Shown here in pieces: positions 1-64,000 of a stretch of 64,000 bases of DNA (position 1 is its first letter; each line of letters opens with the position of its first letter). Below the pieces are notes generated by a model that saw only the letters and a program-made list of their open reading frames with translations, was not told the origin of the DNA and did not search any database. The position numbers were made by a program, and so were the translations under genes. Location of the stretch: positions 1 to 64,000 of the forward strand of contig NZ_JAEHFY010000012.1 in the NCBI RefSeq assembly GCF_016623585.1. The letters run 5' to 3'. The stretch comes from Pedobacter segetis. GTDB lineage: Bacteria; Bacteroidota; Bacteroidia; Sphingobacteriales; Sphingobacteriaceae.

Positions 1-92
1 TTTCTAATAAAATTAACCCTGTTTGTTTTTGGTTTGCAATTAAGCAAAGCAATTAACTAGCAACTTGAATTAATTAGGGTAAAGTTATATTA

Positions 93-986
93 ATGTTAGA
101 TAAGAAGAAACCAATACTAGCGCAATTGCGGCAAGGTAATTACAAAACTTTAGCTCGTTTGCTTACCATAGTAGAAAATAATTTGGCTTTCGCCGATGAT
201 TATCTAAAGGCATTAGAAATCAAAAACATCCCGGTTATTGGGATAACAGGGCCACCCGGGGCAGGGAAAAGCACATTGGTAAATGCCTTATTGATCAATT
301 TGGCAAAAGAAAACAAAATAGCGGTTTTGGCCGTAGATCCAACCTCACCATTTAATATGGGTTCTCTTCTGGGCGATAGGATAAGGATGATCAGCCAGTT
401 TAATAACCCCAATGTATTTATAAGATCTATTGCAACTCGTGGTTCTTTAGGTGGTTTATCGGTAAAAACCATAGAAATGGTAGATGTTTTAAAAGCTGCC
501 GATTTTGATTATATCTTTATAGAAACCGTTGGGGTTGGGCAATCTGAAGTTGAGGTTGCCGGTTTGGCGGATGTAAGTGTGGTAGTTTTGGTGCCAGAGG
601 CAGGTGATGATATCCAAAGCATAAAATCTGGTTTAATGGAAATTGCCGATGTTTTTGTGGTTAATAAATCTGATAGGGAAGGAGCGCAAACGTTTGCCAA
701 TCATTTAAAAAAATTGGTACATCACCAAACTAAAAAAATTTCAGTGATTTCTACCGTTGCCCATCAAAATGAGGGAATACAACAATTGATAGATGGGATA
801 AAGGATTTCCAAATTGGAGCAAATCTGAAAAAACCATTTTTATTAGCAGAGAAAGCTTGGCGTTTGATCCAAAATGATAGCATGAAAGGTATTAAAAAAG
901 AAAAGCTTCAGCAAAAGATCACTGAAGCATTAGAAAAACCAGATTTTAACTTATATAGGTTTGTAGCCGAATTTAAGAGTTCATGA
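93..986 (+). CDS. meaB: MeaB/ArgK-type P-loop GTPase (methylmalonyl-CoA mutase chaperone)
   Basis: This is a G3E-family GTPase that in relatives guards adenosylcobalamin loading of methylmalonyl-CoA mutase and releases damaged cofactor. The Walker A motif GPPGAGKST is at about residues 53-61 and the guanine-specificity motif NKSD is near residue 193. The 297-residue length is slightly short for the family (about 310-330), and the shortfall is at the C-terminal dimerisation arm. The ATG start sits in an A/T-rich leader without a Shine-Dalgarno. No mutase subunit is in the window, so the partner must be elsewhere. The 3' end overlaps the convergent aminopeptidase gene by 14 bp. The family call is secure; the partner is inferred. 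Confidence 0.93.
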   Translation: MLDKKKPILAQLRQGNYKTLARLLTIVENNLAFADDYLKALEIKNIPVIGITGPPGAGKSTLVNALLINLAKENKIAVLAVDPTSPFNMGSLLGDRIRMISQFNNPNVFIRSIATRGSLGGLSVKTIEMVDVLKAADFDYIFIETVGVGQSEVEVAGLADVSVVVLVPEAGDDIQSIKSGLMEIADVFVVNKSDREGAQTFANHLKKLVHHQTKKISVISTVAHQNEGIQQLIDGIKDFQIGANLKKPFLLAEKAWRLIQNDSMKGIKKEKLQQKITEALEKPDFNLYRFVAEFKSS

Positions 987-2262
987 TTTCTTCAATCTCA
1001 TCAGCCTCTATGGGGATATTTGCCATTAGATCAACAGGGCCATCTTTAGTAATCAAGATATTGTTTTCTAACCTAATTCCCAAACCCTCGTTTAAGATAT
1101 AAATACCGGGTTCGCAAGTTAAAATGTTACCAAGGGCAAAAGGTTGGTACCTGCTCGCAAAATCATGAACATCTAAACCTAGATGATGTGAGGTGCCATG
1201 CATAAAGTATTTTTTGTAAGCAGGCATTTTTGGGTTTTGTTTTTCTACATCATGTTTATCTAAAAGTCCTAATTTAATCAATTCAGAGGTCATTATTTTT
1301 CCAACCTCTTCATGGTAGTCGTTCCAGATTGTTCCAGAAACAAGCATTTTGGTTGCCTCTTTCATTACATGCAGAACCGCATTATAAACGTCTTTCTGTC
1401 TTTTGGTAAATTTTCCGTTAACAGGTATGCTTCGGCTCATATCTGCATTATAATTGGCGTATTCTGCTCCAAAATCGAATAGAATTACTTCCCCATCTTT
1501 ACATTCTTCCTTGTTATCGTTATAATGTAGCACACACGCATTTTTACCAGCTGCAATTATCGGCGAATAGGCATGCCCCGTAGATTGCTGTTTAATAAAT
1601 TCATGGATGATCTCTGCTTCAATCTCATATTCTTTTACCCCCGGCTTAACAAATTTTAAAACTCTTTTAAAGGCATCTTTGGTAATATCGCAGGCTTTTT
1701 GGGTGTAAGCCACCTCAAAATCAGATTTTATAGGCCTTAATTCCCTAAAGATCAAAGCTGCCCTCTCATAATGGTGTAAAGGGTATCTTGATTTTATTTC
1801 ATTAATAAACCTCAAATCTTTATACGGCACTATTGGCGCATACCTATCATTTTCATTGGTGTTTATATATATATGAGTAGCATAATGGATAACGGAAGAT
1901 AAAATATTCCAAAATTCATCAACCCAATAAATGTTTTCTATACCAGAAATGGCTCTTGCTTCTTCTATGGTGTACTTGTGCCCCTCCCAAATGGCAATAT
2001 GTTCATTGGTCTGTCTTAAAAACAGGACTTCTCTGTATAGTGGATTAGGACAATCTGGGAAAATTATCAAGATTGATTGCTCTTGATCTATCCCAGAAAG
2101 GTAAAAAAAATCGGGATTTTGTTTAAAATTATAAATTTGATCGCCACTTCTAGGAAATTCGTCATTAGAATTGATAATCGCAACGGCGTTTTTCTTAATT
2201 CTAGAGGAAAAATTTTTTCTATTTATCTTAAACAATTCATTTTTCTCAATCTGTACTTTCAT
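973..2262 (-). CDS. pepP: Xaa-Pro aminopeptidase (M24B)
   Basis: This is a cytosolic metallo-aminopeptidase that removes N-terminal residues preceding proline. The N-terminal aminopeptidase-P domain (about 1-165) contains a YLSGIDQ-like segment. The C-terminal pita-bread domain carries the dinuclear metal ligands: Asp in FDFGAEY and in NADMSRS, His in the HGTSHHLG segment, Glu in CEPGIYI and Glu in RLENN. The 429 residues match the family. A TATCTTTA box about 20 bp before the ATG could be its -7 element. Its last codons are antisense to the end of meaB. No signal peptide is visible. Confidence 0.95.
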   Translation of the reverse strand: MKVQIEKNELFKINRKNFSSRIKKNAVAIINSNDEFPRSGDQIYNFKQNPDFFYLSGIDQEQSILIIFPDCPNPLYREVLFLRQTNEHIAIWEGHKYTIEEARAISGIENIYWVDEFWNILSSVIHYATHIYINTNENDRYAPIVPYKDLRFINEIKSRYPLHHYERAALIFRELRPIKSDFEVAYTQKACDITKDAFKRVLKFVKPGVKEYEIEAEIIHEFIKQQSTGHAYSPIIAAGKNACVLHYNDNKEECKDGEVILFDFGAEYANYNADMSRSIPVNGKFTKRQKDVYNAVLHVMKEATKMLVSGTIWNDYHEEVGKIMTSELIKLGLLDKHDVEKQNPKMPAYKKYFMHGTSHHLGLDVHDFASRYQPFALGNILTCEPGIYILNEGLGIRLENNILITKDGPVDLMANIPIEADEIEEIMNS

Positions 2263-2301
2263 TTTAATTAATATATATTTTAAAGATAAATTAATTTAAG
2301 T

Positions 2302-2309
2302 TATTTTTG
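2302..2309 (+). promoter_or_regulatory. Possible -7 box upstream of the OmpA-like gene
   Basis: TATTTTTG matches the Bacteroidota housekeeping -7 consensus TAnnTTTG. It would give a 5' leader of about 100 nt, which is plausible for a highly expressed outer-membrane protein. No clear -33 TTG is seen at the right distance, so this is tentative. Confidence 0.3.
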
Positions 2310-2415
2310 CGGAGATTAAAAGTTTGGAATGAAGTTTGAATATTTGCTGATGTCAAACTTATAATTAATTTTACAAATAATTAAGCAATTAAGAATTGTT
2401 AACCTTAAAAAAAAA

Positions 2416-3867
2416 ATGATGAATTATTCTACATTAAAAAAAACAGTTGCTTTGTCTCTTGCCACTGCTTTTGCTATAGCAGCAAACGCCCAAGACACAA
2501 TGCCAACTACAAGCTCTGCCAAAACATTTGGTGGTAGATCACAGTACCGTACTTGGACTTTAGGTTTGAATGGCGGTGGTACAGTTCCGGTTGTTATTAC
2601 TGGTGGTACAAACGATTTCGGAAGAAACGTTAAATTTGGAGAATATACTGTTGGTGCTTATTACGGACTTAGTTTAAGAAAACAATTAGGTCATGTATTT
2701 GGCCTCCAAGGTAACCTTTACAGAGGTCATGTTATTTCTTACAACAAAAATTCTGGAACCAGCTTAACTGGTGGATCTGGTATTTACAGTTCTACAGAAA
2801 CTAAAGTTCAATATGATGCTAATTTGTCAGGTGTTTTCACTTTAGGATCTATTGATTTCTTAAATAGAAAAAATGCAGTTAATTTCTACGCAACCGTTGG
2901 TTACGGAATTATAGCTTATAACCCAGTAGTTTTCTCTACTTACGGTGTAGCAGACGCTACTCACCCATTTGTTGATGGTAAAGGTAGCTACGGCGATCCG
3001 GGCGAAAATCACGATTATATAAAAGAGGCTTACATTCCTGTTGGAGTAGGTGTTAAATTTAAACTAAGCGATAGAGTTGCAATAGATTTAGGTTACGATG
3101 CTAAATTTATTGATGGCGATAACTTTGATGGTGTTTACGCAGGTGGTACTTCAAAAGATAAATTTTCTGTTGCACATGCTGGTTTAGAGTTCTCTTTAGG
3201 TTCAAAATCAAAACCAGATTTAACTTGGTCTAACCCAATTGCAATGATGTACGATGAATTAAAAGATCCTACATTACGTCAAGAAGTTGAAGCATTGAAA
3301 GGTCGTGTAACTAACGTTGAACAAGCTGTTGAGGATATGAAAAAAGATTCTGATGGTGATGGAGTTGCTGATTATTTAGACAAATGCCCAAATACTCCGG
3401 CCGGAGCTAAAGTTGATGGTGCTGGTTGTGAGTTAGATACAGATGGTGATGGTGTGCCAGATTGGAAAGACAAATGCCCTACAGAAAAAGGAACAGCAGA
3501 ATTGAACGGTTGCCCAGCAATGGAAACAGCAACAATGGAAGGTGTAAGCAATATCCAGTTTGAATATAACTCATCTGTATTAAGAACTTCTTCTTATGCA
3601 ACTTTAGATAAAGTTTCTTCATCAATGAGAGCAGATAACAACATGATGTTGCAATTAGATGGTCATGCTTCTGCAGAAGGAACCGATGCTTACAATATGC
3701 AATTATCTATTGATAGAGCAAACGCAGTAAAAACTTACCTAGTTAATTCAGGAGTTGATGCGAAAAGAATTGCAACAAAAGGTTACGGAGAAACACGTCC
3801 TATTGCTTCAAATGCAACTGAAGAAGGTCGTGAGTTAAACCGTCGTGTTGAGTTCAGACAAAAATAA
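2416..3867 (+). CDS. OmpA-family outer-membrane protein with TSP3 calcium-binding repeats
   Basis: This is an abundant outer-membrane/peptidoglycan tether. A signal peptide (about 1-25, cleavage after ANA) is followed by a beta-barrel region (about 30-275), a short heptad segment (about 290-310), two Asp-rich thrombospondin type 3 repeats (DSDGDGVAD and DTDGDGVPD, each ending in DKCP) and a C-terminal OmpA peptidoglycan-binding domain (about 378-483) ending in NRRVEF. Codon use is rich in preferred codons (ggt, gtt, aaa) compared with neighbours, which suggests high expression. It has its own terminator at 3888-3918 and appears monocistronic. The barrel could also be called a porin-like PorF/OprF homologue. 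Confidence 0.93.
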   Translation: MMNYSTLKKTVALSLATAFAIAANAQDTMPTTSSAKTFGGRSQYRTWTLGLNGGGTVPVVITGGTNDFGRNVKFGEYTVGAYYGLSLRKQLGHVFGLQGNLYRGHVISYNKNSGTSLTGGSGIYSSTETKVQYDANLSGVFTLGSIDFLNRKNAVNFYATVGYGIIAYNPVVFSTYGVADATHPFVDGKGSYGDPGENHDYIKEAYIPVGVGVKFKLSDRVAIDLGYDAKFIDGDNFDGVYAGGTSKDKFSVAHAGLEFSLGSKSKPDLTWSNPIAMMYDELKDPTLRQEVEALKGRVTNVEQAVEDMKKDSDGDGVADYLDKCPNTPAGAKVDGAGCELDTDGDGVPDWKDKCPTEKGTAELNGCPAMETATMEGVSNIQFEYNSSVLRTSSYATLDKVSSSMRADNNMMLQLDGHASAEGTDAYNMQLSIDRANAVKTYLVNSGVDAKRIATKGYGETRPIASNATEEGRELNRRVEFRQK

Positions 3868-3887
3868 TTAGATTTTTAATCTATATT

Positions 3888-3918
3888 AAAGGGAGTTCTT
3901 AACAGACTCCCTTTTTTT
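3888..3918 (+). terminator. Rho-independent terminator of the OmpA-like gene
   Basis: A 9-bp perfect stem (AAAGGGAGT with ACTCCCTTT) encloses a 9-nt loop and is followed by a T run. It starts 20 bp after the stop codon. Confidence 0.9.
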
Positions 3919-3935
3919 ATTTATAATTTTATCAA

Positions 3936-4079
3936 ATGTATTTTTTTAGAAAAAAAGACCCAAACCGCCCAGATAACTTTAACTTACGGGCTATGCACTG
4001 GATAAACCGCATAGCCATTACCGTATTTATCCTAGGTGTAATATGGAAATTGATAGATATTTTAATCTTAGAAAAATAA
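3936..4079 (+). CDS. 47-residue single-pass membrane protein (DUF6728-like)
   Basis: This small open frame encodes 47 residues beginning MYFFRKKDPNRPDNFN. The basic/polar N-terminal half contains a LRAMHWINR segment, followed by one hydrophobic helix (about 27-44). It ends directly before ridA (GTG at 4080, ATG at 4083), so the two are likely co-transcribed. The YFF.KKDP..P.NFNL opening matches, from memory, a short conserved Bacteroidota family catalogued as DUF6728; that name needs a profile search. Function is unknown. The head-to-tail junction with ridA and the codon-like pattern support it being real. Confidence 0.7.
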   Translation: MYFFRKKDPNRPDNFNLRAMHWINRIAITVFILGVIWKLIDILILEK

Positions 4080-4082
4080 GTG

Positions 4083-4463
4083 ATGAAGAAGGTGATCAAA
4101 ACAGAAAATGCCCCAGCACCCATTGGGCCATATAACCAAGCAATTTTGGCGCATGATACTTTATATATATCTGGTCAAATCGCTATTGATCCCAAAACGG
4201 GGCAAGTTGTAAATGATTCTTTAGAAGAAGAAACCCTTCAAGTTTTAGAAAACCTAAAAGCGGTTTTAGAAGCTGCGGGTTTATCTTTTAAAAACATCGT
4301 AAAAACCTCAATATTTTTGAGTGATATGGATTATTTTTCTAAAGTAAATGAAATTTATGGTAATTATTTTGAAGGGGAGTTCCCTGCCAGGGAAACTTTA
4401 GCAGTTAAAACATTGCCTAAAAATGTAAATGTAGAAATATCTGCAATAGCCGTTAAGTTTTAG
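4083..4463 (+). CDS. ridA: RidA family enamine/imine deaminase
   Basis: RidA hydrolyses reactive 2-aminoacrylate-type enamines made by PLP enzymes, giving 2-ketoacids and ammonia. The 126 residues contain the family signatures: APAPIGPYNQA near the N-terminus, SGQIA, and the C-terminal substrate-binding arginine in FPARETLAV followed by VEISAIA. The ATG at 4083 is preferred over the GTG at 4080, which abuts the preceding stop codon. The next gene starts immediately after its stop, so a short operon with the small membrane protein and the permease is likely. Confidence 0.94.
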   Translation: MKKVIKTENAPAPIGPYNQAILAHDTLYISGQIAIDPKTGQVVNDSLEEETLQVLENLKAVLEAAGLSFKNIVKTSIFLSDMDYFSKVNEIYGNYFEGEFPARETLAVKTLPKNVNVEISAIAVKF

Positions 4464-5393
4464 ATGAGTAAAAAGGCCATTGGCTTATTAGCAGCATTAT
4501 CGGCTAATGTTATCTGGGGTTTTATGTCTATACCCCTTAGGCAAATTAAAAATTATGATGCAAATCAAATTTTATATTATAGGATAGCGGTCTCTTTTTT
4601 CATCTGTCTCTTTTATATTCTGCTGTTCAGGAGAAAAAGTTTGTTAAACGATATAAATGCGTTTAGCGGTTTAAAACGGGGGGATTTAAAACAAACTGCT
4701 ATTTTAATTTTGTTATCAGGAGTTTTTATTACGCTAAATTGGTTCTCATTTATCTATGTGATCAATAATGTAAATATAAAATCTGCTGCTTTCGCCTACA
4801 TGGTTTGCCCTCTCATAACGGCATTGGGAGGTTACTTTCTGTTAAAAGAGAATTTATCTGTTACAAAGTTTGTTGCAATTGGTATAGCGATAATTTCTAT
4901 CATATTGTTATCAACCGGTTCTTTAAAAGATACCCTCTGTTCTGTACTCATAGCTTTTTTTTATAGCTTTTTTCTAATCATTCAGCGCAAGGTGCAAGGG
5001 ATAAATAAGTTAAATATGCTATTTGTACAACTTGTTATCGCTATGCTGATTATTGCACCCATATTTTTTTTATTCCCAGAAGCTTTCCCAAAAGAACCCA
5101 TCTTTTGGTTAAACATTATACTCATTTCAACGGTATTTACTATTTTACCTTTGCTGCTGAGCTTATATGCCTTAGAAAGTTTGCCATCATCAACAGTAGG
5201 GATATTAATTTATATTAACCCGATTGTTGTTTTTAATGTGGCATTTTTTTATTTTAAAGAAACGGTTCGGCCGTACCAGATAATGGCTTACTCAATTTTA
5301 GTATTAGCCGTAATTCTCTTTAACTATAAAATTTTACTAAAGGGTTTTGGTAAAATCAAATCGAATAACAATAATAATATACCAGTACAATAG
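4464..5393 (+). CDS. EamA/DMT-superfamily permease, RarD-like
   Basis: This inner-membrane drug/metabolite transporter has about ten predicted helices across 309 residues in two EamA halves. The opening LLAALSANVIWG and the segment NWFSFIYVINN in helix 4 are typical of RarD-type members, whose substrate is unknown. The C-terminal tail is Asn-rich (NNNNN at about 302-306) and cytoplasmic. The ATG follows the ridA stop with no spacer. Confidence 0.85.
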   Translation: MSKKAIGLLAALSANVIWGFMSIPLRQIKNYDANQILYYRIAVSFFICLFYILLFRRKSLLNDINAFSGLKRGDLKQTAILILLSGVFITLNWFSFIYVINNVNIKSAAFAYMVCPLITALGGYFLLKENLSVTKFVAIGIAIISIILLSTGSLKDTLCSVLIAFFYSFFLIIQRKVQGINKLNMLFVQLVIAMLIIAPIFFLFPEAFPKEPIFWLNIILISTVFTILPLLLSLYALESLPSSTVGILIYINPIVVFNVAFFYFKETVRPYQIMAYSILVLAVILFNYKILLKGFGKIKSNNNNNIPVQ

Positions 5394-5395
5394 CA

Positions 5396-7501
5396 TTGAT
5401 TGAGCAAATACTTAAAAGCCCAATAGCCTATTTAAAAGGGGTAGGCCCACAAAGAGCCGAAATCCTGAAAAAGGAAATCGGTATCTATACCTATTCAGAT
5501 TTATTAACCTATTATCCATTTAGGTACATAGACAAAACAAAGTTTTATAAAATAAATCAAATAGATGTAGATCTGCCGTTTATCCAGGTTTTGGTTAGGT
5601 TAAGATCATTTGAAATTATCGGGGAAAAAAGAACCAAACGCTTAATTGCCCAAGCTATTGATGATACCGGGGAGATAGAATTAATTTGGTTCCAAGGCAT
5701 AAACTGGCTTCAAAAAAACCTTCGGGCTAACCAAGTTTACATCATATTTGGTAAGGCAGTTTTGTTTAATGGCAAAGTTCAGATGGCTCATCCAGAAATG
5801 GAAAGTTATAATAAAAACGCCATTAGCAAAGGTAACCTTAGGTTACAACCGGTTTATTCATCAACAGAGAAATTAAAGCAATATAGTTTAGATAGTAAAG
5901 GCATCCAAAAAATAATGTCTAATCTTTTAGATGTTTGTTTAGATCAAATTCAAGAAAGTTTACCTTTTTATTTGATAGAGAAATATAAACTTTATAAACA
6001 GCAACAGGCTATTCAAAACATTCATTTCCCTCTTGATGCCCACAACCTAAAGAAAGCCCAAAGCACCTTAAAATTTGAGGAATTATTTCTTATACAATTT
6101 AGGATGTTGAAGGCCAAAATGCTGAGGACAGAAAAATATAAAGGAAATATATTTAGCAACGTTGGCGAAAAGTTTAATTATTTCTATAATAATTTGTTGC
6201 CCTTTGAGCTGACAAATGCTCAAAAGAAAGTAATTAAAGAGATTAGGTTTGATACCCAAAGAGGTGCGCAAATGAATAGATTAGTGCAAGGTGATGTTGG
6301 ATCGGGGAAAACCATTGTTGCGCTAATGGCCATGCTTTTGGCAATTGATAATGGCTTCCAAGCCTGCTTAATGGCACCAACAGAGATTTTGGCCACACAA
6401 CACTATCATTCTTTAAAGGCTTTACTTCCCAATGATTTTGTAACAATATCTTTGTTAACAGGCTCTACCAAAAAAAAGGACAGAAAGATAATTGCAGAAA
6501 ACTTAGCTTCTGGGAAGCTTTCTATATTGATAGGCACACACGCCTTGATTGAAGAGCCCGTTAAATTCAAAAATCTGGGATTTGCCGTAATTGATGAACA
6601 ACATAGGTTTGGGGTAGAACAAAGGGCAAAACTTTGGAAGAAAAACAATATCCCCCCACATATTTTAGTGATGACAGCTACCCCTATCCCAAGAACATTA
6701 GCCATGACGCTTTATGGGGACCTAGATATTTCTGTGATCGATGAATTGCCAGCTGGGAGAAAACCCATAGAAACAAAACACCTTTTTGAAAGCCAAAGAC
6801 TAAGGATGTTTGGCTTTATGAAACAAGAAATAGCTAAAGGGCGGCAGGTTTACATTGTTTATCCTTTAATACAAGAAAGCGCAAAGCTTGATCTAAAGAA
6901 TCTGTTAGATGGTGTAGATACCATGAGTAAGGAGTTTCCGCTTCCGCAGTATAAAATAAGCATAGTTCATGGGCAACTAAAGGCGGCAGAAAAAGAATTT
7001 GAGATGCAGCGTTTTGTGAAAGGAGAAACCCAGATCATGGTGGCAACAACAGTTATAGAAGTTGGTGTAAATGTTCCAAACGCATCGGTTATGATTATAG
7101 AAAATGCCGAACGCTTTGGCTTGTCTCAATTGCATCAACTACGTGGGAGAGTAGGGAGAGGGGCAGAGCAATCTTATTGTATTTTAATGTCTGGCGATAA
7201 ATTGAGCAAAGACGGGAGGATAAGATTAGATACCATGGTACGCAGTAACGATGGTTTTGAAATTGCAGAGATAGACTTGCAGTTACGTGGGCCAGGGAAT
7301 ATTGAAGGTAAACAACAAAGTGGCGTAATGGATTTAAAATTAGCAGATTTAGCCACAGACCAAACAATTTTAAACGAAGCCAGGCTAAGTGTGCTAGATA
7401 TTTTTGATAAAGACCCTAATCTAGAACTGCCAGAGCATCAAATATTGAAGTCTATATCTCAAAATTCTGATAACGGTATTATGTTAAATAAAATATCTTG
7501 A
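5396..7501 (+). CDS. recG: ATP-dependent DNA helicase RecG
   Basis: RecG regresses stalled forks and migrates Holliday junctions. The N-terminal wedge/OB domain (about 1-200) is followed by a superfamily 2 helicase core: Walker A GDVGSGKT near residue 299, the DEQH box in DEQHRFG, motif III MTATPIPRTLA, and motif VI QLRGRVGRG. The C-terminal TRG-like region contains DLQLRGPGNIEG. The 701 residues are the normal length. The start is TTG at 5396, 2 bp after the permease stop; the first in-frame ATG lies deep in the wedge domain, so TTG is the credible start. Confidence 0.96.
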   Translation: MIEQILKSPIAYLKGVGPQRAEILKKEIGIYTYSDLLTYYPFRYIDKTKFYKINQIDVDLPFIQVLVRLRSFEIIGEKRTKRLIAQAIDDTGEIELIWFQGINWLQKNLRANQVYIIFGKAVLFNGKVQMAHPEMESYNKNAISKGNLRLQPVYSSTEKLKQYSLDSKGIQKIMSNLLDVCLDQIQESLPFYLIEKYKLYKQQQAIQNIHFPLDAHNLKKAQSTLKFEELFLIQFRMLKAKMLRTEKYKGNIFSNVGEKFNYFYNNLLPFELTNAQKKVIKEIRFDTQRGAQMNRLVQGDVGSGKTIVALMAMLLAIDNGFQACLMAPTEILATQHYHSLKALLPNDFVTISLLTGSTKKKDRKIIAENLASGKLSILIGTHALIEEPVKFKNLGFAVIDEQHRFGVEQRAKLWKKNNIPPHILVMTATPIPRTLAMTLYGDLDISVIDELPAGRKPIETKHLFESQRLRMFGFMKQEIAKGRQVYIVYPLIQESAKLDLKNLLDGVDTMSKEFPLPQYKISIVHGQLKAAEKEFEMQRFVKGETQIMVATTVIEVGVNVPNASVMIIENAERFGLSQLHQLRGRVGRGAEQSYCILMSGDKLSKDGRIRLDTMVRSNDGFEIAEIDLQLRGPGNIEGKQQSGVMDLKLADLATDQTILNEARLSVLDIFDKDPNLELPEHQILKSISQNSDNGIMLNKIS

Positions 7502-7545
7502 TGTTTTAATAATTCGATACATTTACAATCTTAATTTTTATAAAT

Positions 7546-8940
7546 ATGATCAAAATCTTTAAAAAAGCTCTTTTTACGATAGCTGTTATTTTAATTTTTA
7601 ACACCGTTAAAGCTCAAGATTCTTTAATGTTAAGAAATATCTATGATAATGCTTTAGTTAGGGGAGAAGCTTATGAAAACTTGAGGCATCTTTGTAAAAA
7701 TATTGGGCCACGGTTAAGTGGTTCTGCTAATGCACAAAAAGCAGTAGATTGGGGTAAAAAACTTATGGAGTCTTATGGGTTTGATAAAGTGTATTTACAG
7801 GAGTGTATGGTGCCACATTGGGTTAGGGGAGAAAAAGAGGTTGGGAAAATTATAAATGGGAAAACAGAAATCAATGTTCCTATTTGTGCATTGGGAATGT
7901 CTCCTGCAACTCCAAAAAACGGCTTAAAAGCAAAAATAATAGAGGTTAAGAGTTTAGAAGAATTAGCTTCACTCGGCGAAAGCCTGGTAAAAGGCAAAAT
8001 CGTGTTTTTTAATAGACCTTTTGATCAAAGATTTATAGAAACCGGTAGAGCATACGGAGCCGCAGGCGATCAAAGATTTAAAGGCCCGGCAGAGGCAGCA
8101 AAATATGGTGCAGTTGGTGTTATCGTAAGATCGCTTTCTAGCACTTTAGATGATTATCCCCATACAGGGACAACCATATTTCCTGAAGGATCAAAAAAAA
8201 TACCTGCAGCGGCAATTTCTACAAAAGCGGCAAACCAACTCAGCAATTTGTTAAGATTAAAAAAATTGCCAGAGATACAGTTTTACTTTAAACAAAATTG
8301 CCAACTTTTACCAGATGTGAAATCTTACAACGTGGTAGGAGAGATAACCGGGACAGAAAAGCCCAATGAATTTATTACGGTTGGAGGCCATTTAGATTCT
8401 TGGGATTTGGCAGAAGGTGCCCATGATGATGGTACCGGTGTGGTACAAGGAGTAGAAGTATTGAGAATTTATAAATCTTTGGGGCTAAAACCAAAACACG
8501 CTATTAGAGCGGTAATGTTTATGAACGAAGAAAATGGAGGAAGAGGTGGCGAGAAATATACAGAATTAGCGCAAAAAAATAAGGAAATCCATATTGCGGC
8601 CATAGAGTCTGATGGTGGCGGTTTTACGCCGAGGGGATTTAGTTTTCAAGATGTAACGCAAAAAGGTATTATAAAAATCAATGAGGATTGGAAGCATTTA
8701 TTTACCCCATATCTTGGCGATTTATTAACCATAGGAGGGAGCGGAAGCGATATTGAACCTCTTTCTGTTTATAAAGACGCAGTATTGATTGGTTTTAGAG
8801 CAGATTCTCAAAGATATTTTGATATACACCATACGCCAAATGATGTTTTTGAAAACGTGAACAAAAGAGAGTTAGAATTGGGGGCAGCATCTATGGCCTC
8901 TCTGGTTTATTTGATAGACAATTACGGTATCACTCATTAA
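7546..8940 (+). CDS. Secreted M28-family metallopeptidase (carboxypeptidase Q-like)
   Basis: A signal peptide (about 1-23, ending VKA) exports this dinuclear-zinc exopeptidase. An inserted PA-type region (about 120-260) precedes the catalytic core. Metal ligands can be read as His282 in GGHLDSWD, Asp294 in AHDDGTG, the Glu328-Glu329 pair in FMNEENGG, Asp356 in ESDGGG and the His428/429 pair near IHHTPND. Layout and length resemble plasma glutamate carboxypeptidase (PGCP/CPQ) dipeptidases. A role in periplasmic peptide scavenging is inferred. The MFS gene starts 9 bp downstream. Confidence 0.92.
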   Translation: MIKIFKKALFTIAVILIFNTVKAQDSLMLRNIYDNALVRGEAYENLRHLCKNIGPRLSGSANAQKAVDWGKKLMESYGFDKVYLQECMVPHWVRGEKEVGKIINGKTEINVPICALGMSPATPKNGLKAKIIEVKSLEELASLGESLVKGKIVFFNRPFDQRFIETGRAYGAAGDQRFKGPAEAAKYGAVGVIVRSLSSTLDDYPHTGTTIFPEGSKKIPAAAISTKAANQLSNLLRLKKLPEIQFYFKQNCQLLPDVKSYNVVGEITGTEKPNEFITVGGHLDSWDLAEGAHDDGTGVVQGVEVLRIYKSLGLKPKHAIRAVMFMNEENGGRGGEKYTELAQKNKEIHIAAIESDGGGFTPRGFSFQDVTQKGIIKINEDWKHLFTPYLGDLLTIGGSGSDIEPLSVYKDAVLIGFRADSQRYFDIHHTPNDVFENVNKRELELGAASMASLVYLIDNYGITH

Positions 8941-8949
8941 ATTATTTTT

Positions 8950-10218
8950 TTGGAACCAAATCTTACTAATTTTAAGAAAGACCCCTATATATCTCTTAGG
9001 TTTAAAGAATTTAGATCGTATTTAATCATGCGATTTTTCTTAACCATAGGCTACCAAGTGCAAGGTGTAATAATTGGCTGGTACATTTACAAACTAACCA
9101 GAGACCCGCTTTCATTAGGTTTAATTGGCTTGGCCGAAGCTATCCCAGCTATTGGTATTGCATTATATGGGGGCTACATTGCCGATAAATCGAACAAAAA
9201 AACATTGCTTCAGAAAGTTGTAGGCTTAATTCTATTGTCATCAACAATACTGTTTATAATCACATTACCTGCCATAACAAATCAGCTTGGGCAATCTTTG
9301 ATCATTTCTATTATTTATTTAATGATTTTTGTGAACGGTATGGCAAGGGGTTTTTATGCCCCAACTGCTTTTTCATTAATGGCAATGATCATCCCCAGAG
9401 AGCATTATCCAAATTCATCTACCTGGAATAGCTCTGCATGGCAAATCGCATCTATTGGCGGCCCTGCGATAGGCGGTTTATTGTATGGCTTTGCAGGCCT
9501 TAATCATTCTTTCTTCTTTATATTGATTTGTTTATCAATATCTTTTATTTCTACTTTCTTTTTTAAGAGTAGGCCGGCAACCTATGTACAAACCACCAAT
9601 ATTTTTCAAAGTTTATCTGAAGGTTTAAAGTTTGTTTTTAAAACAAAAATGCTTTTGGGTGCTTTAAGCTTAGATTTATTTTCGGTGTTTTTTGGCGGTG
9701 CGGTAGCTTTGATACCGGTTATAGCTACAGAAATATTACATGTTGGTGCAACAGAATTTGGCTTTTTAAGAGCAGCACCAGCTGTGGGTGCGGTAGTAAC
9801 CATGTTATTCATGACCCGTTTCTCGCCCATGGGAAAACCTTGGAGAAACTTGCTTTTTGCGGTAACTGGCTTTGGGATTTCTATTATATGTTATGGCTTA
9901 TCCACAAATTTTTATCTTACCCTTTTCTTTTTGTTTTTAGAAGGGGCTTTTGATAGCGTAAGTGTAATCATAAGATCAACAATTTTGCAGATCTTAACCC
10001 CTGATGATATGCGTGGCAGGGTTTCGGCAGTTAATTCCATGTTCATTGGGTCATCTAATGAGATAGGCCAGTTTGAGTCTGGTTTGACCGCAAAATTGAT
10101 GCGCACTGTGCCAGCTGTAGTTTTCGGCGGCACCATGACTTTGATCGTTGCAGGCACAACTTGGCTAAAAACAAAAAAATTAGTGCCTTTAACTTTAGAT
10201 GATATCAATAAATCTTAA
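8950..10218 (+). CDS. MFS transporter, EntS/MFS_3-like exporter
   Basis: This 422-residue, 12-helix major facilitator has a GGYIADKSNKK loop 2-3 motif, the MFS signature, and a MRGRVSAVNSMFIG segment in the second half that is typical of the enterobactin-exporter-like MFS_3 group. The start is read as TTG at 8950; a later ATG (residue 28) would cut into the first helix. It is followed at once by scpA. The substrate cannot be inferred from the sequence. Confidence 0.85.
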   Translation: MEPNLTNFKKDPYISLRFKEFRSYLIMRFFLTIGYQVQGVIIGWYIYKLTRDPLSLGLIGLAEAIPAIGIALYGGYIADKSNKKTLLQKVVGLILLSSTILFIITLPAITNQLGQSLIISIIYLMIFVNGMARGFYAPTAFSLMAMIIPREHYPNSSTWNSSAWQIASIGGPAIGGLLYGFAGLNHSFFFILICLSISFISTFFFKSRPATYVQTTNIFQSLSEGLKFVFKTKMLLGALSLDLFSVFFGGAVALIPVIATEILHVGATEFGFLRAAPAVGAVVTMLFMTRFSPMGKPWRNLLFAVTGFGISIICYGLSTNFYLTLFFLFLEGAFDSVSVIIRSTILQILTPDDMRGRVSAVNSMFIGSSNEIGQFESGLTAKLMRTVPAVVFGGTMTLIVAGTTWLKTKKLVPLTLDDINKS

Positions 10219-10983
10219 ATGATGGAGCAAATAAAAGAGTTTTCGATCAAACTTCCCATTTTTGAAGGCCCTTTTGATTTATTGCTTTTTTTTATCGAGA
10301 AAGATGAACTGGATATTTACAACATACCTATCGCAAAAATAACCGATGACTTTTTAAATTACCTGCATCAGCTTGCTTCTTTAAACATAGAATTAGCCAG
10401 TGAATTTATTTACGTAGCCGCTACTTTAATGCGTATAAAGGCAAAAATGCTTTTACCAAGACCAGATTTAAACGAATACGGGGAAGAGGTAGATTTACAA
10501 AAAGATCTGATACAGCGTTTAATAGAATATAAAAGGTATAAAAAAGCAGTAGAAAATTTTAAGATCTTAGAAGAAGAAAGGATATCTAAAAGCCGTAGAG
10601 GTAATATCAATGAAGATATTGATGGTTTACTGTCTCAGTCAACTTCAAATTTAGAAGATTTTTCTTCTTTTGATCTTTATAAATTGTTGAAGGCCTATTT
10701 AAAAGCAATAAAAAACCACGAAATAAAAACCAATGAGGTTAAACATACCGTTACAAAATATCCTTACAGTATTGAGGAGCAAAAGGCAGAAATTAAAGCT
10801 TTAATGGCTATAAATGATAAATTGGAGTTTAGAGATTTACTCAAAATATCAAAAGATAAAGTTCAGTTTGTTTATAATTTTTTGGCCATGCTAGAGCTGT
10901 TGCAGCAGCAATTAATTAAAATACAAGTTGGGTTGGGTTTTAATAACTTTTGGCTTCAGCATAAAGAACAGCCTGCTCAATAA
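10219..10983 (+). CDS. scpA: Segregation and condensation protein A
   Basis: ScpA is the kleisin subunit of the SMC-ScpA-ScpB condensin. The N-terminal signature FEGPFDLLLFFIEKDELDI is clear, as are ASEFIYVAATLMRIKAKMLL and the C-terminal winged-helix segment that contacts the SMC head. Length (254 residues) is normal. ATG codons occur at both 10219 and 10222, directly after the MFS stop. Its last 44 bp overlap the 3' end of the antisense oxidoreductase gene. No scpB is in the window. Confidence 0.95.
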   Translation: MMEQIKEFSIKLPIFEGPFDLLLFFIEKDELDIYNIPIAKITDDFLNYLHQLASLNIELASEFIYVAATLMRIKAKMLLPRPDLNEYGEEVDLQKDLIQRLIEYKRYKKAVENFKILEEERISKSRRGNINEDIDGLLSQSTSNLEDFSSFDLYKLLKAYLKAIKNHEIKTNEVKHTVTKYPYSIEEQKAEIKALMAINDKLEFRDLLKISKDKVQFVYNFLAMLELLQQQLIKIQVGLGFNNFWLQHKEQPAQ

Positions 10984-11962
10984 AGTGGATAACATTTAAC
11001 TCATCAACCAAACCAATTTCTGGCACCTTATCTTGTAGTAGGCACTCGATAACATTTTTTAAGAAAACATCATGCTTATCTGCCGAACCTTTATAATAAC
11101 TATAATTATTGGCTTGGGTAACCTTGTCAAAAACCGGGACTTCAAATTCTTTCTCAAGATTTACGAAATCTAGTTTTTCCATATATTGGCCACCCACCTT
11201 AACGTTTCCTTTAGTTCCAATAATGGTTAAGCTGCTTTCAATATTTGTTTGGTAAGCCGCATTGGTAAAAGTGAAAACACCTTTCCCAACAGGGTTTAAA
11301 TTAAAATTGATGATTCCGCTATCTTTAAATTCTGTTTGTATTTGTTGGTTGAGCGAAAAAAACTCACTTTTTACTTCATAAGGATTACCACAGATCCATA
11401 TCATTAAATCTATAAAATGGCTAAATTGCGAGTAAAGCGGCCCTCCTCCCAGTTCTTTGCTAGCCCTCCAAGGAGAGTCTTCGTAATATTTACTGTTTCT
11501 GTTCCAAAAACAATTTATTTGTAATAATAAAATATTGCCAAGCAGCTTTTGATCCATTAGTTTTTTTAGCCACAAAGCAACTGGGCTATATCTGTTTTGC
11601 ATCACGGCAAAAACCTTTTTGCCAGAAACTTTTTCGGCTTCAATCATTTTCAGCACATCATCTACCTCTAACGCAACTGGTTTTTCACAAATTACATGGT
11701 AGCCCGCATTTAAGCAAGAAATAGTATGAGACGGGTGCAACCCATTTGGGGTACAGATACAAATTACGTCTGCAGGAATTCTAGCGCTGATAAAATCTTC
11801 TAAAGATGTGAAAAAAGGAATTAATTTAGCTATGGATTTACGCCGGCCAAAATTAACATCCACTATCGCAACCAATTCTGCATTTGGTAACTCATTCAAT
11901 AGCGTTACGTACTTTGTGCCAATATTGCCCACCCCAACAATTACGAAGTTAATTTTATTCAT
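10940..11962 (-). CDS. Gfo/Idh/MocA-family NAD(P)-dependent oxidoreductase
   Basis: An N-terminal Rossmann domain (GVGNIGTKYV at about 10-19) and the family signature CEKPVAL with its catalytic-region lysine precede a C-terminal alpha/beta substrate domain. The HFIDLMIW segment, with its histidine, and the WRASKELGGGPLYSQ loop resemble the WlbA/UDP-GlcNAc 3-dehydrogenase and MviM-like subgroup, which oxidises nucleotide or free sugars. The exact substrate is not deducible. The last 14 codons are read antisense to scpA. The gene stands alone on this strand. Confidence 0.88.
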   Translation of the reverse strand: MNKINFVIVGVGNIGTKYVTLLNELPNAELVAIVDVNFGRRKSIAKLIPFFTSLEDFISARIPADVICICTPNGLHPSHTISCLNAGYHVICEKPVALEVDDVLKMIEAEKVSGKKVFAVMQNRYSPVALWLKKLMDQKLLGNILLLQINCFWNRNSKYYEDSPWRASKELGGGPLYSQFSHFIDLMIWICGNPYEVKSEFFSLNQQIQTEFKDSGIINFNLNPVGKGVFTFTNAAYQTNIESSLTIIGTKGNVKVGGQYMEKLDFVNLEKEFEVPVFDKVTQANNYSYYKGSADKHDVFLKNVIECLLQDKVPEIGLVDELNVIHFIEQAVLYAEAKSY

Positions 11963-12034
11963 GTATGGTTTTATTCAAATAATGGCTTAAAATTTATAAT
12001 TTAGGGCATCCAAAAGCATTGGTTTTGAAAGTAA

Positions 12035-12042
12035 TAATTTTG
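12035..12042 (+). promoter_or_regulatory. Possible -7 box for glyA
   Basis: TAATTTTG fits TAnnTTTG and lies 47 bp before the glyA ATG. A TTG at 12019-12021 is closer than the usual -33 spacing, so support is partial. Confidence 0.3.
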
Positions 12043-12089
12043 GTTTAGGCTGCTAATAAACGTAATAATATTAAAAATATATAAATTAA

Positions 12090-13361
12090 ATGAAAAAAGA
12101 CAAAGTTATTTTTGACCTTATAGAAAAAGAAAAAAACAGACAAGAAAACGGGATAGAACTAATTGCATCAGAAAACTTTGTTAGTAAGCAAGTTATGGAA
12201 GCGGCCGGTTCTGTTTTAACCAATAAATATGCAGAAGGGCTGCCCAATAAAAGATATTATGGGGGCTGTGAGGTGGTTGATGAAATTGAGACAATAGCAA
12301 TAGACAGGGCAAAAGAATTGTTTAACGCAGCTTGGGCAAACGTACAGCCTCATTCTGGCGCACAAGCAAATGCCGCTGTTTTATTAGCGGTTTTAAACGC
12401 TGGCGATAAAATTTTAGGTTTTGACCTTTCACACGGTGGGCACCTTACGCATGGTTCGCCGGTAAATTTTTCTGGTAAATTATATCAACCGTTTTTTTAC
12501 GGAGTAGAAGAAGAAACGGGCTTGATCAACTATAAGCAATTAGAAGAAGTTGCGCTTAAAGAAAAACCAAAATTGATCATTTGCGGTGCTTCGGCTTATT
12601 CTAGAGATTGGGATTATGCCTTCATAAGAAAAGTGGCAGATAAAATCGGTGCATTGGTTTTGGCAGATATTTCACATCCTTCAGGTTTAATTGCCAGGGG
12701 TTTATTAGCAGACCCACTTCCGCATTGCCATATTGTTACCACCACAACCCATAAAACTTTAAGAGGCCCAAGAGGCGGTTTAATTATGATGGGAAAAGAT
12801 TTTGAAAACCCATGGGGCATCAAAACTCCGAAAGGAGAAGTGAAAATGATGTCGGCATTATTAGACGGGGCAGTTTTCCCGGGTACACAAGGCGGCCCTT
12901 TAGAGCATATCATTGCAGCTAAAGCTATTGCATTTGGCGAAGCTTTAAGCGATGATTATATGGATTATATCGTTCAGGTAAAGAAAAACGCAGATGCTAT
13001 GGCCCAAGCCTTGGTTGCCAAAGATTACAAGCTGATTTCTGGCGGCACCGATAACCATTTGATGTTGATAGATTTGAGCAATAAGAACATCACCGGAAAA
13101 CTTGCCGAAGAAACATTGGGCAAAGCCGATATTACGGTGAATAAAAACATGGTGCCATTTGATAAACGCTCTCCCTTTGTTACATCTGGCATAAGGGTGG
13201 GTACTGCTGCCATAACTTCAAGAGGGTTGAAAGAAAACGATATGTTATTGATAGTGGATTTTATTGATCAGGCACTAATCAATCACGCTGATGTATCTTT
13301 CTTAGAAACTTTACGTATGAAGGTTAATAAACTAATGGCTAAACACCCATTATATAGATAA
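12090..13361 (+). CDS. glyA: Serine hydroxymethyltransferase
   Basis: GlyA interconverts serine plus tetrahydrofolate with glycine plus 5,10-methylene-THF, the main one-carbon source. The PLP-binding lysine is Lys222 in [14 protein letters not shown]. The N-terminal [10 protein letters not shown] and the NKRYYGGCE segment match the family, and 423 residues is the usual length. It is probably monocistronic or co-transcribed with the hybrid kinase 19 bp downstream. Confidence 0.97.
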
Positions 13362-13380
13362 CCTAAGCTTAATTTTATAA

Positions 13381-16143
13381 TTGATTGCTGAAGAAACATA
13401 CCTAACTACGATTCATGCGGTGGCAAACATGTCATTATATGACCTGTTTAATGAAAATTCTGAAAAGGACTTTATCCCAATTCTGAAATCTGCATGTTAT
13501 GTTTCTGGCTGTAAAAATGCTTCTATATCTTTTATTAAAGATGATTTCCAAGATGTGAGATATACCGAAGGCAACATTGACCCAGTTAATTTACGTTTAT
13601 CTAGGTCAATTTGTAAATTTACGGTAGAGAGTGAAGACGGATTTTTACAAATACAATCTCTTAAAACAGACCCTAAAACCAAAGAACTAATCCATGATCC
13701 TAATTTCCCTTTTAACTTTTATGCAGGCTTAAAATTTGAAACCTCTGATAACGACTTAACTGGTACCCTGTGCCTATTAGATGAAGGATCCAAAACATTG
13801 GATCAGCATCAAATTGAAGCATTAAGAAACATTGCCGATCAGTTAGTTAATGTTTTGGATTTGAGAAAGAAGGATTTAGAAGGTCAGAAAGATAAGGTAA
13901 AAAAAGAAGAGTTCAATATCCTCTTTAACTCTTCGCCAGATCTGATCTGTATCCTAGATGAAAATCAGAAAATTTTAAACATAAACAACGCATCAGAGAA
14001 AATTTTAGGTTTTAACCCCCAAGAATGTTTGGGGATGGATATCGCAAAGTTTGTTTTCCACGAAGATAAATTTAACGTTCTTAGGTCTGCTAATGAGGCA
14101 TTATCAAACGGAAGTAAAAATTTTGAGGTAGAAACGCGTTTAATTTCCAAAACCGGGGAAATTAAATGGATCAGTTGGAACGCCGTTACCAAAAAACGTA
14201 CCTGGTTTATTATAGGTAGAGAAGTAACCAAGCAAAAAGAATTGATTAGAAATTTAAACCAACTTTCTACGGTTGCTAGCAAGATCAATAACGGCGTTGT
14301 GATTAGCAATAACAAAAGCGAGGTGGTTTGGGTAAACGATGCTTTCGTTAAAATTACGGGGTATAGCCTTAATGATATTATCGATAAGAAATTGGGAGAT
14401 GTTATTAGTGCATCAAACTCTTCCCAAAAGAGGGTAGAAGAAGCCAGAAAAGCAACTGAAAATAAGCAATCTTTTTCTGTTGAACTGCTAGCGAACAGAA
14501 AAGATGGCAAGCCGATATGGCTTTCTGTATTTAACACTATTATTTTAGATGAGCAAGGCGAGATAGAAAGCCTCATAGAGATTATCGTAGATATAACCGA
14601 TAGAAAGCTATCAGAAGAAAAGTTAGAATTACTTTCTTTGGTGGCAAGCGAAACAGAAATTGGCGTATGTATAAGCGATCAAAATGGCAAAGTAAATTGG
14701 ATCAATGATTCTTTGGTTAAATTATTAGGCTATCAATTAGAAGAAGTGGTTGGCAAACGCCTAGGTGATTTAGCCAACAGTAGTGAAACAGATTTAGATA
14801 CAATAAGAGAGGGTAGAGAAAAAGCAGCCAACCTAATTCCTTTTAATATTGAAATAAAAGTAAATAAGAAAGATGGTTCTGAAGTATGGCTTTCTGTTTC
14901 AAATACACCTATTCATGATGAGAAGCAAGATGTTTATAAACAGATAGAGATCATATCGGATATAACCCAACGCAAACTGGCAGAATTCCAGCTTGTAGAG
15001 GCCAAAGAACAGGCTATACAATTAAGTAAGGCCAAAGAAATGTTCTTATCGGTAATGAGCCATGAGATAAGAACGCCTTTAAATGCCATTATTGGTTTAT
15101 CTAATATCTTAAATGATGAGGAAAAGCTAGAATCACAAAACCATACCATTAAACTATTAAAATTTTCATCAGATAACCTATTGGCCTTGATCAACGATAT
15201 CCTAGATTTTTCTAAGATAGAGGTAGGTAAAATGGAATTGGAAAATAAAAGGCTTTCTATCAATGATTTAATCAAGGATATTGCAGATTCCCTGATTTTT
15301 AAAGTCAAGGAAAAAAATATAGAAATAATATACGAGGTTGACCCTAACATCCCTGCCTTGGTTAGGGGAGATAAAACGCGTTTGTACCAGATCCTTATCA
15401 ACCTGATCAATAACGCTATTAAATTTACGGATAAGGGATTTGTAAAGATTACGGCAGATTTAATAAGCATCGATAAAGAACATACAAGGCTAAACTTTAA
15501 GGTTATAGATACGGGTATCGGAATACCAGAGGATAAGTATGATTATATTTTTGAGTCTTTTACGCAAGCGGCTACCAATACGGCAAGGAAGTACGGTGGT
15601 TCTGGCTTAGGGCTATCCATTACCAAAAGATTGATACAACTCTACCATGGATCCATAAAAGTAAATAGCGAACTGGAAAAAGGCACTACTTTTGAATTTG
15701 ACCTAAGGTTTAATAATTTTATCGATCTAGAGCAAAATCAGGTGGATCAAACAAAGCAACAAGATACATTAAAAGCCAAAATTCTGGTAGTTGATGATAA
15801 TGAAATCAATAGGATATTGGCAATAAAGGTGCTAACCAGATATGGTTTAGAGGTTATACCTGCCGATAGCGGTTTTAAAGCCATAGAATTACTACAAGCC
15901 AAAGATTTTGACTTGGTTTTGATGGATGTTCACATGCCGGAAATGACGGGTTATGAAACCGTGAAAAAACTGAGAGAGGATAACGACGAGTATTTTGATA
16001 AACTCCCGATCATTGCCCTTACGGCCTCTATACTTAAAGAAGATATTAATGAGATCAATGCAAACGGAATGATTGATTATCAATTAAAACCGTTTAAACC
16101 AGACGAACTGGTTGCTAAAATAGCCAAGTATATCAAAAAATAG
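13381..16143 (+). CDS. Hybrid sensor histidine kinase (GAF-PAS-PAS-PAS-HisKA-HATPase-REC)
   Basis: No transmembrane helix is seen, so this is a cytosolic sensor. Order: a GAF-like domain (about 1-160), three PAS domains (about 175-285, 292-405, 412-530; the last two each end in a D-I-T-x-R-K PAC-like tail), a HisKA helix with the phosphoacceptor His561 in MSHEIRTPLNAIIGLS, an HATPase with the GSGLGLSI G-box, and a receiver with acidic pocket VVDDN, phosphoacceptor Asp849 in LMDVHMPEMTG and Lys in QLKPF. PAS2 and PAS3 are clear paralogues. The start is TTG at 13381, straight after an in-frame stop; ATG at 13429 is an alternative. No output partner is adjacent; the DNA target is unknown. Confidence 0.92.
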   Translation: MIAEETYLTTIHAVANMSLYDLFNENSEKDFIPILKSACYVSGCKNASISFIKDDFQDVRYTEGNIDPVNLRLSRSICKFTVESEDGFLQIQSLKTDPKTKELIHDPNFPFNFYAGLKFETSDNDLTGTLCLLDEGSKTLDQHQIEALRNIADQLVNVLDLRKKDLEGQKDKVKKEEFNILFNSSPDLICILDENQKILNINNASEKILGFNPQECLGMDIAKFVFHEDKFNVLRSANEALSNGSKNFEVETRLISKTGEIKWISWNAVTKKRTWFIIGREVTKQKELIRNLNQLSTVASKINNGVVISNNKSEVVWVNDAFVKITGYSLNDIIDKKLGDVISASNSSQKRVEEARKATENKQSFSVELLANRKDGKPIWLSVFNTIILDEQGEIESLIEIIVDITDRKLSEEKLELLSLVASETEIGVCISDQNGKVNWINDSLVKLLGYQLEEVVGKRLGDLANSSETDLDTIREGREKAANLIPFNIEIKVNKKDGSEVWLSVSNTPIHDEKQDVYKQIEIISDITQRKLAEFQLVEAKEQAIQLSKAKEMFLSVMSHEIRTPLNAIIGLSNILNDEEKLESQNHTIKLLKFSSDNLLALINDILDFSKIEVGKMELENKRLSINDLIKDIADSLIFKVKEKNIEIIYEVDPNIPALVRGDKTRLYQILINLINNAIKFTDKGFVKITADLISIDKEHTRLNFKVIDTGIGIPEDKYDYIFESFTQAATNTARKYGGSGLGLSITKRLIQLYHGSIKVNSELEKGTTFEFDLRFNNFIDLEQNQVDQTKQQDTLKAKILVVDDNEINRILAIKVLTRYGLEVIPADSGFKAIELLQAKDFDLVLMDVHMPEMTGYETVKKLREDNDEYFDKLPIIALTASILKEDINEINANGMIDYQLKPFKPDELVAKIAKYIKK

Positions 16144-17175
16144 TTACTGTTTTTTCTTCAGGTCTTTTTTGCCGGAGATATTATACCTTAAGAAAAAAGC
16201 CTGTTGATTATCTAAAACGCCTTCTAAGAAGTGGTAGCTAAACACAAACTTACCTTCTAAATTTTTGTATTTTATTGCGGTATAGCCTAAATCAACCCTA
16301 TCGTAATAGCCATGGGTGGTATAAAATGAGTCTCCATAAATGATATGGTGTGGGTTGCCGTTATAAAAAGTATTCTTTACGCTAAATTTTTTATAAGAGG
16401 CATATAAGTTAGAAATAAACCCGGCCGGTGTGTTAAAGGAAGAGGATATAGCCCTGGTTCTTTCGATAGAGAACATCACACCGCCACTTAGGGTTAAAGA
16501 ATCTAAAATTGTTTTTTTGGATAGGTCCAAGCCAACTTCGGCCTGCAAACCACCGTTATCTTGCAGAAAATCTCCCGGTATAGGTATCCCTGCCCCGGCG
16601 TTATGGTACATAAAAGCATAATGGGATAAAAAGAACATACCGGGTTGGTACTTTCCAGAAAAACCAAATAAGAACGTTTCCTTATCTTTTGCGGTTTGCC
16701 TGCTGGTCCAATCTAGCCAAACAGTTTCTCTAAATTGCTTTGTTTGATATTTAACCAACATCCCTTCAATATTGGGTCTATAATAATTTAATGAATCTCT
16801 TAATAAACCTACGGGATAATCCGTCAATAAATTTAACCTCGGGAAAGAGCCAATAAAAAAACTCCAGTTGTTTTTTTCATGCTCGTAGTAAATTACGGGA
16901 TCAACTCTATCAAAAAAGGTATGCTTTTGCGATCCAAATTCATACAGGGCATTAAAACCTATCCTAAACCTGTTAAAGCTATCTAACTTAAGGCCAATTT
17001 CGGGAGAAATGCGGTTGCCAAATATGGTTTGGGAAAACCTTTTAGACCTGGCATATTCTCTATTATCCATAAAACCAAAATAGTTAAGGTTTCCCTCAAT
17101 TGTTTGCGATTTTGCGCTAAAAACTAATGTAGATAACAATGTTGATAGGATGAAGCTTATTTTTTTGATGCTCAT
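16144..17175 (-). CDS. Predicted outer-membrane beta-barrel protein of unknown function
   Basis: A signal peptide (about 1-23, ending AKSQ) is followed by about 320 residues rich in alternating aromatic/polar strands and a terminal strand-like segment, compatible with an outer-membrane barrel. I do not recognise the family. It follows the GT39 gene by 2 bp, so it is probably the third gene of a gtrA-GT39-barrel operon and may relate to surface glycans. Its stop codon abuts the stop codon of the convergent hybrid kinase with no base between them. The C-terminus ends in a basic KKDLKKKQ, unlike the usual aromatic ending. Confidence 0.7.
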   Translation of the reverse strand: MSIKKISFILSTLLSTLVFSAKSQTIEGNLNYFGFMDNREYARSKRFSQTIFGNRISPEIGLKLDSFNRFRIGFNALYEFGSQKHTFFDRVDPVIYYEHEKNNWSFFIGSFPRLNLLTDYPVGLLRDSLNYYRPNIEGMLVKYQTKQFRETVWLDWTSRQTAKDKETFLFGFSGKYQPGMFFLSHYAFMYHNAGAGIPIPGDFLQDNGGLQAEVGLDLSKKTILDSLTLSGGVMFSIERTRAISSSFNTPAGFISNLYASYKKFSVKNTFYNGNPHHIIYGDSFYTTHGYYDRVDLGYTAIKYKNLEGKFVFSYHFLEGVLDNQQAFFLRYNISGKKDLKKKQ

Positions 17176-17177
17176 AT

Positions 17178-18905
17178 TTATTTAACTTTAAGGGAAATCA
17201 TTTTGCTGTTTCTGGTACCTTTAAAGGGCTTTGTTTTTATTGATATAAATAACTTATAATCTCCCGCTTTATTTGGCGATTTAATATTGAGGTTAACTTT
17301 CTTTGTTTCGTTGGCTTTTAACGAAATTGCCTTTAAAGAATCTGGCAAAGCCGATAAGCTAATCATTTTACCGTTTTGCATTAAACCGTATTGAAAACTA
17401 CATTTCCATTCTTGATCATCATCAGAAAATGAAACGGTTTTTTGGTACGGGTTTCTGATGGTAAAGGCAACAAGCCTGGTTTCGTTTTTATCCCATTGTT
17501 TTGGGAAATTTATAGGGTCAAAATATATCTTGGGATAAAACCTAACATGGTTTATTAAGGTGAGATGGTAGGCCCCTTTAATGGTTTTTACAGTTTGTTG
17601 ATTTTTGCCTGTTGCTTTTCCATCTTCAATTAAAAACACGCTTTTACCTTGTATCTCATTTTCTAAAGGCCAAAGATCATATTGTGTTTGCCTGTAAGCA
17701 ATAGAATTATAGGCATCTGCTTTTAAAGATCGGGTGTAAAAATTATAATAAGAAGCTTTTTGGAAACCGTCTAAAAAAATCACAGGTTTGTTTTCTGTTA
17801 CCTCTTTTAGCTGATTTGCCCAAACATCATAATTTTGAAATTCGGCAACAAATTTTATTTTATTGGCGGCAGGGATAAATCCCATAATGATCAACCTGGC
17901 CAAAATTATCAAGAATATATTTATCCCAAACAACCACTTAAATTTAGAAACATGTGCCGTATTGTTACTGGCATAAACATAAGCCAAAATAAACAATGCA
18001 ATAAACTCTATCAAAGGCCATTGGGCTTGTACCCTGCCTTTAAAAGTGCTGATAAAGAAAAAAATTAAAACCCCGTATAAAATGAATTTTAAAGATCTTA
18101 AAAACGCATCGGGCTTACTTTTTACCTTAAAACCGTAATAAAAAAACAACCAACCAACTAAAGGCCCCATCATCAATAATTGGTCTAAAAAGTATTGCGA
18201 AGTATAATCAAACCTATAAGGTGTTGCTGATCGATCAATAATATGGTAATAAAAAGAAGGGAAATTATTGAGGTATTGCCAGTATAAATGCGGTAAGCAA
18301 ATTAAGATACCCAAAGAAATTACCAAATAAAAAGATTTTCTTTTAAATAAATTAAGATTAGAGATTAGTACAAAAAATATCACTAATATTCCATGATATT
18401 TGCTCATCATTAATGCTCCGCATACCAAACCCAACAGAATTGCCCAATATAATTTATCTTCTTTTAGATAAATCTGATAGAGGTATAAAAACAATATGGT
18501 AAAAAAGAATAGCGGCACATCTGGTGTGGTAATGAATGCGTAAACATGAAACATTAACACAGCGCTTACCATTAAGATAAACAATGGGACGTTTTGGTTA
18601 TACTTTTTAACTATTTGGTATAGAATTATAAGCGCACCTAAATTGCTAATCACAGTAATTAACCTAAGCCCTAATGTGTTTTGGAATATTGCATAACCAC
18701 CTTTAATAAATAATGCAACCATTGGCGGATGATCAAAATATCCCCAATCTAAAAACTTAGAATAGATCCAGTAATAAGCTTCATCTGGGTGTAAACCAGT
18801 AAAATAAGATTGTAAAAGATTGAGTACAAAAGTTAAGACAAGAAATAAGATAAAGAGGTTCTTGCTATTAACATCAGTAACCGTATTTTTCAAAAACTTA
18901 TCCAT
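17178..18905 (-). CDS. GT39/ArnT-like polyprenyl-phosphate glycosyltransferase
   Basis: This is an integral-membrane GT-C enzyme of 575 residues with about ten helices and a C-terminal periplasmic beta-rich domain (about 430-575). The conserved acidic motif HPDEAYYW in the first periplasmic loop and the following DHPPMVALFI are the PMT/ArnT/DPM-dependent signature. The start is ATG at 18905, whose A is the last base of the gtrA stop (TAATG), showing translational coupling; an upstream extension of 14 codons is open but would lie inside gtrA. It probably transfers a sugar from a lipid carrier to an envelope acceptor; the acceptor is unknown. Confidence 0.88.
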   Translation of the reverse strand: MDKFLKNTVTDVNSKNLFILFLVLTFVLNLLQSYFTGLHPDEAYYWIYSKFLDWGYFDHPPMVALFIKGGYAIFQNTLGLRLITVISNLGALIILYQIVKKYNQNVPLFILMVSAVLMFHVYAFITTPDVPLFFFTILFLYLYQIYLKEDKLYWAILLGLVCGALMMSKYHGILVIFFVLISNLNLFKRKSFYLVISLGILICLPHLYWQYLNNFPSFYYHIIDRSATPYRFDYTSQYFLDQLLMMGPLVGWLFFYYGFKVKSKPDAFLRSLKFILYGVLIFFFISTFKGRVQAQWPLIEFIALFILAYVYASNNTAHVSKFKWLFGINIFLIILARLIIMGFIPAANKIKFVAEFQNYDVWANQLKEVTENKPVIFLDGFQKASYYNFYTRSLKADAYNSIAYRQTQYDLWPLENEIQGKSVFLIEDGKATGKNQQTVKTIKGAYHLTLINHVRFYPKIYFDPINFPKQWDKNETRLVAFTIRNPYQKTVSFSDDDQEWKCSFQYGLMQNGKMISLSALPDSLKAISLKANETKKVNLNIKSPNKAGDYKLFISIKTKPFKGTRNSKMISLKVK

Positions 18906-19309
18906 TAGGCTGCAAAAGTATAAATATAGTTTGCAAAAAAGTTCCATAAAGAAACGGCAACAATTGCGAATACTTTTGATAGGTAAAAATTGATCTTCAA
19001 TTTATCGTTTAAAAAATAGATGATCAGATTATTGAAGATTAAACCCACCAATGCAATAGCGAAAAATTTACCGAATTGCTGAAATGCTTTTGGATCGTGG
19101 CTTTGGAAAGTCCAGTACCTGTTTAGCAAATAGTTGGTTAAAGTAGCCAACAAAAAACCACAAGAATTGGCTACGTATTTATGGATCTTTACTTTTTCTT
19201 TTAGTAGCCACGTTGTTCCAAAATCAACAAAAATACCAGAAATGCCAACAATGCCAAATCTTATAAATTTGAAAATAAGGTCTTTAGAAAAAGTAACTAT
19301 AAGATTCAT
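18905..19309 (-). CDS. GtrA-like four-helix membrane protein
   Basis: GtrA-family proteins are thought to flip undecaprenyl-linked sugars for a partner glycosyltransferase. The 134 residues contain the signatures RFGIVGISGIFVDFGTTWLL and NYLLNRYWTF and four hydrophobic helices. The TAATG overlap with the GT39 gene makes a donor-flipping/transfer pair likely. Confidence 0.9.
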   Translation of the reverse strand: MNLIVTFSKDLIFKFIRFGIVGISGIFVDFGTTWLLKEKVKIHKYVANSCGFLLATLTNYLLNRYWTFQSHDPKAFQQFGKFFAIALVGLIFNNLIIYFLNDKLKINFYLSKVFAIVAVSLWNFFANYIYTFAA

Positions 19310-19325
19310 TAACAGTTGTAAAAAG

Positions 19326-19353
19326 AAAAACCTCTAATCTCTCAGAGGTTTTT
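19326..19353 (-). terminator. Terminator after sucAB (bidirectional stem)
   Basis: A perfect 10-bp stem (AAAAACCTCT with AGAGGTTTTT) with an 8-nt loop lies between the sucB stop and the gtrA start. On the minus strand it ends in a T run, which fits termination of the sucAB transcript ahead of gtrA. Confidence 0.88.
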
Positions 19354-19372
19354 ATGTTTATTTTTATCGATT

Positions 19373-20923
19373 TTAAACTCCTAATAATAACCTGGCGGGA
19401 TCTTCTAACAATTGCTTAACCCTTACCAAAAAGCCTACGGATTCTCTACCATCAATTACCCTGTGATCATAAGATAATGCCAAATACATCATCGGAAGAA
19501 TAACAACCTGGCCGTTTACTGCCATTGGGCGTTCTACTATGTTGTGCATCCCCAAAATTGCAGACTGTGGGGCGTTAATGATTGGTGTTGACATCATAGA
19601 ACCAAATATACCACCATTAGTTATCGTAAAGGTTCCACCTGTCATCTCATCAATCCCTAATTTACCTTCGCGGGCCTTAACCGCCAATCTAATAACTTCT
19701 TTTTCAATCTCTGCTAAAGATAAACTATCTGCATTTCTTATTACAGGTACCACCAATCCTTTTGGTGCAGATACCGCAATTGAAACATCGGCAAAATTGC
19801 TGAAAACCAATTCTTCGCCTTCTATTCTTGCGCCAACAGATGGGAAATCTTTTAACGCTTCGGTAACTGCCTTTGTAAAAAACGACATGAAACCTAAACC
19901 AACGCCATGTTTTTCTTTAAATTGATCTTTATATTTCTTCCTTAGTTCCATCACCGGTCCCATGTTAACTTCGTTAAAGGTTGTTAACATGGCGGTTTCA
20001 TTCTTTACGGTAACCAAGCGTTTAGAAATGGTTTTTCGTAAAGAGGTCATCTTTTCACGACGCTCATCTCTATTTCCAGAAGTTGGCTGTGAAGCAGATG
20101 TGCTTCCAGAAGATTTAGATATTGTTGAGCCTTCTACCTTCGTCTTTTGATCTTCAACTTTTTGGGCATTAATGGCATCTTCTTTTGTAATGCGGCCATC
20201 AACTCCAGTACTTTTCACATCTTTTGCATCAATACCTTTTTCTGCTAAAATTTTTGCGGCGGCAGGTGATGGCGATTTATCTGCATAAGAAGTATTAGAT
20301 TTTTCAGTTTTTGAATTGCTCTCTGCTTCTGGCTTTTGGCTTTCAGCATTTTGTGCGCCTCTTCCAGAAATTTTAGCTACCACAGCACCAATCTCTAAGG
20401 TATCGCCTTCTTTTGCTATTAAACTTAAAATTCCCGCACTTTCTGCTGGTAATTCAAAAGTAGCCTTATCAGATTCTAGTTCGGCAATAACCTCATCCAT
20501 CTCTACGCTATCACCTTCTTGTTTTAACCATTTTGTTAGGGTAACTTCTGTAATAGATTCTCCAACCGAAGGGACTTTTATTTCTTTCGTTTCACTGCTC
20601 TCGGCTTTTGGTTCTTCACTTGCGGCCTTCTCTACGTCTTGTTTTTCGCTTTTGGCTTTTGCCTTTTGGCTGTCGGTTTTAACAGGATCGCCGTCTTCAA
20701 TACTACAAACAACAGCTCCAATTTCTAAAGTATCGCCTTCATTTGCGATCAACTTTAAAGTACCAGATGCTTCTGCTGGTAATTCAAAAGTAGCCTTGTC
20801 AGATTCTAACTCAGCAATTACCTCGTCCATTTCTACATGGTCGCCTTCTTTTTTTAACCATTTGGCCAGTACTACCTCTGTAATTGATTCGCCAACTGAA
20901 GGCACCTTTATATCTAAGCTCAT
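19373..20923 (-). CDS. sucB: 2-oxoglutarate dehydrogenase E2 (dihydrolipoyl succinyltransferase), two lipoyl domains
   Basis: E2 core of the 2-oxoglutarate dehydrogenase complex. Two lipoyl domains (about 1-76 and 117-190) each carry the lipoylated lysine in a [12 protein letters not shown] context. They are joined by Lys/Glu/Ala-rich linkers and followed by an E1/E3-binding domain (about 220-260, with [16 protein letters not shown]) and a catalytic acyltransferase domain (about 285-516) with the active-site [11 protein letters not shown]. Many 2-oxoglutarate E2s have one lipoyl domain, so the duplication stands out. It follows sucA by 23 bp, forming a sucAB operon. Confidence 0.95.
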
Positions 20924-20946
20924 AAATTTAAGAATATGATTTTCTA

Positions 20947-23751
20947 TTAATCAACTTTGGCCGTTTTTGCCATTGCAGATTTTTTAATAACTTCTTTAAC
21001 TTTTTCTACGTTTTTAATCTCAAATGCTTTGGCAACAATTGCGGCTTGTTCTGCCAAATGTTGTTTGGCAAAACCAGTTGCTGGGCTGCTAGATGGCTTT
21101 CTTGATATTACATCAAAATTAAAATCTGATTTTCTAAAAATCCTTGATATGAATGGCCAAGCGCCCATGTTTTCTGATTCCTCTTGCACCCAAACAAATT
21201 CTGCATTTTTATATTTTTTCCTGATTTTTTCTAATTGATCATAAGGCGTTGGATAAACCTGTTCTAACCTTACTATAGCAACATCATTTCTTTTGCTTTT
21301 TTCTTGCTCTTCTAATAAATCGTAATAAATTTTACCAAAAGATATTAAAACTCGTTTAACATTTACAGCTTTAACATTCTCATCATCAATTACTTCTTGA
21401 AACTTACCGTCTGTAAAATCTTTTAAGGGAGAAACACATTTAGGAAATCTCAATAGGCTTTTTGGCGAGAAAACTACTAAAGGTTTACGAATTTCTCTTA
21501 TTAATTGTCTGCGTAGGGCATGGAAGAATTGGGCCGGTGTGGTGCAATTGATCACTTGCATATTATATTCTGCACAAAGCTCTAAGAAACGTTCTATCCT
21601 TGCTGAAGAATGTTCTGGCCCTTGCCCTTCATAACCGTGAGGTAAAAGCATAACCAATCCGTTTGCCCTTTGCCATTTTGTTTCGGCAGCAGAGATGTAC
21701 TGATCCAGGATAATTTGCGCACCATTAAAGAAATCGCCAAACTGCGCTTCCCAAATTGTTAAAGCATTTGGGTTTGCCATGGCGTAACCATACTCGAAAC
21801 CTAGAACACCATATTCTGAGAGGTGAGAGTTATAGATTTCAAACGGGGCTTGATCTTTTGCCAAGTTTGATAATGGTGTATATTCTTCTTCAGAATCTTC
21901 TACTTTCACTACGGCATGTCTGTGCGAGAAAGTCCCTCTTTCTACATCTTGTCCGCTCATTCTCACTCTTTTGCCATCATTTATAACGCTGGCATAAGCT
22001 ACCAATTCTCCCATGGCCCAATCAAAAACATGGGTTTCTTCGGCCATTTTTAATCGCTCTTTAAACAAACGATCAATTTTTGAAAGGAAATTTTTATCTT
22101 TTGGTAAAGTAGAAATACTTTTTGCAAGCTTTAAAAACGTTTCTTTATCGATAGCTGTATTTGGAGATGATTCAAAATCTTCTGGTTTAGAAAAACGCAT
22201 AGCTGTCCATGCTCCAGAAAATGCAGGGTTTGATGGTGCGCCTTCATCTTCTTTAGATTCGTTTAATCTTTCTTGTAAAAGGGCCTTAAACTCCTTTTCC
22301 ATCTGCTTTGCCAAATTATTATCAACCGTACCAGAAGAAAGCAGTTTTTCTACATAAATTTCTCTTGGGTTTGGGTGGTTTTCTATGGTTTTATAAAGTA
22401 TCGGCTGTGTAAACCTAGGCTCATCAGACTCATTGTGGCCGTATCTACGATAGCAAAGAATATCTATAAAAACATCGTTATGGAAACGTTGGCGATATTC
22501 CATCGCCATATTTATGGCATAAACCAACTCTTCTACATCGTCTCCGTTTACATGGAAAACAGGCGATAAAGTTACTTTGGCGATATCTGTACAATAGGTA
22601 GAAGATCTTGCATCTTTATAATTGGTGGTAAAGCCAATTTGATTATTGATGACCAAATGGATGGTGCCGCCGGTAGAGTAAGCATCTAACTTAGACATTT
22701 GCAAAACCTCATAAACTATGCCCTGCCCCGCAATAGAAGCATCGCCATGCAATAAAATAGGTGCAATCTTTTTATAATCGCTATCATATTTTAAATCCAT
22801 CTTAGAGCGTGTAATCCCTTCTACCACGGCAGAAACCGTTTCTAAATGTGATGGATTTGGGCAAAGGCTTAAATGAACTTTTTGGTTATTAGAGGTTTCT
22901 ACATCGGTAGAAAAACCAAGATGATATTTTACGTCGCCACCAAACGGAAGGTCTTTATTGTACTTCCCTTCAAACTCAGAGAAAATATCTTTATAGGTTT
23001 TACCCATAATGTTGGCCAATACGTTTAGCCGCCCTCTATGTGCCATTCCTATTACAAATTCCTGGATCCCTAAAGCTGCCCCTTTTTCTATAACAGAATC
23101 TAATGCAGGGATCAAGGCTTCTGCGCCTTCTAAAGAAAATCTTTTCTGGCCTAAAAATTTGGTACCTAAAAAACTCTCAAATGCAACCGCTTGGTTTAAT
23201 TTTAGTAGGATCCTTTTTTTTGTCTCAACATCAAAATCTGGTTTGTTCCTAGATTTTTCCATGCGATCTTCAAACCATTTAAGTTTGATGGGGTTACGCA
23301 TATAGCGATATTCTATCCCTAAAGATTGGCAATAGGTATCTTCTAAAAGTTGTTTAATTTCCCTTAAAGTGGCATTGGGGCCTAACCCAACTTCTACACC
23401 GGCCTTAAAAACGGTATCCAGATCGGCTTCTGTAAAGCCAAAAGTCTCTAATTCTTTGCCTGGGAAATATTGCCTCCTCTCTCTTACCGGATTTGTTTTA
23501 GTAAATAAATGCCCACGATCTCTGTATCCATTGATCATGTTTAGAGCATTTATTTCTTTTAAAACATGATCAGAAGAGCTAGAAGAAGTATTGCCAGTAG
23601 ATGCTTCTTTGTCTGATTGTTGACCAAAATCAAAACCTTCAAAGAATTTTTGCCAACCAAAATCAACCGAATCTGGGTTTTGTTGGTAAGATTGGTATAA
23701 GGAATCTATGTATGCCGAATCGGCGTTGCTTAGATAAGATAAACTATCCAT
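20947..23751 (-). CDS. sucA: 2-oxoglutarate dehydrogenase E1
   Basis: Thiamine-diphosphate-dependent decarboxylase of the TCA cycle. Features include an N-terminal E2-binding helix with [15 protein letters not shown], the [14 protein letters not shown] segment, the ThDP motif [13 protein letters not shown] with NNQIGFTT, and the C-terminal transketolase domain with [17 protein letters not shown]. The 934 residues are standard. The start is ATG at 23751; a TTG at 23754 is directly upstream. A good -7 box lies at 23777-23784. Confidence 0.97.
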
Positions 23752-23776
23752 CAAAAAAAAATATTTTTATTGGTTG

Positions 23777-23784
23777 CAAAAGTA
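23777..23784 (-). promoter_or_regulatory. Likely -7 box of the sucAB promoter
   Basis: On the minus strand TACTTTTG matches TAnnTTTG exactly and lies 25 bp before the sucA ATG, a typical short leader for Bacteroidota. Confidence 0.45.
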
Positions 23785-23848
23785 AAAAAATAGGTTTGTA
23801 AACCAGTAAATTAATGCTATTAATTAAATTTAATTATGTGCTTGTAGG

Positions 23849-24748
23849 TTATTTATAAGCAGAGCCGTTAAGATGGTGCACCTGATCTATAAATTCTTGT
23901 ATGTTTTTGATAAAAATGGTGTTTGGGATAGGAGAGAAAGTATTACAAGAAATTTGTGCACCGGCCAAAATTAAAGGAGTATCATTAATTTTTTCTTTGA
24001 TCTTGTGGATCAGATCTTCTAATTTAATTTCTGAATTTGCGATGGTAAGCACCGTAAAAACAAAGTCAGGTTCATAATATTCTACTACCTCTCCTAGGCT
24101 TTCAAAGGGCATATCTTGCCCTAAATATAATGCCCTGTGCCCATTGTTTTTAAGAAGGTATTGCGCAAATAGCAAACCTACTTCGTGGTGTTCTTGTGGG
24201 GGTAAAAACAAGATGAAGCGTTTAGAGTTTTCGTTCTTGGCACTCTTTAGTTCATAAGTATCGTGAATTATTTTTTGTTCTATTTTTTGGGTGGCGAAAT
24301 GTTCATGCGCAGCATTTATAGTGCCTACTTGCCACATAAAGCCCACTTTGCGCATAAATGGGAAGATGATCTCACATATCGCTTTCTCCATTCCCAAATC
24401 GTTTACGCAACCGTTTAATACTTCATCAAACTCATGATCATCCATTTTTAACATGGCGTTTGATAGCATCTGGACTTGTACGTTGATATTATAGTGATCT
24501 TCTTGAAGTTTCTTTACCAATAGATTTATCTCGGCATTATCCATCTTGGATATCCTACTGATTTTGTAGCCGCTTTCATTTAAAGCGGCAATGTTTAAAA
24601 ACTTACAAAGATCATGATCATCATAATACCTGATGTTGGTTTCTGTACGTTTAGGGGTAAAAAAATTGTAACGCTGTTCCCAAACCCTTATGGTATGGGC
24701 TTTAATACCTGTTAAATTTTCAATATCACTAATAGAGAATTTTCTCAA
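23849..24748 (-). CDS. MerR-family regulator with B12-binding photosensory domain (CarH/LitR type)
   Basis: An N-terminal MerR winged helix (about 1-75, TGIKAHTIRVWEQRY) precedes a four-helix cap and a Rossmann cobalamin-binding domain. The hallmark Wx9EH motif is intact (Trp139, Glu149-His150), and the base-off axial-histidine motif ExHxxG is at Glu186, His188, Gly191. In CarH-type regulators adenosylcobalamin is photolysed, and light breaks the DNA-bound tetramer and relieves repression. The residue after Trp139 is Gln140, where Thermus CarH has the histidine that forms the light-state cobalt bond. It lies 73 bp downstream of the photolyase gene on the same strand, surrounded by light-related genes. 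Confidence 0.9.
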   Translation of the reverse strand: MRKFSISDIENLTGIKAHTIRVWEQRYNFFTPKRTETNIRYYDDHDLCKFLNIAALNESGYKISRISKMDNAEINLLVKKLQEDHYNINVQVQMLSNAMLKMDDHEFDEVLNGCVNDLGMEKAICEIIFPFMRKVGFMWQVGTINAAHEHFATQKIEQKIIHDTYELKSAKNENSKRFILFLPPQEHHEVGLLFAQYLLKNNGHRALYLGQDMPFESLGEVVEYYEPDFVFTVLTIANSEIKLEDLIHKIKEKINDTPLILAGAQISCNTFSPIPNTIFIKNIQEFIDQVHHLNGSAYK

Positions 24749-24794
24749 AACTTATGTTTTAACAATGTATTTGGTTTGGGTTATTTGTTTGGGT

Positions 24795-24817
24795 AACAAA
24801 TTTATTAACAGTTTGTT
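24795..24817. promoter_or_regulatory. Inverted repeat between photolyase and MerR-B12 genes, possible operator
   Basis: AACAAA and TTTGTT form a perfect 6-bp inverted repeat with an 11-bp gap, in the 73-bp spacer just before the regulator gene. It could be an autoregulatory MerR site or chance in A/T-rich DNA. Confidence 0.25.
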
Positions 24818-24821
24818 TATT

Positions 24822-26360
24822 TTACAATGAGTTTAAGTTTGATAGGTAATGATTGCCCTGGTTTACGATTGTATCTATTTCTGATTTGTCCATTTTTTCT
24901 AATAACCTGTACACCATCCCTATACGGGCATTTTTTTTCAATTTATCTTCATGTTTGATATAGAAATTCCAGTACAAACTATTAAACGGACAGGCTTTGT
25001 CTCCATGTCTTAGGTTTTTATCGTACTTGCAACCGCTGCAATAATTGCTCATTTTATTGATGTAATTGGCAGATGCAACATAGGGTTTAGAACCTATTAA
25101 ACCACCATCTGCAAATTGGCTCATGCCACGGGTGTTGGTTATCTGTACCCATTCTACGGCATCGGCATAAACGCCAAGGTACCAAGCATCCACTTCATTG
25201 GGGTTTGCGCCTATCAATAACGCAAAATTTCCGATTACCATTAACCGCTGGATATGATGGGCATAAGCATGGTCTAAAGAGTTATTGATGGCATATTTTA
25301 AACAATTCATTTTTACTTTGCCATCCCAAAACCAAGAAGGTAATTTGGTTTTATTATCCAAATAATTTTTTGAGGCAAAGGCCGGCATTTGGTCCCAATA
25401 AATTCCACGCATATATTCTCGCCAGCCGATCACCTGCCGTACAAAACCTTCTACCTGTGCAATATCGATCTCCTTTTTATTCGCCTGCCAAGTATCAATA
25501 ACCTGATCTACCACTTCTTTTGGAGAGATCATTTTTAGGTTTAAAGAAAAAGAAAGACAAGAATGGAAAAGCGTATGGTGTTCTTTTAGCATGGCATCTT
25601 CATATCTGCCAAACGATGGGAGCAACTCATCACAAAAATACTTTAGAACTTTTAATGCTTCTTTTCTGCTTGTTGGGTAAGGGAATTCTTTTGGTTTGAT
25701 GTTGCCGAAATAATCAACTTTAAGATCATCTAAAAGTTTAACAATATCAGAAACATCTTTTTTGAATAGTAGGGGGGCTTTTAGCGGATATTTACCATCG
25801 TATTTTTTTCTGTTTTCATGATCAAAGTTCCATTTATCGCCAAATGGTTCTAATTTATTATCAACCAGTAAATGGTGTTTTTTACGCATATCGCGGTAAA
25901 AGCTTTCCATTAAATATTGCTTTTTCCCTTTAAAAAAATCTTTTACGTCTTCACGGCTGGTGTAAAAATGTTCGGTATCAAAAACCTGTGTTTCAATTTC
26001 TAGGTTTTCGCAGATTTCTTTTATTTGTTGGTCTAAGCGATATTCATCTGGCAGTTGATATTCAAATTTTTCGATTGATAATTTTTCGATAAGGTTTTTT
26101 AGGTTTTCTTTAAAGTTTTGCTGATTATCCTCATCATCTAATCGAAAGTAAATGATTTGATGACCCTCATTTCTCAATTCTTCGGCAAAGTTTCTCATCG
26201 CCATAAAAAAACCGATTATTTTTTGGATATGATGCTTCACATATTGCTGTTCTTGCATCACTTCCATTATGATATATGTAACCTCATTATCTTTTTTATT
26301 AAACCAAGAATGATGATGGTTAAGCTGATCGCCTAAAATAAGTCGGAGTGTTTTTGCCAT
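24822..26360 (-). CDS. phrB: Fe-S bacterial cryptochrome/(6-4) photolyase (DPRP, PhrB type)
   Basis: This 512-residue flavoprotein has the N-terminal opening LRLILGDQLNHHHSWF of deoxyribodipyrimidine photolyase-related proteins. Four cysteines, Cys353, Cys441, Cys444 and Cys457, have spacings of 88, 3 and 13 residues, identical to those I recall for the [4Fe-4S] ligands of Agrobacterium PhrB. The C-terminal FAD domain contains GNFALLIGANPNEVDAW and NTRGMSQFADGG. It probably repairs (6-4) photoproducts with blue light. It heads a two-gene unit with the MerR-B12 regulator. Confidence 0.92.
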   Translation of the reverse strand: MAKTLRLILGDQLNHHHSWFNKKDNEVTYIIMEVMQEQQYVKHHIQKIIGFFMAMRNFAEELRNEGHQIIYFRLDDEDNQQNFKENLKNLIEKLSIEKFEYQLPDEYRLDQQIKEICENLEIETQVFDTEHFYTSREDVKDFFKGKKQYLMESFYRDMRKKHHLLVDNKLEPFGDKWNFDHENRKKYDGKYPLKAPLLFKKDVSDIVKLLDDLKVDYFGNIKPKEFPYPTSRKEALKVLKYFCDELLPSFGRYEDAMLKEHHTLFHSCLSFSLNLKMISPKEVVDQVIDTWQANKKEIDIAQVEGFVRQVIGWREYMRGIYWDQMPAFASKNYLDNKTKLPSWFWDGKVKMNCLKYAINNSLDHAYAHHIQRLMVIGNFALLIGANPNEVDAWYLGVYADAVEWVQITNTRGMSQFADGGLIGSKPYVASANYINKMSNYCSGCKYDKNLRHGDKACPFNSLYWNFYIKHEDKLKKNARIGMVYRLLEKMDKSEIDTIVNQGNHYLSNLNSL

Positions 26361-26373
26361 TTAGAATAAACAG

Positions 26374-26381
26374 CAAAGATT
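26374..26381 (-). promoter_or_regulatory. Possible -7 box of the photolyase promoter
   Basis: Minus-strand AATCTTTG, one mismatch from TAnnTTTG, lies 13 bp before the photolyase ATG, implying a very short leader. Confidence 0.3.
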
Positions 26382-26440
26382 GAAATTGTGTTTTGATATG
26401 AATCTAAAATTAAATAAGTTTAAAAAAAAATATCAAAAAA

Positions 26441-27445
26441 ATGAAAAATTTAAGTCGCATTTTAACTATAATTTGTCCCATTTTATTTTCATTCTCAGCA
26501 ATTGCACAAAGTAATTTTTCTTTTCAGAAAAAAATATCTTTAAAAGGAAGCGGTGGCTGGGATTATATGCTTTTAGATTCACAAAAAAGCAGATTGTTCG
26601 TTTCGCATGATGATAGAGTTCATGTAATTGATTTGAACTCTTACAAAGAAACAAAAACTATTAAAAATTTGCATGGTGCACATCATATAGAAATTGCCCC
26701 AACTTTTAATAAGCTATTTATATCTAACGGAGATAATAATACTGTAACTGTGTATAATTATAGCAGTTTAGACAGCATAACTACTATCGCAGTTGGAAAT
26801 GAAAATCCAGATCCAATGTGTTATGATGATTTTTCTAAGAAACTTTATGTGTTTTGTGATAACAATAAATCTGTAATCATAGACCCAAAAAACAATAAAA
26901 TAACAGGAAGTATCGCATTAGGAGGAGCACCTGATTTTGCTTTTTCTAATCATAAAGGATTTATTTATAATAATCTTGAAGGTTCTGATGAAACTATTAT
27001 TATTGATGTAAAGCAGCAAAAAGTTATTAAAAGATTTCCTTTACCAAAAGGTGCTGCACCAACCGGATTAGCTTTGGATGATCAAAACAAAAGGTTGTTT
27101 GCAATTTGTAGGGGAATTAATAAAATGGTGGTGCTAGATTCTGAAAAAGGTACTATGATTATGCAATTTCCAATTGGAGGAAATGACGATGGTATTCATT
27201 TTGACAAAGATCGTAAATTGATTTTTTGTTCTGCCGGTGCAGGAAAAGTTATTGTAATAAAACAATTATCGAAAGATAACTACGTGGTATCAAAACAATT
27301 TAATACCCATTTTGGTGCAAAAACAATGGAATATAATAAATCTAAAAACGAATTATATTTTTCTGCGGCAGATAGAGTTAAAAATTCGGATAAATTAAGC
27401 CCTGATAATTTTGGAGTTTATGTTTTTAAAATTACTGATAAATAA
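26441..27445 (+). CDS. Secreted YncE-like beta-propeller protein
   Basis: A signal peptide (about 1-22, ending AIAQ) is followed by repeated blades of the YVTN/YncE type, recognisable as spaced segments such as SRLFVSHDDRVHVIDL, KLFISNGDNNTVTVYN, KKLYVFCDNNKSVIID and KRLFAICRGINKMVVLD. Such periplasmic propellers bind partners or DNA; no catalytic residues are evident. It stands alone on the plus strand between two minus-strand light genes, and its base composition is visibly more A/T-rich than the flanking genes, so it may have been acquired separately. It ends 7 bp before the convergent cry-DASH stop. Confidence 0.85.
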   Translation: MKNLSRILTIICPILFSFSAIAQSNFSFQKKISLKGSGGWDYMLLDSQKSRLFVSHDDRVHVIDLNSYKETKTIKNLHGAHHIEIAPTFNKLFISNGDNNTVTVYNYSSLDSITTIAVGNENPDPMCYDDFSKKLYVFCDNNKSVIIDPKNNKITGSIALGGAPDFAFSNHKGFIYNNLEGSDETIIIDVKQQKVIKRFPLPKGAAPTGLALDDQNKRLFAICRGINKMVVLDSEKGTMIMQFPIGGNDDGIHFDKDRKLIFCSAGAGKVIVIKQLSKDNYVVSKQFNTHFGAKTMEYNKSKNELYFSAADRVKNSDKLSPDNFGVYVFKITDK

Positions 27446-27452
27446 TTTTAAT

Positions 27453-28754
27453 TTAATTTTCTAACCAAAGCTTTCTATACTCCCCTTTCGGATCATAATC
27501 ATCAGCTTGCTTTTCAATATTAAAATGGCGGTTTTCACGGGGATCGTTACCAACGCCGGCAACATAGGCCCAATTTCCCCAATTGCTCGCCGGGTTATAA
27601 TCGATCAGTTTTTCTTCAAAATAGGCAGCGCCCCAGGTCCAGTTTACCTTTAAATCTTTTACCAAGTAAGAAGCCACGTTTTGGCGGCCACGGTTGCTCA
27701 TAAAACCGGTTAAATTCAGCTCTTTCATATTGGCATCTATAAAGGGGATGCCAGTTTCGGCATTTTTCCATTTTTCGAAAAGTTCTTCTTGGTTTTCGGC
27801 GTGTTCATTTTCTTTGCCTTTAAAACCACCTTCCATAAAAAATTGGGTACCGTGTTTTTTGAACATAAAACGGAAATAATCTCGCCACAAAAGCTCAAAA
27901 ATCAGCCAATAGGTACTATCGTTTGCGCCACGCTCTTGTTCGTATTTTTTTATCTCCCAGTAAACTTCCCTTGCAGATAAACATCCGGCGGATAGCCAAG
28001 CAGAAAACTTTGAGCTATAATCTGCCCCAATCAACCCATTTCGGGTTTTTTTATAGGTTTTTAGTAAATCGGTATCCCACAGATAATATTTTAATCTTGC
28101 TAAACCTTCGGTTTCACCGCCCTTGAATTTTATAGCGGTGCGATGGTCTGTTCTATTATGCTCTGCCCCTAAATCTTCTAAACTTGGTAAAGTGGTTTCT
28201 TCTAAATCTTTAGGTACGGTAATTTTTTGAGGAGATTCAAAAGCGGGGCGTATGATACCTTCTCGCTCTGTTTTTTTACGAAAAACGGTAAATACATCTG
28301 GGATGTCTTTTATAGGGAAGGGCAGATCTTCTTTATGGTACATGGTATGCCCAATAAAATGTTTTAGGTTGATCTGCTTTTTCCAAAGGGCATCTTCTAC
28401 TTTTGAGGAAATATCTGTTTCTTCAGAAGCTACTTCACGGTGGTGATATACTTCATTAACGTTGTATTTTTCGCAGATCTGTGGGATAAGTTCTTCTGGA
28501 TTACCTTGTAATACCAGTAGATCTCCCCCTAATTTTTGTAACGATTTTTTAAGATCGGCAACGCTTTCTAACAGGAATTGGGCCCTAAAGCCCCCTGTTT
28601 TTTTGGTGTTAAAGATGGTTTCCCTAAAATAGCGAGGATCAAAAATGAAAACAGGAACTATGGTGGATGCTTTTTGGGTAGCTTCTAATAAAATTTCATT
28701 ATCATGTATGCGTAAATCATTTCTAAACCAAACAAGTATCGTTTTTTCGCTCAT
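27453..28754 (-). CDS. cry: DASH-family cryptochrome
   Basis: An N-terminal alpha/beta antenna domain (LVWFRNDLRIHDNEILLEA) is followed by an all-helical FAD domain containing FELLWRDYFRFM, NLTGFMSNRGRQNVASYL and NPASNWGNWAYVAGVGNDPREN, which identify the DASH class (single-strand or structured-DNA CPD repair, and signalling in some organisms). Length of 433 residues fits a bacterial Cry-DASH. The DUF2256 microprotein gene lies 37 bp upstream on the same strand, so the two are probably co-transcribed. Confidence 0.95.
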   Translation of the reverse strand: MSEKTILVWFRNDLRIHDNEILLEATQKASTIVPVFIFDPRYFRETIFNTKKTGGFRAQFLLESVADLKKSLQKLGGDLLVLQGNPEELIPQICEKYNVNEVYHHREVASEETDISSKVEDALWKKQINLKHFIGHTMYHKEDLPFPIKDIPDVFTVFRKKTEREGIIRPAFESPQKITVPKDLEETTLPSLEDLGAEHNRTDHRTAIKFKGGETEGLARLKYYLWDTDLLKTYKKTRNGLIGADYSSKFSAWLSAGCLSAREVYWEIKKYEQERGANDSTYWLIFELLWRDYFRFMFKKHGTQFFMEGGFKGKENEHAENQEELFEKWKNAETGIPFIDANMKELNLTGFMSNRGRQNVASYLVKDLKVNWTWGAAYFEEKLIDYNPASNWGNWAYVAGVGNDPRENRHFNIEKQADDYDPKGEYRKLWLEN

Positions 28755-28791
28755 TTTTTATCTTCTCAGTTTTCTTTTACAATATTGCTTA

Positions 28792-28944
28792 TTATTTAAT
28801 ATTTCGGCAAAGGTTTGAACAATATTTTACTTCGTCCCAACACTTTTCCCACTTTTTGCGCCAAGTAAATTCTTTTTGGCAAGTTAAACACACCTTTTTT
28901 GGTAGGTTGATTTTTTTTATTGTTATACCTTTTTGATTTAACAT
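28792..28944 (-). CDS. DUF2256 zinc-finger microprotein (50 residues)
   Basis: The minus-strand frame from ATG at 28944 to TAA at 28792 encodes a basic 50-residue protein. Two cysteine pairs, Cys19-x2-Cys22 and Cys42-x3-Cys46, frame a core with [18 protein letters not shown], the DUF2256 signature. This family is repeatedly found beside photolyase/cryptochrome genes, and here it is immediately upstream of cry-DASH. A zinc-ribbon RNA/DNA-binding or assembly role is a guess. It is easy to miss because of its size. Confidence 0.88.
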
Positions 28945-28989
28945 TAGGTTAGATTTCTTTTGGTTAGACGATAAACATTGTTAATTGCT

Positions 28990-29084
28990 GCATTAGGGAT
29001 TGAAGCGGCATCCTTTTTATGCAAATAGCCGTTTTGCAAATGGCATAAAAAGATATAGCGGAAAGCCCGCCCGAATGCCCTAAT
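28990..29084. repeat. Dispersed palindromic element, copy 1
   Basis: About 95 bp bounded by ATTAGGG (28992) and CCCTAAT (29078), a perfect 7-bp terminal inverted repeat. Its core is a hairpin TTTTTATGC...GCATAAAAA. The left end GCATTAGGGATTGAAGCGG is the exact reverse complement of 46371-46389, and the right half AGATATAGCGGAAAGCCC resembles the copy at 61185-61333. Confidence 0.8.
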
Positions 29085-29123
29085 TTTTATTAAACAATAG
29101 AAGCTAAAAGATGTTTGTAATGG

Positions 29124-29411
29124 ATGAAAAGGGATTTTAAAGATCTAACAGATAGAGAGACGGATAGGATCATAGAAATGGCATGGGAGGACCGTACGCC
29201 TTTTGAGGCCATAGAATTACAGTTTGGTTTGCCAGAAAAGGATGTGATTAGGTTGATGAGAAGGGAACTGAAGCCCAATAGTTGGCGTTTGTGGCGAGAA
29301 AGGGCGCACCAAGTTTCGCACAAGCATCTGAAGAAAAGGAGTGATGATATTGGACGTTTTAAATGTACCTTACAAAGGCAAATTACTTTAAACAAAATCT
29401 CTAAAAGATAA
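29124..29411 (+). CDS. TIGR03643 (DUF2805) family protein
   Basis: A 95-residue basic protein beginning MKRDFKDLTDRETDRIIEMAW, with a helix-turn-helix-like stretch PFEAIELQFGLPEKDVIRLMRR and a conserved PNSWRLWRERA segment. From memory this is the TIGR03643/DUF2805 family, which often co-occurs with cryptochrome and DUF2256 genes and has no known function; the fold suggests DNA binding. It is divergent from the DUF2256/cry-DASH pair and ends 1 bp from the convergent rluF stop. Confidence 0.85.
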   Translation: MKRDFKDLTDRETDRIIEMAWEDRTPFEAIELQFGLPEKDVIRLMRRELKPNSWRLWRERAHQVSHKHLKKRSDDIGRFKCTLQRQITLNKISKR

Positions 29412-29412
29412 T

Positions 29413-30147
29413 TTAAGCGGTTTTACTAGAATTTGCCACCATTTTCATGATCTCTGCCAGTTCTTCTTTGCTAAGGTTTCGCCATTTGCCCAAAGGGATA
29501 TTACCAAGTGAAACGTTCATGATGCGGGTGCGTTTCAGTTTTTTTACTTCGTAATCTAGGTGTTGGCACATTCTACGGATCTGCCTGTTTAAACCCTGGG
29601 TAAGGATAATCTTAAAAACCGTTTCGCTTTCTTGCTTTACCACACATTTATTGGTAACGGTGTTTAAAATAGGTACACCGCTGCCCATTTTTTTTATAAA
29701 GTTTGGGGTAATGGGTTTGTTTACCGTTACGATGTATTCTTTCTCGTGATTATTCCCTGCCCTTAATATCTTGTTCACGATATCGCCATCACTGGTTAAA
29801 AAAATTAGGCCTTCGGATGCTTTATCTAACCTGCCGATCGGGAAAATACGTTTTGGGTGGCGGATATAATCTATGATATTGCCTTCAATATGTTGGTCTG
29901 TGGTGCAAGTGATGCCTCGGGGTTTGTTAAAGGCGATGTAGATGGAGTCTTCTTCTTTTTTAAATTTAACTTTTCTGCCATCAACCCTTACATCATCTGT
30001 ACTTAAAACACGATCGCCCAAAACCGCTTCTTTTCCGTTGATGGTTACGCGGCCTTCTGTGATAATGCGGTCTGCTTCACGGCGGGAGCAAAAGCCGGTA
30101 TCGCTGATGGCTTTGTTTAAGCGTAAACCTTCTTTTGGGTTTTGCAT
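29413..30147 (-). CDS. rluF: RsuA-family 23S rRNA pseudouridine synthase, RluF-like
   Basis: An S4 RNA-binding domain ([19 protein letters not shown] at about 8-26) is followed by the RsuA/RluB/E/F catalytic domain. The catalytic Asp is in [14 protein letters not shown], and the RNA-contact motif is [17 protein letters not shown], whose spacing favours RluF (U2604-type). It starts 2 bp after the rfbC stop, so the two are co-transcribed. Assignment to RluF rather than RluB/E is by recalled pattern. Confidence 0.9.
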
Positions 30148-30149
30148 AT

Positions 30150-30698
30150 TTAAAACGGACTTTCTATCGTTGCAAAATTTGGGAGAATTGCATCTTTTGG
30201 AGAAACCAAGGCATCTTTTTCATCTATTCCCCAATTGATCGCAAGGTCTTTATCGTTCCAAATTACGCCAACTTCTGCATCTTTTTGATAAAGGCTGGTA
30301 CATTTATAACTGAAAATGGTATTGTTTTCTAAGGTAACGAAGCCATGCAGAAAACCTGGTGGCACCCAAAACATCGTATTGTTTTCTCCGCTTAATTCTA
30401 TGGTAAAATGTTGCCCAAACGTGGCTGAAGATTTTCTGATATCTACGGCAACATCCATCACTTTGCCTTGCACTACCCTTACCAATTTACCTTGTGCATA
30501 AGGATTTGCTTGGGCGTGTAAGCCCCTTAATGCACCTTTATGAGAAAAAGATTGGTTGTCTTGCACAAAATCTGCAACTATACCAGCATCGGCGAAAGCC
30601 TTTTTATTATAACTTTCAAAAAAATAACCTCTATCGTCTTTCCATATTTTAGGTTCTATGATCAGTAAGTCTTTGATTGGGGTTTGGATAATGTTCAT
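30150..30698 (-). CDS. rfbC: dTDP-4-dehydrorhamnose 3,5-epimerase
   Basis: A cupin-fold epimerase of the dTDP-L-rhamnose pathway, 182 residues. Catalytic His lies in GALRGLHAQ, the Asp in [11 protein letters not shown] and the Tyr in FSYKCTSLY. The [15 protein letters not shown] strand is typical. RfbA, B and D are not in the window. It precedes rluF with a 2-bp gap. Confidence 0.94.
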
Positions 30699-30734
30699 TT
30701 ATTAAGTTTAGAGTTAAATTGGAAAGTTACGGGA

Positions 30735-31034
30735 TTAAATTTTTTCTAATACGCTCCTAAATGATACCACTTGATCGCCAAACTTTTGCTGTACATCTTG
30801 TTGTAATTTAGGGGCATAGTTTTCTCTATAATCTTTTAAATCTTCGGGATCTTCTGCGATATATTGTGCGCAGAAGGTGGTCCCTTCGTTTACAGGTTCT
30901 GTTAACCGATATAGATTTGAGGTGGTAAATTTGCCAGTTGCCATTACTTCTGGGATATGGATTTCTTGCATATAGGCCAAAAAATCGTCTTTGATGTTTT
31001 CTTCTACTATGCTGGTAACGTTATAGATAATCAT
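30735..31034 (-). CDS. DUF4286 family protein
   Basis: This 99-residue protein has a ferredoxin-like alpha/beta pattern with MIIYNVTSIVEENI at the start and HIPEVMATGKFTTSNLYRL in the middle, matching the Bacteroidota family DUF4286 from memory. Function is unknown. On the minus strand it lies 24 bp downstream of the TPR gene. TAACTTTG at 31039-31046, ending 4 bp before the ATG, could be an internal promoter giving a near-leaderless mRNA. Confidence 0.82.
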   Translation of the reverse strand: MIIYNVTSIVEENIKDDFLAYMQEIHIPEVMATGKFTTSNLYRLTEPVNEGTTFCAQYIAEDPEDLKDYRENYAPKLQQDVQQKFGDQVVSFRSVLEKI

Positions 31035-31058
31035 TTGCCAAAGTTAGCATTTGCGATT

Positions 31059-32867
31059 TTAATTAATCGTATCGCCCCGCAAAATTCTAAATCTTTTTCT
31101 AGCTTCGATAGTGTACAAACTGCCCGGATAATCATTTATCAATTGATCAAAATGCTTTTGGGCATTTGTTTTATCGTTTAACTTATCGTTTTCTAAAACA
31201 CCCAATTGAAATAAAGCATCATCTGCCCAAATACTTTGATTATAATTAGAGATCAGACTTTTATAGGTATCGGCAGCTTTTGTAAAATCTTTTTGTTTGG
31301 TGTAGATCTTTGCCTTTAGCATCAAAATATCGTCTAATAAATCTGTTTGAGGATAAAGAACGGCAATGCTATCTAAAGTGGTAAGAGATTGATCATTTAG
31401 ATTTTTGTACTGCAAAAGATCTGCTTTGGCGTATAGTTTTAATGCGTTTCCGGTGGTATCAAAAACTAGGTTATCTTGGATCAATAAACTCAGATCTAAA
31501 GCATCGTTTGCGATCAGTTGGGATGTTGATGCTTTTAGAACATCTAACTGTGCCTTTGCCCAGGTAAAATCTCCGTTGTAGAACGAAAGTTTGGCGTTTT
31601 TAAATTTTGCCTCTTGCCCCAATTCTTCATTGGTAAAAGATTTTTCTACTTGTCCGTACAACAGGGCGGCTTCCCACCGCTCGTTATTTAAGATATAAAT
31701 ATCTGCTAGGTCCAGTTTTATTTGGGCAACGGTTTCTGGCCTGCTGTTTGGGAAATTTATGGCATTCTCTAATAATTGCTGGGCATCATCTAATTGGTTT
31801 AGATAAAATGCTTTTAGGTTTGCCAATTGCCTGATAGCGAATATGGTTTGCGCATTGCTACCAAACTCGGCAAGTAACTTTTCATAATCTGCAACTAAGC
31901 CTAAAATATCTTCTTTGGTATATTTCTCTTCTAAGATCTGTTTGTTTTTGCAACGTAAAATAGCCACTCTTGATGCGATATAATAGGTGCTATTTGGGCC
32001 TTTGCTGATCAAATAATCATAAACTTTATTAGCGGTAGCGTAAGCTTTGTTTTCTATCAATAGATCGGCAAAAGAGAATAATTGGCCACCATTTCCATTT
32101 GTTCTTTTGTCTAACGCGATCAACTGTATCAAAGCCAAATCAAATTGTTGCTGTTGCATATATTGCCAAGCCAATAAATTGATATAGTTGGTGTTCTGCG
32201 GGTTTTTTTGGATTTTTTTTAATAAAAGGCTTTTAAGTATGTTATAATCATCGTTGTTTTCATAAGTCTTAGAAAGGCTTGCTTTTGCCATTGGTAGCAT
32301 TTCTGGTTGGGTATCCACAAGGTTTAAGACTTCTTGCGTCAACTCTTCTTTCATCTTTTTGTATCTATACAGATTGATCAGTTCAAAAGCGAAAGCACCG
32401 TTATCTTTTAACAATCTGCGGCCCTCAACTAAAGTTTTTATGGCATAATCAAAATTACCGGTACCGTAGAAGGCATTGGCAACATCGTTTATGGCAAACT
32501 GATCGGGCTGCATTTCTTTAACAACGCCATCATAAATTTTATCGGCAGAAGCCAGGTCTCCTTTTTCTTGGTAAAGCGCACCAAGATCTAAACGGGCTAT
32601 GGGGTTTTGTTTTATTTCTTTTTGGATGATTTTTTCGGCATCGTTGTATAATTTAAGTTTTAAAAGTGTGTTCAAATACTCGCGATAATAAATGGAGGAG
32701 CCATTCTTTGATTGATAAAGGTTTTTGTAGATAGTTAAGGCCTTGGCATAATCACCGTTATTATAGAATTGGTTTGCTAAAGCATCTTGATTGCTTATCT
32801 GGGCCATTACGGGCTTAAATAAGATGGTAAAAGCAATAATGAACGATAACAGCAACCTTTTTATCAT
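31059..32867 (-). CDS. Secreted tetratricopeptide-repeat protein
   Basis: A signal peptide (about 1-22, ending VMA) precedes about 580 residues of degenerate TPR units. Recognisable ones are near 25-65 (ANQFYNNGDYAKALTIYKNL), 100-135 and 225-260, with BamD/YbgF-like repeats at the C-terminus (about 520-600: KDFTKAADTYKSLISNYNQS). It probably acts as a periplasmic scaffold in envelope assembly. This family is widespread in Bacteroidota but unnamed. No enzyme domain is seen. Confidence 0.85.
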   Translation of the reverse strand: MIKRLLLSFIIAFTILFKPVMAQISNQDALANQFYNNGDYAKALTIYKNLYQSKNGSSIYYREYLNTLLKLKLYNDAEKIIQKEIKQNPIARLDLGALYQEKGDLASADKIYDGVVKEMQPDQFAINDVANAFYGTGNFDYAIKTLVEGRRLLKDNGAFAFELINLYRYKKMKEELTQEVLNLVDTQPEMLPMAKASLSKTYENNDDYNILKSLLLKKIQKNPQNTNYINLLAWQYMQQQQFDLALIQLIALDKRTNGNGGQLFSFADLLIENKAYATANKVYDYLISKGPNSTYYIASRVAILRCKNKQILEEKYTKEDILGLVADYEKLLAEFGSNAQTIFAIRQLANLKAFYLNQLDDAQQLLENAINFPNSRPETVAQIKLDLADIYILNNERWEAALLYGQVEKSFTNEELGQEAKFKNAKLSFYNGDFTWAKAQLDVLKASTSQLIANDALDLSLLIQDNLVFDTTGNALKLYAKADLLQYKNLNDQSLTTLDSIAVLYPQTDLLDDILMLKAKIYTKQKDFTKAADTYKSLISNYNQSIWADDALFQLGVLENDKLNDKTNAQKHFDQLINDYPGSLYTIEARKRFRILRGDTIN

Positions 32868-33048
32868 GAATGATAGGATTATAAATTTAAAAGAGACTAA
32901 GCCCGATTTATATTAAATACGTTAGGATTAAAGTTGTATTTTAAATGTTACCATATAATTTATCCTTGATGGGTTAGAATTAGTTATTTTGGAACAATAT
33001 TTTGGCCATCATCTTTTTGGCTATCAAATATTGAAATAAATTAAACCA

Positions 33049-34944
33049 ATGTTGGAATTTTGCAAAAAATATTTTTTTACGGTTTGCTTAATCGCATGTG
33101 TTACGGGGTGCATAAAATCCAAAAAAGCAGAACAGCTTTCTACAGAGACCTTTTTTAAAGACCCAGATCAATCTTCTTATCAAATTTCGCCAGATGGTAA
33201 GTTTTTATCTTTCTTGAAACCTAATAATGGGAACCTAAATATTTATGTTAGGTCTTTAAGCGATGATAAAATTGCGCAGGTTACTAAATTGAGCGGGCAA
33301 TCTGTTAAATATTATTTTTGGGCGGGTAACGATAAGCTTTTCTATATGCAAGAGAAGGATAGTTTGGATAATTACCAAGCTTATACTATAAACAAAGACG
33401 GCAGCGATAATCTTTTGATAAAAACACCGCCAAAAAGCAAAGTAGAGGTTATAGACCAAATAAAAAACGATAATAATACCATTTTAGTTGCTGTTAATGA
33501 TCGTGTTGCCGAGTATTTTGATGTTTATAAACTGGATATCAACACGGGTAAGAGAACGCTTTTTATTAAAAACCCAGGCAACATTGTGCAGTGGGTATCT
33601 GATGATAACGGCAATGTTAATTTAGCCGTTGGAAGTGATGGCGTTAATGAAACCATTTATTTTAGAGCTAATAGTAGCCAGAAATTTAAGCCCGTAATTA
33701 CCAATAACTTTAGAAGTTCTTTATCTCCCTTCGGTTTTACCAATCAGCCAGATCATGTTTATGCCTTATCAAACCTAAACAGGGATAAATTGGCTTTGGT
33801 AGATTTTAACTGTAAAACCGGCAAAGAGGTAAAAGTGATCTATGAGAACCCCAATGCCGATATTATGGATGTGGTTTACTCTAAAACGCTAAAGAAACTT
33901 GCCTATGTAACTTATGAAATAAATAAAAGGGAAATCCATTTTTTAGATGATAGGTACAAGGATATGTATGAAGATATACGCACCTTGATACCTAACCAAG
34001 AAATTAAGATCGTAGATAAAGACCAATATGAAAACAAGTTTATCGTAAGGACCTTTACCGATAAAAACCCCGGTTCTTATTATCTATACCAATCTAACAC
34101 CAACAAGATACAAAAATTAGGAGACGTAAACCCTCAAATTAAACCCGAGGAAATGTGCGAAATGAAACCCATAAGCTACCAAAGCCAAGATGGCTTAACC
34201 ATACATGGTTATTTAACCTTGCCAAAAGGAAAAAAGAAAAGCGAGCTGCCCTGTATAGTTTTTCCGCACTCTGGGCCATCATTAAGAAACACTTGGGGCT
34301 ACAATGCCGAAGTACAGTTTTTGGCAAATAGAGGTTTTGCCGTTTTACAAATGAATTACCGTGGTTCTGTTGGTTATGGCAAATCTTTTAGAAATGCTGG
34401 TTATAAGCAATGGGGCAAGCTGGTACAGAATGATATTGCCGATGGCGTTAAATGGTTGATCAACCAAAACATTGCCGACCCTGCCAAGATCGGGGTTTAT
34501 GGTTATGGTTTTGGTGGGTTTTCTGCCTTAAATCAAGCAATTTATTATCCAGAATTATATAAATGTGCCGCATCATACTCTGGCTACATCAATCTCTTTA
34601 CCTATCTAAAGGGATTCCCGGCCTATTATAAACCCTATCAGCAGATGATGAACGAAATTGTTGGTAACCCAGAAAGCGACATCGATTATTTGAGGTATTC
34701 TTCGCCAATTTTTCAAATAGATAAAATAAAGCTGCCATTATTTATTGCCCAAGGCGCAAGGGATAGCCGTGTAAACGTAAATGAAACCAATCAGTTTGTT
34801 AAAGAACTAAGGAAAAGACAGATTAACGTGAGCTATATGCTTAACGAAAACGAAAACCATGTTTTTAGGGACATGAACAATAGATTGGCATTTTACAAGC
34901 AACTTGGCAATTTTTTTGGCAAACAGTTGGCCACAGACAAATAG
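33049..34944 (+). CDS. S9 (prolyl oligopeptidase-like) lipoprotein with substituted nucleophile
   Basis: An N-terminal lipobox (ACVTGC, Cys21) makes this a likely envelope lipoprotein. A beta-propeller region (about 35-370) is followed by an alpha/beta hydrolase domain (about 380-631) resembling the S9C dipeptidyl/acylaminoacyl peptidases. The nucleophile elbow should read GxSxGG but reads GYGFGG, with Gly487 (codon GGT at 34507) where Ser is expected. The other triad residues are present: Asp572 in GARDSRV and His604 in ENENHVF. It is therefore probably catalytically dead or altered. It is the first gene of a four-gene run with a kinase and regulator starting 3 bp later. Confidence 0.88.
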   Translation: MLEFCKKYFFTVCLIACVTGCIKSKKAEQLSTETFFKDPDQSSYQISPDGKFLSFLKPNNGNLNIYVRSLSDDKIAQVTKLSGQSVKYYFWAGNDKLFYMQEKDSLDNYQAYTINKDGSDNLLIKTPPKSKVEVIDQIKNDNNTILVAVNDRVAEYFDVYKLDINTGKRTLFIKNPGNIVQWVSDDNGNVNLAVGSDGVNETIYFRANSSQKFKPVITNNFRSSLSPFGFTNQPDHVYALSNLNRDKLALVDFNCKTGKEVKVIYENPNADIMDVVYSKTLKKLAYVTYEINKREIHFLDDRYKDMYEDIRTLIPNQEIKIVDKDQYENKFIVRTFTDKNPGSYYLYQSNTNKIQKLGDVNPQIKPEEMCEMKPISYQSQDGLTIHGYLTLPKGKKKSELPCIVFPHSGPSLRNTWGYNAEVQFLANRGFAVLQMNYRGSVGYGKSFRNAGYKQWGKLVQNDIADGVKWLINQNIADPAKIGVYGYGFGGFSALNQAIYYPELYKCAASYSGYINLFTYLKGFPAYYKPYQQMMNEIVGNPESDIDYLRYSSPIFQIDKIKLPLFIAQGARDSRVNVNETNQFVKELRKRQINVSYMLNENENHVFRDMNNRLAFYKQLGNFFGKQLATDK

Positions 34945-34947
34945 CGG

Positions 34948-36618
34948 ATGAAGGCGAAGAACAACAGCTACCGAAAAAATTTCGCTCTGATCATTTCTTT
35001 TATGGTACTGATCTCTGTTTCACTGGTTTTAGCCTTGATCTTGGGATATAAACTGACCAAAAAATACATAGAGAATGAATTTTCTGCGCTTAAAATAGAT
35101 GTACTAGAGAAAACCATTGCCCCTTACAACACGCTGTTTCAAAATAAGATCCCAGAAATTTCTTTTTATCAAGGATTTTTGGATTCTACCTCGGCAGAAA
35201 AATATGCCGATACCGTTTTAAAAAATTATCCTTTTGTAGAGAAAATCCTCTTTTACGATGCGCAGGTAAGTAACCATCATATAGAGGATGGTTTGCGGAT
35301 AGGGAACTTTTCTGTTGGCATTAAAAAGCTATACCAGTTTGGGGCAAACATCAAACAGAAAGACAAGACCATTTTTGATGGGAAACATCCCGGCACTTTG
35401 TCTTTAAGCAGCGGAGACGAGTTTAATAAAATAAGCTTAAAGCTGGCCAGCTATATAGAAACGGCAGATACCACCAAAGCTTTAAGCAGTGAGCAGATCT
35501 TTAGGGTGTTTTACAGCATCGTTAATAATAAAATCAGCTACATGAATATCCCAAGGAGGGACGACATAAAAATATACCAAGATCTGATGTTTAAAAAACT
35601 GCCTCCTTCTCCTTTTTATGAGCAAGATGTATTCTCTTTTGAGCTTAATCCGCAGAAACTGAAGATCATAAATAACCATCCAGAGCTTTACCAGTTCATA
35701 ACCATAAAGCCTCTTTCTTACGATCCAATTTTAGAAAAACCCAATTTGATCACAACTGATATAGCCTTACCCGGCGCTTTTTCTGATTATAAGATGTATT
35801 TTGGTAGTGAGCCGGGTTTTCTGGGAAAAGAGGTAAACCATCGTTTTTATCCGATAGGGGTGGCGGTTTTTATGGTTTATTTGATATTGGCGTTCATCAC
35901 ATTTTTAATTTATAGGAACCTTAACATCAACCAAAAGCTATTTAGTTTGCAGTATGATTTTATAAACAATTTAACACACGAGTTTAAAACCCCGGTTTCG
36001 GTAATCAAGATAGCGGGTAACAATATTAAAAACTCTAAAGAATTATCAGATAAAGAAAGAAACCATTACGGTAAAATATTAGATGAAGAGGCAGATAAAC
36101 TTAACGATTTGATGAACAAGCTTTTATCTTTTACACAGATAGAAAACAAAGCCATAAAAATAAATTATCAAGAAATTAATTTAGAAGTTTTTGCGCAAAA
36201 TGCGATAGATGCTTTCCAGCTAAAATACCCAGATTATGAAATACACCTAGAAATCAAAAAGCTCAAAACTTTTTCTACAGACCCGGTTTTACTCAATAGC
36301 ATTTTTCATAACCTGATAGAGAACGCCTACAAATATGCCAATGAAGGGCAAAAAGATTTAAAGATTTGCATCTACAAAGAAAAGAAAGATATTGTGTTTT
36401 CTTTTAAAGACAGGGGAATTGGCATAGAAGCCAAAGAATTGAACCATATTTTTAAGAAATTTTATAGGATACAGAATAAATATAACCAACAGGGTAGCGT
36501 TGGTTTGGGCTTAGCTTTCTGCAAAGAATTAGTTAATTTTATGAACGGAAAAATTACCGTTAAAAGCAAAATTGGTAAAGGATCAGAATTTGAAGTTACC
36601 TTACCTTATGAGAAATAA
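34948..36618 (+). CDS. Sensor histidine kinase with large periplasmic domain
   Basis: Two transmembrane helices (about 12-33 and 303-325) flank a roughly 270-residue periplasmic sensor domain of no family I recognise. The cytoplasmic part has a HisKA domain with phosphoacceptor His344 in NLTHEFKTPVSVIK and an HATPase with an N-box (NLIENAYKYA) and a G-box (VGLGLAFCKELV). It starts 3 bp after the S9-like gene and its stop is followed after 1 bp by the response-regulator ATG, so it forms a coupled two-component pair. Confidence 0.93.
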   Translation: MKAKNNSYRKNFALIISFMVLISVSLVLALILGYKLTKKYIENEFSALKIDVLEKTIAPYNTLFQNKIPEISFYQGFLDSTSAEKYADTVLKNYPFVEKILFYDAQVSNHHIEDGLRIGNFSVGIKKLYQFGANIKQKDKTIFDGKHPGTLSLSSGDEFNKISLKLASYIETADTTKALSSEQIFRVFYSIVNNKISYMNIPRRDDIKIYQDLMFKKLPPSPFYEQDVFSFELNPQKLKIINNHPELYQFITIKPLSYDPILEKPNLITTDIALPGAFSDYKMYFGSEPGFLGKEVNHRFYPIGVAVFMVYLILAFITFLIYRNLNINQKLFSLQYDFINNLTHEFKTPVSVIKIAGNNIKNSKELSDKERNHYGKILDEEADKLNDLMNKLLSFTQIENKAIKINYQEINLEVFAQNAIDAFQLKYPDYEIHLEIKKLKTFSTDPVLLNSIFHNLIENAYKYANEGQKDLKICIYKEKKDIVFSFKDRGIGIEAKELNHIFKKFYRIQNKYNQQGSVGLGLAFCKELVNFMNGKITVKSKIGKGSEFEVTLPYEK

Positions 36619-36619
36619 T

Positions 36620-37309
36620 ATGCAAAAAGAAATAAAAATCGCCATCGTAGAAGACGACGAAAACCTAAGGTTTTTGGTAAGCAATAGGTTAGAAAAAGAA
36701 GGTTATAAAATTGTTGAGGCCAGTGATGGCAACATGGCCATTAAATTGATCTTAGAAGAACAGCCTAATATTGTTTTATTAGATTGGATGATGCCCGGCA
36801 AAGAAGGCTCTGAGGTTTGCAGCGAACTGCGAAAAAAAGGTTTTGAGAATATCATTATCATGATGACCGCAAAATCACAAGATTTGGATAAGATTGATGC
36901 CTATAATTTTGGCGTTTCTGATTATGTGACCAAACCTTTTAATATGGATGTTTTAGTAGCCATGCTAGATAGCAAGGTTAAATATTTGGTAAATGATAAG
37001 CCAGATCATAGTAAGTTTGGAGATATGGAGCATCATCCTAACATACATTCTTTAATTAAGGAGGGCAAAAAAATAGAGCTAACCATTTTAGAAAACCGCA
37101 TTTTACTGTATTTCTTAGAGAATAAGAACAAAGTGGTGAGCCGTGATGATTTGATGATGGAAGTTTGGGGCTATAATTCTGATGTAAACACCCGTACTTT
37201 AGATATGCACATTGTTAGATTAAGAAAAAAGATAGAATCTAATGCAGATAGGCCCGAGTTTTTAAAGACCATTAGGGGCATTGGCTATCTTTTTAAAGAT
37301 GAAGAGTAA
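36620..37309 (+). CDS. OmpR/PhoB-family response regulator
   Basis: A receiver domain (acidic pair in IVEDDE, phosphoacceptor Asp55 in LLDWMMPGKEG, Thr in MMTAK, Lys in DYVTKPF) is joined to a winged-helix DNA-binding domain (about 130-229) with NTRTLDMHIVRLRKKIE and TIRGIGYLF. The ATG at 36620 is preferred; an open extension of 16 codons would lie inside the kinase gene and lacks homology. It is the cognate partner of the upstream kinase. Confidence 0.95.
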   Translation: MQKEIKIAIVEDDENLRFLVSNRLEKEGYKIVEASDGNMAIKLILEEQPNIVLLDWMMPGKEGSEVCSELRKKGFENIIIMMTAKSQDLDKIDAYNFGVSDYVTKPFNMDVLVAMLDSKVKYLVNDKPDHSKFGDMEHHPNIHSLIKEGKKIELTILENRILLYFLENKNKVVSRDDLMMEVWGYNSDVNTRTLDMHIVRLRKKIESNADRPEFLKTIRGIGYLFKDEE

Positions 37310-37311
37310 AG

Positions 37312-37971
37312 ATGAGGTATGTTTTTTTAGTTTTTATCTTAATCATATCACTATCGGCAAAAGCCCAAAAACACTTTCAGTTAAAAGTTTACGATCATAA
37401 AAAGTTAGAAAATCAAACTTTAAAAATCTTTTCAGAAAACGGTATCATCTCGCTAAGGGCTTTAAAACCCAATGTGATCAAAGTCGGTTTTTCTTCTTTA
37501 CCAGATTTAGACCCTAAGCCCAAACAAAATAACGGCGTTTATGTAAGGGTAACGCAAAATTTGGATGATGTTTTTATGCAGACAGATTCTTTGCTCATCA
37601 TCATCAATAAATTAAATTTTTCTATTAAATATAAATCTTTAAAAGAGAAACTGTACACCATCAATACTTTCGATAATCTAAGTGGTTCTGATAAAAACCT
37701 GGTCTTTTTAACCGCTGAAGATGAGGTTCTTTCTTATTCAAAAAATAAATCGATAAAAGAGGGAATCAATAAAAATATTTCTTTAAACGTCTGTTCTTCA
37801 AAAGGATATGCCATTGTTTTGGATAAAAAACAACAAGATTTATTAAAATCTATCGAATTAGATCATAAGATTTTAAAAATCTATAATAGTGATAAAAGTA
37901 AAATGATCGGATATACTTTTATTGCCGAGCATAAAAATAAAATACGGGCTGTGTTAAAAGGCTTAAAGTAA
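37312..37971 (+). CDS. Secreted protein resembling the N-terminal beta-domain of GH31 enzymes
   Basis: A signal peptide (about 1-19, ending AKA) precedes a 200-residue beta-rich protein. The stretch around 76-110 (VRVTQNLDDVFMQTDSLLI then LNFSIKYKS) resembles the galactose-mutarotase-like N-domain of glycoside hydrolase family 31, but no catalytic barrel follows before the stop. It could be a stand-alone sugar-binding module or an unrelated fold. It begins 2 bp after the response regulator, so it belongs to that operon. Confidence 0.6.
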   Translation: MRYVFLVFILIISLSAKAQKHFQLKVYDHKKLENQTLKIFSENGIISLRALKPNVIKVGFSSLPDLDPKPKQNNGVYVRVTQNLDDVFMQTDSLLIIINKLNFSIKYKSLKEKLYTINTFDNLSGSDKNLVFLTAEDEVLSYSKNKSIKEGINKNISLNVCSSKGYAIVLDKKQQDLLKSIELDHKILKIYNSDKSKMIGYTFIAEHKNKIRAVLKGLK

Positions 37972-38028
37972 TAACATCAGCCAATTTCTCTTTTAAACCT
38001 GCTCTGTAAATATTATGGTAAGGCATCA

Positions 38029-38157
38029 AAAACTAAGTTCAAAATTTCTTCAGTATTGTATGCGTAGTTTATGATTTTAATGAGAGTTAGGCGGTAAAAG
38101 CCATGTTTTCATTTTAAACCAAAACCCTTTTAGCTTGCTGTTGTAGAACTTAGTTTT
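38029..38157. repeat. 12-bp inverted repeat flanking 105 bp
   Basis: AAAACTAAGTTC (38029-38040) and GAACTTAGTTTT (38146-38157) are perfect reverse complements separated by 105 bp in the spacer before the PAP2 gene. No gene, tRNA or terminator is seen inside. It could be the remnant of a small non-autonomous element. Confidence 0.5.
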
Positions 38158-38223
38158 GGCAGATCAGGCTTCTTAAACGCTAAAGAGTAGATCTAATAGA
38201 TAAATTTGAATTGGCCTTTTTAT

Positions 38224-39111
38224 ATGTTTAAACCAACAGCATTGTTTTTCTTTTTGTTTTTGATGGTTGGTTTAGCTAAGGGGCAAGTTTTAGATACCGC
38301 TTTTACAACAGCTAAAATAGATACCACAGCTTTAAAGCAAATATATCCAAAACCAGAAAGGTTTGGGTTTATTACGCACACCCCAGTAGATTTATGGCAA
38401 CTTACCAAATCGCCGTTTCAAAAAAGCAATTTTAAGGGTGTGGCTTTGGTTGCAGCCTCAACGGGTCTGCTAATCTGGCAAGATCAACATCTTCTAGATG
38501 CGGCTCAAAACTTTGGTAGATTTATCGAACTAAAACCCGATGTTGGCTTTAACAATATATTGAAAGCAGGTTCTACCCGTTTGGTTAAAATACCTAAAAA
38601 CTTAAATACGGGGCTTTACCAGTTGGGCGAAGGCGGTACAAGTATGTATATTGCAGCAGGGTTGTTTATTTACGGAAAATTTGAGCATGATAACAGATCG
38701 TTGCAAACCGCCAGTGATTTAACAGAATCTTTTTTTGCCACCGGCATAGCCACTCAAATTTTAAAGAGGGTTTCTGGTAGGCAAACCCCATCAAGTTCTA
38801 CCGTAGATGGTGGTTATTGGTCTGTTTTTCCTTCTTTTAAAGCTTTTCAAAACGATAAACCAAACTTTGATAGTTTCCCATCGGGGCATTTGACAACCAT
38901 GATGGCCACGGTAACCGTATTAGCAGAAAATTATCCAGAAAAAAAATGGATAAAACCCGTAGGCTATTCTTTGATCGGGCTTACGGGTTTGGCTATGCTT
39001 AATAATGGGGTACATTGGGCCGGAGATTACCCTCTTGCGATCGCTATGGGATATCTTACCGGGAAGATCATCACTAATAGGCATCTAAAAAACCATTTAT
39101 CTTTTAGGTAA
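38224..39111 (+). CDS. PAP2-superfamily phosphatase
   Basis: A signal peptide (starting MFKPTALFFFLFL, ending AKGQ) leads to a membrane-associated acid phosphatase. The three-part phosphatase motif reads KRVSGRQTP, then PSGH, then NNGVHWAGDYPLA with the catalytic His and Asp. The ATG at 38224 is chosen over TTG at 38206 because it gives a clean signal peptide. Likely substrates are lipid pyrophosphates such as undecaprenyl-PP or phosphatidic acid. It appears monocistronic. Confidence 0.88.
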   Translation: MFKPTALFFFLFLMVGLAKGQVLDTAFTTAKIDTTALKQIYPKPERFGFITHTPVDLWQLTKSPFQKSNFKGVALVAASTGLLIWQDQHLLDAAQNFGRFIELKPDVGFNNILKAGSTRLVKIPKNLNTGLYQLGEGGTSMYIAAGLFIYGKFEHDNRSLQTASDLTESFFATGIATQILKRVSGRQTPSSSTVDGGYWSVFPSFKAFQNDKPNFDSFPSGHLTTMMATVTVLAENYPEKKWIKPVGYSLIGLTGLAMLNNGVHWAGDYPLAIAMGYLTGKIITNRHLKNHLSFR

Positions 39112-39309
39112 CTATATATTTTAATAATGCTTCTGGATTTGTTTATAGGCATCAAATTAATTGATTACGAACAGATTTTATGAACAGCCATTGCAGAGCA
39201 TAAAACTTTAAGCTTTAAAGGCAAAAAATCCAAATTAGTTAACAAGAATAGGATAACAGTTAAACAGAGCCATGGTTACGCATATTAGTATTTCAATCTT
39301 ATCCTCAAG

Positions 39310-39588
39310 ATGATTAACCCAACCGATCAGCAAATTCTTGATGAAATAGTATCAGGGAACCAAAAAGCATTTGATGAATTATACCGGCGGGAGTATAAAA
39401 GGCTCTTTATGTTTTCTTTAAAATATATCCACGATCAAACGATGGCAGAAGAAGTGGTTCATGATGTGTTTATCAAAATCTGGAACCAAACTTCTTCTTT
39501 AATTATACAGCAATCTCTTAGTAGTTATTTAACAAAAGCTGTTTTTAATCTAAAGAATTTTCTAACGCTTACGTCGGGTATTGAGTGA
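39310..39588 (+). pseudogene. Truncated ECF sigma factor (region 2 only)
   Basis: The 92-residue frame starts as a typical Bacteroidota ECF sigma factor: DEIVSGNQKAFDELYRREY, then AEEVVHDVFIKIWNQ and SYLTKAVFNL, covering region 2. After residue 82 similarity is lost (KNFLTLTSGIE) and region 4, needed for -35 binding, is absent. An IS200-like transposase remnant begins 18 bp later, and region 4 is not found beyond it, so insertion plus deletion probably destroyed the gene. No anti-sigma gene follows. Confidence 0.8.
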
Positions 39589-39605
39589 AAACATGTGATT
39601 TTTTT

Positions 39606-40023
39606 ATGGGTAAACATATTCATAAAAGCTATAATAAGAATTTGCTTTTGTAGCATTTGTTTTGTCAGATAAAATATAGACTGAAGGTATTAATTGAAGA
39701 AGTATCAGAAACATTGAAGGCCGTTTGTATACAATTATCATCAATATATGAGATTCATTTTTTAGAGATTGGCTATGATGAAGACCATGTTCATTTTTTG
39801 ATTCAGAGTGTTGCCTATTATTTCTCCAAAAAAGATAGTAAACACGTTAAAGAGTTTGACAGCTAAAGAGGTATTCAGTTTACATCCAGAAGTGAAAAGG
39901 TTTTTGTGAGGAGATAAGTTTTGGCCGAGTGGTAATTATATTAACACAGTTGGGCAGTATGCTAATGAAGATATAATAAAAAAGTATGTTCAAGGTCAAT
40001 GAAACAATCAAGAATATAAATGA
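39606..40023 (+). pseudogene. Degenerate IS200/IS605-family TnpA transposase
   Basis: Conceptual reading from ATG 39606 gives an HUH transposase broken by TAG at 39651 (where Tyr is expected after LLL), a +1 shift near 39821, TGA at 39907 (where Trp is expected) and TGA at 40000. Across the breaks the family pattern is plain: HIHKSYN, YEIHFLEIG, the HUH motif DHVHFLIQS, LTAKEVFSLHPEVKRFL and SGNYINTVGQYANEDIIKKYV with the catalytic Tyr. The short 39657-39866 frame is one piece of it. It cannot make an active enzyme. Terminal hairpins could not be placed with confidence. Confidence 0.88.
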
Positions 40024-40097
40024 TACATTCCTCACAGTTGAGATTATTTTAATACGGATCGAGGTAGTCTATTTTACGATTAACAAAACCAAAAACC

Positions 40098-40556
40098 ATG
40101 GGCATTAAAACATTATTAATAACTTTTGTAATGCTATTTCCGCGTACGGAGATTAAAAGCGCACTTCTACAAGAGAACCTTATCTTAGGGAAATGGATTT
40201 CAGTAAAAAAGAACGTTATTGTTGATGTTTACAAAGAAAATAATCTGTTTAGGGCAAAGGTGATATGGTTTAGCGATGCCGATAACCCGGCCAAGCCAAT
40301 GGCCACCAGAACAGATTGGCGCAACCCAGATGCCAACCTAAGATCGCGTAAACTGTTAGGTATGGATATTTTGAAAAACCTTACCTATAAAAGCAGTTCT
40401 AAAAGATGGGAAGACGGCCTCATCTACGATCCTTTGAGCGGCAGAGAGTGGAGTTCTGTAGTTTATTTTAACGATCAGAAACAATTAGAAGTAAAAGGTT
40501 ACTGGCATTTTGAGTTCATATCAAAAACAATGATCTTTAACAGATTGAAGGATTGA
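40098..40556 (+). CDS. DUF2147 family secreted protein
   Basis: This 152-residue protein has a hydrophobic leader followed by the DUF2147 pattern: LGKWISVKKNVIVDVYK, LRSRKLLGMDIL, then WEDGLIYDPLSGREWS and LEVKGYWHFEF. The family is a small beta-barrel of unknown role, often near envelope genes. It follows the IS200 fossil by 74 bp and is intact. Confidence 0.85.
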   Translation: MGIKTLLITFVMLFPRTEIKSALLQENLILGKWISVKKNVIVDVYKENNLFRAKVIWFSDADNPAKPMATRTDWRNPDANLRSRKLLGMDILKNLTYKSSSKRWEDGLIYDPLSGREWSSVVYFNDQKQLEVKGYWHFEFISKTMIFNRLKD

Positions 40557-40735
40557 TATTAGAATTGTGATTCTTTTGTGCCTTAATGACAGAAACTATC
40601 TTCTATTAAAATTCAATCCAAAAGCATAACCGCTTTTACCCTAATGTTGGGTTGATGGGCGGTTGTGCCTATTTCAAAATACTTAATTTGAAGCTAATCC
40701 AAAAAACATAAAATCCCTAAGATTCTTGCTTTAAA

Positions 40736-41503
40736 TCAGCTAGCTGTAGCAGATATTTTAGCCGATTTTCTCTTCTCTAATATAGAAAGGTAAACCACCA
40801 AGCCTAATATAGAAGCTAAAAATATAGCATTTATTATGCCCGTAGGGATAGCTAAACCCCCATCTTTGTTAGACTGTGTCAATAAATCGCCAATTGAAGC
40901 ACCAAGCGGACGGGTTAAGATATAAGCCAACCAAAAAGCGAGTATGGCATTTAGGTTTAAATAGCGATAGGCTGCATAGATTAAGGCTATGGTGCCAATA
41001 AATATGCTGCCAGCTAACAAATAACCCAGTCCTAAACTTTCAGAGAGCAGATCGCCACCAGAAGTACCCAAAGCAAAAGTGAACAGGATTGCCGCCCAAT
41101 AAAAAAACTCGCGTTTAACGGTATTTATTTTATGCACCGATAAAGTCTTCTCACTTAAATACCATGCAACAAAAACGATGATAAGGCCGCTTCCAAAGCA
41201 AATAGTTGTAGTTGTTAAACTTACACCAAGGTTATCTACCAAATTATCAGATATCAAGGTTCCCATCACACTGATAAATACAACCACCAGCCAATAGATC
41301 CAAGGGACATATTTTTGATACTTAAACTGTATAAAAAGCACAATGATAAGCAAGGCCGCCATTACATAAGAAGTATTTACCAAACCCAGGTTTAGGTTGA
41401 TATTGAGAAAATCTGCGGCAGTTTCTCCAATTGTGGTAGCCATTATTTTTATGATCCAAAAAGCTAAGGTAACTTCAGGCACTTTATTGAGTATCTTTTT
41501 CAT
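40736..41503 (-). CDS. COG4705-like polytopic membrane protein with fourfold internal repeat
   Basis: A 255-residue protein with about eight helices. Four related short motifs recur at similar spacing: TTIGETAADFL, MGTLISDNLVD, LGTSGGDLLSE and GASIGDLLTQ, each a small-residue/Gly stretch followed by Asp and Leu, suggesting internal duplication and a pore lined by acidic residues. From memory this is the COG4705 family of uncharacterised membrane proteins. No partner gene is adjacent. Confidence 0.75.
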   Translation of the reverse strand: MKKILNKVPEVTLAFWIIKIMATTIGETAADFLNINLNLGLVNTSYVMAALLIIVLFIQFKYQKYVPWIYWLVVVFISVMGTLISDNLVDNLGVSLTTTTICFGSGLIIVFVAWYLSEKTLSVHKINTVKREFFYWAAILFTFALGTSGGDLLSESLGLGYLLAGSIFIGTIALIYAAYRYLNLNAILAFWLAYILTRPLGASIGDLLTQSNKDGGLAIPTGIINAIFLASILGLVVYLSILEKRKSAKISATAS

Positions 41504-41640
41504 TTTATTTTGGGTTCTTTAGCTAAGTAAATTCTCAACTATTTTTATTAATAAATTCTAATGATTTGTTTGATAGCGGTTATATCACTTCAGCTCTAAG
41601 GATATTATGCTATGCTACATTTTATCGGTAGGTTAAAATG

Positions 41641-41668
41641 AAAAAAGGAATCCATTTATAGATTCCTT
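41641..41668 (-). terminator. Terminator of the PepSY-like gene
   Basis: On the minus strand an 8-bp perfect stem (AAGGAATC with GATTCCTT) with an 8-nt loop is followed by a T run, 27 bp after the stop codon. Confidence 0.85.
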
Positions 41669-41695
41669 CCTTCAAGATCAATACCAAAACCGATA

Positions 41696-42115
41696 TTAAT
41701 CGCCCGCTGCTTCTTTGATAAACTTACCGGCTTCTGTAAACAGCATATCTTTACCGTTCACTTCTGCTTCATACTGCACCTCGCCATTGGCCTTGGTAAT
41801 TTTTGCAGCCTCTTTGATTTTTGCGCCTTTGTGCATTTTCATCACATTGTCTGTTACCACCTTTGGCAATTCAGAAACTTTGATCTCCATTTCCTTTTCT
41901 AGAGAAGTTCCATTAGAGGAATAGATTACGCTCATTTCATGCCCCATCTGTTCAAAACCGGCTTCGTAATTTGCGCCCTCTTTTTCCCATTTTACTTTGG
42001 TGCCGGGGTACTCTTTGTTAAAACTGCTTTTTACGGCATCGGGTACTTTTACTTGTGCACAGGCGGTAACGCTGAGTGCTACGGAAGCTGCGAGCATTAA
42101 AATCAAATTTTTCAT
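41696..42115 (-). CDS. PepSY-like periplasmic protein
   Basis: A leader peptide ending in TACAQ is followed by two PepSY-like (PF11396-type) units: VKSSFNKEYPGTKVKWEKEG with YEAGFEQ, and VTDNVMKMHKGAKIKEAAKI with YEAEVNGKDMLF. The cysteine in TACA could act as a lipobox (AACA-like), so a lipoprotein form is possible. Such proteins are common small periplasmic domains in Bacteroidota; function is unknown. Confidence 0.85.
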   Translation of the reverse strand: MKNLILMLAASVALSVTACAQVKVPDAVKSSFNKEYPGTKVKWEKEGANYEAGFEQMGHEMSVIYSSNGTSLEKEMEIKVSELPKVVTDNVMKMHKGAKIKEAAKITKANGEVQYEAEVNGKDMLFTEAGKFIKEAAGD

Positions 42116-42365
42116 AACTATTTTTTTTGTTTACGATAAATGTAATCGTGAAATCTGAAAACATCTTGAAGAACCGATAGCGTTTTGCAATTAATTTATT
42201 TGAAAAAACAAAGATCAAGGTTTGTTTTGCTTGGTAGGTGCCAAAACCAAAAAAAAAACATTAAGGCTTTTACAAAACGATAGGCAACCAATAAGAGAAA
42301 TTAAACTCCTTTAGAATTCGGGGAAACCGTTGTTTACAAAAATAAAGACATCTATTTTAACATGC

Positions 42366-42395
42366 AAAAAGCCTTCGGGTTTCCCAGAAGGCTTT
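42366..42395 (-). terminator. Terminator of asd
   Basis: A stem AAAGCCTTC with GAAGGCTTT and a T run on the minus strand lies 23 bp after the asd stop codon. The rest of the 302-bp gap (42116-42417) holds no gene or RNA that I can see. Confidence 0.88.
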
Positions 42396-42417
42396 ACATT
42401 TTATTAATGTTTACAAA

Positions 42418-43410
42418 TTATCCTATCAACTTTTGTTCTAACAAATACTCGGCAATTTGAACCGCATTAGTTGCGGCACCTTTACGCAAGTTATCGGCAA
42501 CGCACCACATATTCAAAGTATTGACTTGCGATTCATCTCTGCGGATACGGCCTACAAAAACTTCGTCTTTTTCATGCGCATCCATCGGCATTGGGTATTT
42601 TGCATTTGAAGGGTCATCCACCACAATCACTCCAGAAGTTGCCGCTAGCAGCTCACGCACTTTTGCTAGATCAAAATCCTTTTCAAACTCTATGTTTAAC
42701 GCTTCAGAATGGCCGCCCATCACTGGGATCCTTACGGTTGTTGCGGTTACCCGGATGCTTTCATCGCCCATAATTTTCTTGGTCTCCAAAATCATTTTCA
42801 TCTCTTCTTTGGTATATCCGTTAGCTTGGAAAACATCAATTTGAGGAATCACGTTTAGATCTATGGGATAGGCGTAGGCCATTTCTCCTTTGATGCCTTT
42901 TCGTTCGTTCATTAACTGATCAACCGCTTTAACGCCTGTACCGGTAACAGATTGATAAGTAGAAACTACAACCCTTTTGATTTTATACTCGTCATGAAGG
43001 GGCTTTAAGGCCACCACCATTTGTATGGTACTGCAATTTGGGTTGGCAATAATTTTATCTTCAGCAGTTAAAACATCGGCGTTAACTTCTGGCACTACCA
43101 ACTTTTTTGTTGGGTCCATTCTCCAAGCAGAAGAATTATCAATCACGGTAGTTCCCACGGCGGCAAATTTTGGGGCTTGCTCTGTAGAAGTCGAACCTCC
43201 GGCAGAAAACAAGGCCACATCTGGTTTCATGGCAATGGCTTCATCAACAGTTACAACTTTGTATTTCTTTCCCTTAAAATCAATTTCCTTGCCCTTGCTT
43301 TTTGCCGAAGCAACCGGAATTAATTCTGTAACTGGGAAATTGCGCTCTGCTAAAACCTTTAACATAACCGTACCTACTAGGCCGGTTGCGCCTACAACTG
43401 CAACTTTCAT
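42418..43410 (-). CDS. asd: Aspartate-semialdehyde dehydrogenase
   Basis: Asd reduces beta-aspartyl phosphate to aspartate semialdehyde for lysine/diaminopimelate, threonine and methionine synthesis. The NADP-binding VGATGLVGTVML at the N-terminus, the catalytic Cys in ANPNCSTIQMV, and the His in GGHSEALNIE match the family. The 330 residues are the normal length. It is divergent from the lamin-tail gene and has its own terminator. Confidence 0.96.
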   Translation of the reverse strand: MKVAVVGATGLVGTVMLKVLAERNFPVTELIPVASAKSKGKEIDFKGKKYKVVTVDEAIAMKPDVALFSAGGSTSTEQAPKFAAVGTTVIDNSSAWRMDPTKKLVVPEVNADVLTAEDKIIANPNCSTIQMVVALKPLHDEYKIKRVVVSTYQSVTGTGVKAVDQLMNERKGIKGEMAYAYPIDLNVIPQIDVFQANGYTKEEMKMILETKKIMGDESIRVTATTVRIPVMGGHSEALNIEFEKDFDLAKVRELLAATSGVIVVDDPSNAKYPMPMDAHEKDEVFVGRIRRDESQVNTLNMWCVADNLRKGAATNAVQIAEYLLEQKLIG

Positions 43411-43474
43411 GATGTAATTTTAATTTAAAATAATTTATTATTAATATCTTGTGGGTGTTTTTACAGGCGCAAAT

Positions 43475-46081
43475 ATGAGAAAGTTTTTACTAGTTTTTAT
43501 TCTGTTTACCTCAAAAGTTGCATTTTCACAAGTTAATGAAAACTTTTCTGATGGAGATTTTACCCAAAACCCCGCTTGGCAAGCAGATGCGGTATCAAAT
43601 TTTACCGTAGTAAACGGGCAGCTGCGATCAAACTCAACAACTTTAAACTCAAATTTTTATATTTCTACGCCAAACTCAAAAGCTTTAAACTGTACTTGGG
43701 CATTTGATGTGAATTTACAATTTGCCACCTCTGGAGCTAATTATGTAGATGTTTACTTAATTAGTAACGTTGCCGATTTAAAAAGCACCAACATTAACGG
43801 TTACTTTTTAAGGATGGGGAATACCAATGATGAGGTTGCCTTGTATAAAAGGTCGGGGAACACGGGAACAAGTGTGAAAATTATTGATGGGAGAGATGGC
43901 TCGGTAAGCAGCTCTTCCAATAATCCTTTTAAATTTAAGATAACCAGAGAAAGCAACGGCAACTTTACGTTAGAAAGAGACAGTACGGGTACTGGAAATT
44001 CTTTTATATCCGAAGGCTCTGTTATCGATAATACCTTTACTACTACAAGTTCTTTTGGTTTTTTTATCCAACAATCCACGGCATCTTTTCAACAAAAACA
44101 TTTTTTTGATAATATCGTGATTCAAGATATTATCCCAGATGTTACGCCACCAGTATTAAACACCGCCAACACCACCAACGGAACAAATATTACCTTAAAT
44201 TTTAATGAACCGCTTGATGCAAATGACGCTGCAATCGCCAATCATTATAACATTACGCCTGGGAATATCCAACCTAGCAGCGTTACGGTAAATGGCGCTG
44301 TGGCTACTTTAAACTTGGCCAATCAGCTAGCAACCGGGAATTACACGGTAACAGTTAGTTCTGTTAAAGATATTAAAGGAAATACGGCCGCACCTCAAAG
44401 TAAAGGTTTCGCTTATCATAAGCCTTATACCGCACAACCCAATGATATTGTAATCAACGAGATTTTTGCAGATCCTAGCCCCCAGGTAGATTTACCAACT
44501 ATGGAGTTTGTAGAACTTTGGAACAGGAGCACAGAAGATATTAGTTTGGCAGGTTTTAAGTACAGCGACCCAACCACCATCGCAACTTTTGGTAACGATA
44601 GTATCAAAGCAAATTCTTATTTAATTATATGTGCCAAAGCAGATACCTTAGAGTTTAAAAAATTTGGGAAAGTGATTGGGCTTTCTCCTTGGCCAACGTT
44701 AAATAATAGCGGCGATCTAATTACTTTGGCTAATCAAAACGGTACCATACTTTCTCAAGTAAATTATTTTGACACTTTTTACAAAGATGCTGTAAAGAAA
44801 AACGGCGGTTGGACATTAGAACTCATAGATCCCAATTCTACTTGTAAGCCATCACAAAATTATTCTGCAAGTATAGATCCAACCGGCGGAACTCCCGGTA
44901 GGCAAAACTCTATTTATTTGAGCAACCAAACTACTGCTCCCTTGCAGCTCCTGTCTGCAAGTGTGAAAGATAATAAAACCATTTTGCTCACATTTAATAG
45001 GGGTTTAGATAGCTTACAGGCAACATTACCTTCGCATTATATGATCAATAATGGGGTGGGGCAGCCACAAACGGCCATACCTCTTTCGCCTTCATTTTCT
45101 ACCGTAGAGTTAGATTATGCACAAGCATTAAACAGAAACCAAACCTATACGGTTACGGTAAACGGAGTTTCAGATTGTGGGGTAAATACAATAACTAATC
45201 AAACATTAGAATTGGTTTACCCTGCTTTAATTGCCAAAGGCGATGTTTTGATCAACGAAGTTTTATATAACCCCAAAAGTGGCGGCGTAGATTTTGTAGA
45301 GGTTTACAATAATTCTGATAAGATATTAGACTTTAAGGATTTAAAAATAGCCACAAAAGATGCCGTTAAAGATTCTGTTGTGAGCATAAAAATAGTAAGC
45401 GGCAATACTTTGCTTTTTCGGCCAAAAACCTATTGGGTTATTACCACCAATCCAGATACGGTTAAAGCACAATACCAAACCCAAAACAACAATTTTATAA
45501 AATTGAGCAGTTTACCATCTTATTCTGATGTGAGCGGCAGTGTGATTTTATTGAACAAGGATAGTTCTAAATTAGACCAATTAGATTACAACAAAAATAT
45601 GCAGTTTGCTTTGTTGAAAGACTTGAACGGCGTTTCTTTAGAACGAAGCAGTTTTTCACAACCCACAAACGCTGTAGGTAACTTTAGATCTGCAGCCGCA
45701 TCTGTAGGTTATGCTACCCCAGGCTACAAAAACTCGCAATTTTTAGAAGATGTAACCCCGGTAGAAGAAATTTCTTTCGCTTCAAAAACCTTTTCGCCAG
45801 ATAACGATGGCTACCAAGATGTGCTCCAAATTTTATATCAATTTTCAAAGCCAAATTATGCCGCAAACGTTACGATCTATAATGATCAAGGTGTATTGAT
45901 ACGTAAGTTGATCCAAAACCAAACATTGGCAACTTCTGGTCAGTGGATTTGGGACGGCTTAGATCAAACCAGCCAAAAAGCAAAAACTGGGATTTATATT
46001 ATCTACACAGAGATCTTCGATTTAAACGGAAACGTGAAAAAGTTTAAGAATACTGCTGTTTTAGCAGGTAAGTTTAATTGA
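43475..46081 (+). CDS. Large secreted multi-domain protein with Ig-like, lamin-tail and FlgD-like domains
   Basis: A signal peptide (MRKFLLVFILFTSKVAFSQ) precedes a concanavalin-like N-domain (about 20-215), a Big_5-type Ig domain (about 225-315), a lamin-tail domain (about 325-450, NDIVINEIFADPSP, EFVELWN), a second Ig domain (about 480-575), a second lamin-tail domain (about 585-740, GDVLINEVLYNPKSG) and a C-terminal FlgD-like domain (about 760-868, SPDNDGYQDVL and YNDQGVLIRKL). This is a typical Bacteroidota surface or extracellular protein. The ATG at 43475 is preferred over GTG at 43451 because it starts the signal peptide. Confidence 0.88.
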   Translation: MRKFLLVFILFTSKVAFSQVNENFSDGDFTQNPAWQADAVSNFTVVNGQLRSNSTTLNSNFYISTPNSKALNCTWAFDVNLQFATSGANYVDVYLISNVADLKSTNINGYFLRMGNTNDEVALYKRSGNTGTSVKIIDGRDGSVSSSSNNPFKFKITRESNGNFTLERDSTGTGNSFISEGSVIDNTFTTTSSFGFFIQQSTASFQQKHFFDNIVIQDIIPDVTPPVLNTANTTNGTNITLNFNEPLDANDAAIANHYNITPGNIQPSSVTVNGAVATLNLANQLATGNYTVTVSSVKDIKGNTAAPQSKGFAYHKPYTAQPNDIVINEIFADPSPQVDLPTMEFVELWNRSTEDISLAGFKYSDPTTIATFGNDSIKANSYLIICAKADTLEFKKFGKVIGLSPWPTLNNSGDLITLANQNGTILSQVNYFDTFYKDAVKKNGGWTLELIDPNSTCKPSQNYSASIDPTGGTPGRQNSIYLSNQTTAPLQLLSASVKDNKTILLTFNRGLDSLQATLPSHYMINNGVGQPQTAIPLSPSFSTVELDYAQALNRNQTYTVTVNGVSDCGVNTITNQTLELVYPALIAKGDVLINEVLYNPKSGGVDFVEVYNNSDKILDFKDLKIATKDAVKDSVVSIKIVSGNTLLFRPKTYWVITTNPDTVKAQYQTQNNNFIKLSSLPSYSDVSGSVILLNKDSSKLDQLDYNKNMQFALLKDLNGVSLERSSFSQPTNAVGNFRSAAASVGYATPGYKNSQFLEDVTPVEEISFASKTFSPDNDGYQDVLQILYQFSKPNYAANVTIYNDQGVLIRKLIQNQTLATSGQWIWDGLDQTSQKAKTGIYIIYTEIFDLNGNVKKFKNTAVLAGKFN

Positions 46082-46082
46082 T

Positions 46083-46280
46083 ATGACAGATAAAGAGTTA
46101 GTTTTTATAGCGGTTTTATTGCTCAATTTGGTTCTGATGGTTTTTGCCTTTAAAATGATCAACAAACTTAGCAATGAAGGCAAGATTACAAAAGGCAGAA
46201 AAACATATTTGATCATTATTTCTTTGATAATTCCCTTAATCGGATGGATGAGGGTTTGGTACGAATCTGAAAAGTTTTGA
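46083..46280 (+). CDS. Two-helix membrane microprotein
   Basis: A 65-residue protein with two hydrophobic helices (about 5-25 and 43-57) separated by a basic loop (NEGKITKGRKT). The pattern resembles the PLDc_N/phospholipase D-nuclease N-terminal type of small membrane proteins, but this is not certain. It starts 1 bp after the large surface-protein stop, so it is co-transcribed. Confidence 0.7.
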   Translation: MTDKELVFIAVLLLNLVLMVFAFKMINKLSNEGKITKGRKTYLIIISLIIPLIGWMRVWYESEKF

Positions 46281-46291
46281 ATAAATTATTT

Positions 46292-46389
46292 GGGCATTCC
46301 TCCCGATGAAAAATCGGGAGTCGGGCTTTTTGCTCATACGCACACAAGGCATTAGGCTCTTGGCCGGTATCCGCTTCAATCCCTAATGC
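46292..46389. repeat. Dispersed palindromic element, copy 2 (inverted)
   Basis: Between GGGCATTCC and the terminal CCCTAATGC lies a roughly 98-bp element in the opposite orientation to copy 1. The final 19 bp (46371-46389) are the exact reverse complement of the start of copy 1. It contains a hairpin TCCCGAT...ATCGGGA at about 46300-46320. Confidence 0.8.
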
Positions 46390-46418
46390 AAACTATTTCC
46401 CATTCCCCTTCAATTCCC

Positions 46419-46426
46419 TACCTTTG
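46419..46426 (+). promoter_or_regulatory. Likely -7 box of the threonine-dehydrogenase-like gene
   Basis: TACCTTTG matches TAnnTTTG exactly and lies 23 bp before the ATG at 46450, the usual spacing for a short leader. Confidence 0.5.
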
Positions 46427-46449
46427 CCGTTTAAATCCCAATTAAAAAC

Positions 46450-47397
46450 ATGGCGGAAATTATTTTAGTGATAGGCTCTAACGGGCAAATAGGCACAGAA
46501 CTGGTTACAGAATTACGTAGGATACACCACATAAACCAAGTAGTAGCTTGCGATATCCGTCGCCCAGATTATGATACCAAAAATGCCGGGCCGTTTGAGT
46601 TCGTGAGCGTTTTAGATAAGGAGAACCTAAAAGCAATTTTTACTAAATATAAACCCACACAAGTTTATTTATTGGCGGCCCTGCTCTCTGCCACCGGAGA
46701 ACAGAACCCAAAACTGGCTTGGGATCTAAACATGAACGGTTTGTTAAATGTACTGGATTTCGCCATAGACTTTGGTACAAAGCGAGTTTACTGGCCAAGC
46801 TCAATCGCTGTTTTTGGGCCTAACTCGCCAAAAGAAAACACGCCACAATATTGTACAATGGATCCAAACACGGTTTACGGCATTAGTAAACTGGCGGGCG
46901 AACGTTGGTGCGAATATTATTTCCAAAAATATGGTTTAGACGTAAGGAGCATCCGTTACCCGGGTTTGATCAGTTGGAAAGCCATGCCGGGCGGGGGAAC
47001 AACAGATTATGCCATCCACATTTTTCATGAAGCTTTAAAGAAAGGGAGTTATAATTCTTTTCTTTCTGCAGAAACCAAATTACCGATGATGTATATGGAT
47101 GATGCCATCCGCGGAACCATAGAATTGATGGATGCCCCAGCAACACAAATCAGCATTAGGTCTAGTTATAATTTTAGTGGGCTAAGTTTTAACCCAGAGG
47201 ATCTAGCATCAGAGATAAAAAAGCATATCCCTAATTTTCAATTGAATTATATCCAAAATGATCCTCGCCAAAAAATCGCTGATGGTTGGCCAAAATCTAT
47301 TAATGATGAGATTTCAAAAAAAGACTGGCAATGGCAACCAAAATTTGACTTGGAAAAATTAACTTTGGAAATGCTTAGAAATTTGAGGAAAGGATGA
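46450..47397 (+). CDS. SDR-type NAD-dependent L-threonine 3-dehydrogenase-like enzyme
   Basis: An extended SDR of 315 residues with the NAD motif GSNGQIGTEL, catalytic Tyr/Lys in YGISKLAGE, and the segment RYPGLISWKAMPGGGTTDYA, which distinguishes epimerase-fold threonine dehydrogenases from UDP-sugar epimerases. It would oxidise threonine to 2-amino-3-ketobutyrate, which Kbl then splits to glycine and acetyl-CoA; no kbl gene is nearby. It has a strong promoter-like box and appears monocistronic. Confidence 0.88.
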   Translation: MAEIILVIGSNGQIGTELVTELRRIHHINQVVACDIRRPDYDTKNAGPFEFVSVLDKENLKAIFTKYKPTQVYLLAALLSATGEQNPKLAWDLNMNGLLNVLDFAIDFGTKRVYWPSSIAVFGPNSPKENTPQYCTMDPNTVYGISKLAGERWCEYYFQKYGLDVRSIRYPGLISWKAMPGGGTTDYAIHIFHEALKKGSYNSFLSAETKLPMMYMDDAIRGTIELMDAPATQISIRSSYNFSGLSFNPEDLASEIKKHIPNFQLNYIQNDPRQKIADGWPKSINDEISKKDWQWQPKFDLEKLTLEMLRNLRKG

Positions 47398-47406
47398 GTA
47401 TCTAGT

Positions 47407-47482
47407 ATCAAGAAACAAGATACAAGATGCAAGAATCGAGATACAAGAATCAAGATTTGAGAATCAAGTAGCAAGAATCTTG
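47407..47482. repeat. Degenerate short tandem repeat (CAAGA-based)
   Basis: About nine imperfect copies of a 7-9 bp unit around CAAGA (ATCAAGA, ACAAGAT, GCAAGAA and similar) lie in tandem after the threonine-dehydrogenase-like gene. Unit length varies and there are no conserved spacers, so it is not a CRISPR. I recall similar tracts as common intergenic filler in Sphingobacteriaceae. Confidence 0.7.
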
Positions 47483-47532
47483 TAAAACGGATTATAATAA
47501 ATCGAGTAAAAAAAATTATCAAGCTAAATGAT

Positions 47533-47564
47533 AAGTATCAAATCTGTAAATCATCTTGATACTT
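47533..47564. repeat. Hairpin AAGTATCAA/TTGATACTT upstream of yebC
   Basis: Perfect 9-bp arms with a 14-nt loop lie in the same repeat-rich spacer, 57 bp before yebC. There is no T run on the plus strand; it may be part of the same repeat family or a regulatory hairpin. Confidence 0.45.
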
Positions 47565-47621
47565 AGTACTTACTACTCGATACTAAAATACTAATGAACT
47601 AAAAACTAACGAACTAATTGA

Positions 47622-48347
47622 ATGGGAAGAGCATTTGAATTCCGCAAAGAAAGAAAATTTAAACGATGGACCAAAATGGCGGTCCAATTTACACGTATCG
47701 GCAAAGACATCGCCATAGCGGTAAAAGAAGGAGGGCCACATCCAGAAACCAACTCTAAATTAAGAACAGCCATACAAAATGCCAAGGCGGTTAATATGCC
47801 TAAGGATCGTGTTGATGCAGCTATAAAAAGAGCATCAGACAAGGATATGGCCGGCTATGAAGAGTTTGTTTATGAAGGTTACGCTCCTCATGGTGTTGCC
47901 ATTTTGGTAGAAACCGCAACGGATAATACCAACAGAACGGTAGCTAACGTAAGAAGTTATTTTACCAAAACCAATGGCTCTTTGGGTAAAACAGGGTCCT
48001 TAGATTTCATTTTTAAAAGGGTCTCTACTTTTACTTTTGATCCGGGAGAAATGGACATTGAAGAATTGGAATTAGAACTGATCGATTTTGGTTTAGAAGA
48101 AATATTTGTTGAGGCTGATGAAGACGGAAATGATGTTGCAGTTGTGCATGCTACTTTTGAAGATTTCGGGAATATGCAAAAAGCCTTGGAAGAGAGGGGA
48201 ATTGAAGTGAAATCTGCTAAATTAGAACGTATTCCTCTATCATATTCTCAAGTTACAGAAGAACAAGCGATAGATGTTACTAAATTACTTGATAAATTAG
48301 AAGAAGATGAAGATGTACAAGCGGTGTACCACAACATGGAAGAGTAG
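47622..48347 (+). CDS. yebC: YebC/PmpR-family regulator or ribosome-associated factor
   Basis: This 241-residue protein belongs to the YebC/TACO1 family, acting in relatives as a transcription regulator or as a translation factor for difficult peptide bonds. The signatures NSKLRTAIQNAKAVNMPKDRVDAAIKRA (in pieces), YEGYAPHGVAILVE and TDNTNRTVANVR are clear. The N-terminus MGRAFEFRKERKFKRWTKMA replaces the GHSKW motif found in Proteobacteria. It is monocistronic, in a repeat-rich neighbourhood. Confidence 0.92.
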   Translation: MGRAFEFRKERKFKRWTKMAVQFTRIGKDIAIAVKEGGPHPETNSKLRTAIQNAKAVNMPKDRVDAAIKRASDKDMAGYEEFVYEGYAPHGVAILVETATDNTNRTVANVRSYFTKTNGSLGKTGSLDFIFKRVSTFTFDPGEMDIEELELELIDFGLEEIFVEADEDGNDVAVVHATFEDFGNMQKALEERGIEVKSAKLERIPLSYSQVTEEQAIDVTKLLDKLEEDEDVQAVYHNMEE

Positions 48348-48474
48348 CCTATTGTGATGCTTTCTGCCATATGAAGGAGTCATTATCTCACTTTCTGTTA
48401 GAAACTAAATGAGAATTTATTTTGATGATATTAAAATTAGCAAGCTTGCTCATAAAAAAATTTAATAAATAAGA

Positions 48475-48685
48475 AGCTATCTCAATATAAAAGATTTGTC
48501 ATGCTGAATTTATTTCAGCATCTCATTTGCAAGTTGTTACACTATATTAGAACTTATTTGATAAGAAAGATTTGTCATGCTGAATTTATTTCAGCATCTC
48601 ATTTGCAAGTTGCTAGACTATATGAGAACTTATTTGATAAGATTCCGAAATAAATTCGGAATGACAATACTACATGAGACAGCTT
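48475..48685. mobile_element. MITE-like element with internal 76-bp tandem duplication
   Basis: Terminal inverted repeats AAGCTATCTCA (48475-48485) and TGAGACAGCTT (48675-48685) match at 10 of 11 positions. Inside are two near-identical 76-bp direct repeats (48490-48565 and 48566-48641), each with the palindrome GCTGAATTTATTTCAGC, followed by a related inverted palindrome ATTCCGAA...TTCGGAAT. No coding capacity. It fills most of the 359-bp gap 48348-48706; the rest holds nothing recognisable. Confidence 0.75.
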
Positions 48686-48706
48686 TTTTTATTATAATAG
48701 TATCAA

Positions 48707-49540
48707 TTAACCTATAAACGTTACAACGTCTTTGTTAAATTGGTCTTTATCGGTGTAAACCAAACCGTGTGGCTGCCCTTTATAAATCAGAAATTTATTA
48801 TTTGGGATAATCTCGCTCGCTTGCTTGCCCGCTAGTTCTAATGGTACATTTGTATCGGCATCGCCATGGATAATTAAAGTTGGTATGGCAATTTTTCTGG
48901 CTTCTTCCCTAAAGTCTGTTTCTGCCCAAGCATACATACATTCTAAAGTTGCGATAGGCGAAGCTTGCATACATAAATTTACGTTCCAATCTAAAAACTC
49001 TTTGCTAACTGGCGAAGCAATCAATTTATCGCCAAAGAAATTCTTTAAAAAACTAGCCATAAAAGCGGGACGGTCTGCCTTGATATTATCTGCAAATCCA
49101 TCGATCATTTCAATCGGGACGCCTTTAGGGTTATCCTCTGTTTTTTTGATAAAAGGAATAATAGAACTTGCTAAAATCGCTTTTGTAACCCTGCCTTCTG
49201 TATTAAACTTAGAAAGATAACGCACTACTTCGCCGCCACCCATAGAAAAACCTAAAAGCGTAACATCTTTTAAATCTAGTTTTTTGATGATTTGATCTAG
49301 ATCACTTGCTAAAGTATCATAATCATAACCGCTAAAAGGTTGGTCAGATTTCCCAAAACCACGCCTATCATAAGCAATGCACCTAATGCCTTTTTTGGGC
49401 AATTCTGTTAATTGCGACTCGAACATGGCACTTGTAGATGGCCAGCCATGGATTAAAATCAAAGGTTTGCCTTCCCCTAAATCATGATAGGCTATATTTA
49501 TTTCGTTAGCTTGCCCTTCGTTGATCTTTAAATTCTTCAT
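48707..49540 (-). CDS. Alpha/beta hydrolase (non-heme chloroperoxidase/esterase-like)
   Basis: A 277-residue cytosolic hydrolase. The oxyanion-loop HGWPST, nucleophile elbow GFSMGG, acid IIHGDADTNVPLE and catalytic His in GQPHGLVYTDK form a full triad. The RRGFGKSDQP segment is typical of the chloroperoxidase/arylesterase subgroup. It is separated from the kinase gene by 48 bp on the same strand. The natural substrate is unknown. Confidence 0.88.
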   Translation of the reverse strand: MKNLKINEGQANEINIAYHDLGEGKPLILIHGWPSTSAMFESQLTELPKKGIRCIAYDRRGFGKSDQPFSGYDYDTLASDLDQIIKKLDLKDVTLLGFSMGGGEVVRYLSKFNTEGRVTKAILASSIIPFIKKTEDNPKGVPIEMIDGFADNIKADRPAFMASFLKNFFGDKLIASPVSKEFLDWNVNLCMQASPIATLECMYAWAETDFREEARKIAIPTLIIHGDADTNVPLELAGKQASEIIPNNKFLIYKGQPHGLVYTDKDQFNKDVVTFIG

Positions 49541-49588
49541 AATTTTTTTATTGATGTTTAAACAATCATTCTGCCAAAAATCTACAAA

Positions 49589-50599
49589 TTAATTTTCTAA
49601 GGTTTTCTTTTTAACCGTAAGGATATCTTGCCCGGTAGCATCGCCATGCTCTTGTAGTTTGCCAAAAGCAGCCGTGGTAGCGTAATCGATAATTTCTTGA
49701 GGTTGGTGGTGATTATAAAAACCATAAATTAAACCTGCCATAAAGCAATCGCCACTTCCAGATCTATCCACTACACCTTCACAATTATGCTCGGTAGAAT
49801 GAAATGATTTTCCATCGGTAAACAAACTTGTATAATATTTAAGCTCATTAGCATCACTATCAAATCTAAAAGTATTCGCAACACTTTTCACTTTTACAAA
49901 TTTATCAATAATCTCTTTTGCGGTTCTTTCTGCATGGGCTAAATAATCGCTTCTTTTGCCTTTTTGATGTATTTTTTCATCTATTGAAGTGCCTAAGAGG
50001 CTATTTGCACTCCAAATATTACCCATTACCACATCACAATATTCTATTAATTTTGGCATCACCTCAATAGGTTCTTTACCATACTTCCACAATCTAGATC
50101 TATAATTTAGATCGCAAGAAATAACAATCCCTTTTTTTGATGCAGCTTCTAAAGCTTCTAAACAAACATCGGCAACGCGTTCATTTAACGCGGGGCTAAT
50201 TGCCGTGAAATTGAACCAAGAAACATCTCTTAAAACTTTGTCCCAATCAATCATTCCTCTTCTCAATTCGGCAAAAGAAGAATGTGCCCGATCATAAACC
50301 ATGCTTCCTTTTAAATCAGCGCCACGTTCCAAATAATATACCCCAATGCGGTCTCCACCAAATAAAATGGAAGAAGTAAAAATCCCATGAAAATCTAAAT
50401 AATCTATTACATGGCGAGCCATAAAATTATCTGGCAAAACCGTACAATATTTTACTGGCACATTCCAGCCGGCTAAAGCAGTTGCTGCATTGGCTTCGGC
50501 ACCACCCATATAAAGTGTAAAAGGATTTTTTTCGGCATCATTAACAGGCGAAGGAGAAATCCTTAACAATAATTCGCCAAAACATAACACTTTTTTCAT
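49589..50599 (-). CDS. kdgK: PfkB-family sugar kinase, 2-keto-3-deoxygluconate kinase-like
   Basis: A ribokinase-fold kinase of 336 residues with N-terminal GELLLRISP and GGAEANAATALAGW substrate-side motifs and the catalytic signature DRSGSGDCFMAGL, whose Asp is the base. The N-terminal motifs and length resemble KdgK, which phosphorylates 2-keto-3-deoxygluconate in uronate catabolism. No KDPG aldolase (eda) gene is adjacent, where it commonly pairs, so the substrate is inferred. Confidence 0.82.
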   Translation of the reverse strand: MKKVLCFGELLLRISPSPVNDAEKNPFTLYMGGAEANAATALAGWNVPVKYCTVLPDNFMARHVIDYLDFHGIFTSSILFGGDRIGVYYLERGADLKGSMVYDRAHSSFAELRRGMIDWDKVLRDVSWFNFTAISPALNERVADVCLEALEAASKKGIVISCDLNYRSRLWKYGKEPIEVMPKLIEYCDVVMGNIWSANSLLGTSIDEKIHQKGKRSDYLAHAERTAKEIIDKFVKVKSVANTFRFDSDANELKYYTSLFTDGKSFHSTEHNCEGVVDRSGSGDCFMAGLIYGFYNHHQPQEIIDYATTAAFGKLQEHGDATGQDILTVKKKTLEN

Positions 50600-50732
50600 T
50601 AAGTTTTTATTGGTTTTTGAAATTGCAATTTAAAAATTTAAGTTTTATAAGGCATTATTTAAAACTCTTTTATGAACTAACTGCTTATTCAATAGAAATT
50701 AAATCATTAGCTTCACATTTTAAATCAATATT

Positions 50733-51428
50733 TTGAAAACCTACCAGCATATTTTTTTCGATTTAGATCATACCCTTTGGGACTTTGATAAAAATGCCGA
50801 AGAAACTTTGAATGAACTATATTTAACTTATAAACTTAGCGATCTAGGCTTAAATTCTTGCGATTTATTTATAGAAACCTACACCGCAAACAACCATCAG
50901 CTTTGGGCAGATTACCATTTGGGCAAAATTACCAAAGAAACCTTAAGGGAAACCCGTTTCAGAAAAACTTTTTTAGATCTTGGGCTTTCGCCCGATTTGA
51001 TCCCGCACAAATTTGAGGATGATTACCTGAGTATTTGCCCTACAAAAACAAACCTTTTCCCTCAAACGCATGAAACGTTAAGCTACCTCCAAGATAAATA
51101 TCATTTACATTTGATTTCTAATGGTTTTAAAGAATCAACAGAATATAAGATCAAGAATACCAACCTTGGCCCGTACTTTAAGAACATCGTTATTTCTGAG
51201 GTAGTTGGTGTTAACAAACCCGATAAGGCAATATTCCAATACGCAACGGATAAAGCGGGAGCCATGGCAAATGAAAGTTTAATGATAGGGGATAGTATAG
51301 AGGCAGATATTAGGGGCGCAATAAATTTTGGTATGGATGCTATTTATTTTAATCCTAACTTTATACAACCACCAACAGATGTTAAAAGGCATATTAACCA
51401 CTTGCATGAACTATTAACAATTTTATGA
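50733..51428 (+). CDS. yjjG: HAD hydrolase, YjjG-type noncanonical pyrimidine nucleotidase
   Basis: HAD subfamily IA phosphatase of 231 residues: motif I FFDLDHTLWDFDKNA, motif II LISNGF, motif III Lys in VGVNKPD and motif IV GDSIEADIRG. The WDFDKN opening is characteristic of YjjG, which removes phosphate from mutagenic pyrimidine nucleotides. It starts with TTG at 50733 and overlaps the DinB-like gene by 4 bp (ATGA). Confidence 0.9.
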   Translation: MKTYQHIFFDLDHTLWDFDKNAEETLNELYLTYKLSDLGLNSCDLFIETYTANNHQLWADYHLGKITKETLRETRFRKTFLDLGLSPDLIPHKFEDDYLSICPTKTNLFPQTHETLSYLQDKYHLHLISNGFKESTEYKIKNTNLGPYFKNIVISEVVGVNKPDKAIFQYATDKAGAMANESLMIGDSIEADIRGAINFGMDAIYFNPNFIQPPTDVKRHINHLHELLTIL

Positions 51429-51943
51429 GTGTAAAATCAGATAAAGAAGCCTTATTAAAGTCTTTAAAATTTTATGAAGAGTTTTTGAAAACCCTTAACG
51501 AAGATGTTTTTTTAACCACTCCGCCCATTGGTGGATGGTCTTACTCTGAGGTTTATTCCCATATCTTAAGCGCAAATCTTTTGTCTTTTATAGCCTTAGA
51601 AAAATGCTTGAACAAAACAGCCGAGATCAAGACCAAAAAACCAGATTGGAGGGTACGGCTGATTTTGTTTCTCGGTAAATTCCCTCCCGGTAAATTGAAG
51701 GCACCTAAGGTTATTGCAGATTTAGTAAAGAAAATAAGTACAGAAGAGGCAAGAAACCAAATGGTAAAGATTAAAAAAAGAATCACAGAAATGCCTGTCG
51801 GTTTTAAAAATTTTGATTCTAATTATAAAATGAAACACCCAAGATTGGGTTATTTAGATGCAAAATCGTGGTTAAGGTTTATGGTTATCCATACCCAACA
51901 TCATGAGCGGCAGATTAAAAGGATCGTAAAAAGTTTCTCTTGA
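51425..51943 (+). CDS. DinB-superfamily protein
   Basis: A 172-residue four-helix-bundle protein of the DinB_2 type. Metal-ligand candidates are the His in EVYSHILSAN and the HTQHHERQIKRI pair near the C-terminus. Family members are thiol-S-transferases or of unknown function. It overlaps yjjG by ATGA and the MFS gene by 4 bp (TTGA), making a coupled three-gene unit. Confidence 0.85.
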   Translation: MSVKSDKEALLKSLKFYEEFLKTLNEDVFLTTPPIGGWSYSEVYSHILSANLLSFIALEKCLNKTAEIKTKKPDWRVRLILFLGKFPPGKLKAPKVIADLVKKISTEEARNQMVKIKKRITEMPVGFKNFDSNYKMKHPRLGYLDAKSWLRFMVIHTQHHERQIKRIVKSFS

Positions 51944-53091
51944 AAAAATCACTTTTAACAATTGTTGTTGCCCAGTTTTTTTGCACCTCGTTATGGTTTG
52001 CAGGTAATGCGATCCTATCAGATCTAATCAAAAGCCTAAATTTACAAGCCTCGTTTATGGCCAATTTAACCAGTTCGGTACAGTTTGGTTTTATCGTTGG
52101 CACTTTTCTATTTGCATTTTTAAGCATTTCCGATAGGTTTTCCCCATCAAAAGTATTTGCGTTTAGTGCACTTATAGCTGCTATTTTTAATTTGGGGATG
52201 GCAATAAATGGGATTACAGAATTTCATTTACTAGCGTTTAGGTTTTTTACCGGTTTCTTTTTGGCAGGTATTTATCCTGTGGGCATGAAGATAGCTTCTG
52301 ATTATGAAGAAAAAGGTTTGGGGAAATCATTAGGTTTTTTAGTGGGCGCTTTGGTTTTAGGAACAGCTTTTCCCCATCTCTTAAAAAGTTTTACCACTCA
52401 ATTCCCGTGGCAAAATGTTATTTATGGCACCTCTTTTTTAGCGGTCATCGGCGGAAGCCTAATTTATTTTTTGCCAGATGGGCCGTTTAGAAAACCAAAC
52501 CCAAAACTTAAATGGAATGCTTTTTTTGAAGGTTTCAAAACCAAAAAATTTAGGAGTGCAGCCTTCGGTTATTTTGGGCACATGTGGGAATTGTATGCTT
52601 TTTGGGCATTTGTTCCCTTTATTTTAACTAACAACCATTCATTACAAAAAATCCAAAACATTGCAATTTTAAGTTTTTTCATTATTGGTATCGGTTGCCT
52701 TGCTTGTATTTTTAGTGGCTTGCTTTCCCAAAAATATGGCGCAAAAAGGGTTGCTTTTATTTGTCTCTTACTTTCTACGGTCTGCTGTTTAACATCTCCG
52801 GCTTTTTTGCAACAAAGCCCAATTGTTTTTATGCTTTTCATGTTGTTTTGGGGCATGGTTGTAGTTGCAGATTCTCCATTATTTTCTACGTTAGTTGCCC
52901 AAAATGCTCCTCAGCAAAACAGGGGAACGGCTTTAACTATTGTGAATTGTATCGGTTTTTCTATAACGATTATCAGTATTCAGTTTCTTCAAACCATTAG
53001 TTTACAAATTAATATTCAATATTTATATATGCTTTTAGCACTTGGCCCTATTTTAGGATTATACGCTTTACTGCAAAAACAGCAGGCATAA
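51940..53091 (+). CDS. MFS transporter
   Basis: A 383-residue major facilitator with about 11-12 helices; the ISDRFSPSKVFAFSAL loop stands in for the usual GxxxDRxGR motif. Start is TTG at 51940, overlapping the DinB-like stop (TTGA). The substrate is unknown. Cluster context does not specify it. Confidence 0.82.
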   Translation: MKKSLLTIVVAQFFCTSLWFAGNAILSDLIKSLNLQASFMANLTSSVQFGFIVGTFLFAFLSISDRFSPSKVFAFSALIAAIFNLGMAINGITEFHLLAFRFFTGFFLAGIYPVGMKIASDYEEKGLGKSLGFLVGALVLGTAFPHLLKSFTTQFPWQNVIYGTSFLAVIGGSLIYFLPDGPFRKPNPKLKWNAFFEGFKTKKFRSAAFGYFGHMWELYAFWAFVPFILTNNHSLQKIQNIAILSFFIIGIGCLACIFSGLLSQKYGAKRVAFICLLLSTVCCLTSPAFLQQSPIVFMLFMLFWGMVVVADSPLFSTLVAQNAPQQNRGTALTIVNCIGFSITIISIQFLQTISLQINIQYLYMLLALGPILGLYALLQKQQA

Positions 53092-53143
53092 AAACAGAAC
53101 CACTACCAAACAAAACAAGTTTATATTTACCTTTACCACTTAA

Positions 53144-54064
53144 ATGCAAGGACTAGTTACAAAATCTACGGGCAGTTGGTACACCGTTTTAGGCGACGAT
53201 AATACTTATTACGAATGTAGGATAAAAGGCAAATTACGTATGAAGGGTTTGGTAAGCACAAACCCCGTTGCAGTAGGAGACAGGGTAGTTTTTGAGTTAG
53301 AACCAGACCAAAAAACTGCGGTAATCTCTAAAGTTCAAGACCGTAAAAACTACATTATCCGTAAATCTATCAACCTTTCTAAACAAGTCCAGATAATTGC
53401 GGCTAATTTAGATTTGGCCTGTTTGGTGGTTACTTTGGCTTCGCCGAGAACTTCATTGGGTTTTATAGATAGGTTTTTGGTAACGGCCGAAGCTTACGGG
53501 GTTCCTGCCATTTTGATCTTCAATAAATTAGATTTATATAACAAAGACGGGTTAGAAATTTTAGACAATTATTTCGATTTATATCAAAATATAGGTTACC
53601 CCTGCTACGCAGTTTCGGCAATTAAGGGAACCAATATTGCGCAATTAGAAAATGTGATAAAAAACAAGATATCGCTTTTCTCAGGGCATTCTGGCGTTGG
53701 GAAATCTAGCTTGATCAACAGTTTGATTCCCGGAAAAGAATTAAGGACGGGAGAAATTTCTGATTGGAGCGATATGGGAAAACACACCACCACGTTTGCA
53801 GAGCTTTTTGAATTGCCCTTCGGCGGAAAATTGATTGATACGCCTGGGATTAGGGAATTGGGCATAGCCGATATTGAGCCACATGAATTAGGTCATTTTT
53901 TTCCAGAAATGCGGGCCCTGATGAACAATTGCAAATTCAACAATTGTGTGCATATCAACGAGCCGGGCTGTGCGGTTTTAAACGCTTTAGAAAACGGCGA
54001 TTTAGAACCTACCCGTTATGATAGCTATCAAAGTATTTATTTTAATAACAATACAAGAAACTAA
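53144..54064 (+). CDS. rsgA: Ribosome biogenesis GTPase RsgA
   Basis: Circularly permuted GTPase that matures the 30S subunit. An OB domain (about 1-75) precedes the permuted GTPase: G4 NKLD, then G1 GHSGVGKSSL, then G3 DTPGIRELG. It ends in a zinc knuckle (Cys in CKFNNCVHINEPGCAV). The 306 residues are normal. It is preceded by TACCTTTA, a near -7 box, 8 bp before the ATG. Confidence 0.96.
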   Translation: MQGLVTKSTGSWYTVLGDDNTYYECRIKGKLRMKGLVSTNPVAVGDRVVFELEPDQKTAVISKVQDRKNYIIRKSINLSKQVQIIAANLDLACLVVTLASPRTSLGFIDRFLVTAEAYGVPAILIFNKLDLYNKDGLEILDNYFDLYQNIGYPCYAVSAIKGTNIAQLENVIKNKISLFSGHSGVGKSSLINSLIPGKELRTGEISDWSDMGKHTTTFAELFELPFGGKLIDTPGIRELGIADIEPHELGHFFPEMRALMNNCKFNNCVHINEPGCAVLNALENGDLEPTRYDSYQSIYFNNNTRN

Positions 54065-54088
54065 AAGCATTAAAACCAAAGGTTGTTT

Positions 54089-54200
54089 GGGCGTTTTAAC
54101 GCTCTGCCAACCTACCCATATATTTTTTTGTCGTCCTAAGCAAAGTCTAAGGACAGAAAAAAAGGATACCGCATCAATCGTTACCGCACCTTTCTAATCC
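54089..54200. repeat. Dispersed palindromic element, copy 3 (inverted)
   Basis: Read on the minus strand it contains GCGGTATCCTTTTTTTCTGTC and, further on, GCGTTAAAACGCC, both shared with copy 4 at 61185-61333. A central GTCCTTAGACTTTGCTTAGGAC hairpin is present. It sits directly upstream of the fatty-acid-like operon promoter. Confidence 0.7.
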
Positions 54201-54212
54201 AAAAAAATCTGC

Positions 54213-54220
54213 TATTTTTG
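54213..54220 (+). promoter_or_regulatory. Likely -7 box of the mini-FAS operon
   Basis: TATTTTTG matches TAnnTTTG and lies 20 bp before the ATG at 54241, giving a very short leader. Confidence 0.45.
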
Positions 54221-54240
54221 AGCTATTTAATAAATAATTG

Positions 54241-54966
54241 ATGTTGGTAAAACCAAAAGTTTTAATTACAGGGGCAAGCAAGGGTTTGGGATTGGCGATG
54301 GCAAAAAAGCTAAGTAAGGATTATACCCTAATTTTACACGCCTCAAAAGACGAAAGCATCAGAGAATTTAGAGAAGGGAATTATCTATTAACTGCGGATC
54401 TGGCCAACCCCGAAGAATTAAAAGAATTTTGCAAAAAGCTAAAAACAGAACATGGCGAAGATCTTTATGGGGTAATAAATAATGCCGGTATAGCTTTAGA
54501 TAAACCATTGCTTTTTCAACCAGAGAAAGATATAGAAAAAATGATGGCCGTTAATTTAAAAGCCCCAATCATTATTTCTAAAACCGCCATGAAAATTTTT
54601 GGCTTAAAAAATAAGGGCGTGATCATTAACGTAAGTTCTTGCGTTGCCGAAACAGGGAATGCTTTCCAATCGGTTTATGCTGCAACAAAAGCGGGTTTAA
54701 TCGCCTTTTCAAAATCATTGGCAAAAGAGGCAGCTGCATTATATCAAGATCATCAGATCAGGGTTTTAAGCATCTCACCGGGCTTTATACAAACACCCAT
54801 GACGGATGCTATCCCAGAATCAGAAAAAGAAAAATATTTAAGAATGATCCCCGCTCAGAGGTTTGGCAAAGCCGATGAAATAGCAGAAACCATAGCTTTT
54901 CTACTTTCAGATAAAGCACCATACATCAACGGAAGTAATATCGATATTAACGGAGGGCTTTTTTGA
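54241..54966 (+). CDS. SDR, FabG-like 3-ketoacyl-ACP reductase candidate
   Basis: Classical short-chain dehydrogenase (241 residues): cofactor motif TGASKGLG (about 10-17), NNAG (80-83), catalytic Ser133 region, Tyr146 and Lys150 in YAATK, and SPGFIQTPM. The ATG at 54241 is preferred to the preceding TTG. It is the first gene of a six-gene run and is followed with no gap by the hotdog protein. In context it is the probable ketoreductase. Housekeeping fabG is presumably elsewhere. Confidence 0.88.
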   Translation: MLVKPKVLITGASKGLGLAMAKKLSKDYTLILHASKDESIREFREGNYLLTADLANPEELKEFCKKLKTEHGEDLYGVINNAGIALDKPLLFQPEKDIEKMMAVNLKAPIIISKTAMKIFGLKNKGVIINVSSCVAETGNAFQSVYAATKAGLIAFSKSLAKEAAALYQDHQIRVLSISPGFIQTPMTDAIPESEKEKYLRMIPAQRFGKADEIAETIAFLLSDKAPYINGSNIDINGGLF

Positions 54967-55515
54967 ATGGATAATTTATTAGGTGTTTCCCCAGAACAAC
55001 TGCTTTTGCATGGGCCAACAAAAAGATTGTTGGATGCTTATCATTGGCACCAACCAAAAATAGGGATCGTTGCCAGTTATACGCCAAAACCTTTTGATGT
55101 GAAAGATCATTTTGGCGTTTTTAGAGGCGTAGATCAAATTGAGGCTTTTGCACAAGCAACCATTGTTTCTTGCGCTACTTTTTTAGAGTGTAAAAAGCAA
55201 AATTGTTCTCCGTTAGAATTAAAGGATAAATTTATTCCTGCTTTTATAAGCGTTGGCAATGTCAATTTTCATAATTACTTACAAGAGGGAGATACCTTTA
55301 TTAGTTTGGGTAAAATAAAGTTTTATAAATTTAGGCAGATGGTTGCCGATGGTAGGATTTATAAAGCGCCAAAAGATGTAGATTTGAACCAGTATTTTTC
55401 TGATTTTGACGAAAACAAATTAGAAAATTATATTTTAAACGATGATTTTGAACTCGTTGCAGAGCTTTTTGATATCACAGGTAGGGCCTTAAAAAAAGAA
55501 ATTTTTAACAAATAA
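54967..55515 (+). CDS. Hotdog-fold dehydratase-like protein (FabZ-related)
   Basis: A 182-residue protein whose middle part matches the FabZ/FabA active-site helix: His48 in KDHFGVFRG and Glu59 in VDQIEAFAQA, corresponding to the dehydratase His/Glu pair, though the loop between them is three residues shorter than in FabZ (11 against 14). A C-terminal extension (about 140-182) is unlike FabZ. Assigned as the likely 3-hydroxyacyl-ACP dehydratase of the cluster; activity is inferred from the conserved pair and gene context. Confidence 0.7.
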   Translation: MDNLLGVSPEQLLLHGPTKRLLDAYHWHQPKIGIVASYTPKPFDVKDHFGVFRGVDQIEAFAQATIVSCATFLECKKQNCSPLELKDKFIPAFISVGNVNFHNYLQEGDTFISLGKIKFYKFRQMVADGRIYKAPKDVDLNQYFSDFDENKLENYILNDDFELVAELFDITGRALKKEIFNK

Positions 55516-55521
55516 CACAGA

Positions 55522-55782
55522 ATGGAAAGACAAGAAATTATTGATGGTTTGGTAGAGATATTGAAAACGATCAGAACAATTGATCAAGAGAAACTAAAAA
55601 ACGTAACAGAAGAAACAGATTTTATAGCTGATTTAGGAACACCATCTACAGAATTGATCAATATCGCCGCAAAGGCAGAGCAAAAATTTGAGGTAGAGTT
55701 TGATGATGATGATATTGATGATTTGGGCTCTAAAGTAAAAGACATTGTAGATTTGATCTTGCGTACCAAAGAAAGAGGTTAG
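55522..55782 (+). CDS. Acyl carrier protein with atypical attachment motif
   Basis: An 86-residue acidic helical protein with ACP-like helices. The phosphopantetheine site normally reads D-S-L; here it reads DLGTPSTELI, with the attachment Ser42 retained but Pro before it and Thr after it. Helix III is very acidic (FDDDDIDDLGSKV). It sits 6 bp after the dehydratase-like gene and 1 bp before the ketosynthase gene. It is likely the dedicated carrier of this cluster, modified by the PPTase encoded at 57935. Confidence 0.82.
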   Translation: MERQEIIDGLVEILKTIRTIDQEKLKNVTEETDFIADLGTPSTELINIAAKAEQKFEVEFDDDDIDDLGSKVKDIVDLILRTKERG

Positions 55783-55783
55783 T

Positions 55784-57133
55784 ATGGTATTATCGGGTAG
55801 AAAAGTTGCGGTTGTTGGTATGGGCGGGGCTTTCCCAAAATGCACTAGTTTGGATCATTTTTCTGATCAGCTTTTTTCTAATCAAAGCTTGATTAGGGAA
55901 TGGGATAAGGCAGTGGCCCATGGAAAAAATGTTCGCTCAACCGTTTCTGGCTTCATTACCGAGGCAGAAATGAACTTGGAAACCGTTTTTTCTACTCTTT
56001 TAGAAGGTTATCCGGAGGTTTACGTTGACTTATTGAACCGCATACCACCTGCCAATCTTTCCACGGCAGATATAGGGAGTATTTGGGCTATGCTAGGTTC
56101 TCTTGATGCCATAAAAATGGCAGGCTGGACAGATAAGGAAACCGAATCTGAAACTACCGGTGTTGTAGTGGGTTCTGGTGGAGGAGGTCATGAAATACAA
56201 AGAAATGCTTGGCATAACTTTTTCGAGCTAGGCAAAAAAACAAGGTTGGTGGGTTCTCATACCGTAGATCGAGCGATGGTTTACCGAGATGCGGCTAACG
56301 TTTCATGTTTGATAAAAAATAAAGGAGTTTGTGAATCTATTGGTTCTGCCTGTGCCACGGGCTTGGGCAATATTGGGCATGCTTATCGTTTAATAAAATT
56401 TGGCTTGCAAGATAGGGCGGTTGCAGGTGGTGTAGAAGGCACTTCATTAGAAACTTTTATCGGTTTTGATGCCATGCAGGTTTTGAGCAGAGGTTTTGCG
56501 CCCGAAGAAAGCTCTCGCCCTTTTGATAAGGACCGTAACGGTTTTGTTTGCTCTTTTGGTGCCGGTATTGTTTGCTTAGAAGAATATGAAATGGCAAAAG
56601 CCAGGGGAGCAAATATTTTGGCCGTAATTGATAATTATTTTAATAATTCTGATGGCGATGGCGATATGTTTTACCCATCGTTTGCCGGGCAGCAACGTTT
56701 ATGGAAAGGCTTGTTGGGCAATTCTGGTTTTAAGCCTGATGTGGTAAAAGCACATGGAACTTCTACACCTGCCGGCGATGCGATAGAATTATTGAGCATT
56801 GTAGATTGTTTGGGAACTAAAGGTTACCATATTTCTGCCCCCAAATCTCAGTTTGGGCACATGCTAGGTGCGGCTGGGGCGGTTGAATTTATAACCTCTA
56901 TTCTAATGCTTCAAAAACAAAGGGTTTTGCCTTGTTTAAATACGGTAAACTTAAATCCCGAGCAAGAAAACTTTCAGAAAACAGCTGCTTGGGACGGGCC
57001 AAAATCGCCTATGGCAGATTTTAGGGATTTGTTACCCCAAAAAAGCATCGATAAAGAAATAAATTCTATTACTTGTTTAAATTACGGTTTCGGTGGTACA
57101 AATAGTGCCATTTTAATTTCAAAGGATAATTGA
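55784..57133 (+). CDS. Beta-ketoacyl-ACP synthase (KAS I/II-type condensing enzyme)
   Basis: A 449-residue thiolase-fold condensing enzyme with a complete Cys-His-His triad: Cys190 in GSACATGLG, His324 in KAHGTSTPAGDA and His359 in SQFGHMLGAAGA. The N-terminal region (about 20-100) with VRSTVSGFITEAEMNLE is unlike housekeeping FabF, suggesting a specialised substrate. It overlaps the next gene by 1 bp (TGATG). The likely role is chain elongation on the cluster ACP. Confidence 0.9.
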   Translation: MVLSGRKVAVVGMGGAFPKCTSLDHFSDQLFSNQSLIREWDKAVAHGKNVRSTVSGFITEAEMNLETVFSTLLEGYPEVYVDLLNRIPPANLSTADIGSIWAMLGSLDAIKMAGWTDKETESETTGVVVGSGGGGHEIQRNAWHNFFELGKKTRLVGSHTVDRAMVYRDAANVSCLIKNKGVCESIGSACATGLGNIGHAYRLIKFGLQDRAVAGGVEGTSLETFIGFDAMQVLSRGFAPEESSRPFDKDRNGFVCSFGAGIVCLEEYEMAKARGANILAVIDNYFNNSDGDGDMFYPSFAGQQRLWKGLLGNSGFKPDVVKAHGTSTPAGDAIELLSIVDCLGTKGYHISAPKSQFGHMLGAAGAVEFITSILMLQKQRVLPCLNTVNLNPEQENFQKTAAWDGPKSPMADFRDLLPQKSIDKEINSITCLNYGFGGTNSAILISKDN

Positions 57134-57945
57134 TGATCAATAACCAAGATAAAGTTGCGGTAGTTTTTGGTGTTAGGAATGATAGTTCTATCGGTTTTCA
57201 AATCGCTTTAAAATTGCACCAATCTGGTTGTAAAGTAGCTTTGAATTTTGTTGAAGACACCAAAGAAGAAGTTCTGTTCTTGATGGAAAAACACGGTATG
57301 GATGCAAAATCTGCTGCCCGTGTGGATGTTAGAAACGAGGAAGAGATCAAAACTTTCTTGAGTAAGACTTATGAGGAATTGGGCCCAATAGATTATATTT
57401 TACATGGTGTTGCCTTCGGCAGTCAAAATGTGATGTGCTATTCTTTACCGGGAAATGAAGCTCTGGCTCCGTCATATATCGATATTCCTTTTGATGATTT
57501 GATGGATTCATTTAATATCAGTGCTTATTCTTTATTGAGGATTTGCCGTGTGGCCGAGCCTTTGTTGGCCAAAAACGCTTCGGTTTTAACGTTAACCTAT
57601 AATGCTTCACAACGTGTTTTCCCCGGTTATGCAGGGATGGCAATCAATAAAGCGGCTTTAGAAAATATTATGCTTTATTTGGCCAGTTATTTTAGAAAGA
57701 GTGGTGTACGCATAAATGCAATTTCTGCCGGTTTGGTAATGACAACCTCTGCCGGCGGTATAAACGGAGTAAGGAAGCTTAGAAAATTAGGTAAAATAAC
57801 CGCTCCTTTGGGTAATATCGCTGCCGCTGATGTTGCCGATGGTGCATTATATTATTTCTCAGATCTATCTAAAAAGGTAACAGGAAACATCCATTTTGTA
57901 GATGGAGGTTTTAACATTATGGGAGTTGCAGTTGATGAGGATTGA
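57133..57945 (+). CDS. FabI-like enoyl-ACP reductase (SDR)
   Basis: A 270-residue SDR with the FabI-specific spacing of the active site: Tyr156, Tyr166 and Lys173 in LTYNASQRVFPGYAGMAINK. It also has GVRNDSSIGFQIA at the cofactor site and GNIHFVDGGFNIMG at the end. It would reduce enoyl-ACP using NAD(P)H. The start is ATG at 57133, sharing the A of the ketosynthase stop; it overlaps the next gene by 11 bp. Confidence 0.85.
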   Translation: MINNQDKVAVVFGVRNDSSIGFQIALKLHQSGCKVALNFVEDTKEEVLFLMEKHGMDAKSAARVDVRNEEEIKTFLSKTYEELGPIDYILHGVAFGSQNVMCYSLPGNEALAPSYIDIPFDDLMDSFNISAYSLLRICRVAEPLLAKNASVLTLTYNASQRVFPGYAGMAINKAALENIMLYLASYFRKSGVRINAISAGLVMTTSAGGINGVRKLRKLGKITAPLGNIAAADVADGALYYFSDLSKKVTGNIHFVDGGFNIMGVAVDED

Positions 57946-58339
57946 TTTATCAGAAAAAGTTGAAGAAATTACAGAGGGGCAAGATTTTGCAATAGGTAAT
58001 GATCTGGTGTTTCTCCCTGATTTTGAGAAATCTTTCAATTTGCTGTTTAAGAAGAGGGTTTATACCCAAAAAGAAATTGATTATTGTGATCAATTTGATA
58101 ACCCGATATTAAGGTACGCATCTACTTGGGCGGCAAAAGAGGCTGTTTATAAATCCATCAAACAGATAATCCCTAAGGCTATTTCGTTTAAGAAAATAGA
58201 AATTACGCGTTCTAAAATAGGAGGAAAACCAAGTGTTGTACTACCAGAATTATATAAAAACTTAAAACTTGGTTTAAGCTTAACCCATGATGGAGATTAT
58301 GTTTGGGCGGTTGTTATCCTAAAATTGATAAATAATTGA
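57935..58339 (+). CDS. AcpS-like 4'-phosphopantetheinyl transferase
   Basis: A 134-residue protein with the transferase signatures: Asp23 in IGNDLVFL and Glu69 in WAAKEAVYKS, which bind Mg/CoA in AcpS, and LSLTHDGDYVWAVV at the end. It presumably primes the atypical ACP of this operon with phosphopantetheine. ATG at 57935 lies inside the reductase gene (11-bp overlap). It is the last of six head-to-tail genes before the possible toxin-antitoxin promoter. Confidence 0.85.
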   Translation: MRIDLSEKVEEITEGQDFAIGNDLVFLPDFEKSFNLLFKKRVYTQKEIDYCDQFDNPILRYASTWAAKEAVYKSIKQIIPKAISFKKIEITRSKIGGKPSVVLPELYKNLKLGLSLTHDGDYVWAVVILKLINN

Positions 58340-58345
58340 TAAATA

Positions 58346-58366
58346 ATTTGTTTATCTTAAACAAAT
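58346..58366. promoter_or_regulatory. Palindromic operator candidate of the Xre/RES module
   Basis: ATTTGTTTA and TAAACAAAT form a perfect 9-bp inverted repeat around a 3-bp centre, 37 bp before the Xre start. A second, overlapping repeat ATGTC...GACAT spans 58365-58385. This suits binding by a dimeric Xre-type antitoxin that represses its own operon. Confidence 0.55.
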
Positions 58367-58403
58367 GTCTTAAATTTATGGACATAAGTCTAATGTTAAA
58401 GAT

Positions 58404-58907
58404 ATGGCAACTACTAATAAAGTAAAAGAATACAAAATAGATCAAGAGCTAACTTCGTTTTTTAGTGAGCCAGATGTGATGTATTACAATACCAAGCCAA
58501 AAAGTAGTGTTAAATATTCGGATTTTTTGGATGATAAAATGATGATCATTTCTGCAATTAGAACTGGCATCCCGTATTCATTATTTGATGTGATACAAGA
58601 GCAGGCTCCATTTACAGAGTCTGATTGGGCTAGTTTTTTAGATGTTTCTACTAAATCTTTACAACGCTATAAGGTTTCTGCTACACATCATTTTAAATCT
58701 ATACATTCAGAAAAAATAATAGAAATGGCCGAAGTAACTAAGATAGGCTTGGATTTTTTTGGTGATATTGAGAAGCTAAAGTTATGGTTAAATACGCCCA
58801 ATTTTGCTTTATCTAGTCTAAAACCCATAGAATTACTAAAAGATTCTTATGGTAAAGAATTAGTGTTAAGCGTATTAAACAATATGAGCCATGGCATTTT
58901 TGTTTAA
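58404..58907 (+). CDS. Xre/MbcA/ParS-type antitoxin
   Basis: A 167-residue protein with an N-terminal helix-turn-helix-like region and the MbcA/ParS (DUF2384) toxin-binding C-terminal domain (about 100-165; FFGDIEKLKLWLNTPNFAL and PIELLKDSYGKELVLSVLNNM). It neutralises the adjacent RES toxin in the usual arrangement, antitoxin first with a TAATG overlap. The upstream palindrome is a probable autorepression site. Confidence 0.9.
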   Translation: MATTNKVKEYKIDQELTSFFSEPDVMYYNTKPKSSVKYSDFLDDKMMIISAIRTGIPYSLFDVIQEQAPFTESDWASFLDVSTKSLQRYKVSATHHFKSIHSEKIIEMAEVTKIGLDFFGDIEKLKLWLNTPNFALSSLKPIELLKDSYGKELVLSVLNNMSHGIFV

Positions 58908-59365
58908 TGGAGGTTTTTAGGCTTACAAGAGAAAGGTATGCCAATACGTTTTCTGGTAAGGGTGCTTCTATTAAAGGTGCCAGGTGGAATTCTATTGGGG
59001 TAGAGCTGATCTATACTGCGGGCAATCGTTCTTTGGCTATGGCAGAGGTTGCTGTTTACCTTACTTTGGCCACTTTGCCAAATGATTATTTGATGTGGAC
59101 AATTGAAATACCCGATGATATGCCTGTTAAACAAGTTTTACGGAGTGAGCTGCCCCAAAATTGGAACCTTTTCCCTCACCCGTCTGCAACCCAAAAAATA
59201 GGAAATGAATTTGTTTATGAAGGCAAGTTTTGTGTGCTAAAAATACCGTCTGTTGTTACGCAAGGCGATTTCAATTTTTTGATCAATCCAAACCATCAAG
59301 ATTTTAAGTATATAAAAATAGTTAAATCAGAAAAATTTCCCTTTGATAAACGTATTTTCAAATAA
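58907..59365 (+). CDS. RES-domain toxin (NAD-depleting)
   Basis: A 152-residue RES protein: Arg in EVFRLTRERYA, the GARWNS segment, Glu in LAMAEVAVYL and Ser near the end in IPSVVTQGDFNFLINP. RES toxins (related to diphtheria-toxin folds) degrade NAD+ in known examples. It overlaps the antitoxin stop by TAATG. The downstream hydrolase begins 2 bp after its stop, so the toxin is transcriptionally tied to lipid-type genes. Confidence 0.9.
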   Translation: MEVFRLTRERYANTFSGKGASIKGARWNSIGVELIYTAGNRSLAMAEVAVYLTLATLPNDYLMWTIEIPDDMPVKQVLRSELPQNWNLFPHPSATQKIGNEFVYEGKFCVLKIPSVVTQGDFNFLINPNHQDFKYIKIVKSEKFPFDKRIFK

Positions 59366-59367
59366 AA

Positions 59368-60195
59368 ATGACCGACCATTATTTTGAGAATAGGTTTGTA
59401 AAAATGCACTATTATAAATTTGGTGATGGCAATAAGGTAATGCTGTGCTTTCATGGTTATGGGATGCATGGCAAGCAGTTTAAGGTTTTAGAAGATAGTT
59501 TAGGTACGGTATATACTTTTTATGGCTTTGATCTGTTTTTTCATAAGGAGACCAAACTGATTGACCAAGGTTTGAATAAAGTAAAACAAGGGATTTCAAA
59601 AAGAGAGCTAAGCCATTTGTTTTTAGAATTTTGCGAGTCTTTAGCGATAAAGCGTTTCTCTGTGATTTCTTATTCTATGGGTTCTTTTTATGCCACTGCA
59701 TTAGTTGAGGAAATCCCAGAAAAAATCGATGAATTTGTTACCGCCGCCCCATCTAGTTTAAATGCGGGCAAATTGATAACCTTTTTAAGTTCTAATAAGT
59801 TAGGTAATAAATTCTTAGAACGGTTGGCACTTAGCGATAATGGGATGATTCGCTTACTTTCGGTTTTAAAGAGCTTAAAGGTAATCGATCAAAAAGCGTA
59901 CGAGATTTTATATCGCGAAATTGCAACTCCAGAATTAAGGTTTTCTTTTTTTGCCTGCACAACCTATATGCGGTTCTTAAAAATCGATATTGGAAAATTT
60001 ATAGACCAATTAAATGTGCATAAAGTAAGGAGTATTTTTATTTTTGGGAAAAGAGACAAAAGCTATCCTGCTAAGATAGGGGCATCTGTAATCCCCAAGA
60101 TTAATTTATCCAGGCAGTTGATCATCGATGAGAATCATGATATGATCAATAAGAATTTTGCTCAAAATTTAGTTAGATTGTTAAATGATCATTAA
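59368..60195 (+). CDS. Alpha/beta hydrolase
   Basis: A 275-residue hydrolase: oxyanion-loop CFHGYGMHG, nucleophile Ser103 in SYSMGSFY, acid in FGKRDKSYP and His in DENHDMINK, a full triad. There is no signal peptide. It could be a thioesterase that releases the product of the upstream synthase, or a lipase; this is context-based. It overlaps the acyltransferase gene by 11 bp. Confidence 0.85.
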   Translation: MTDHYFENRFVKMHYYKFGDGNKVMLCFHGYGMHGKQFKVLEDSLGTVYTFYGFDLFFHKETKLIDQGLNKVKQGISKRELSHLFLEFCESLAIKRFSVISYSMGSFYATALVEEIPEKIDEFVTAAPSSLNAGKLITFLSSNKLGNKFLERLALSDNGMIRLLSVLKSLKVIDQKAYEILYREIATPELRFSFFACTTYMRFLKIDIGKFIDQLNVHKVRSIFIFGKRDKSYPAKIGASVIPKINLSRQLIIDENHDMINKNFAQNLVRLLNDH

Positions 60196-60832
60196 AGCAA
60201 AACTACTCCCTGCACCAATTATAAAGGCTACTGCTTATTTTTTGACTTGGATCTTTAGGAAACGGTTTAATAAAATGGTTATTAACGAAATTGGTATCAA
60301 AAAGCAGCATTCTTACCTGTTAATGTGCAATCATTTTAGTTTTTGGGATGGCTTTTGGGCAGCTTATCTGTGTCTGCATGCCATACATAAAAAACAAGAA
60401 ATGACAGGCTTTTATATCATGGTTTTAAAAAAGCAGATGCAGATGAACCCTTGGTTAAGGTATTTTGGATGCTTTTCTGTTGCGCCAGGTACAAGTACGG
60501 TAAATGAGAGTTTAAGTTATGCTGCCGAATTATTGAGTAAACCCGGAAACTTGGTATTGATATTCCCGCAAGGGAATTTAGAAAGTAACCATGTTAGGGA
60601 TATTGTAATGAAAGATGGCATCAACCAGATTGTGCCACAAATAAAAGGAGATTGCCAATTGATTTGGAGCAGTAATTTTATCGAATATTTTGAAAGCCTA
60701 AAACCATCCGTATATTTCAATATGTTAGATTGTGGCACCAACCATCATTTTAATTTCGAGGATACAAAATCAAAGATTAATAGCCATCACAAAGCGGCAA
60801 TGAAAAAGCAGTTCAGGTTTACCGATGATTAA
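60185..60832 (+). CDS. PlsC-type lysophospholipid acyltransferase-like protein
   Basis: A 215-residue membrane-associated acyltransferase with the catalytic H-x4-D motif: His50 and Asp55 in MCNHFSFWDGFW. The second motif is FPQGNLE where most family members have FPEGTRS, so substrate recognition probably differs. The N-terminal hydrophobic segment anchors it. The gene overlaps the hydrolase by 11 bp and is the last of the group; its stop is 2 bp from the convergent DUF427 gene. Confidence 0.82.
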   Translation: MIIKAKLLPAPIIKATAYFLTWIFRKRFNKMVINEIGIKKQHSYLLMCNHFSFWDGFWAAYLCLHAIHKKQEMTGFYIMVLKKQMQMNPWLRYFGCFSVAPGTSTVNESLSYAAELLSKPGNLVLIFPQGNLESNHVRDIVMKDGINQIVPQIKGDCQLIWSSNFIEYFESLKPSVYFNMLDCGTNHHFNFEDTKSKINSHHKAAMKKQFRFTDD

Positions 60833-60834
60833 AA

Positions 60835-61113
60835 TTAAACAACCTTAACGCCTTTCCAAAAGGCAACATGATCTTTTATCTCTTTGGCGGCATCTTTTGG
60901 GTTTGGATAAAACCATGCTGCGTCTGTATTTTCCTGTCCATCAACTTCTAAGGTATAGTAAGAGGCTTCGCCTTTCCAAGGGCAGCTGGTATGCTTGTTA
61001 GAAGGCTTAAAAAACTCTTTTTTTATTGAGGATGCAGGGAAATAATGGTTATTTTCTATAACGATAGTTTCATTGCTTTCTGCTACGGTTTGCCCGTTCC
61101 AACTTGCTTTCAT
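60835..61113 (-). CDS. DUF427 family protein
   Basis: A 92-residue protein matching DUF427: MKASWNGQTVAESNETIVIE, then YFPASSIKKEFF and TSCPWKGEASYYTLEVDG, and AAWFYPNP. Fold is beta-rich with an invariant Cys-Pro-Trp-Lys-Gly segment. Function is unknown. It is monocistronic and convergent with the acyltransferase. Confidence 0.9.
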   Translation of the reverse strand: MKASWNGQTVAESNETIVIENNHYFPASSIKKEFFKPSNKHTSCPWKGEASYYTLEVDGQENTDAAWFYPNPKDAAKEIKDHVAFWKGVKVV

Positions 61114-61184
61114 GATTTTGAGATTTTATAATTAAACCAATTGATAAATATTTTGTTTTGAGAACCCAAAAATTATGGACTTTT

Positions 61185-61333
61185 TAATCTAACGATAGAA
61201 ACGGTATCCTTTTTTCTGTCTTGGGCATTGCTATTTTGAGCGTAGCCGAAGAGAGAGCCGGCGCACAGAAAAAAAGATATAGCGGATAGCCCACCTTTAC
61301 GGGCAGGCGTGTTAAAACGCCATTCTTAGATTA
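61185..61333. repeat. Dispersed palindromic element, copy 4
   Basis: A 149-bp element with an 8-bp perfect terminal inverted repeat, TAATCTAA (61185-61192) and TTAGATTA (61326-61333). Its core has GGTATCCTTTTTTCTGTC and GCGCACAGAAAAAAAGATAT, followed by AGCGGATAGCCC, the motif shared with copy 1. It occupies the gap between the DUF427 and Psd genes, which otherwise holds nothing recognisable. Confidence 0.8.
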
Positions 61334-61348
61334 GAAATCAATGAAATA

Positions 61349-62011
61349 TTATTTTGGTAAAGTTGCTAAAACGCTTATCCCACCTTTAACTATTTCATTT
61401 AGGTTAACGTTTATTTTAGAGCCTAGAGGCAAAAAAACATCAACCCTAGAACCAAATTTTATAAAGCCAAATTGTTCGCTTTGTTTAACCGGATCGCCTT
61501 CTTTTACATACCAAACAATTCTACGGGCCAAGGCACCTGCAATCTGACGGTATAAAATTTGAAATCCTTTTTCGTTTTCTACAACTGTTGTTGTCCGTTC
61601 GTTTTCTGTACTAGATTTTGGGTTCCAAGCCACCAAATATTTGCCGGGATGATATTTGAAGTATTTTACAACGCCGCTTATTGGGTTACGGTTAATATGT
61701 ACGTTTACCGGCGACATGAACACGGAGATCTGGATCCTTCTATCCTTAAAAAATTCGGTTTCTTCAGTTTCTTCAATTACCACAACCTTTCCATCGGCGG
61801 GGCAAATGATCTGCAAATTATTTGTATTCCATTTTCTTAACGGGCTTCTAAAAAACTGTAAAATTGTTAAGAATAAAAAAACAGAAATACCATACCACAA
61901 CCATATAAACCAAGTTATATCTGGCAGGTAATAATGGATGATCGCGTTGCTTACAAAGATAAATAAGATGCAAATTGCTAATGAGGTATATCCTTCTTTA
62001 TGGATGGTCAT
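61349..62011 (-). CDS. psd: Phosphatidylserine decarboxylase
   Basis: A 220-residue pyruvoyl enzyme of the short (archaeal/Bacteroidota) type: two N-terminal helices (about 10-50), the ICPADGKVVVIEE segment, and the self-cleavage site FGSRVDVFLP, where Ser becomes the pyruvoyl group. It converts phosphatidylserine to phosphatidylethanolamine in the inner membrane. It is the last gene of the minus-strand group with cdsA (94-bp gap). Confidence 0.93.
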   Translation of the reverse strand: MTIHKEGYTSLAICILFIFVSNAIIHYYLPDITWFIWLWYGISVFLFLTILQFFRSPLRKWNTNNLQIICPADGKVVVIEETEETEFFKDRRIQISVFMSPVNVHINRNPISGVVKYFKYHPGKYLVAWNPKSSTENERTTTVVENEKGFQILYRQIAGALARRIVWYVKEGDPVKQSEQFGFIKFGSRVDVFLPLGSKINVNLNEIVKGGISVLATLPK

Positions 62012-62105
62012 ATTAGTTAATTAGTTTATTAGCCATTAGTTTGTAAGGCTTGTATGTTTTTATGATTAGCTTTTTTAACTAATCGATGCTTTTTTTGCGA
62101 AAATA

Positions 62106-62909
62106 CTAATAAGTAATTAAATAAAGATAAACAAATATTATGGGTGCTGATAGTAATAAGCCATCAAAACGATCTAGTAAACCGCCATGCCCTGGTAAGA
62201 TCTTTCCAGAATCTTTTATCTCTATGCTACGTTTAAACATAGATTCTACCAGATCACCCAGGGTGCCAAAACAAGAAATAATGAAGGCCATTATCATCCA
62301 ATGATAAAAAGCGTAATCTGTGAAATAGATTGATAAAATATAACCTACCAGCATACTGGTAAACACGCCGCCTATGAAGCCTTCCCAAGATTTTTTAGGC
62401 GAATGACGCTCAAATAACCGCGTTTTACCAAATTTAACGCCAAATAAGTATGCGCCCGTATCGTTTCCCCAAAGCATCAAAAAGAACCCTAATGCAATAT
62501 GTAGATTGTAAATCCCAGAAATAAATGCCGACGAAACGTAAAAAACAAAAGGCACCACGGCATAAATTAACCCTAAAAAAGTATAGGCGATATTATTGAA
62601 AGGTAGTTTAGATTTTCTGTAAAGCTCCTTAATAAAAATCCCAAAAAATAAAGGAATATTGATCAATAACCATTTGGTTTCAAACTGGAATAAAAATCTG
62701 CCGGCGATAGAAAAAAATAGAATTATAGCAGCCACGTACCCTATTGTGCTGTGCGGCCTTAAACCTGTTGTTTTAACCAAGGTAAAAAACTCGATTAAAC
62801 AAACAAGGCTTAAAAACATATAAAAACCTACAAAAACGTAAGTTCCTGTTAATAATGACGCAAGCATCACCAAAACAAAAATTGATCCTGTAACGGCCCT
62901 GGTTTTCAA
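62106..62909 (-). CDS. cdsA: Phosphatidate cytidylyltransferase
   Basis: A 267-residue membrane enzyme that makes CDP-diacylglycerol for all phospholipids. The signature SPKKSWEGFIGG and the C-terminal GDLVESMFKRSIEIKDSG, KILPGHGGLLDRFDGL (with the metal-binding Asp) are complete. The start is TTG at 62909, immediately after the DUF2007 stop. Together with psd it supplies phosphatidylethanolamine synthesis. Confidence 0.95.
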   Translation of the reverse strand: MKTRAVTGSIFVLVMLASLLTGTYVFVGFYMFLSLVCLIEFFTLVKTTGLRPHSTIGYVAAIILFFSIAGRFLFQFETKWLLINIPLFFGIFIKELYRKSKLPFNNIAYTFLGLIYAVVPFVFYVSSAFISGIYNLHIALGFFLMLWGNDTGAYLFGVKFGKTRLFERHSPKKSWEGFIGGVFTSMLVGYILSIYFTDYAFYHWMIMAFIISCFGTLGDLVESMFKRSIEIKDSGKILPGHGGLLDRFDGLLLSAPIIFVYLYLITY

Positions 62910-63113
62910 TTATAGATCGTTTTCTAGGATAATTGCTAAAGCTTTATCAAAATTGGTTTGATTAATATGCACTTCAACTTCCCCAAATTTGTAAGAAGAA
63001 TCTTGTTTATTCATGATGATGGCATCTATATCATGATCTACCAAAACTTGTTTTACTATTTCTGATTGGAAGTATTGGTTTGATGAATATATTTTAACCC
63101 ATTTATTATCCAT
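62910..63113 (-). CDS. DUF2007 family small protein
   Basis: A 67-residue ferredoxin-fold-like protein: WVKIYSSNQYFQSEIVKQVL and a C-terminal VEVHINQTNFDKALAIIL. DUF2007 proteins are predicted signal transducers of unknown partner. It sits 3 bp after the protease gene and abuts the cdsA start. Confidence 0.88.
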   Translation of the reverse strand: MDNKWVKIYSSNQYFQSEIVKQVLVDHDIDAIIMNKQDSSYKFGEVEVHINQTNFDKALAIILENDL

Positions 63114-63116
63114 AAG

Positions 63117-64000
63117 TTATTTTTTTGTTTTTTCTTTGGTTTGTTTAAAGAATATGATGAGCAAAACTAAAGTAATTATTGCACTAATTAGATAATTGAT
63201 GCTATTAAATGAAGCGGTATTATCCAAGCTATCTAAACTTTTACCTTGTTTCTGATAAATATATGCCATTATAACGGCACTTCCGTTGTTTAAAAAATGC
63301 CCTAATATAGCTAGCCAAATGCTTTTGCCATAAACCAATACATAACCAAACAATGCCCCTAAAAGCATCCGTGGCAAAAAGCCATAAAATTGCATGTGGA
63401 TGCTGCTGAAAATAATTGCCGTAACCCAAATTGCAACATGATGATTTTTAAACCATTGGCCAAAAACGTTTTGCATCCCACCTCTAAAAAAAAGCTCTTC
63501 CCCTATTGCCGGGATAATGGCAATCATCAAAATATTGATCGCTAAATCGCCATAATCTTTCATTATCAGCATCTTTTTTGTGATAAGGTCTGCTTGGTCT
63601 TCGCTTTGCTTCATCCAAATTTCTATGTTTTTTAAAGCGTCTGGCAAACTCATTTTTTGATTTATTAAAGTTATCCATTCAAACAAAGGGATAGAAAACA
63701 ACATTATGGCAAATACCAAAAGCAATAAAACGCCTCTTAAAGGATTATCGAAATAAAAATAGTGCGAGGGCTTAGTTTCTATCAGATAGGCAAAAGCGAT
63801 GGGGCCGGCAATAAACATCCCAAAAGAGCTGCTAATTTGTAAAGCCCTTATGAAGCCAATATCCATATTGTTCATGTCTCCTCCGGCCAAGCTTTTTAAA
63901 TCTATACCGTTTGTGCTTAAAAAGAAATAAAGGAGCAAGCCAATAACGGTAAACACTAATGCTCCAATAATTGCCATCATGATCAAAAATATCAATTGAA
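63117..64000 (-). CDS. CPBP-family intramembrane metalloprotease (partial, 5' end outside window)
   Basis: Type II CAAX-prenyl-endopeptidase-like membrane protein (292 residues visible) with the catalytic motif IGEELFFRGG, a second His in the HMQFYG helix and the C-terminal LGHFLNN. The frame stays open to the window edge: the first candidate start inside is TTG at 63995, preceded by an in-frame CAA, so the true start is probably outside. It heads the DUF2007-cdsA-psd group. Confidence 0.9.
   Translation of the reverse strand, partial: QLIFLIMMAIIGALVFTVIGLLLYFFLSTNGIDLKSLAGGDMNNMDIGFIRALQISSSFGMFIAGPIAFAYLIETKPSHYFYFDNPLRGVLLLLVFAIMLFSIPLFEWITLINQKMSLPDALKNIEIWMKQSEDQADLITKKMLIMKDYGDLAINILMIAIIPAIGEELFFRGGMQNVFGQWFKNHHVAIWVTAIIFSSIHMQFYGFLPRMLLGALFGYVLVYGKSIWLAILGHFLNNGSAVIMAYIYQKQGKSLDSLDNTASFNSINYLISAIITLVLLIIFFKQTKEKTKK

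Follow-up and report, generated by a model that had tools for sequence, protein, structure and literature searches.

A photorepair gene island of Pedobacter segetis with a CarH-like regulator and a shared inverted repeat

The window, a stretch of 64,000 nt from Pedobacter segetis (positions 1 to 64,000 of contig NZ_JAEHFY010000012.1), carries a compact 5.6-kb island. All six open reading frames that a first-pass annotation had read here were recovered at the same coordinates, and its assignment of five of them to light-linked families was borne out by family models or solved relatives. The genes and the repeats between them are as follows.

23849–24748, minus strand: CarH-like MerR regulator, with a helix-turn-helix (HTH), a four-helix bundle and a Rossmann domain; last gene of the operon
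24794–24818, unstranded: inverted repeat TAACA-N15-TGTTT, putative operator, upstream of CarH
24822–26360, minus strand: Fe-S bacterial (6-4)-type photolyase (FeS-BCP/CryPro), PF04244
26368–26393, unstranded: inverted repeat AAACA-N16-TGTTT, immediately upstream of the Fe-S photolyase
26441–27445, plus strand: YncE-like beta-propeller, between DASH and FeS-BCP; outside the conserved unit
27453–28754, minus strand: DASH cryptochrome
28792–28944, minus strand: DUF2256, 50 aa with four Cys, TRASH zinc clan; opens the operon
29092–29116, unstranded: inverted repeat AAACA-N15-TGTTT, between the divergent DUF2256 and DUF2805 genes
29124–29411, plus strand: DUF2805/TIGR03643, 95 aa, with a predicted HTH-like core (about residues 10–60) and a conserved basic tail

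Both photolyase assignments are strong. The product of 24822–26360 matches PF04244 in Pfam with 262.8 bits, and its best solved relative is the FeS-BCP (6-4) photolyase of PDB 7ykn (541.9 bits), to which residues 4–512 align with an E value of 1.6e-161, a full-length similarity to solved members. Cys 353, 441, 444 and 457 pair in this alignment with Cys of 7ykn, and were assigned as the four Cys of the Fe-S cluster by their positions in PhrB. The cryptochrome matches the DASH model TIGR02765 with 582.9 bits (cut-off 317.05). Family models place the product of 26441–27445 in the YncE/YVTN beta-propeller family; we know of no link between this gene and light, and it is an insertion in the Pedobacter segetis island, there being no such gene between DASH and FeS-BCP in the two relatives described below.

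The regulator combines MerR_1 and B12-binding_2 domains, with CarH of Thermus as its best solved relative. Its N-terminal MerR winged helix matches PF13411 (58.6 bits versus 21.6), the Wx9EH motif is kept at residues 139–150 (WQVGTINAAHEH at 139), and EHHEVG at 186–191 aligns to Thermus CarH as the ExHxxG (D/ExHx2G) motif with the lower axial His. Other elements are missing. The SxT/V and GG elements of the classic B12 motif are not intact, the corresponding stretches reading FTVLT and LAGAQ, and we therefore file the protein as CarH-like rather than CarH; Pfam does not list PF02310 for it, and the CarH equivalog NF052513 is its best NCBIfam match, yet at 104.2 bits against a cut-off of 400. 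The light-state His after the Trp, the upper ligand after light, is found in many, not all, CarH proteins; here it is replaced by Gln. Among 65 Bacteroidota homologues, Wx9EH is kept in 56 and a D/ExHxx[GPS] stretch in 55, and none of those 56 has the light-state His. Because this His and the SxT/GG elements are missing, photosensing through B12 is something that we can only infer. The Pedobacter segetis genome does encode a cobalamin adenosyltransferase.

The two small proteins are securely placed in their families. DUF2256 matches PF10013 with 71.1 bits (cut-off 25) and carries CxxC...CSxxC, its four Cys being invariant in an alignment of 34 sequences (33 of 39 references plus the Pedobacter segetis copy). 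In the excerpt available of PMC4047054, DUF2256 is assigned to the same clan as FCS fingers (TRASH). Foldseek gave no confident fold; the DUF2256 model was best matched by YacG and one FCS finger of this clan, both weakly (E 0.9 and 2), and nothing points to gyrase binding. DUF2805 matches PF10985 (118.7 bits, cut-off 22.5) and TIGR03643 (112.1 bits, cut-off 66.55), with helices predicted at residues 10–22, 27–34, 38–48 and 51–69 and a block-mean pLDDT of 86–93 over residues 11–60. Its structural matches include DNA-binding HTH proteins, weakly (Foldseek E 0.68 or worse, VIA Z at most 5.5), and neither Foldseek nor VIA yielded a confident fold. The DUF2805 alignment comprised the Pedobacter segetis copy and 63 of 80 loci, leaving out 9 loci that had no reference under the motif rule and 8 more.

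The order of the island is conserved. In Pedobacter psychrophilus and a Sphingobacteriales metagenome-assembled genome (loci L039 and L041), DUF2256, DASH, the FeS photolyase and CarH again follow one another on one strand with DUF2805/TIGR03643 divergent; the CarH orthologue holds the same place in both, and adjoins FeS-BCP in L190. The trio of DUF2256, DUF2805 and Fe-S photolyase occurs in rearranged order on Acinetobacter plasmids, and DUF2256 lies within 300 bp of a photolyase on the same strand in 29 of 40 cases. The 80 DUF2805 loci of our genome scan are Bacteroidota by record name except L061, an uncultured bacterium, and L068, titled Sphingomonadales and judged Bacteroidota from its neighbours and GC; a degenerate copy on a Spirosoma plasmid (L036) was excluded, and phyla beyond Bacteroidota were covered by plasmid records and 14 control genomes.

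A survey of co-occurrence, proposed in the first-pass annotation and run here in 118 Bacteroidota genomes, supports the view that the DUF2256 and DUF2805 families really do travel with photolyases. DUF2256 and PF04244, each in 34 genomes, share 32 (odds ratio 656); DUF2805, also in 34, shares 28 with PF04244 (odds ratio 61) and 28 with DUF2256. A CarH homologue is present in 17 of the 34 genomes with DUF2805 versus 5 of the 84 without, and in 57 of 65 DUF2805-bearing genomes tested out of the 80; the first 15 genomes tested had been picked because they showed the repeat or a divergent layout. All p-values count related genomes as independent and are thus optimistic. CarH was counted from 100 bits upwards, which gave 24 rows in 22 genomes and excluded weaker ones such as three of 80–98 bits in G062 and G051; the lowest row of the photolyase table has 66.6 bits, and a below-cut-off DUF2256 match in G011 was kept out of the presence counts and retained in the distance lists. 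The grouping of the two small families with CarH, also claimed at first pass, holds in the island itself but is not general: of the 22 CarH-bearing genomes, 2 have CarH no more than 10 kb from DUF2805, 2 have it that close to DUF2256, and 3 to either, that of Pedobacter segetis among them. Elsewhere in Bacteroidota, crtB is adjacent to the CarH homologue in 17 of 20 loci checked.

The island contains a recurring inverted repeat, wAACA-N15/16-TGTTw, whose presence in front of these genes is a new finding of this work. One copy precedes CarH, a second precedes the Fe-S photolyase, and a third separates DUF2256 from DUF2805, spanning −32 to −8 relative to the DUF2805 start. The upstream regions of 26360, 28944 and 29124, singled out earlier as places where the regulator might bind, thus all carry it, as does that of 24748. 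Three copies in 5.6 kb compare with 0.10 expected, taking N16 to be as common as N15. The relatives share it: upstream of CarH it is exact in L039 and has one mismatch in L041 and L190, and upstream of the Fe-S photolyase L039 has one copy and L041 a copy with one mismatch.

Counted as exact matches with a spacer of 15–16, the repeat occurs in 14 of 80 DUF2805 upstreams, 8 of 41 DUF2256 upstreams, 3 of 20 CarH upstreams in a phylum sample and 7 of 12 further ones, against 9 of 695 upstreams of other genes; outward and re-spaced control patterns occur 0 or 1 times in each set. (L046, with in-frame stops in DUF2805, was skipped for repeat position and counted for frequency.) An unbiased scan of 6,912 inverted dyads ranked AACA-N15-TGTT first both for DUF2805 (15 of 79 upstreams) and for DUF2256 (9 of 40), with 12 control upstreams carrying it, and third for CarH homologues (17 of 65 versus 12 of 693 controls). 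The spacing is sharp: N15 gave 11 matches, N16 2, and each of the remaining lengths between 8 and 23 gave 0 or 1. The exact repeat is absent from 66 of 80 DUF2805 and 51 of 65 CarH upstreams. In the DASH and FeS-BCP upstream sets it is not among the top dyads listed, with exact copies in 2 of 56 and 2 of 29. Across the Pedobacter segetis genome the N15 pattern shows no excess over its control (36 versus 47); the crtI/crtB intergenic region there has it only at two mismatches, and it was not found upstream of the second photolyase.

Other candidate elements were set aside. The two top dyads of the CarH scan, TTGT-N24-ACAA and TGTT-N22-AACA, are largely promoter-like TTTGTTTA plus the first carH codons; 17 of their 25 listed rows lie at −44, most reading ATGAACAA there. 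Nine regions were scanned for a Thermus-type operator (11-bp direct repeats nAnnTnnACAn), and none held an array that exceeded shuffled sequence. The Flavo-1 RNA at 28982–29076 was rejected as a specific DUF2805 regulator, given its many matches in the genome: scoring 150 of 978 candidates gave at least 44 at E of 0.001 or below, at least 31 of which exceed the cut-off.

The occurrence of the repeat at several island genes supports one CarH-type regulon, with the exact site in a minority of genomes. The island is probably a photorepair operon, DUF2256-DASH-FeS photolyase-CarH, with divergent DUF2805, under one repressor. Of the single light-controlled regulon claimed at first pass, the shared repeat at CarH, the Fe-S photolyase and DUF2256/DUF2805 stands in favour; light sensing via B12 is not established, elements of the CarH motif being missing. 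In the dark, the CarH-like protein, presumably loaded with adenosylcobalamin, would bind the repeats, which would sit across the promoters that serve DUF2256/DUF2805, the Fe-S photolyase and the regulator gene. Illumination would destroy or release the complex, and both photolyases and both small proteins would be made together. We infer the binder of the repeat, its dependence on light and B12, and the roles of both small proteins. DUF2256, a zinc protein encoded beside photolyase genes, would most likely dock on or mature a photolyase, and DUF2805, with its predicted HTH-like core and basic tail, would most likely act on DNA as a co-regulator or repair helper. More tentatively, the Bacteroidota CarH branch that has no light-state His may run photorepair genes, and elsewhere carotenoid genes, through wAACA-N15-TGTTw, with DUF2256 and DUF2805 produced in light as accessories dedicated to the Fe-S (6-4) photolyase; we hold this broader reading to be less likely than not.

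The repeat could instead serve as operator for the DUF2805 protein, which would then be a small HTH repressor transcribed divergently from the operon under its control, with CarH a passenger or target. The predicted HTH-like core and its weak HTH matches are compatible with such a role, the arrangement is the classic divergent repressor layout, and the repeat adjoins DUF2805 at a near-constant position. In G007 (L157), however, the repeat precedes CarH and no DUF2805 was found in the genome. Among 30 of the 34 DUF2805 genomes, the repeat stands upstream of DUF2805 in 3 of 15 that bear CarH versus 0 of 15 that do not (p 0.22), and CarH is present in 13 of the 13 genomes tested whose DUF2805 is preceded by the repeat, but also in 44 of 52 without it. 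We regard this explanation as unlikely. A regulator that uses neither B12 nor light directly and answers another photoreceptor or a redox signal, like class II LitR of Pseudomonas, which acts through a LOV protein according to the excerpt available of PMC9758184, would be compatible with a shared regulon. The universal lack of the light-state His among the Wx9EH-keeping homologues and the broken SxT/GG elements in Pedobacter segetis point that way; the widely kept Wx9EH and D/ExHxx[GPS] stretches and the adenosyltransferase point the other, and we consider such a regulator rather doubtful.

Clustering might also reflect joint usefulness under UV, with DUF2256 and DUF2805 acting outside photorepair (in zinc handling, or RNA or NAD metabolism) and no shared regulator. 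At 30 of the 80 DUF2805 loci the flanks examined (up to 8 kb each side) contain no photolyase and no DUF2256, 6 of the 34 DUF2805 genomes encode no Fe-S photolyase, and other neighbours include an AlkB-type dioxygenase, an S1/P1 nuclease and DUF2452. Excerpts of the literature record a DUF2805-NudC fusion (PMC6856373) and a correlation of DUF2805 with translation domains in metagenomes (PMC3597751). Against this, the association with Fe-S photolyase has odds ratios of 61 to 656, the trio recurs in another arrangement on Acinetobacter plasmids, and the upstreams of these genes have the inverted repeat in common. We consider this explanation quite improbable.

If a single repressor does govern the island, two widespread families that have no assigned function acquire a precise context, as photolyase partners in a candidate light regulon, and a candidate operator for the Bacteroidota CarH branch would make its regulon readable from genomes. 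The missing light-state His in the homologues seen raises the question of a different light-response chemistry.

The closest parallels, as far as the excerpts available of these sources go, are the CarH/LitR light regulons of Thermus, Bacillus and Myxococcus (PMC8156234, PMC9304148), which share with the island the MerR HTH, Wx9EH, the lower-ligand His motif and a regulator that adjoins its targets. They link crt genes, whereas the island links photolyases with two DUFs; the CarH operators known so far consist of 11-bp direct repeats, whereas the candidate operator here has two inverted halves separated by a 15-bp spacer; and, unlike in those regulons, the regulator has no His after the Trp and no intact SxT/GG. 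Light induction of photolyase or cryptochrome genes through a MerR-family regulator, as proposed here, is described for Vibrio cholerae (PMC5241685) and for LitR (PplR/PmlR) of Pseudomonas (PMC9758184). Those regulons also hold folE (Pseudomonas) and unknown genes, their site is different (TGTACA-N12-GGTATA upstream of folM), and the excerpted descriptions name neither DUF2256 nor DUF2805; class II LitR has no Rossmann B12 domain and works with a LOV protein, unlike the island regulator. Synechococcus PCC 7335 likewise has two photolyases in one UV-inducible operon (PMC9649867), which consists of two genes only and is described, in the excerpt available, without small proteins or a local regulator, whereas the Pedobacter segetis island joins two photolyases to both.

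The six genes of the island have the identities that the first-pass annotation gave them: a CarH-like MerR regulator, an Fe-S photolyase, a YncE-like propeller protein, a DASH cryptochrome, DUF2256 and DUF2805/TIGR03643. Three have solved relatives, namely Thermus CarH for the regulator (E 2e-18), the FeS-BCP (6-4) photolyase 7ykn for the Fe-S photolyase (E 1.6e-161) and DASH-type proteins for the cryptochrome (best E 2e-149); a PDB sequence search with DUF2805 gave no match up to E 5. The order DUF2256, DASH, Fe-S photolyase and CarH on one strand, with DUF2805 divergent, recurs in Pedobacter psychrophilus (L039) and a Sphingobacteriales metagenome-assembled genome (L041). In neither relative does a propeller gene separate DASH from Fe-S photolyase, so the one at 26441-27445 (+) looks like an insertion splitting the operon in the window's genome. 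A third relative (genome of L040, locus L190) likewise has CarH after its Fe-S photolyase. Among 65 CarH homologues placed in a tree, a supported group (100/100) unites the four operon-borne ones with one sister. Elsewhere in the phylum sample, crtB lies within about 2.6 kb of CarH in 17 of 20 loci, so the regulator is usually carotenoid-linked and, in this group, photolyase-linked. The island is a real, conserved photorepair unit that predates the window's genome.

Between DUF2256 and DUF2805, the window also contains a Flavo-1 RNA (RF01705, 57 bits; 28982-29076, +), one of 44 matches across the genome; the corresponding gap in L039 seems to hold a diverged copy in the same place.

Reading the divergent DUF2256/DUF2805 gap of the relatives revealed an inverted repeat, AAACA-N15-TGTTT, a putative operator. 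With A/T allowed at the outer base and a spacer of 15 or 16, it occurs three times in the island, with one further occurrence in the remaining 58 kb of the window:

24794-24818, inverted repeat
26368-26393, inverted repeat
29092-29116, inverted repeat

With a spacer of 14-16 nt, the repeat stands upstream of 9 of 80 DUF2805 genes, the window's included, compared with 0.065 expected from shuffles, and in eight of the nine it lies at -32 to -34. A relaxed form (A/T at the outer base, spacer 15 or 16) precedes 14/80 DUF2805 and 8/41 DUF2256 genes versus 9/695 other genes at the same loci; control dyads, outward-facing or re-spaced, number 0 or 1 per gene set. Six of ten named divergent loci have a gap of 39-41 bp, which holds little beyond the element. 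The element also precedes CarH genes, in 3 of 20 from the phylum sample and 7 of 12 from genomes of DUF2805 loci, and in 14/65 CarH promoters overall versus 9/693 others.

An unbiased scan of inverted 4-mers with spacers of 0-26 ranked AACA-N15-TGTT first for DUF2805 (P = 1e-11) and DUF2256 (P = 3e-8) and third for CarH (P = 2e-15), these values treating related genomes as independent. The two dyads ranked higher for CarH mostly reflect conserved start regions. Divergent gaps are common to the DUF2805 and DUF2256 sets, which therefore overlap; the CarH set is almost independent of both. Spacer length is sharply defined. Of the single light-controlled regulon proposed in the first-pass annotation, the joint regulation of the photorepair unit gains good computational support.

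Most genomes lack an exact copy of the element. The titles of the DUF2805 loci carrying it read Pedobacter or Sphingobacteriales, Chitinophaga, Cytophagales, Emticicia, Arcicella, Saprospiraceae or simply Bacteroidetes; locus L068 also carries it. Taken as whole sets, the upstream regions of DASH and of Fe-S photolyase lack it in their top-ranked dyads. Across the window's genome it occurs at chance level (36 versus 47 for the control), so the regulon must be small; there, the crtI/crtB gap matches it with two mismatches at best and the second photolyase lacks it. Its presence before carH itself speaks for CarH as a candidate binder. Counting in the same direction, it precedes CarH at L157 in a genome (G007) in which no DUF2805 was found, and it occurs in 3/15 CarH-bearing versus 0/15 CarH-free genomes, a difference that is not significant.

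The window's regulator keeps the MerR domain, Wx9EH and ExHxxG, with FTVLT and LAGAQ replacing the SxT/V and GG of the classic motif. In Thermus CarH, the His after the Trp, His132, is the light-state ligand, whereas the window protein has Gln there. The NCBIfam CarH model is its best match, far under cut-off; for these reasons we call it CarH-like. This His is absent from all 56 Bacteroidota homologues that keep Wx9EH among 65 surveyed (L149-L168 and L188-L231); the other nine lack the motif. The accessible text of PMC9304148 describes it in many myxobacterial homologues; that of PMC10442372 reports the Thermus H132A variant as mostly tetrameric in light and cites a contrary earlier result. 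The window's genome encodes a cobalamin adenosyltransferase and, at E 0.001, one such regulator.

The proposed tie of the small families to photolyases was borne out by a survey of 118 Bacteroidota genomes. DUF2805, DUF2256 (over cut-off) and the photolyase family PF04244 each occur in 34, and pairs are common to 28 (DUF2805 with DUF2256), 28 (DUF2805 with PF04244) and 32 (DUF2256 with PF04244). Of the 34 genomes with DUF2256 and a photolyase, 28 have the two within 10 kb of each other; for DUF2805 and a photolyase the figure is 13 of 34. CarH lies that close to either small family in 3 of 22 CarH-bearing genomes, the window's own included. Among 14 control genomes, DUF2256 occurs in two, both with PF04244, which occurs in three, and DUF2805 in none. 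At 80 DUF2805 loci, kept from at least 585 located by genome scan, the flanks contain a photolyase in at least 43, DUF2256 in at least 40 and either in at least 50; these are lower bounds because flanks reach up to 8 kb and are often ended by the contig. DUF2256 is on the photolyase strand and within 300 bp of it for 29 of 40 genes. Other repeated neighbours at these loci are flavin reductase (20 loci), short-chain dehydrogenase (18), GTP cyclohydrolase I (11) and 6-pyruvoyl-tetrahydropterin synthase (9), a set in keeping with a photoprotection island.

At loci such as L071 and L044, an AlkB-type dioxygenase (6 loci), an S1/P1 nuclease (10) or DUF2452 (9) lies less than 600 bp from DUF2805. 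At L047, L049, L051 and similar loci, a photolyase-like protein with a weak DASH score follows DUF2805 by a few base pairs and is perhaps the uncharacterised family of PMC9239080.

The DUF2256 model is a small hairpin-and-helix domain (pLDDT 81); its nearest matches are YacG and an FCS finger, neither scoring significantly, in line with the TRASH clan assignment in the accessible text of PMC4047054. The DUF2805 model shows a helical, HTH-like core and a conserved basic tail, the tail being modelled with low confidence. We infer roles for the two as photolyase accessory and DNA-binding partner. The accessible literature naming DUF2256, DUF2805 or TIGR03643 yielded no link to photolyases. Neither a Bacteroidota CarH operator nor such a photolyase module appeared among the best literature matches by title and abstract start; subscription papers lay mostly outside that search, so the negative outcome holds for the literature covered.

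Plasmid copies extend beyond the phylum. Within 6-8 kb, there is no annotated photolyase beside the examined plasmid copies of DUF2805 from Pseudoalteromonas, Nostoc and Spirosoma or of DUF2256 from Pantoea and Erwinia; the examined Vibrio pelagius copy has a photolyase and flavin reductase within 4 kb. On a Spirosoma plasmid (L036, 8001-8252), one DUF2805 copy is degenerate and interrupted by in-frame stops. On two Acinetobacter plasmids (L031 and L032), DUF2805, DUF2256 and Fe-S photolyase lie side by side, in an arrangement that differs from the window's, followed on both by nudC and lipocalin; one adds a fatty-acid modification set (desaturase, FAD oxidoreductase, DUF1365 and cyclopropane synthase). 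Among the matches listed, 12 Acinetobacter plasmid records have DUF2805 and 11 the Fe-S photolyase, about 170 bp apart in the eight with coordinates for both. These are plasmid-borne photoprotection islands and, in our own reading, appear to resemble the photolyase, furan-fatty-acid and folate set that light induces in Pseudomonas, as described in the accessible text of PMC9758184.
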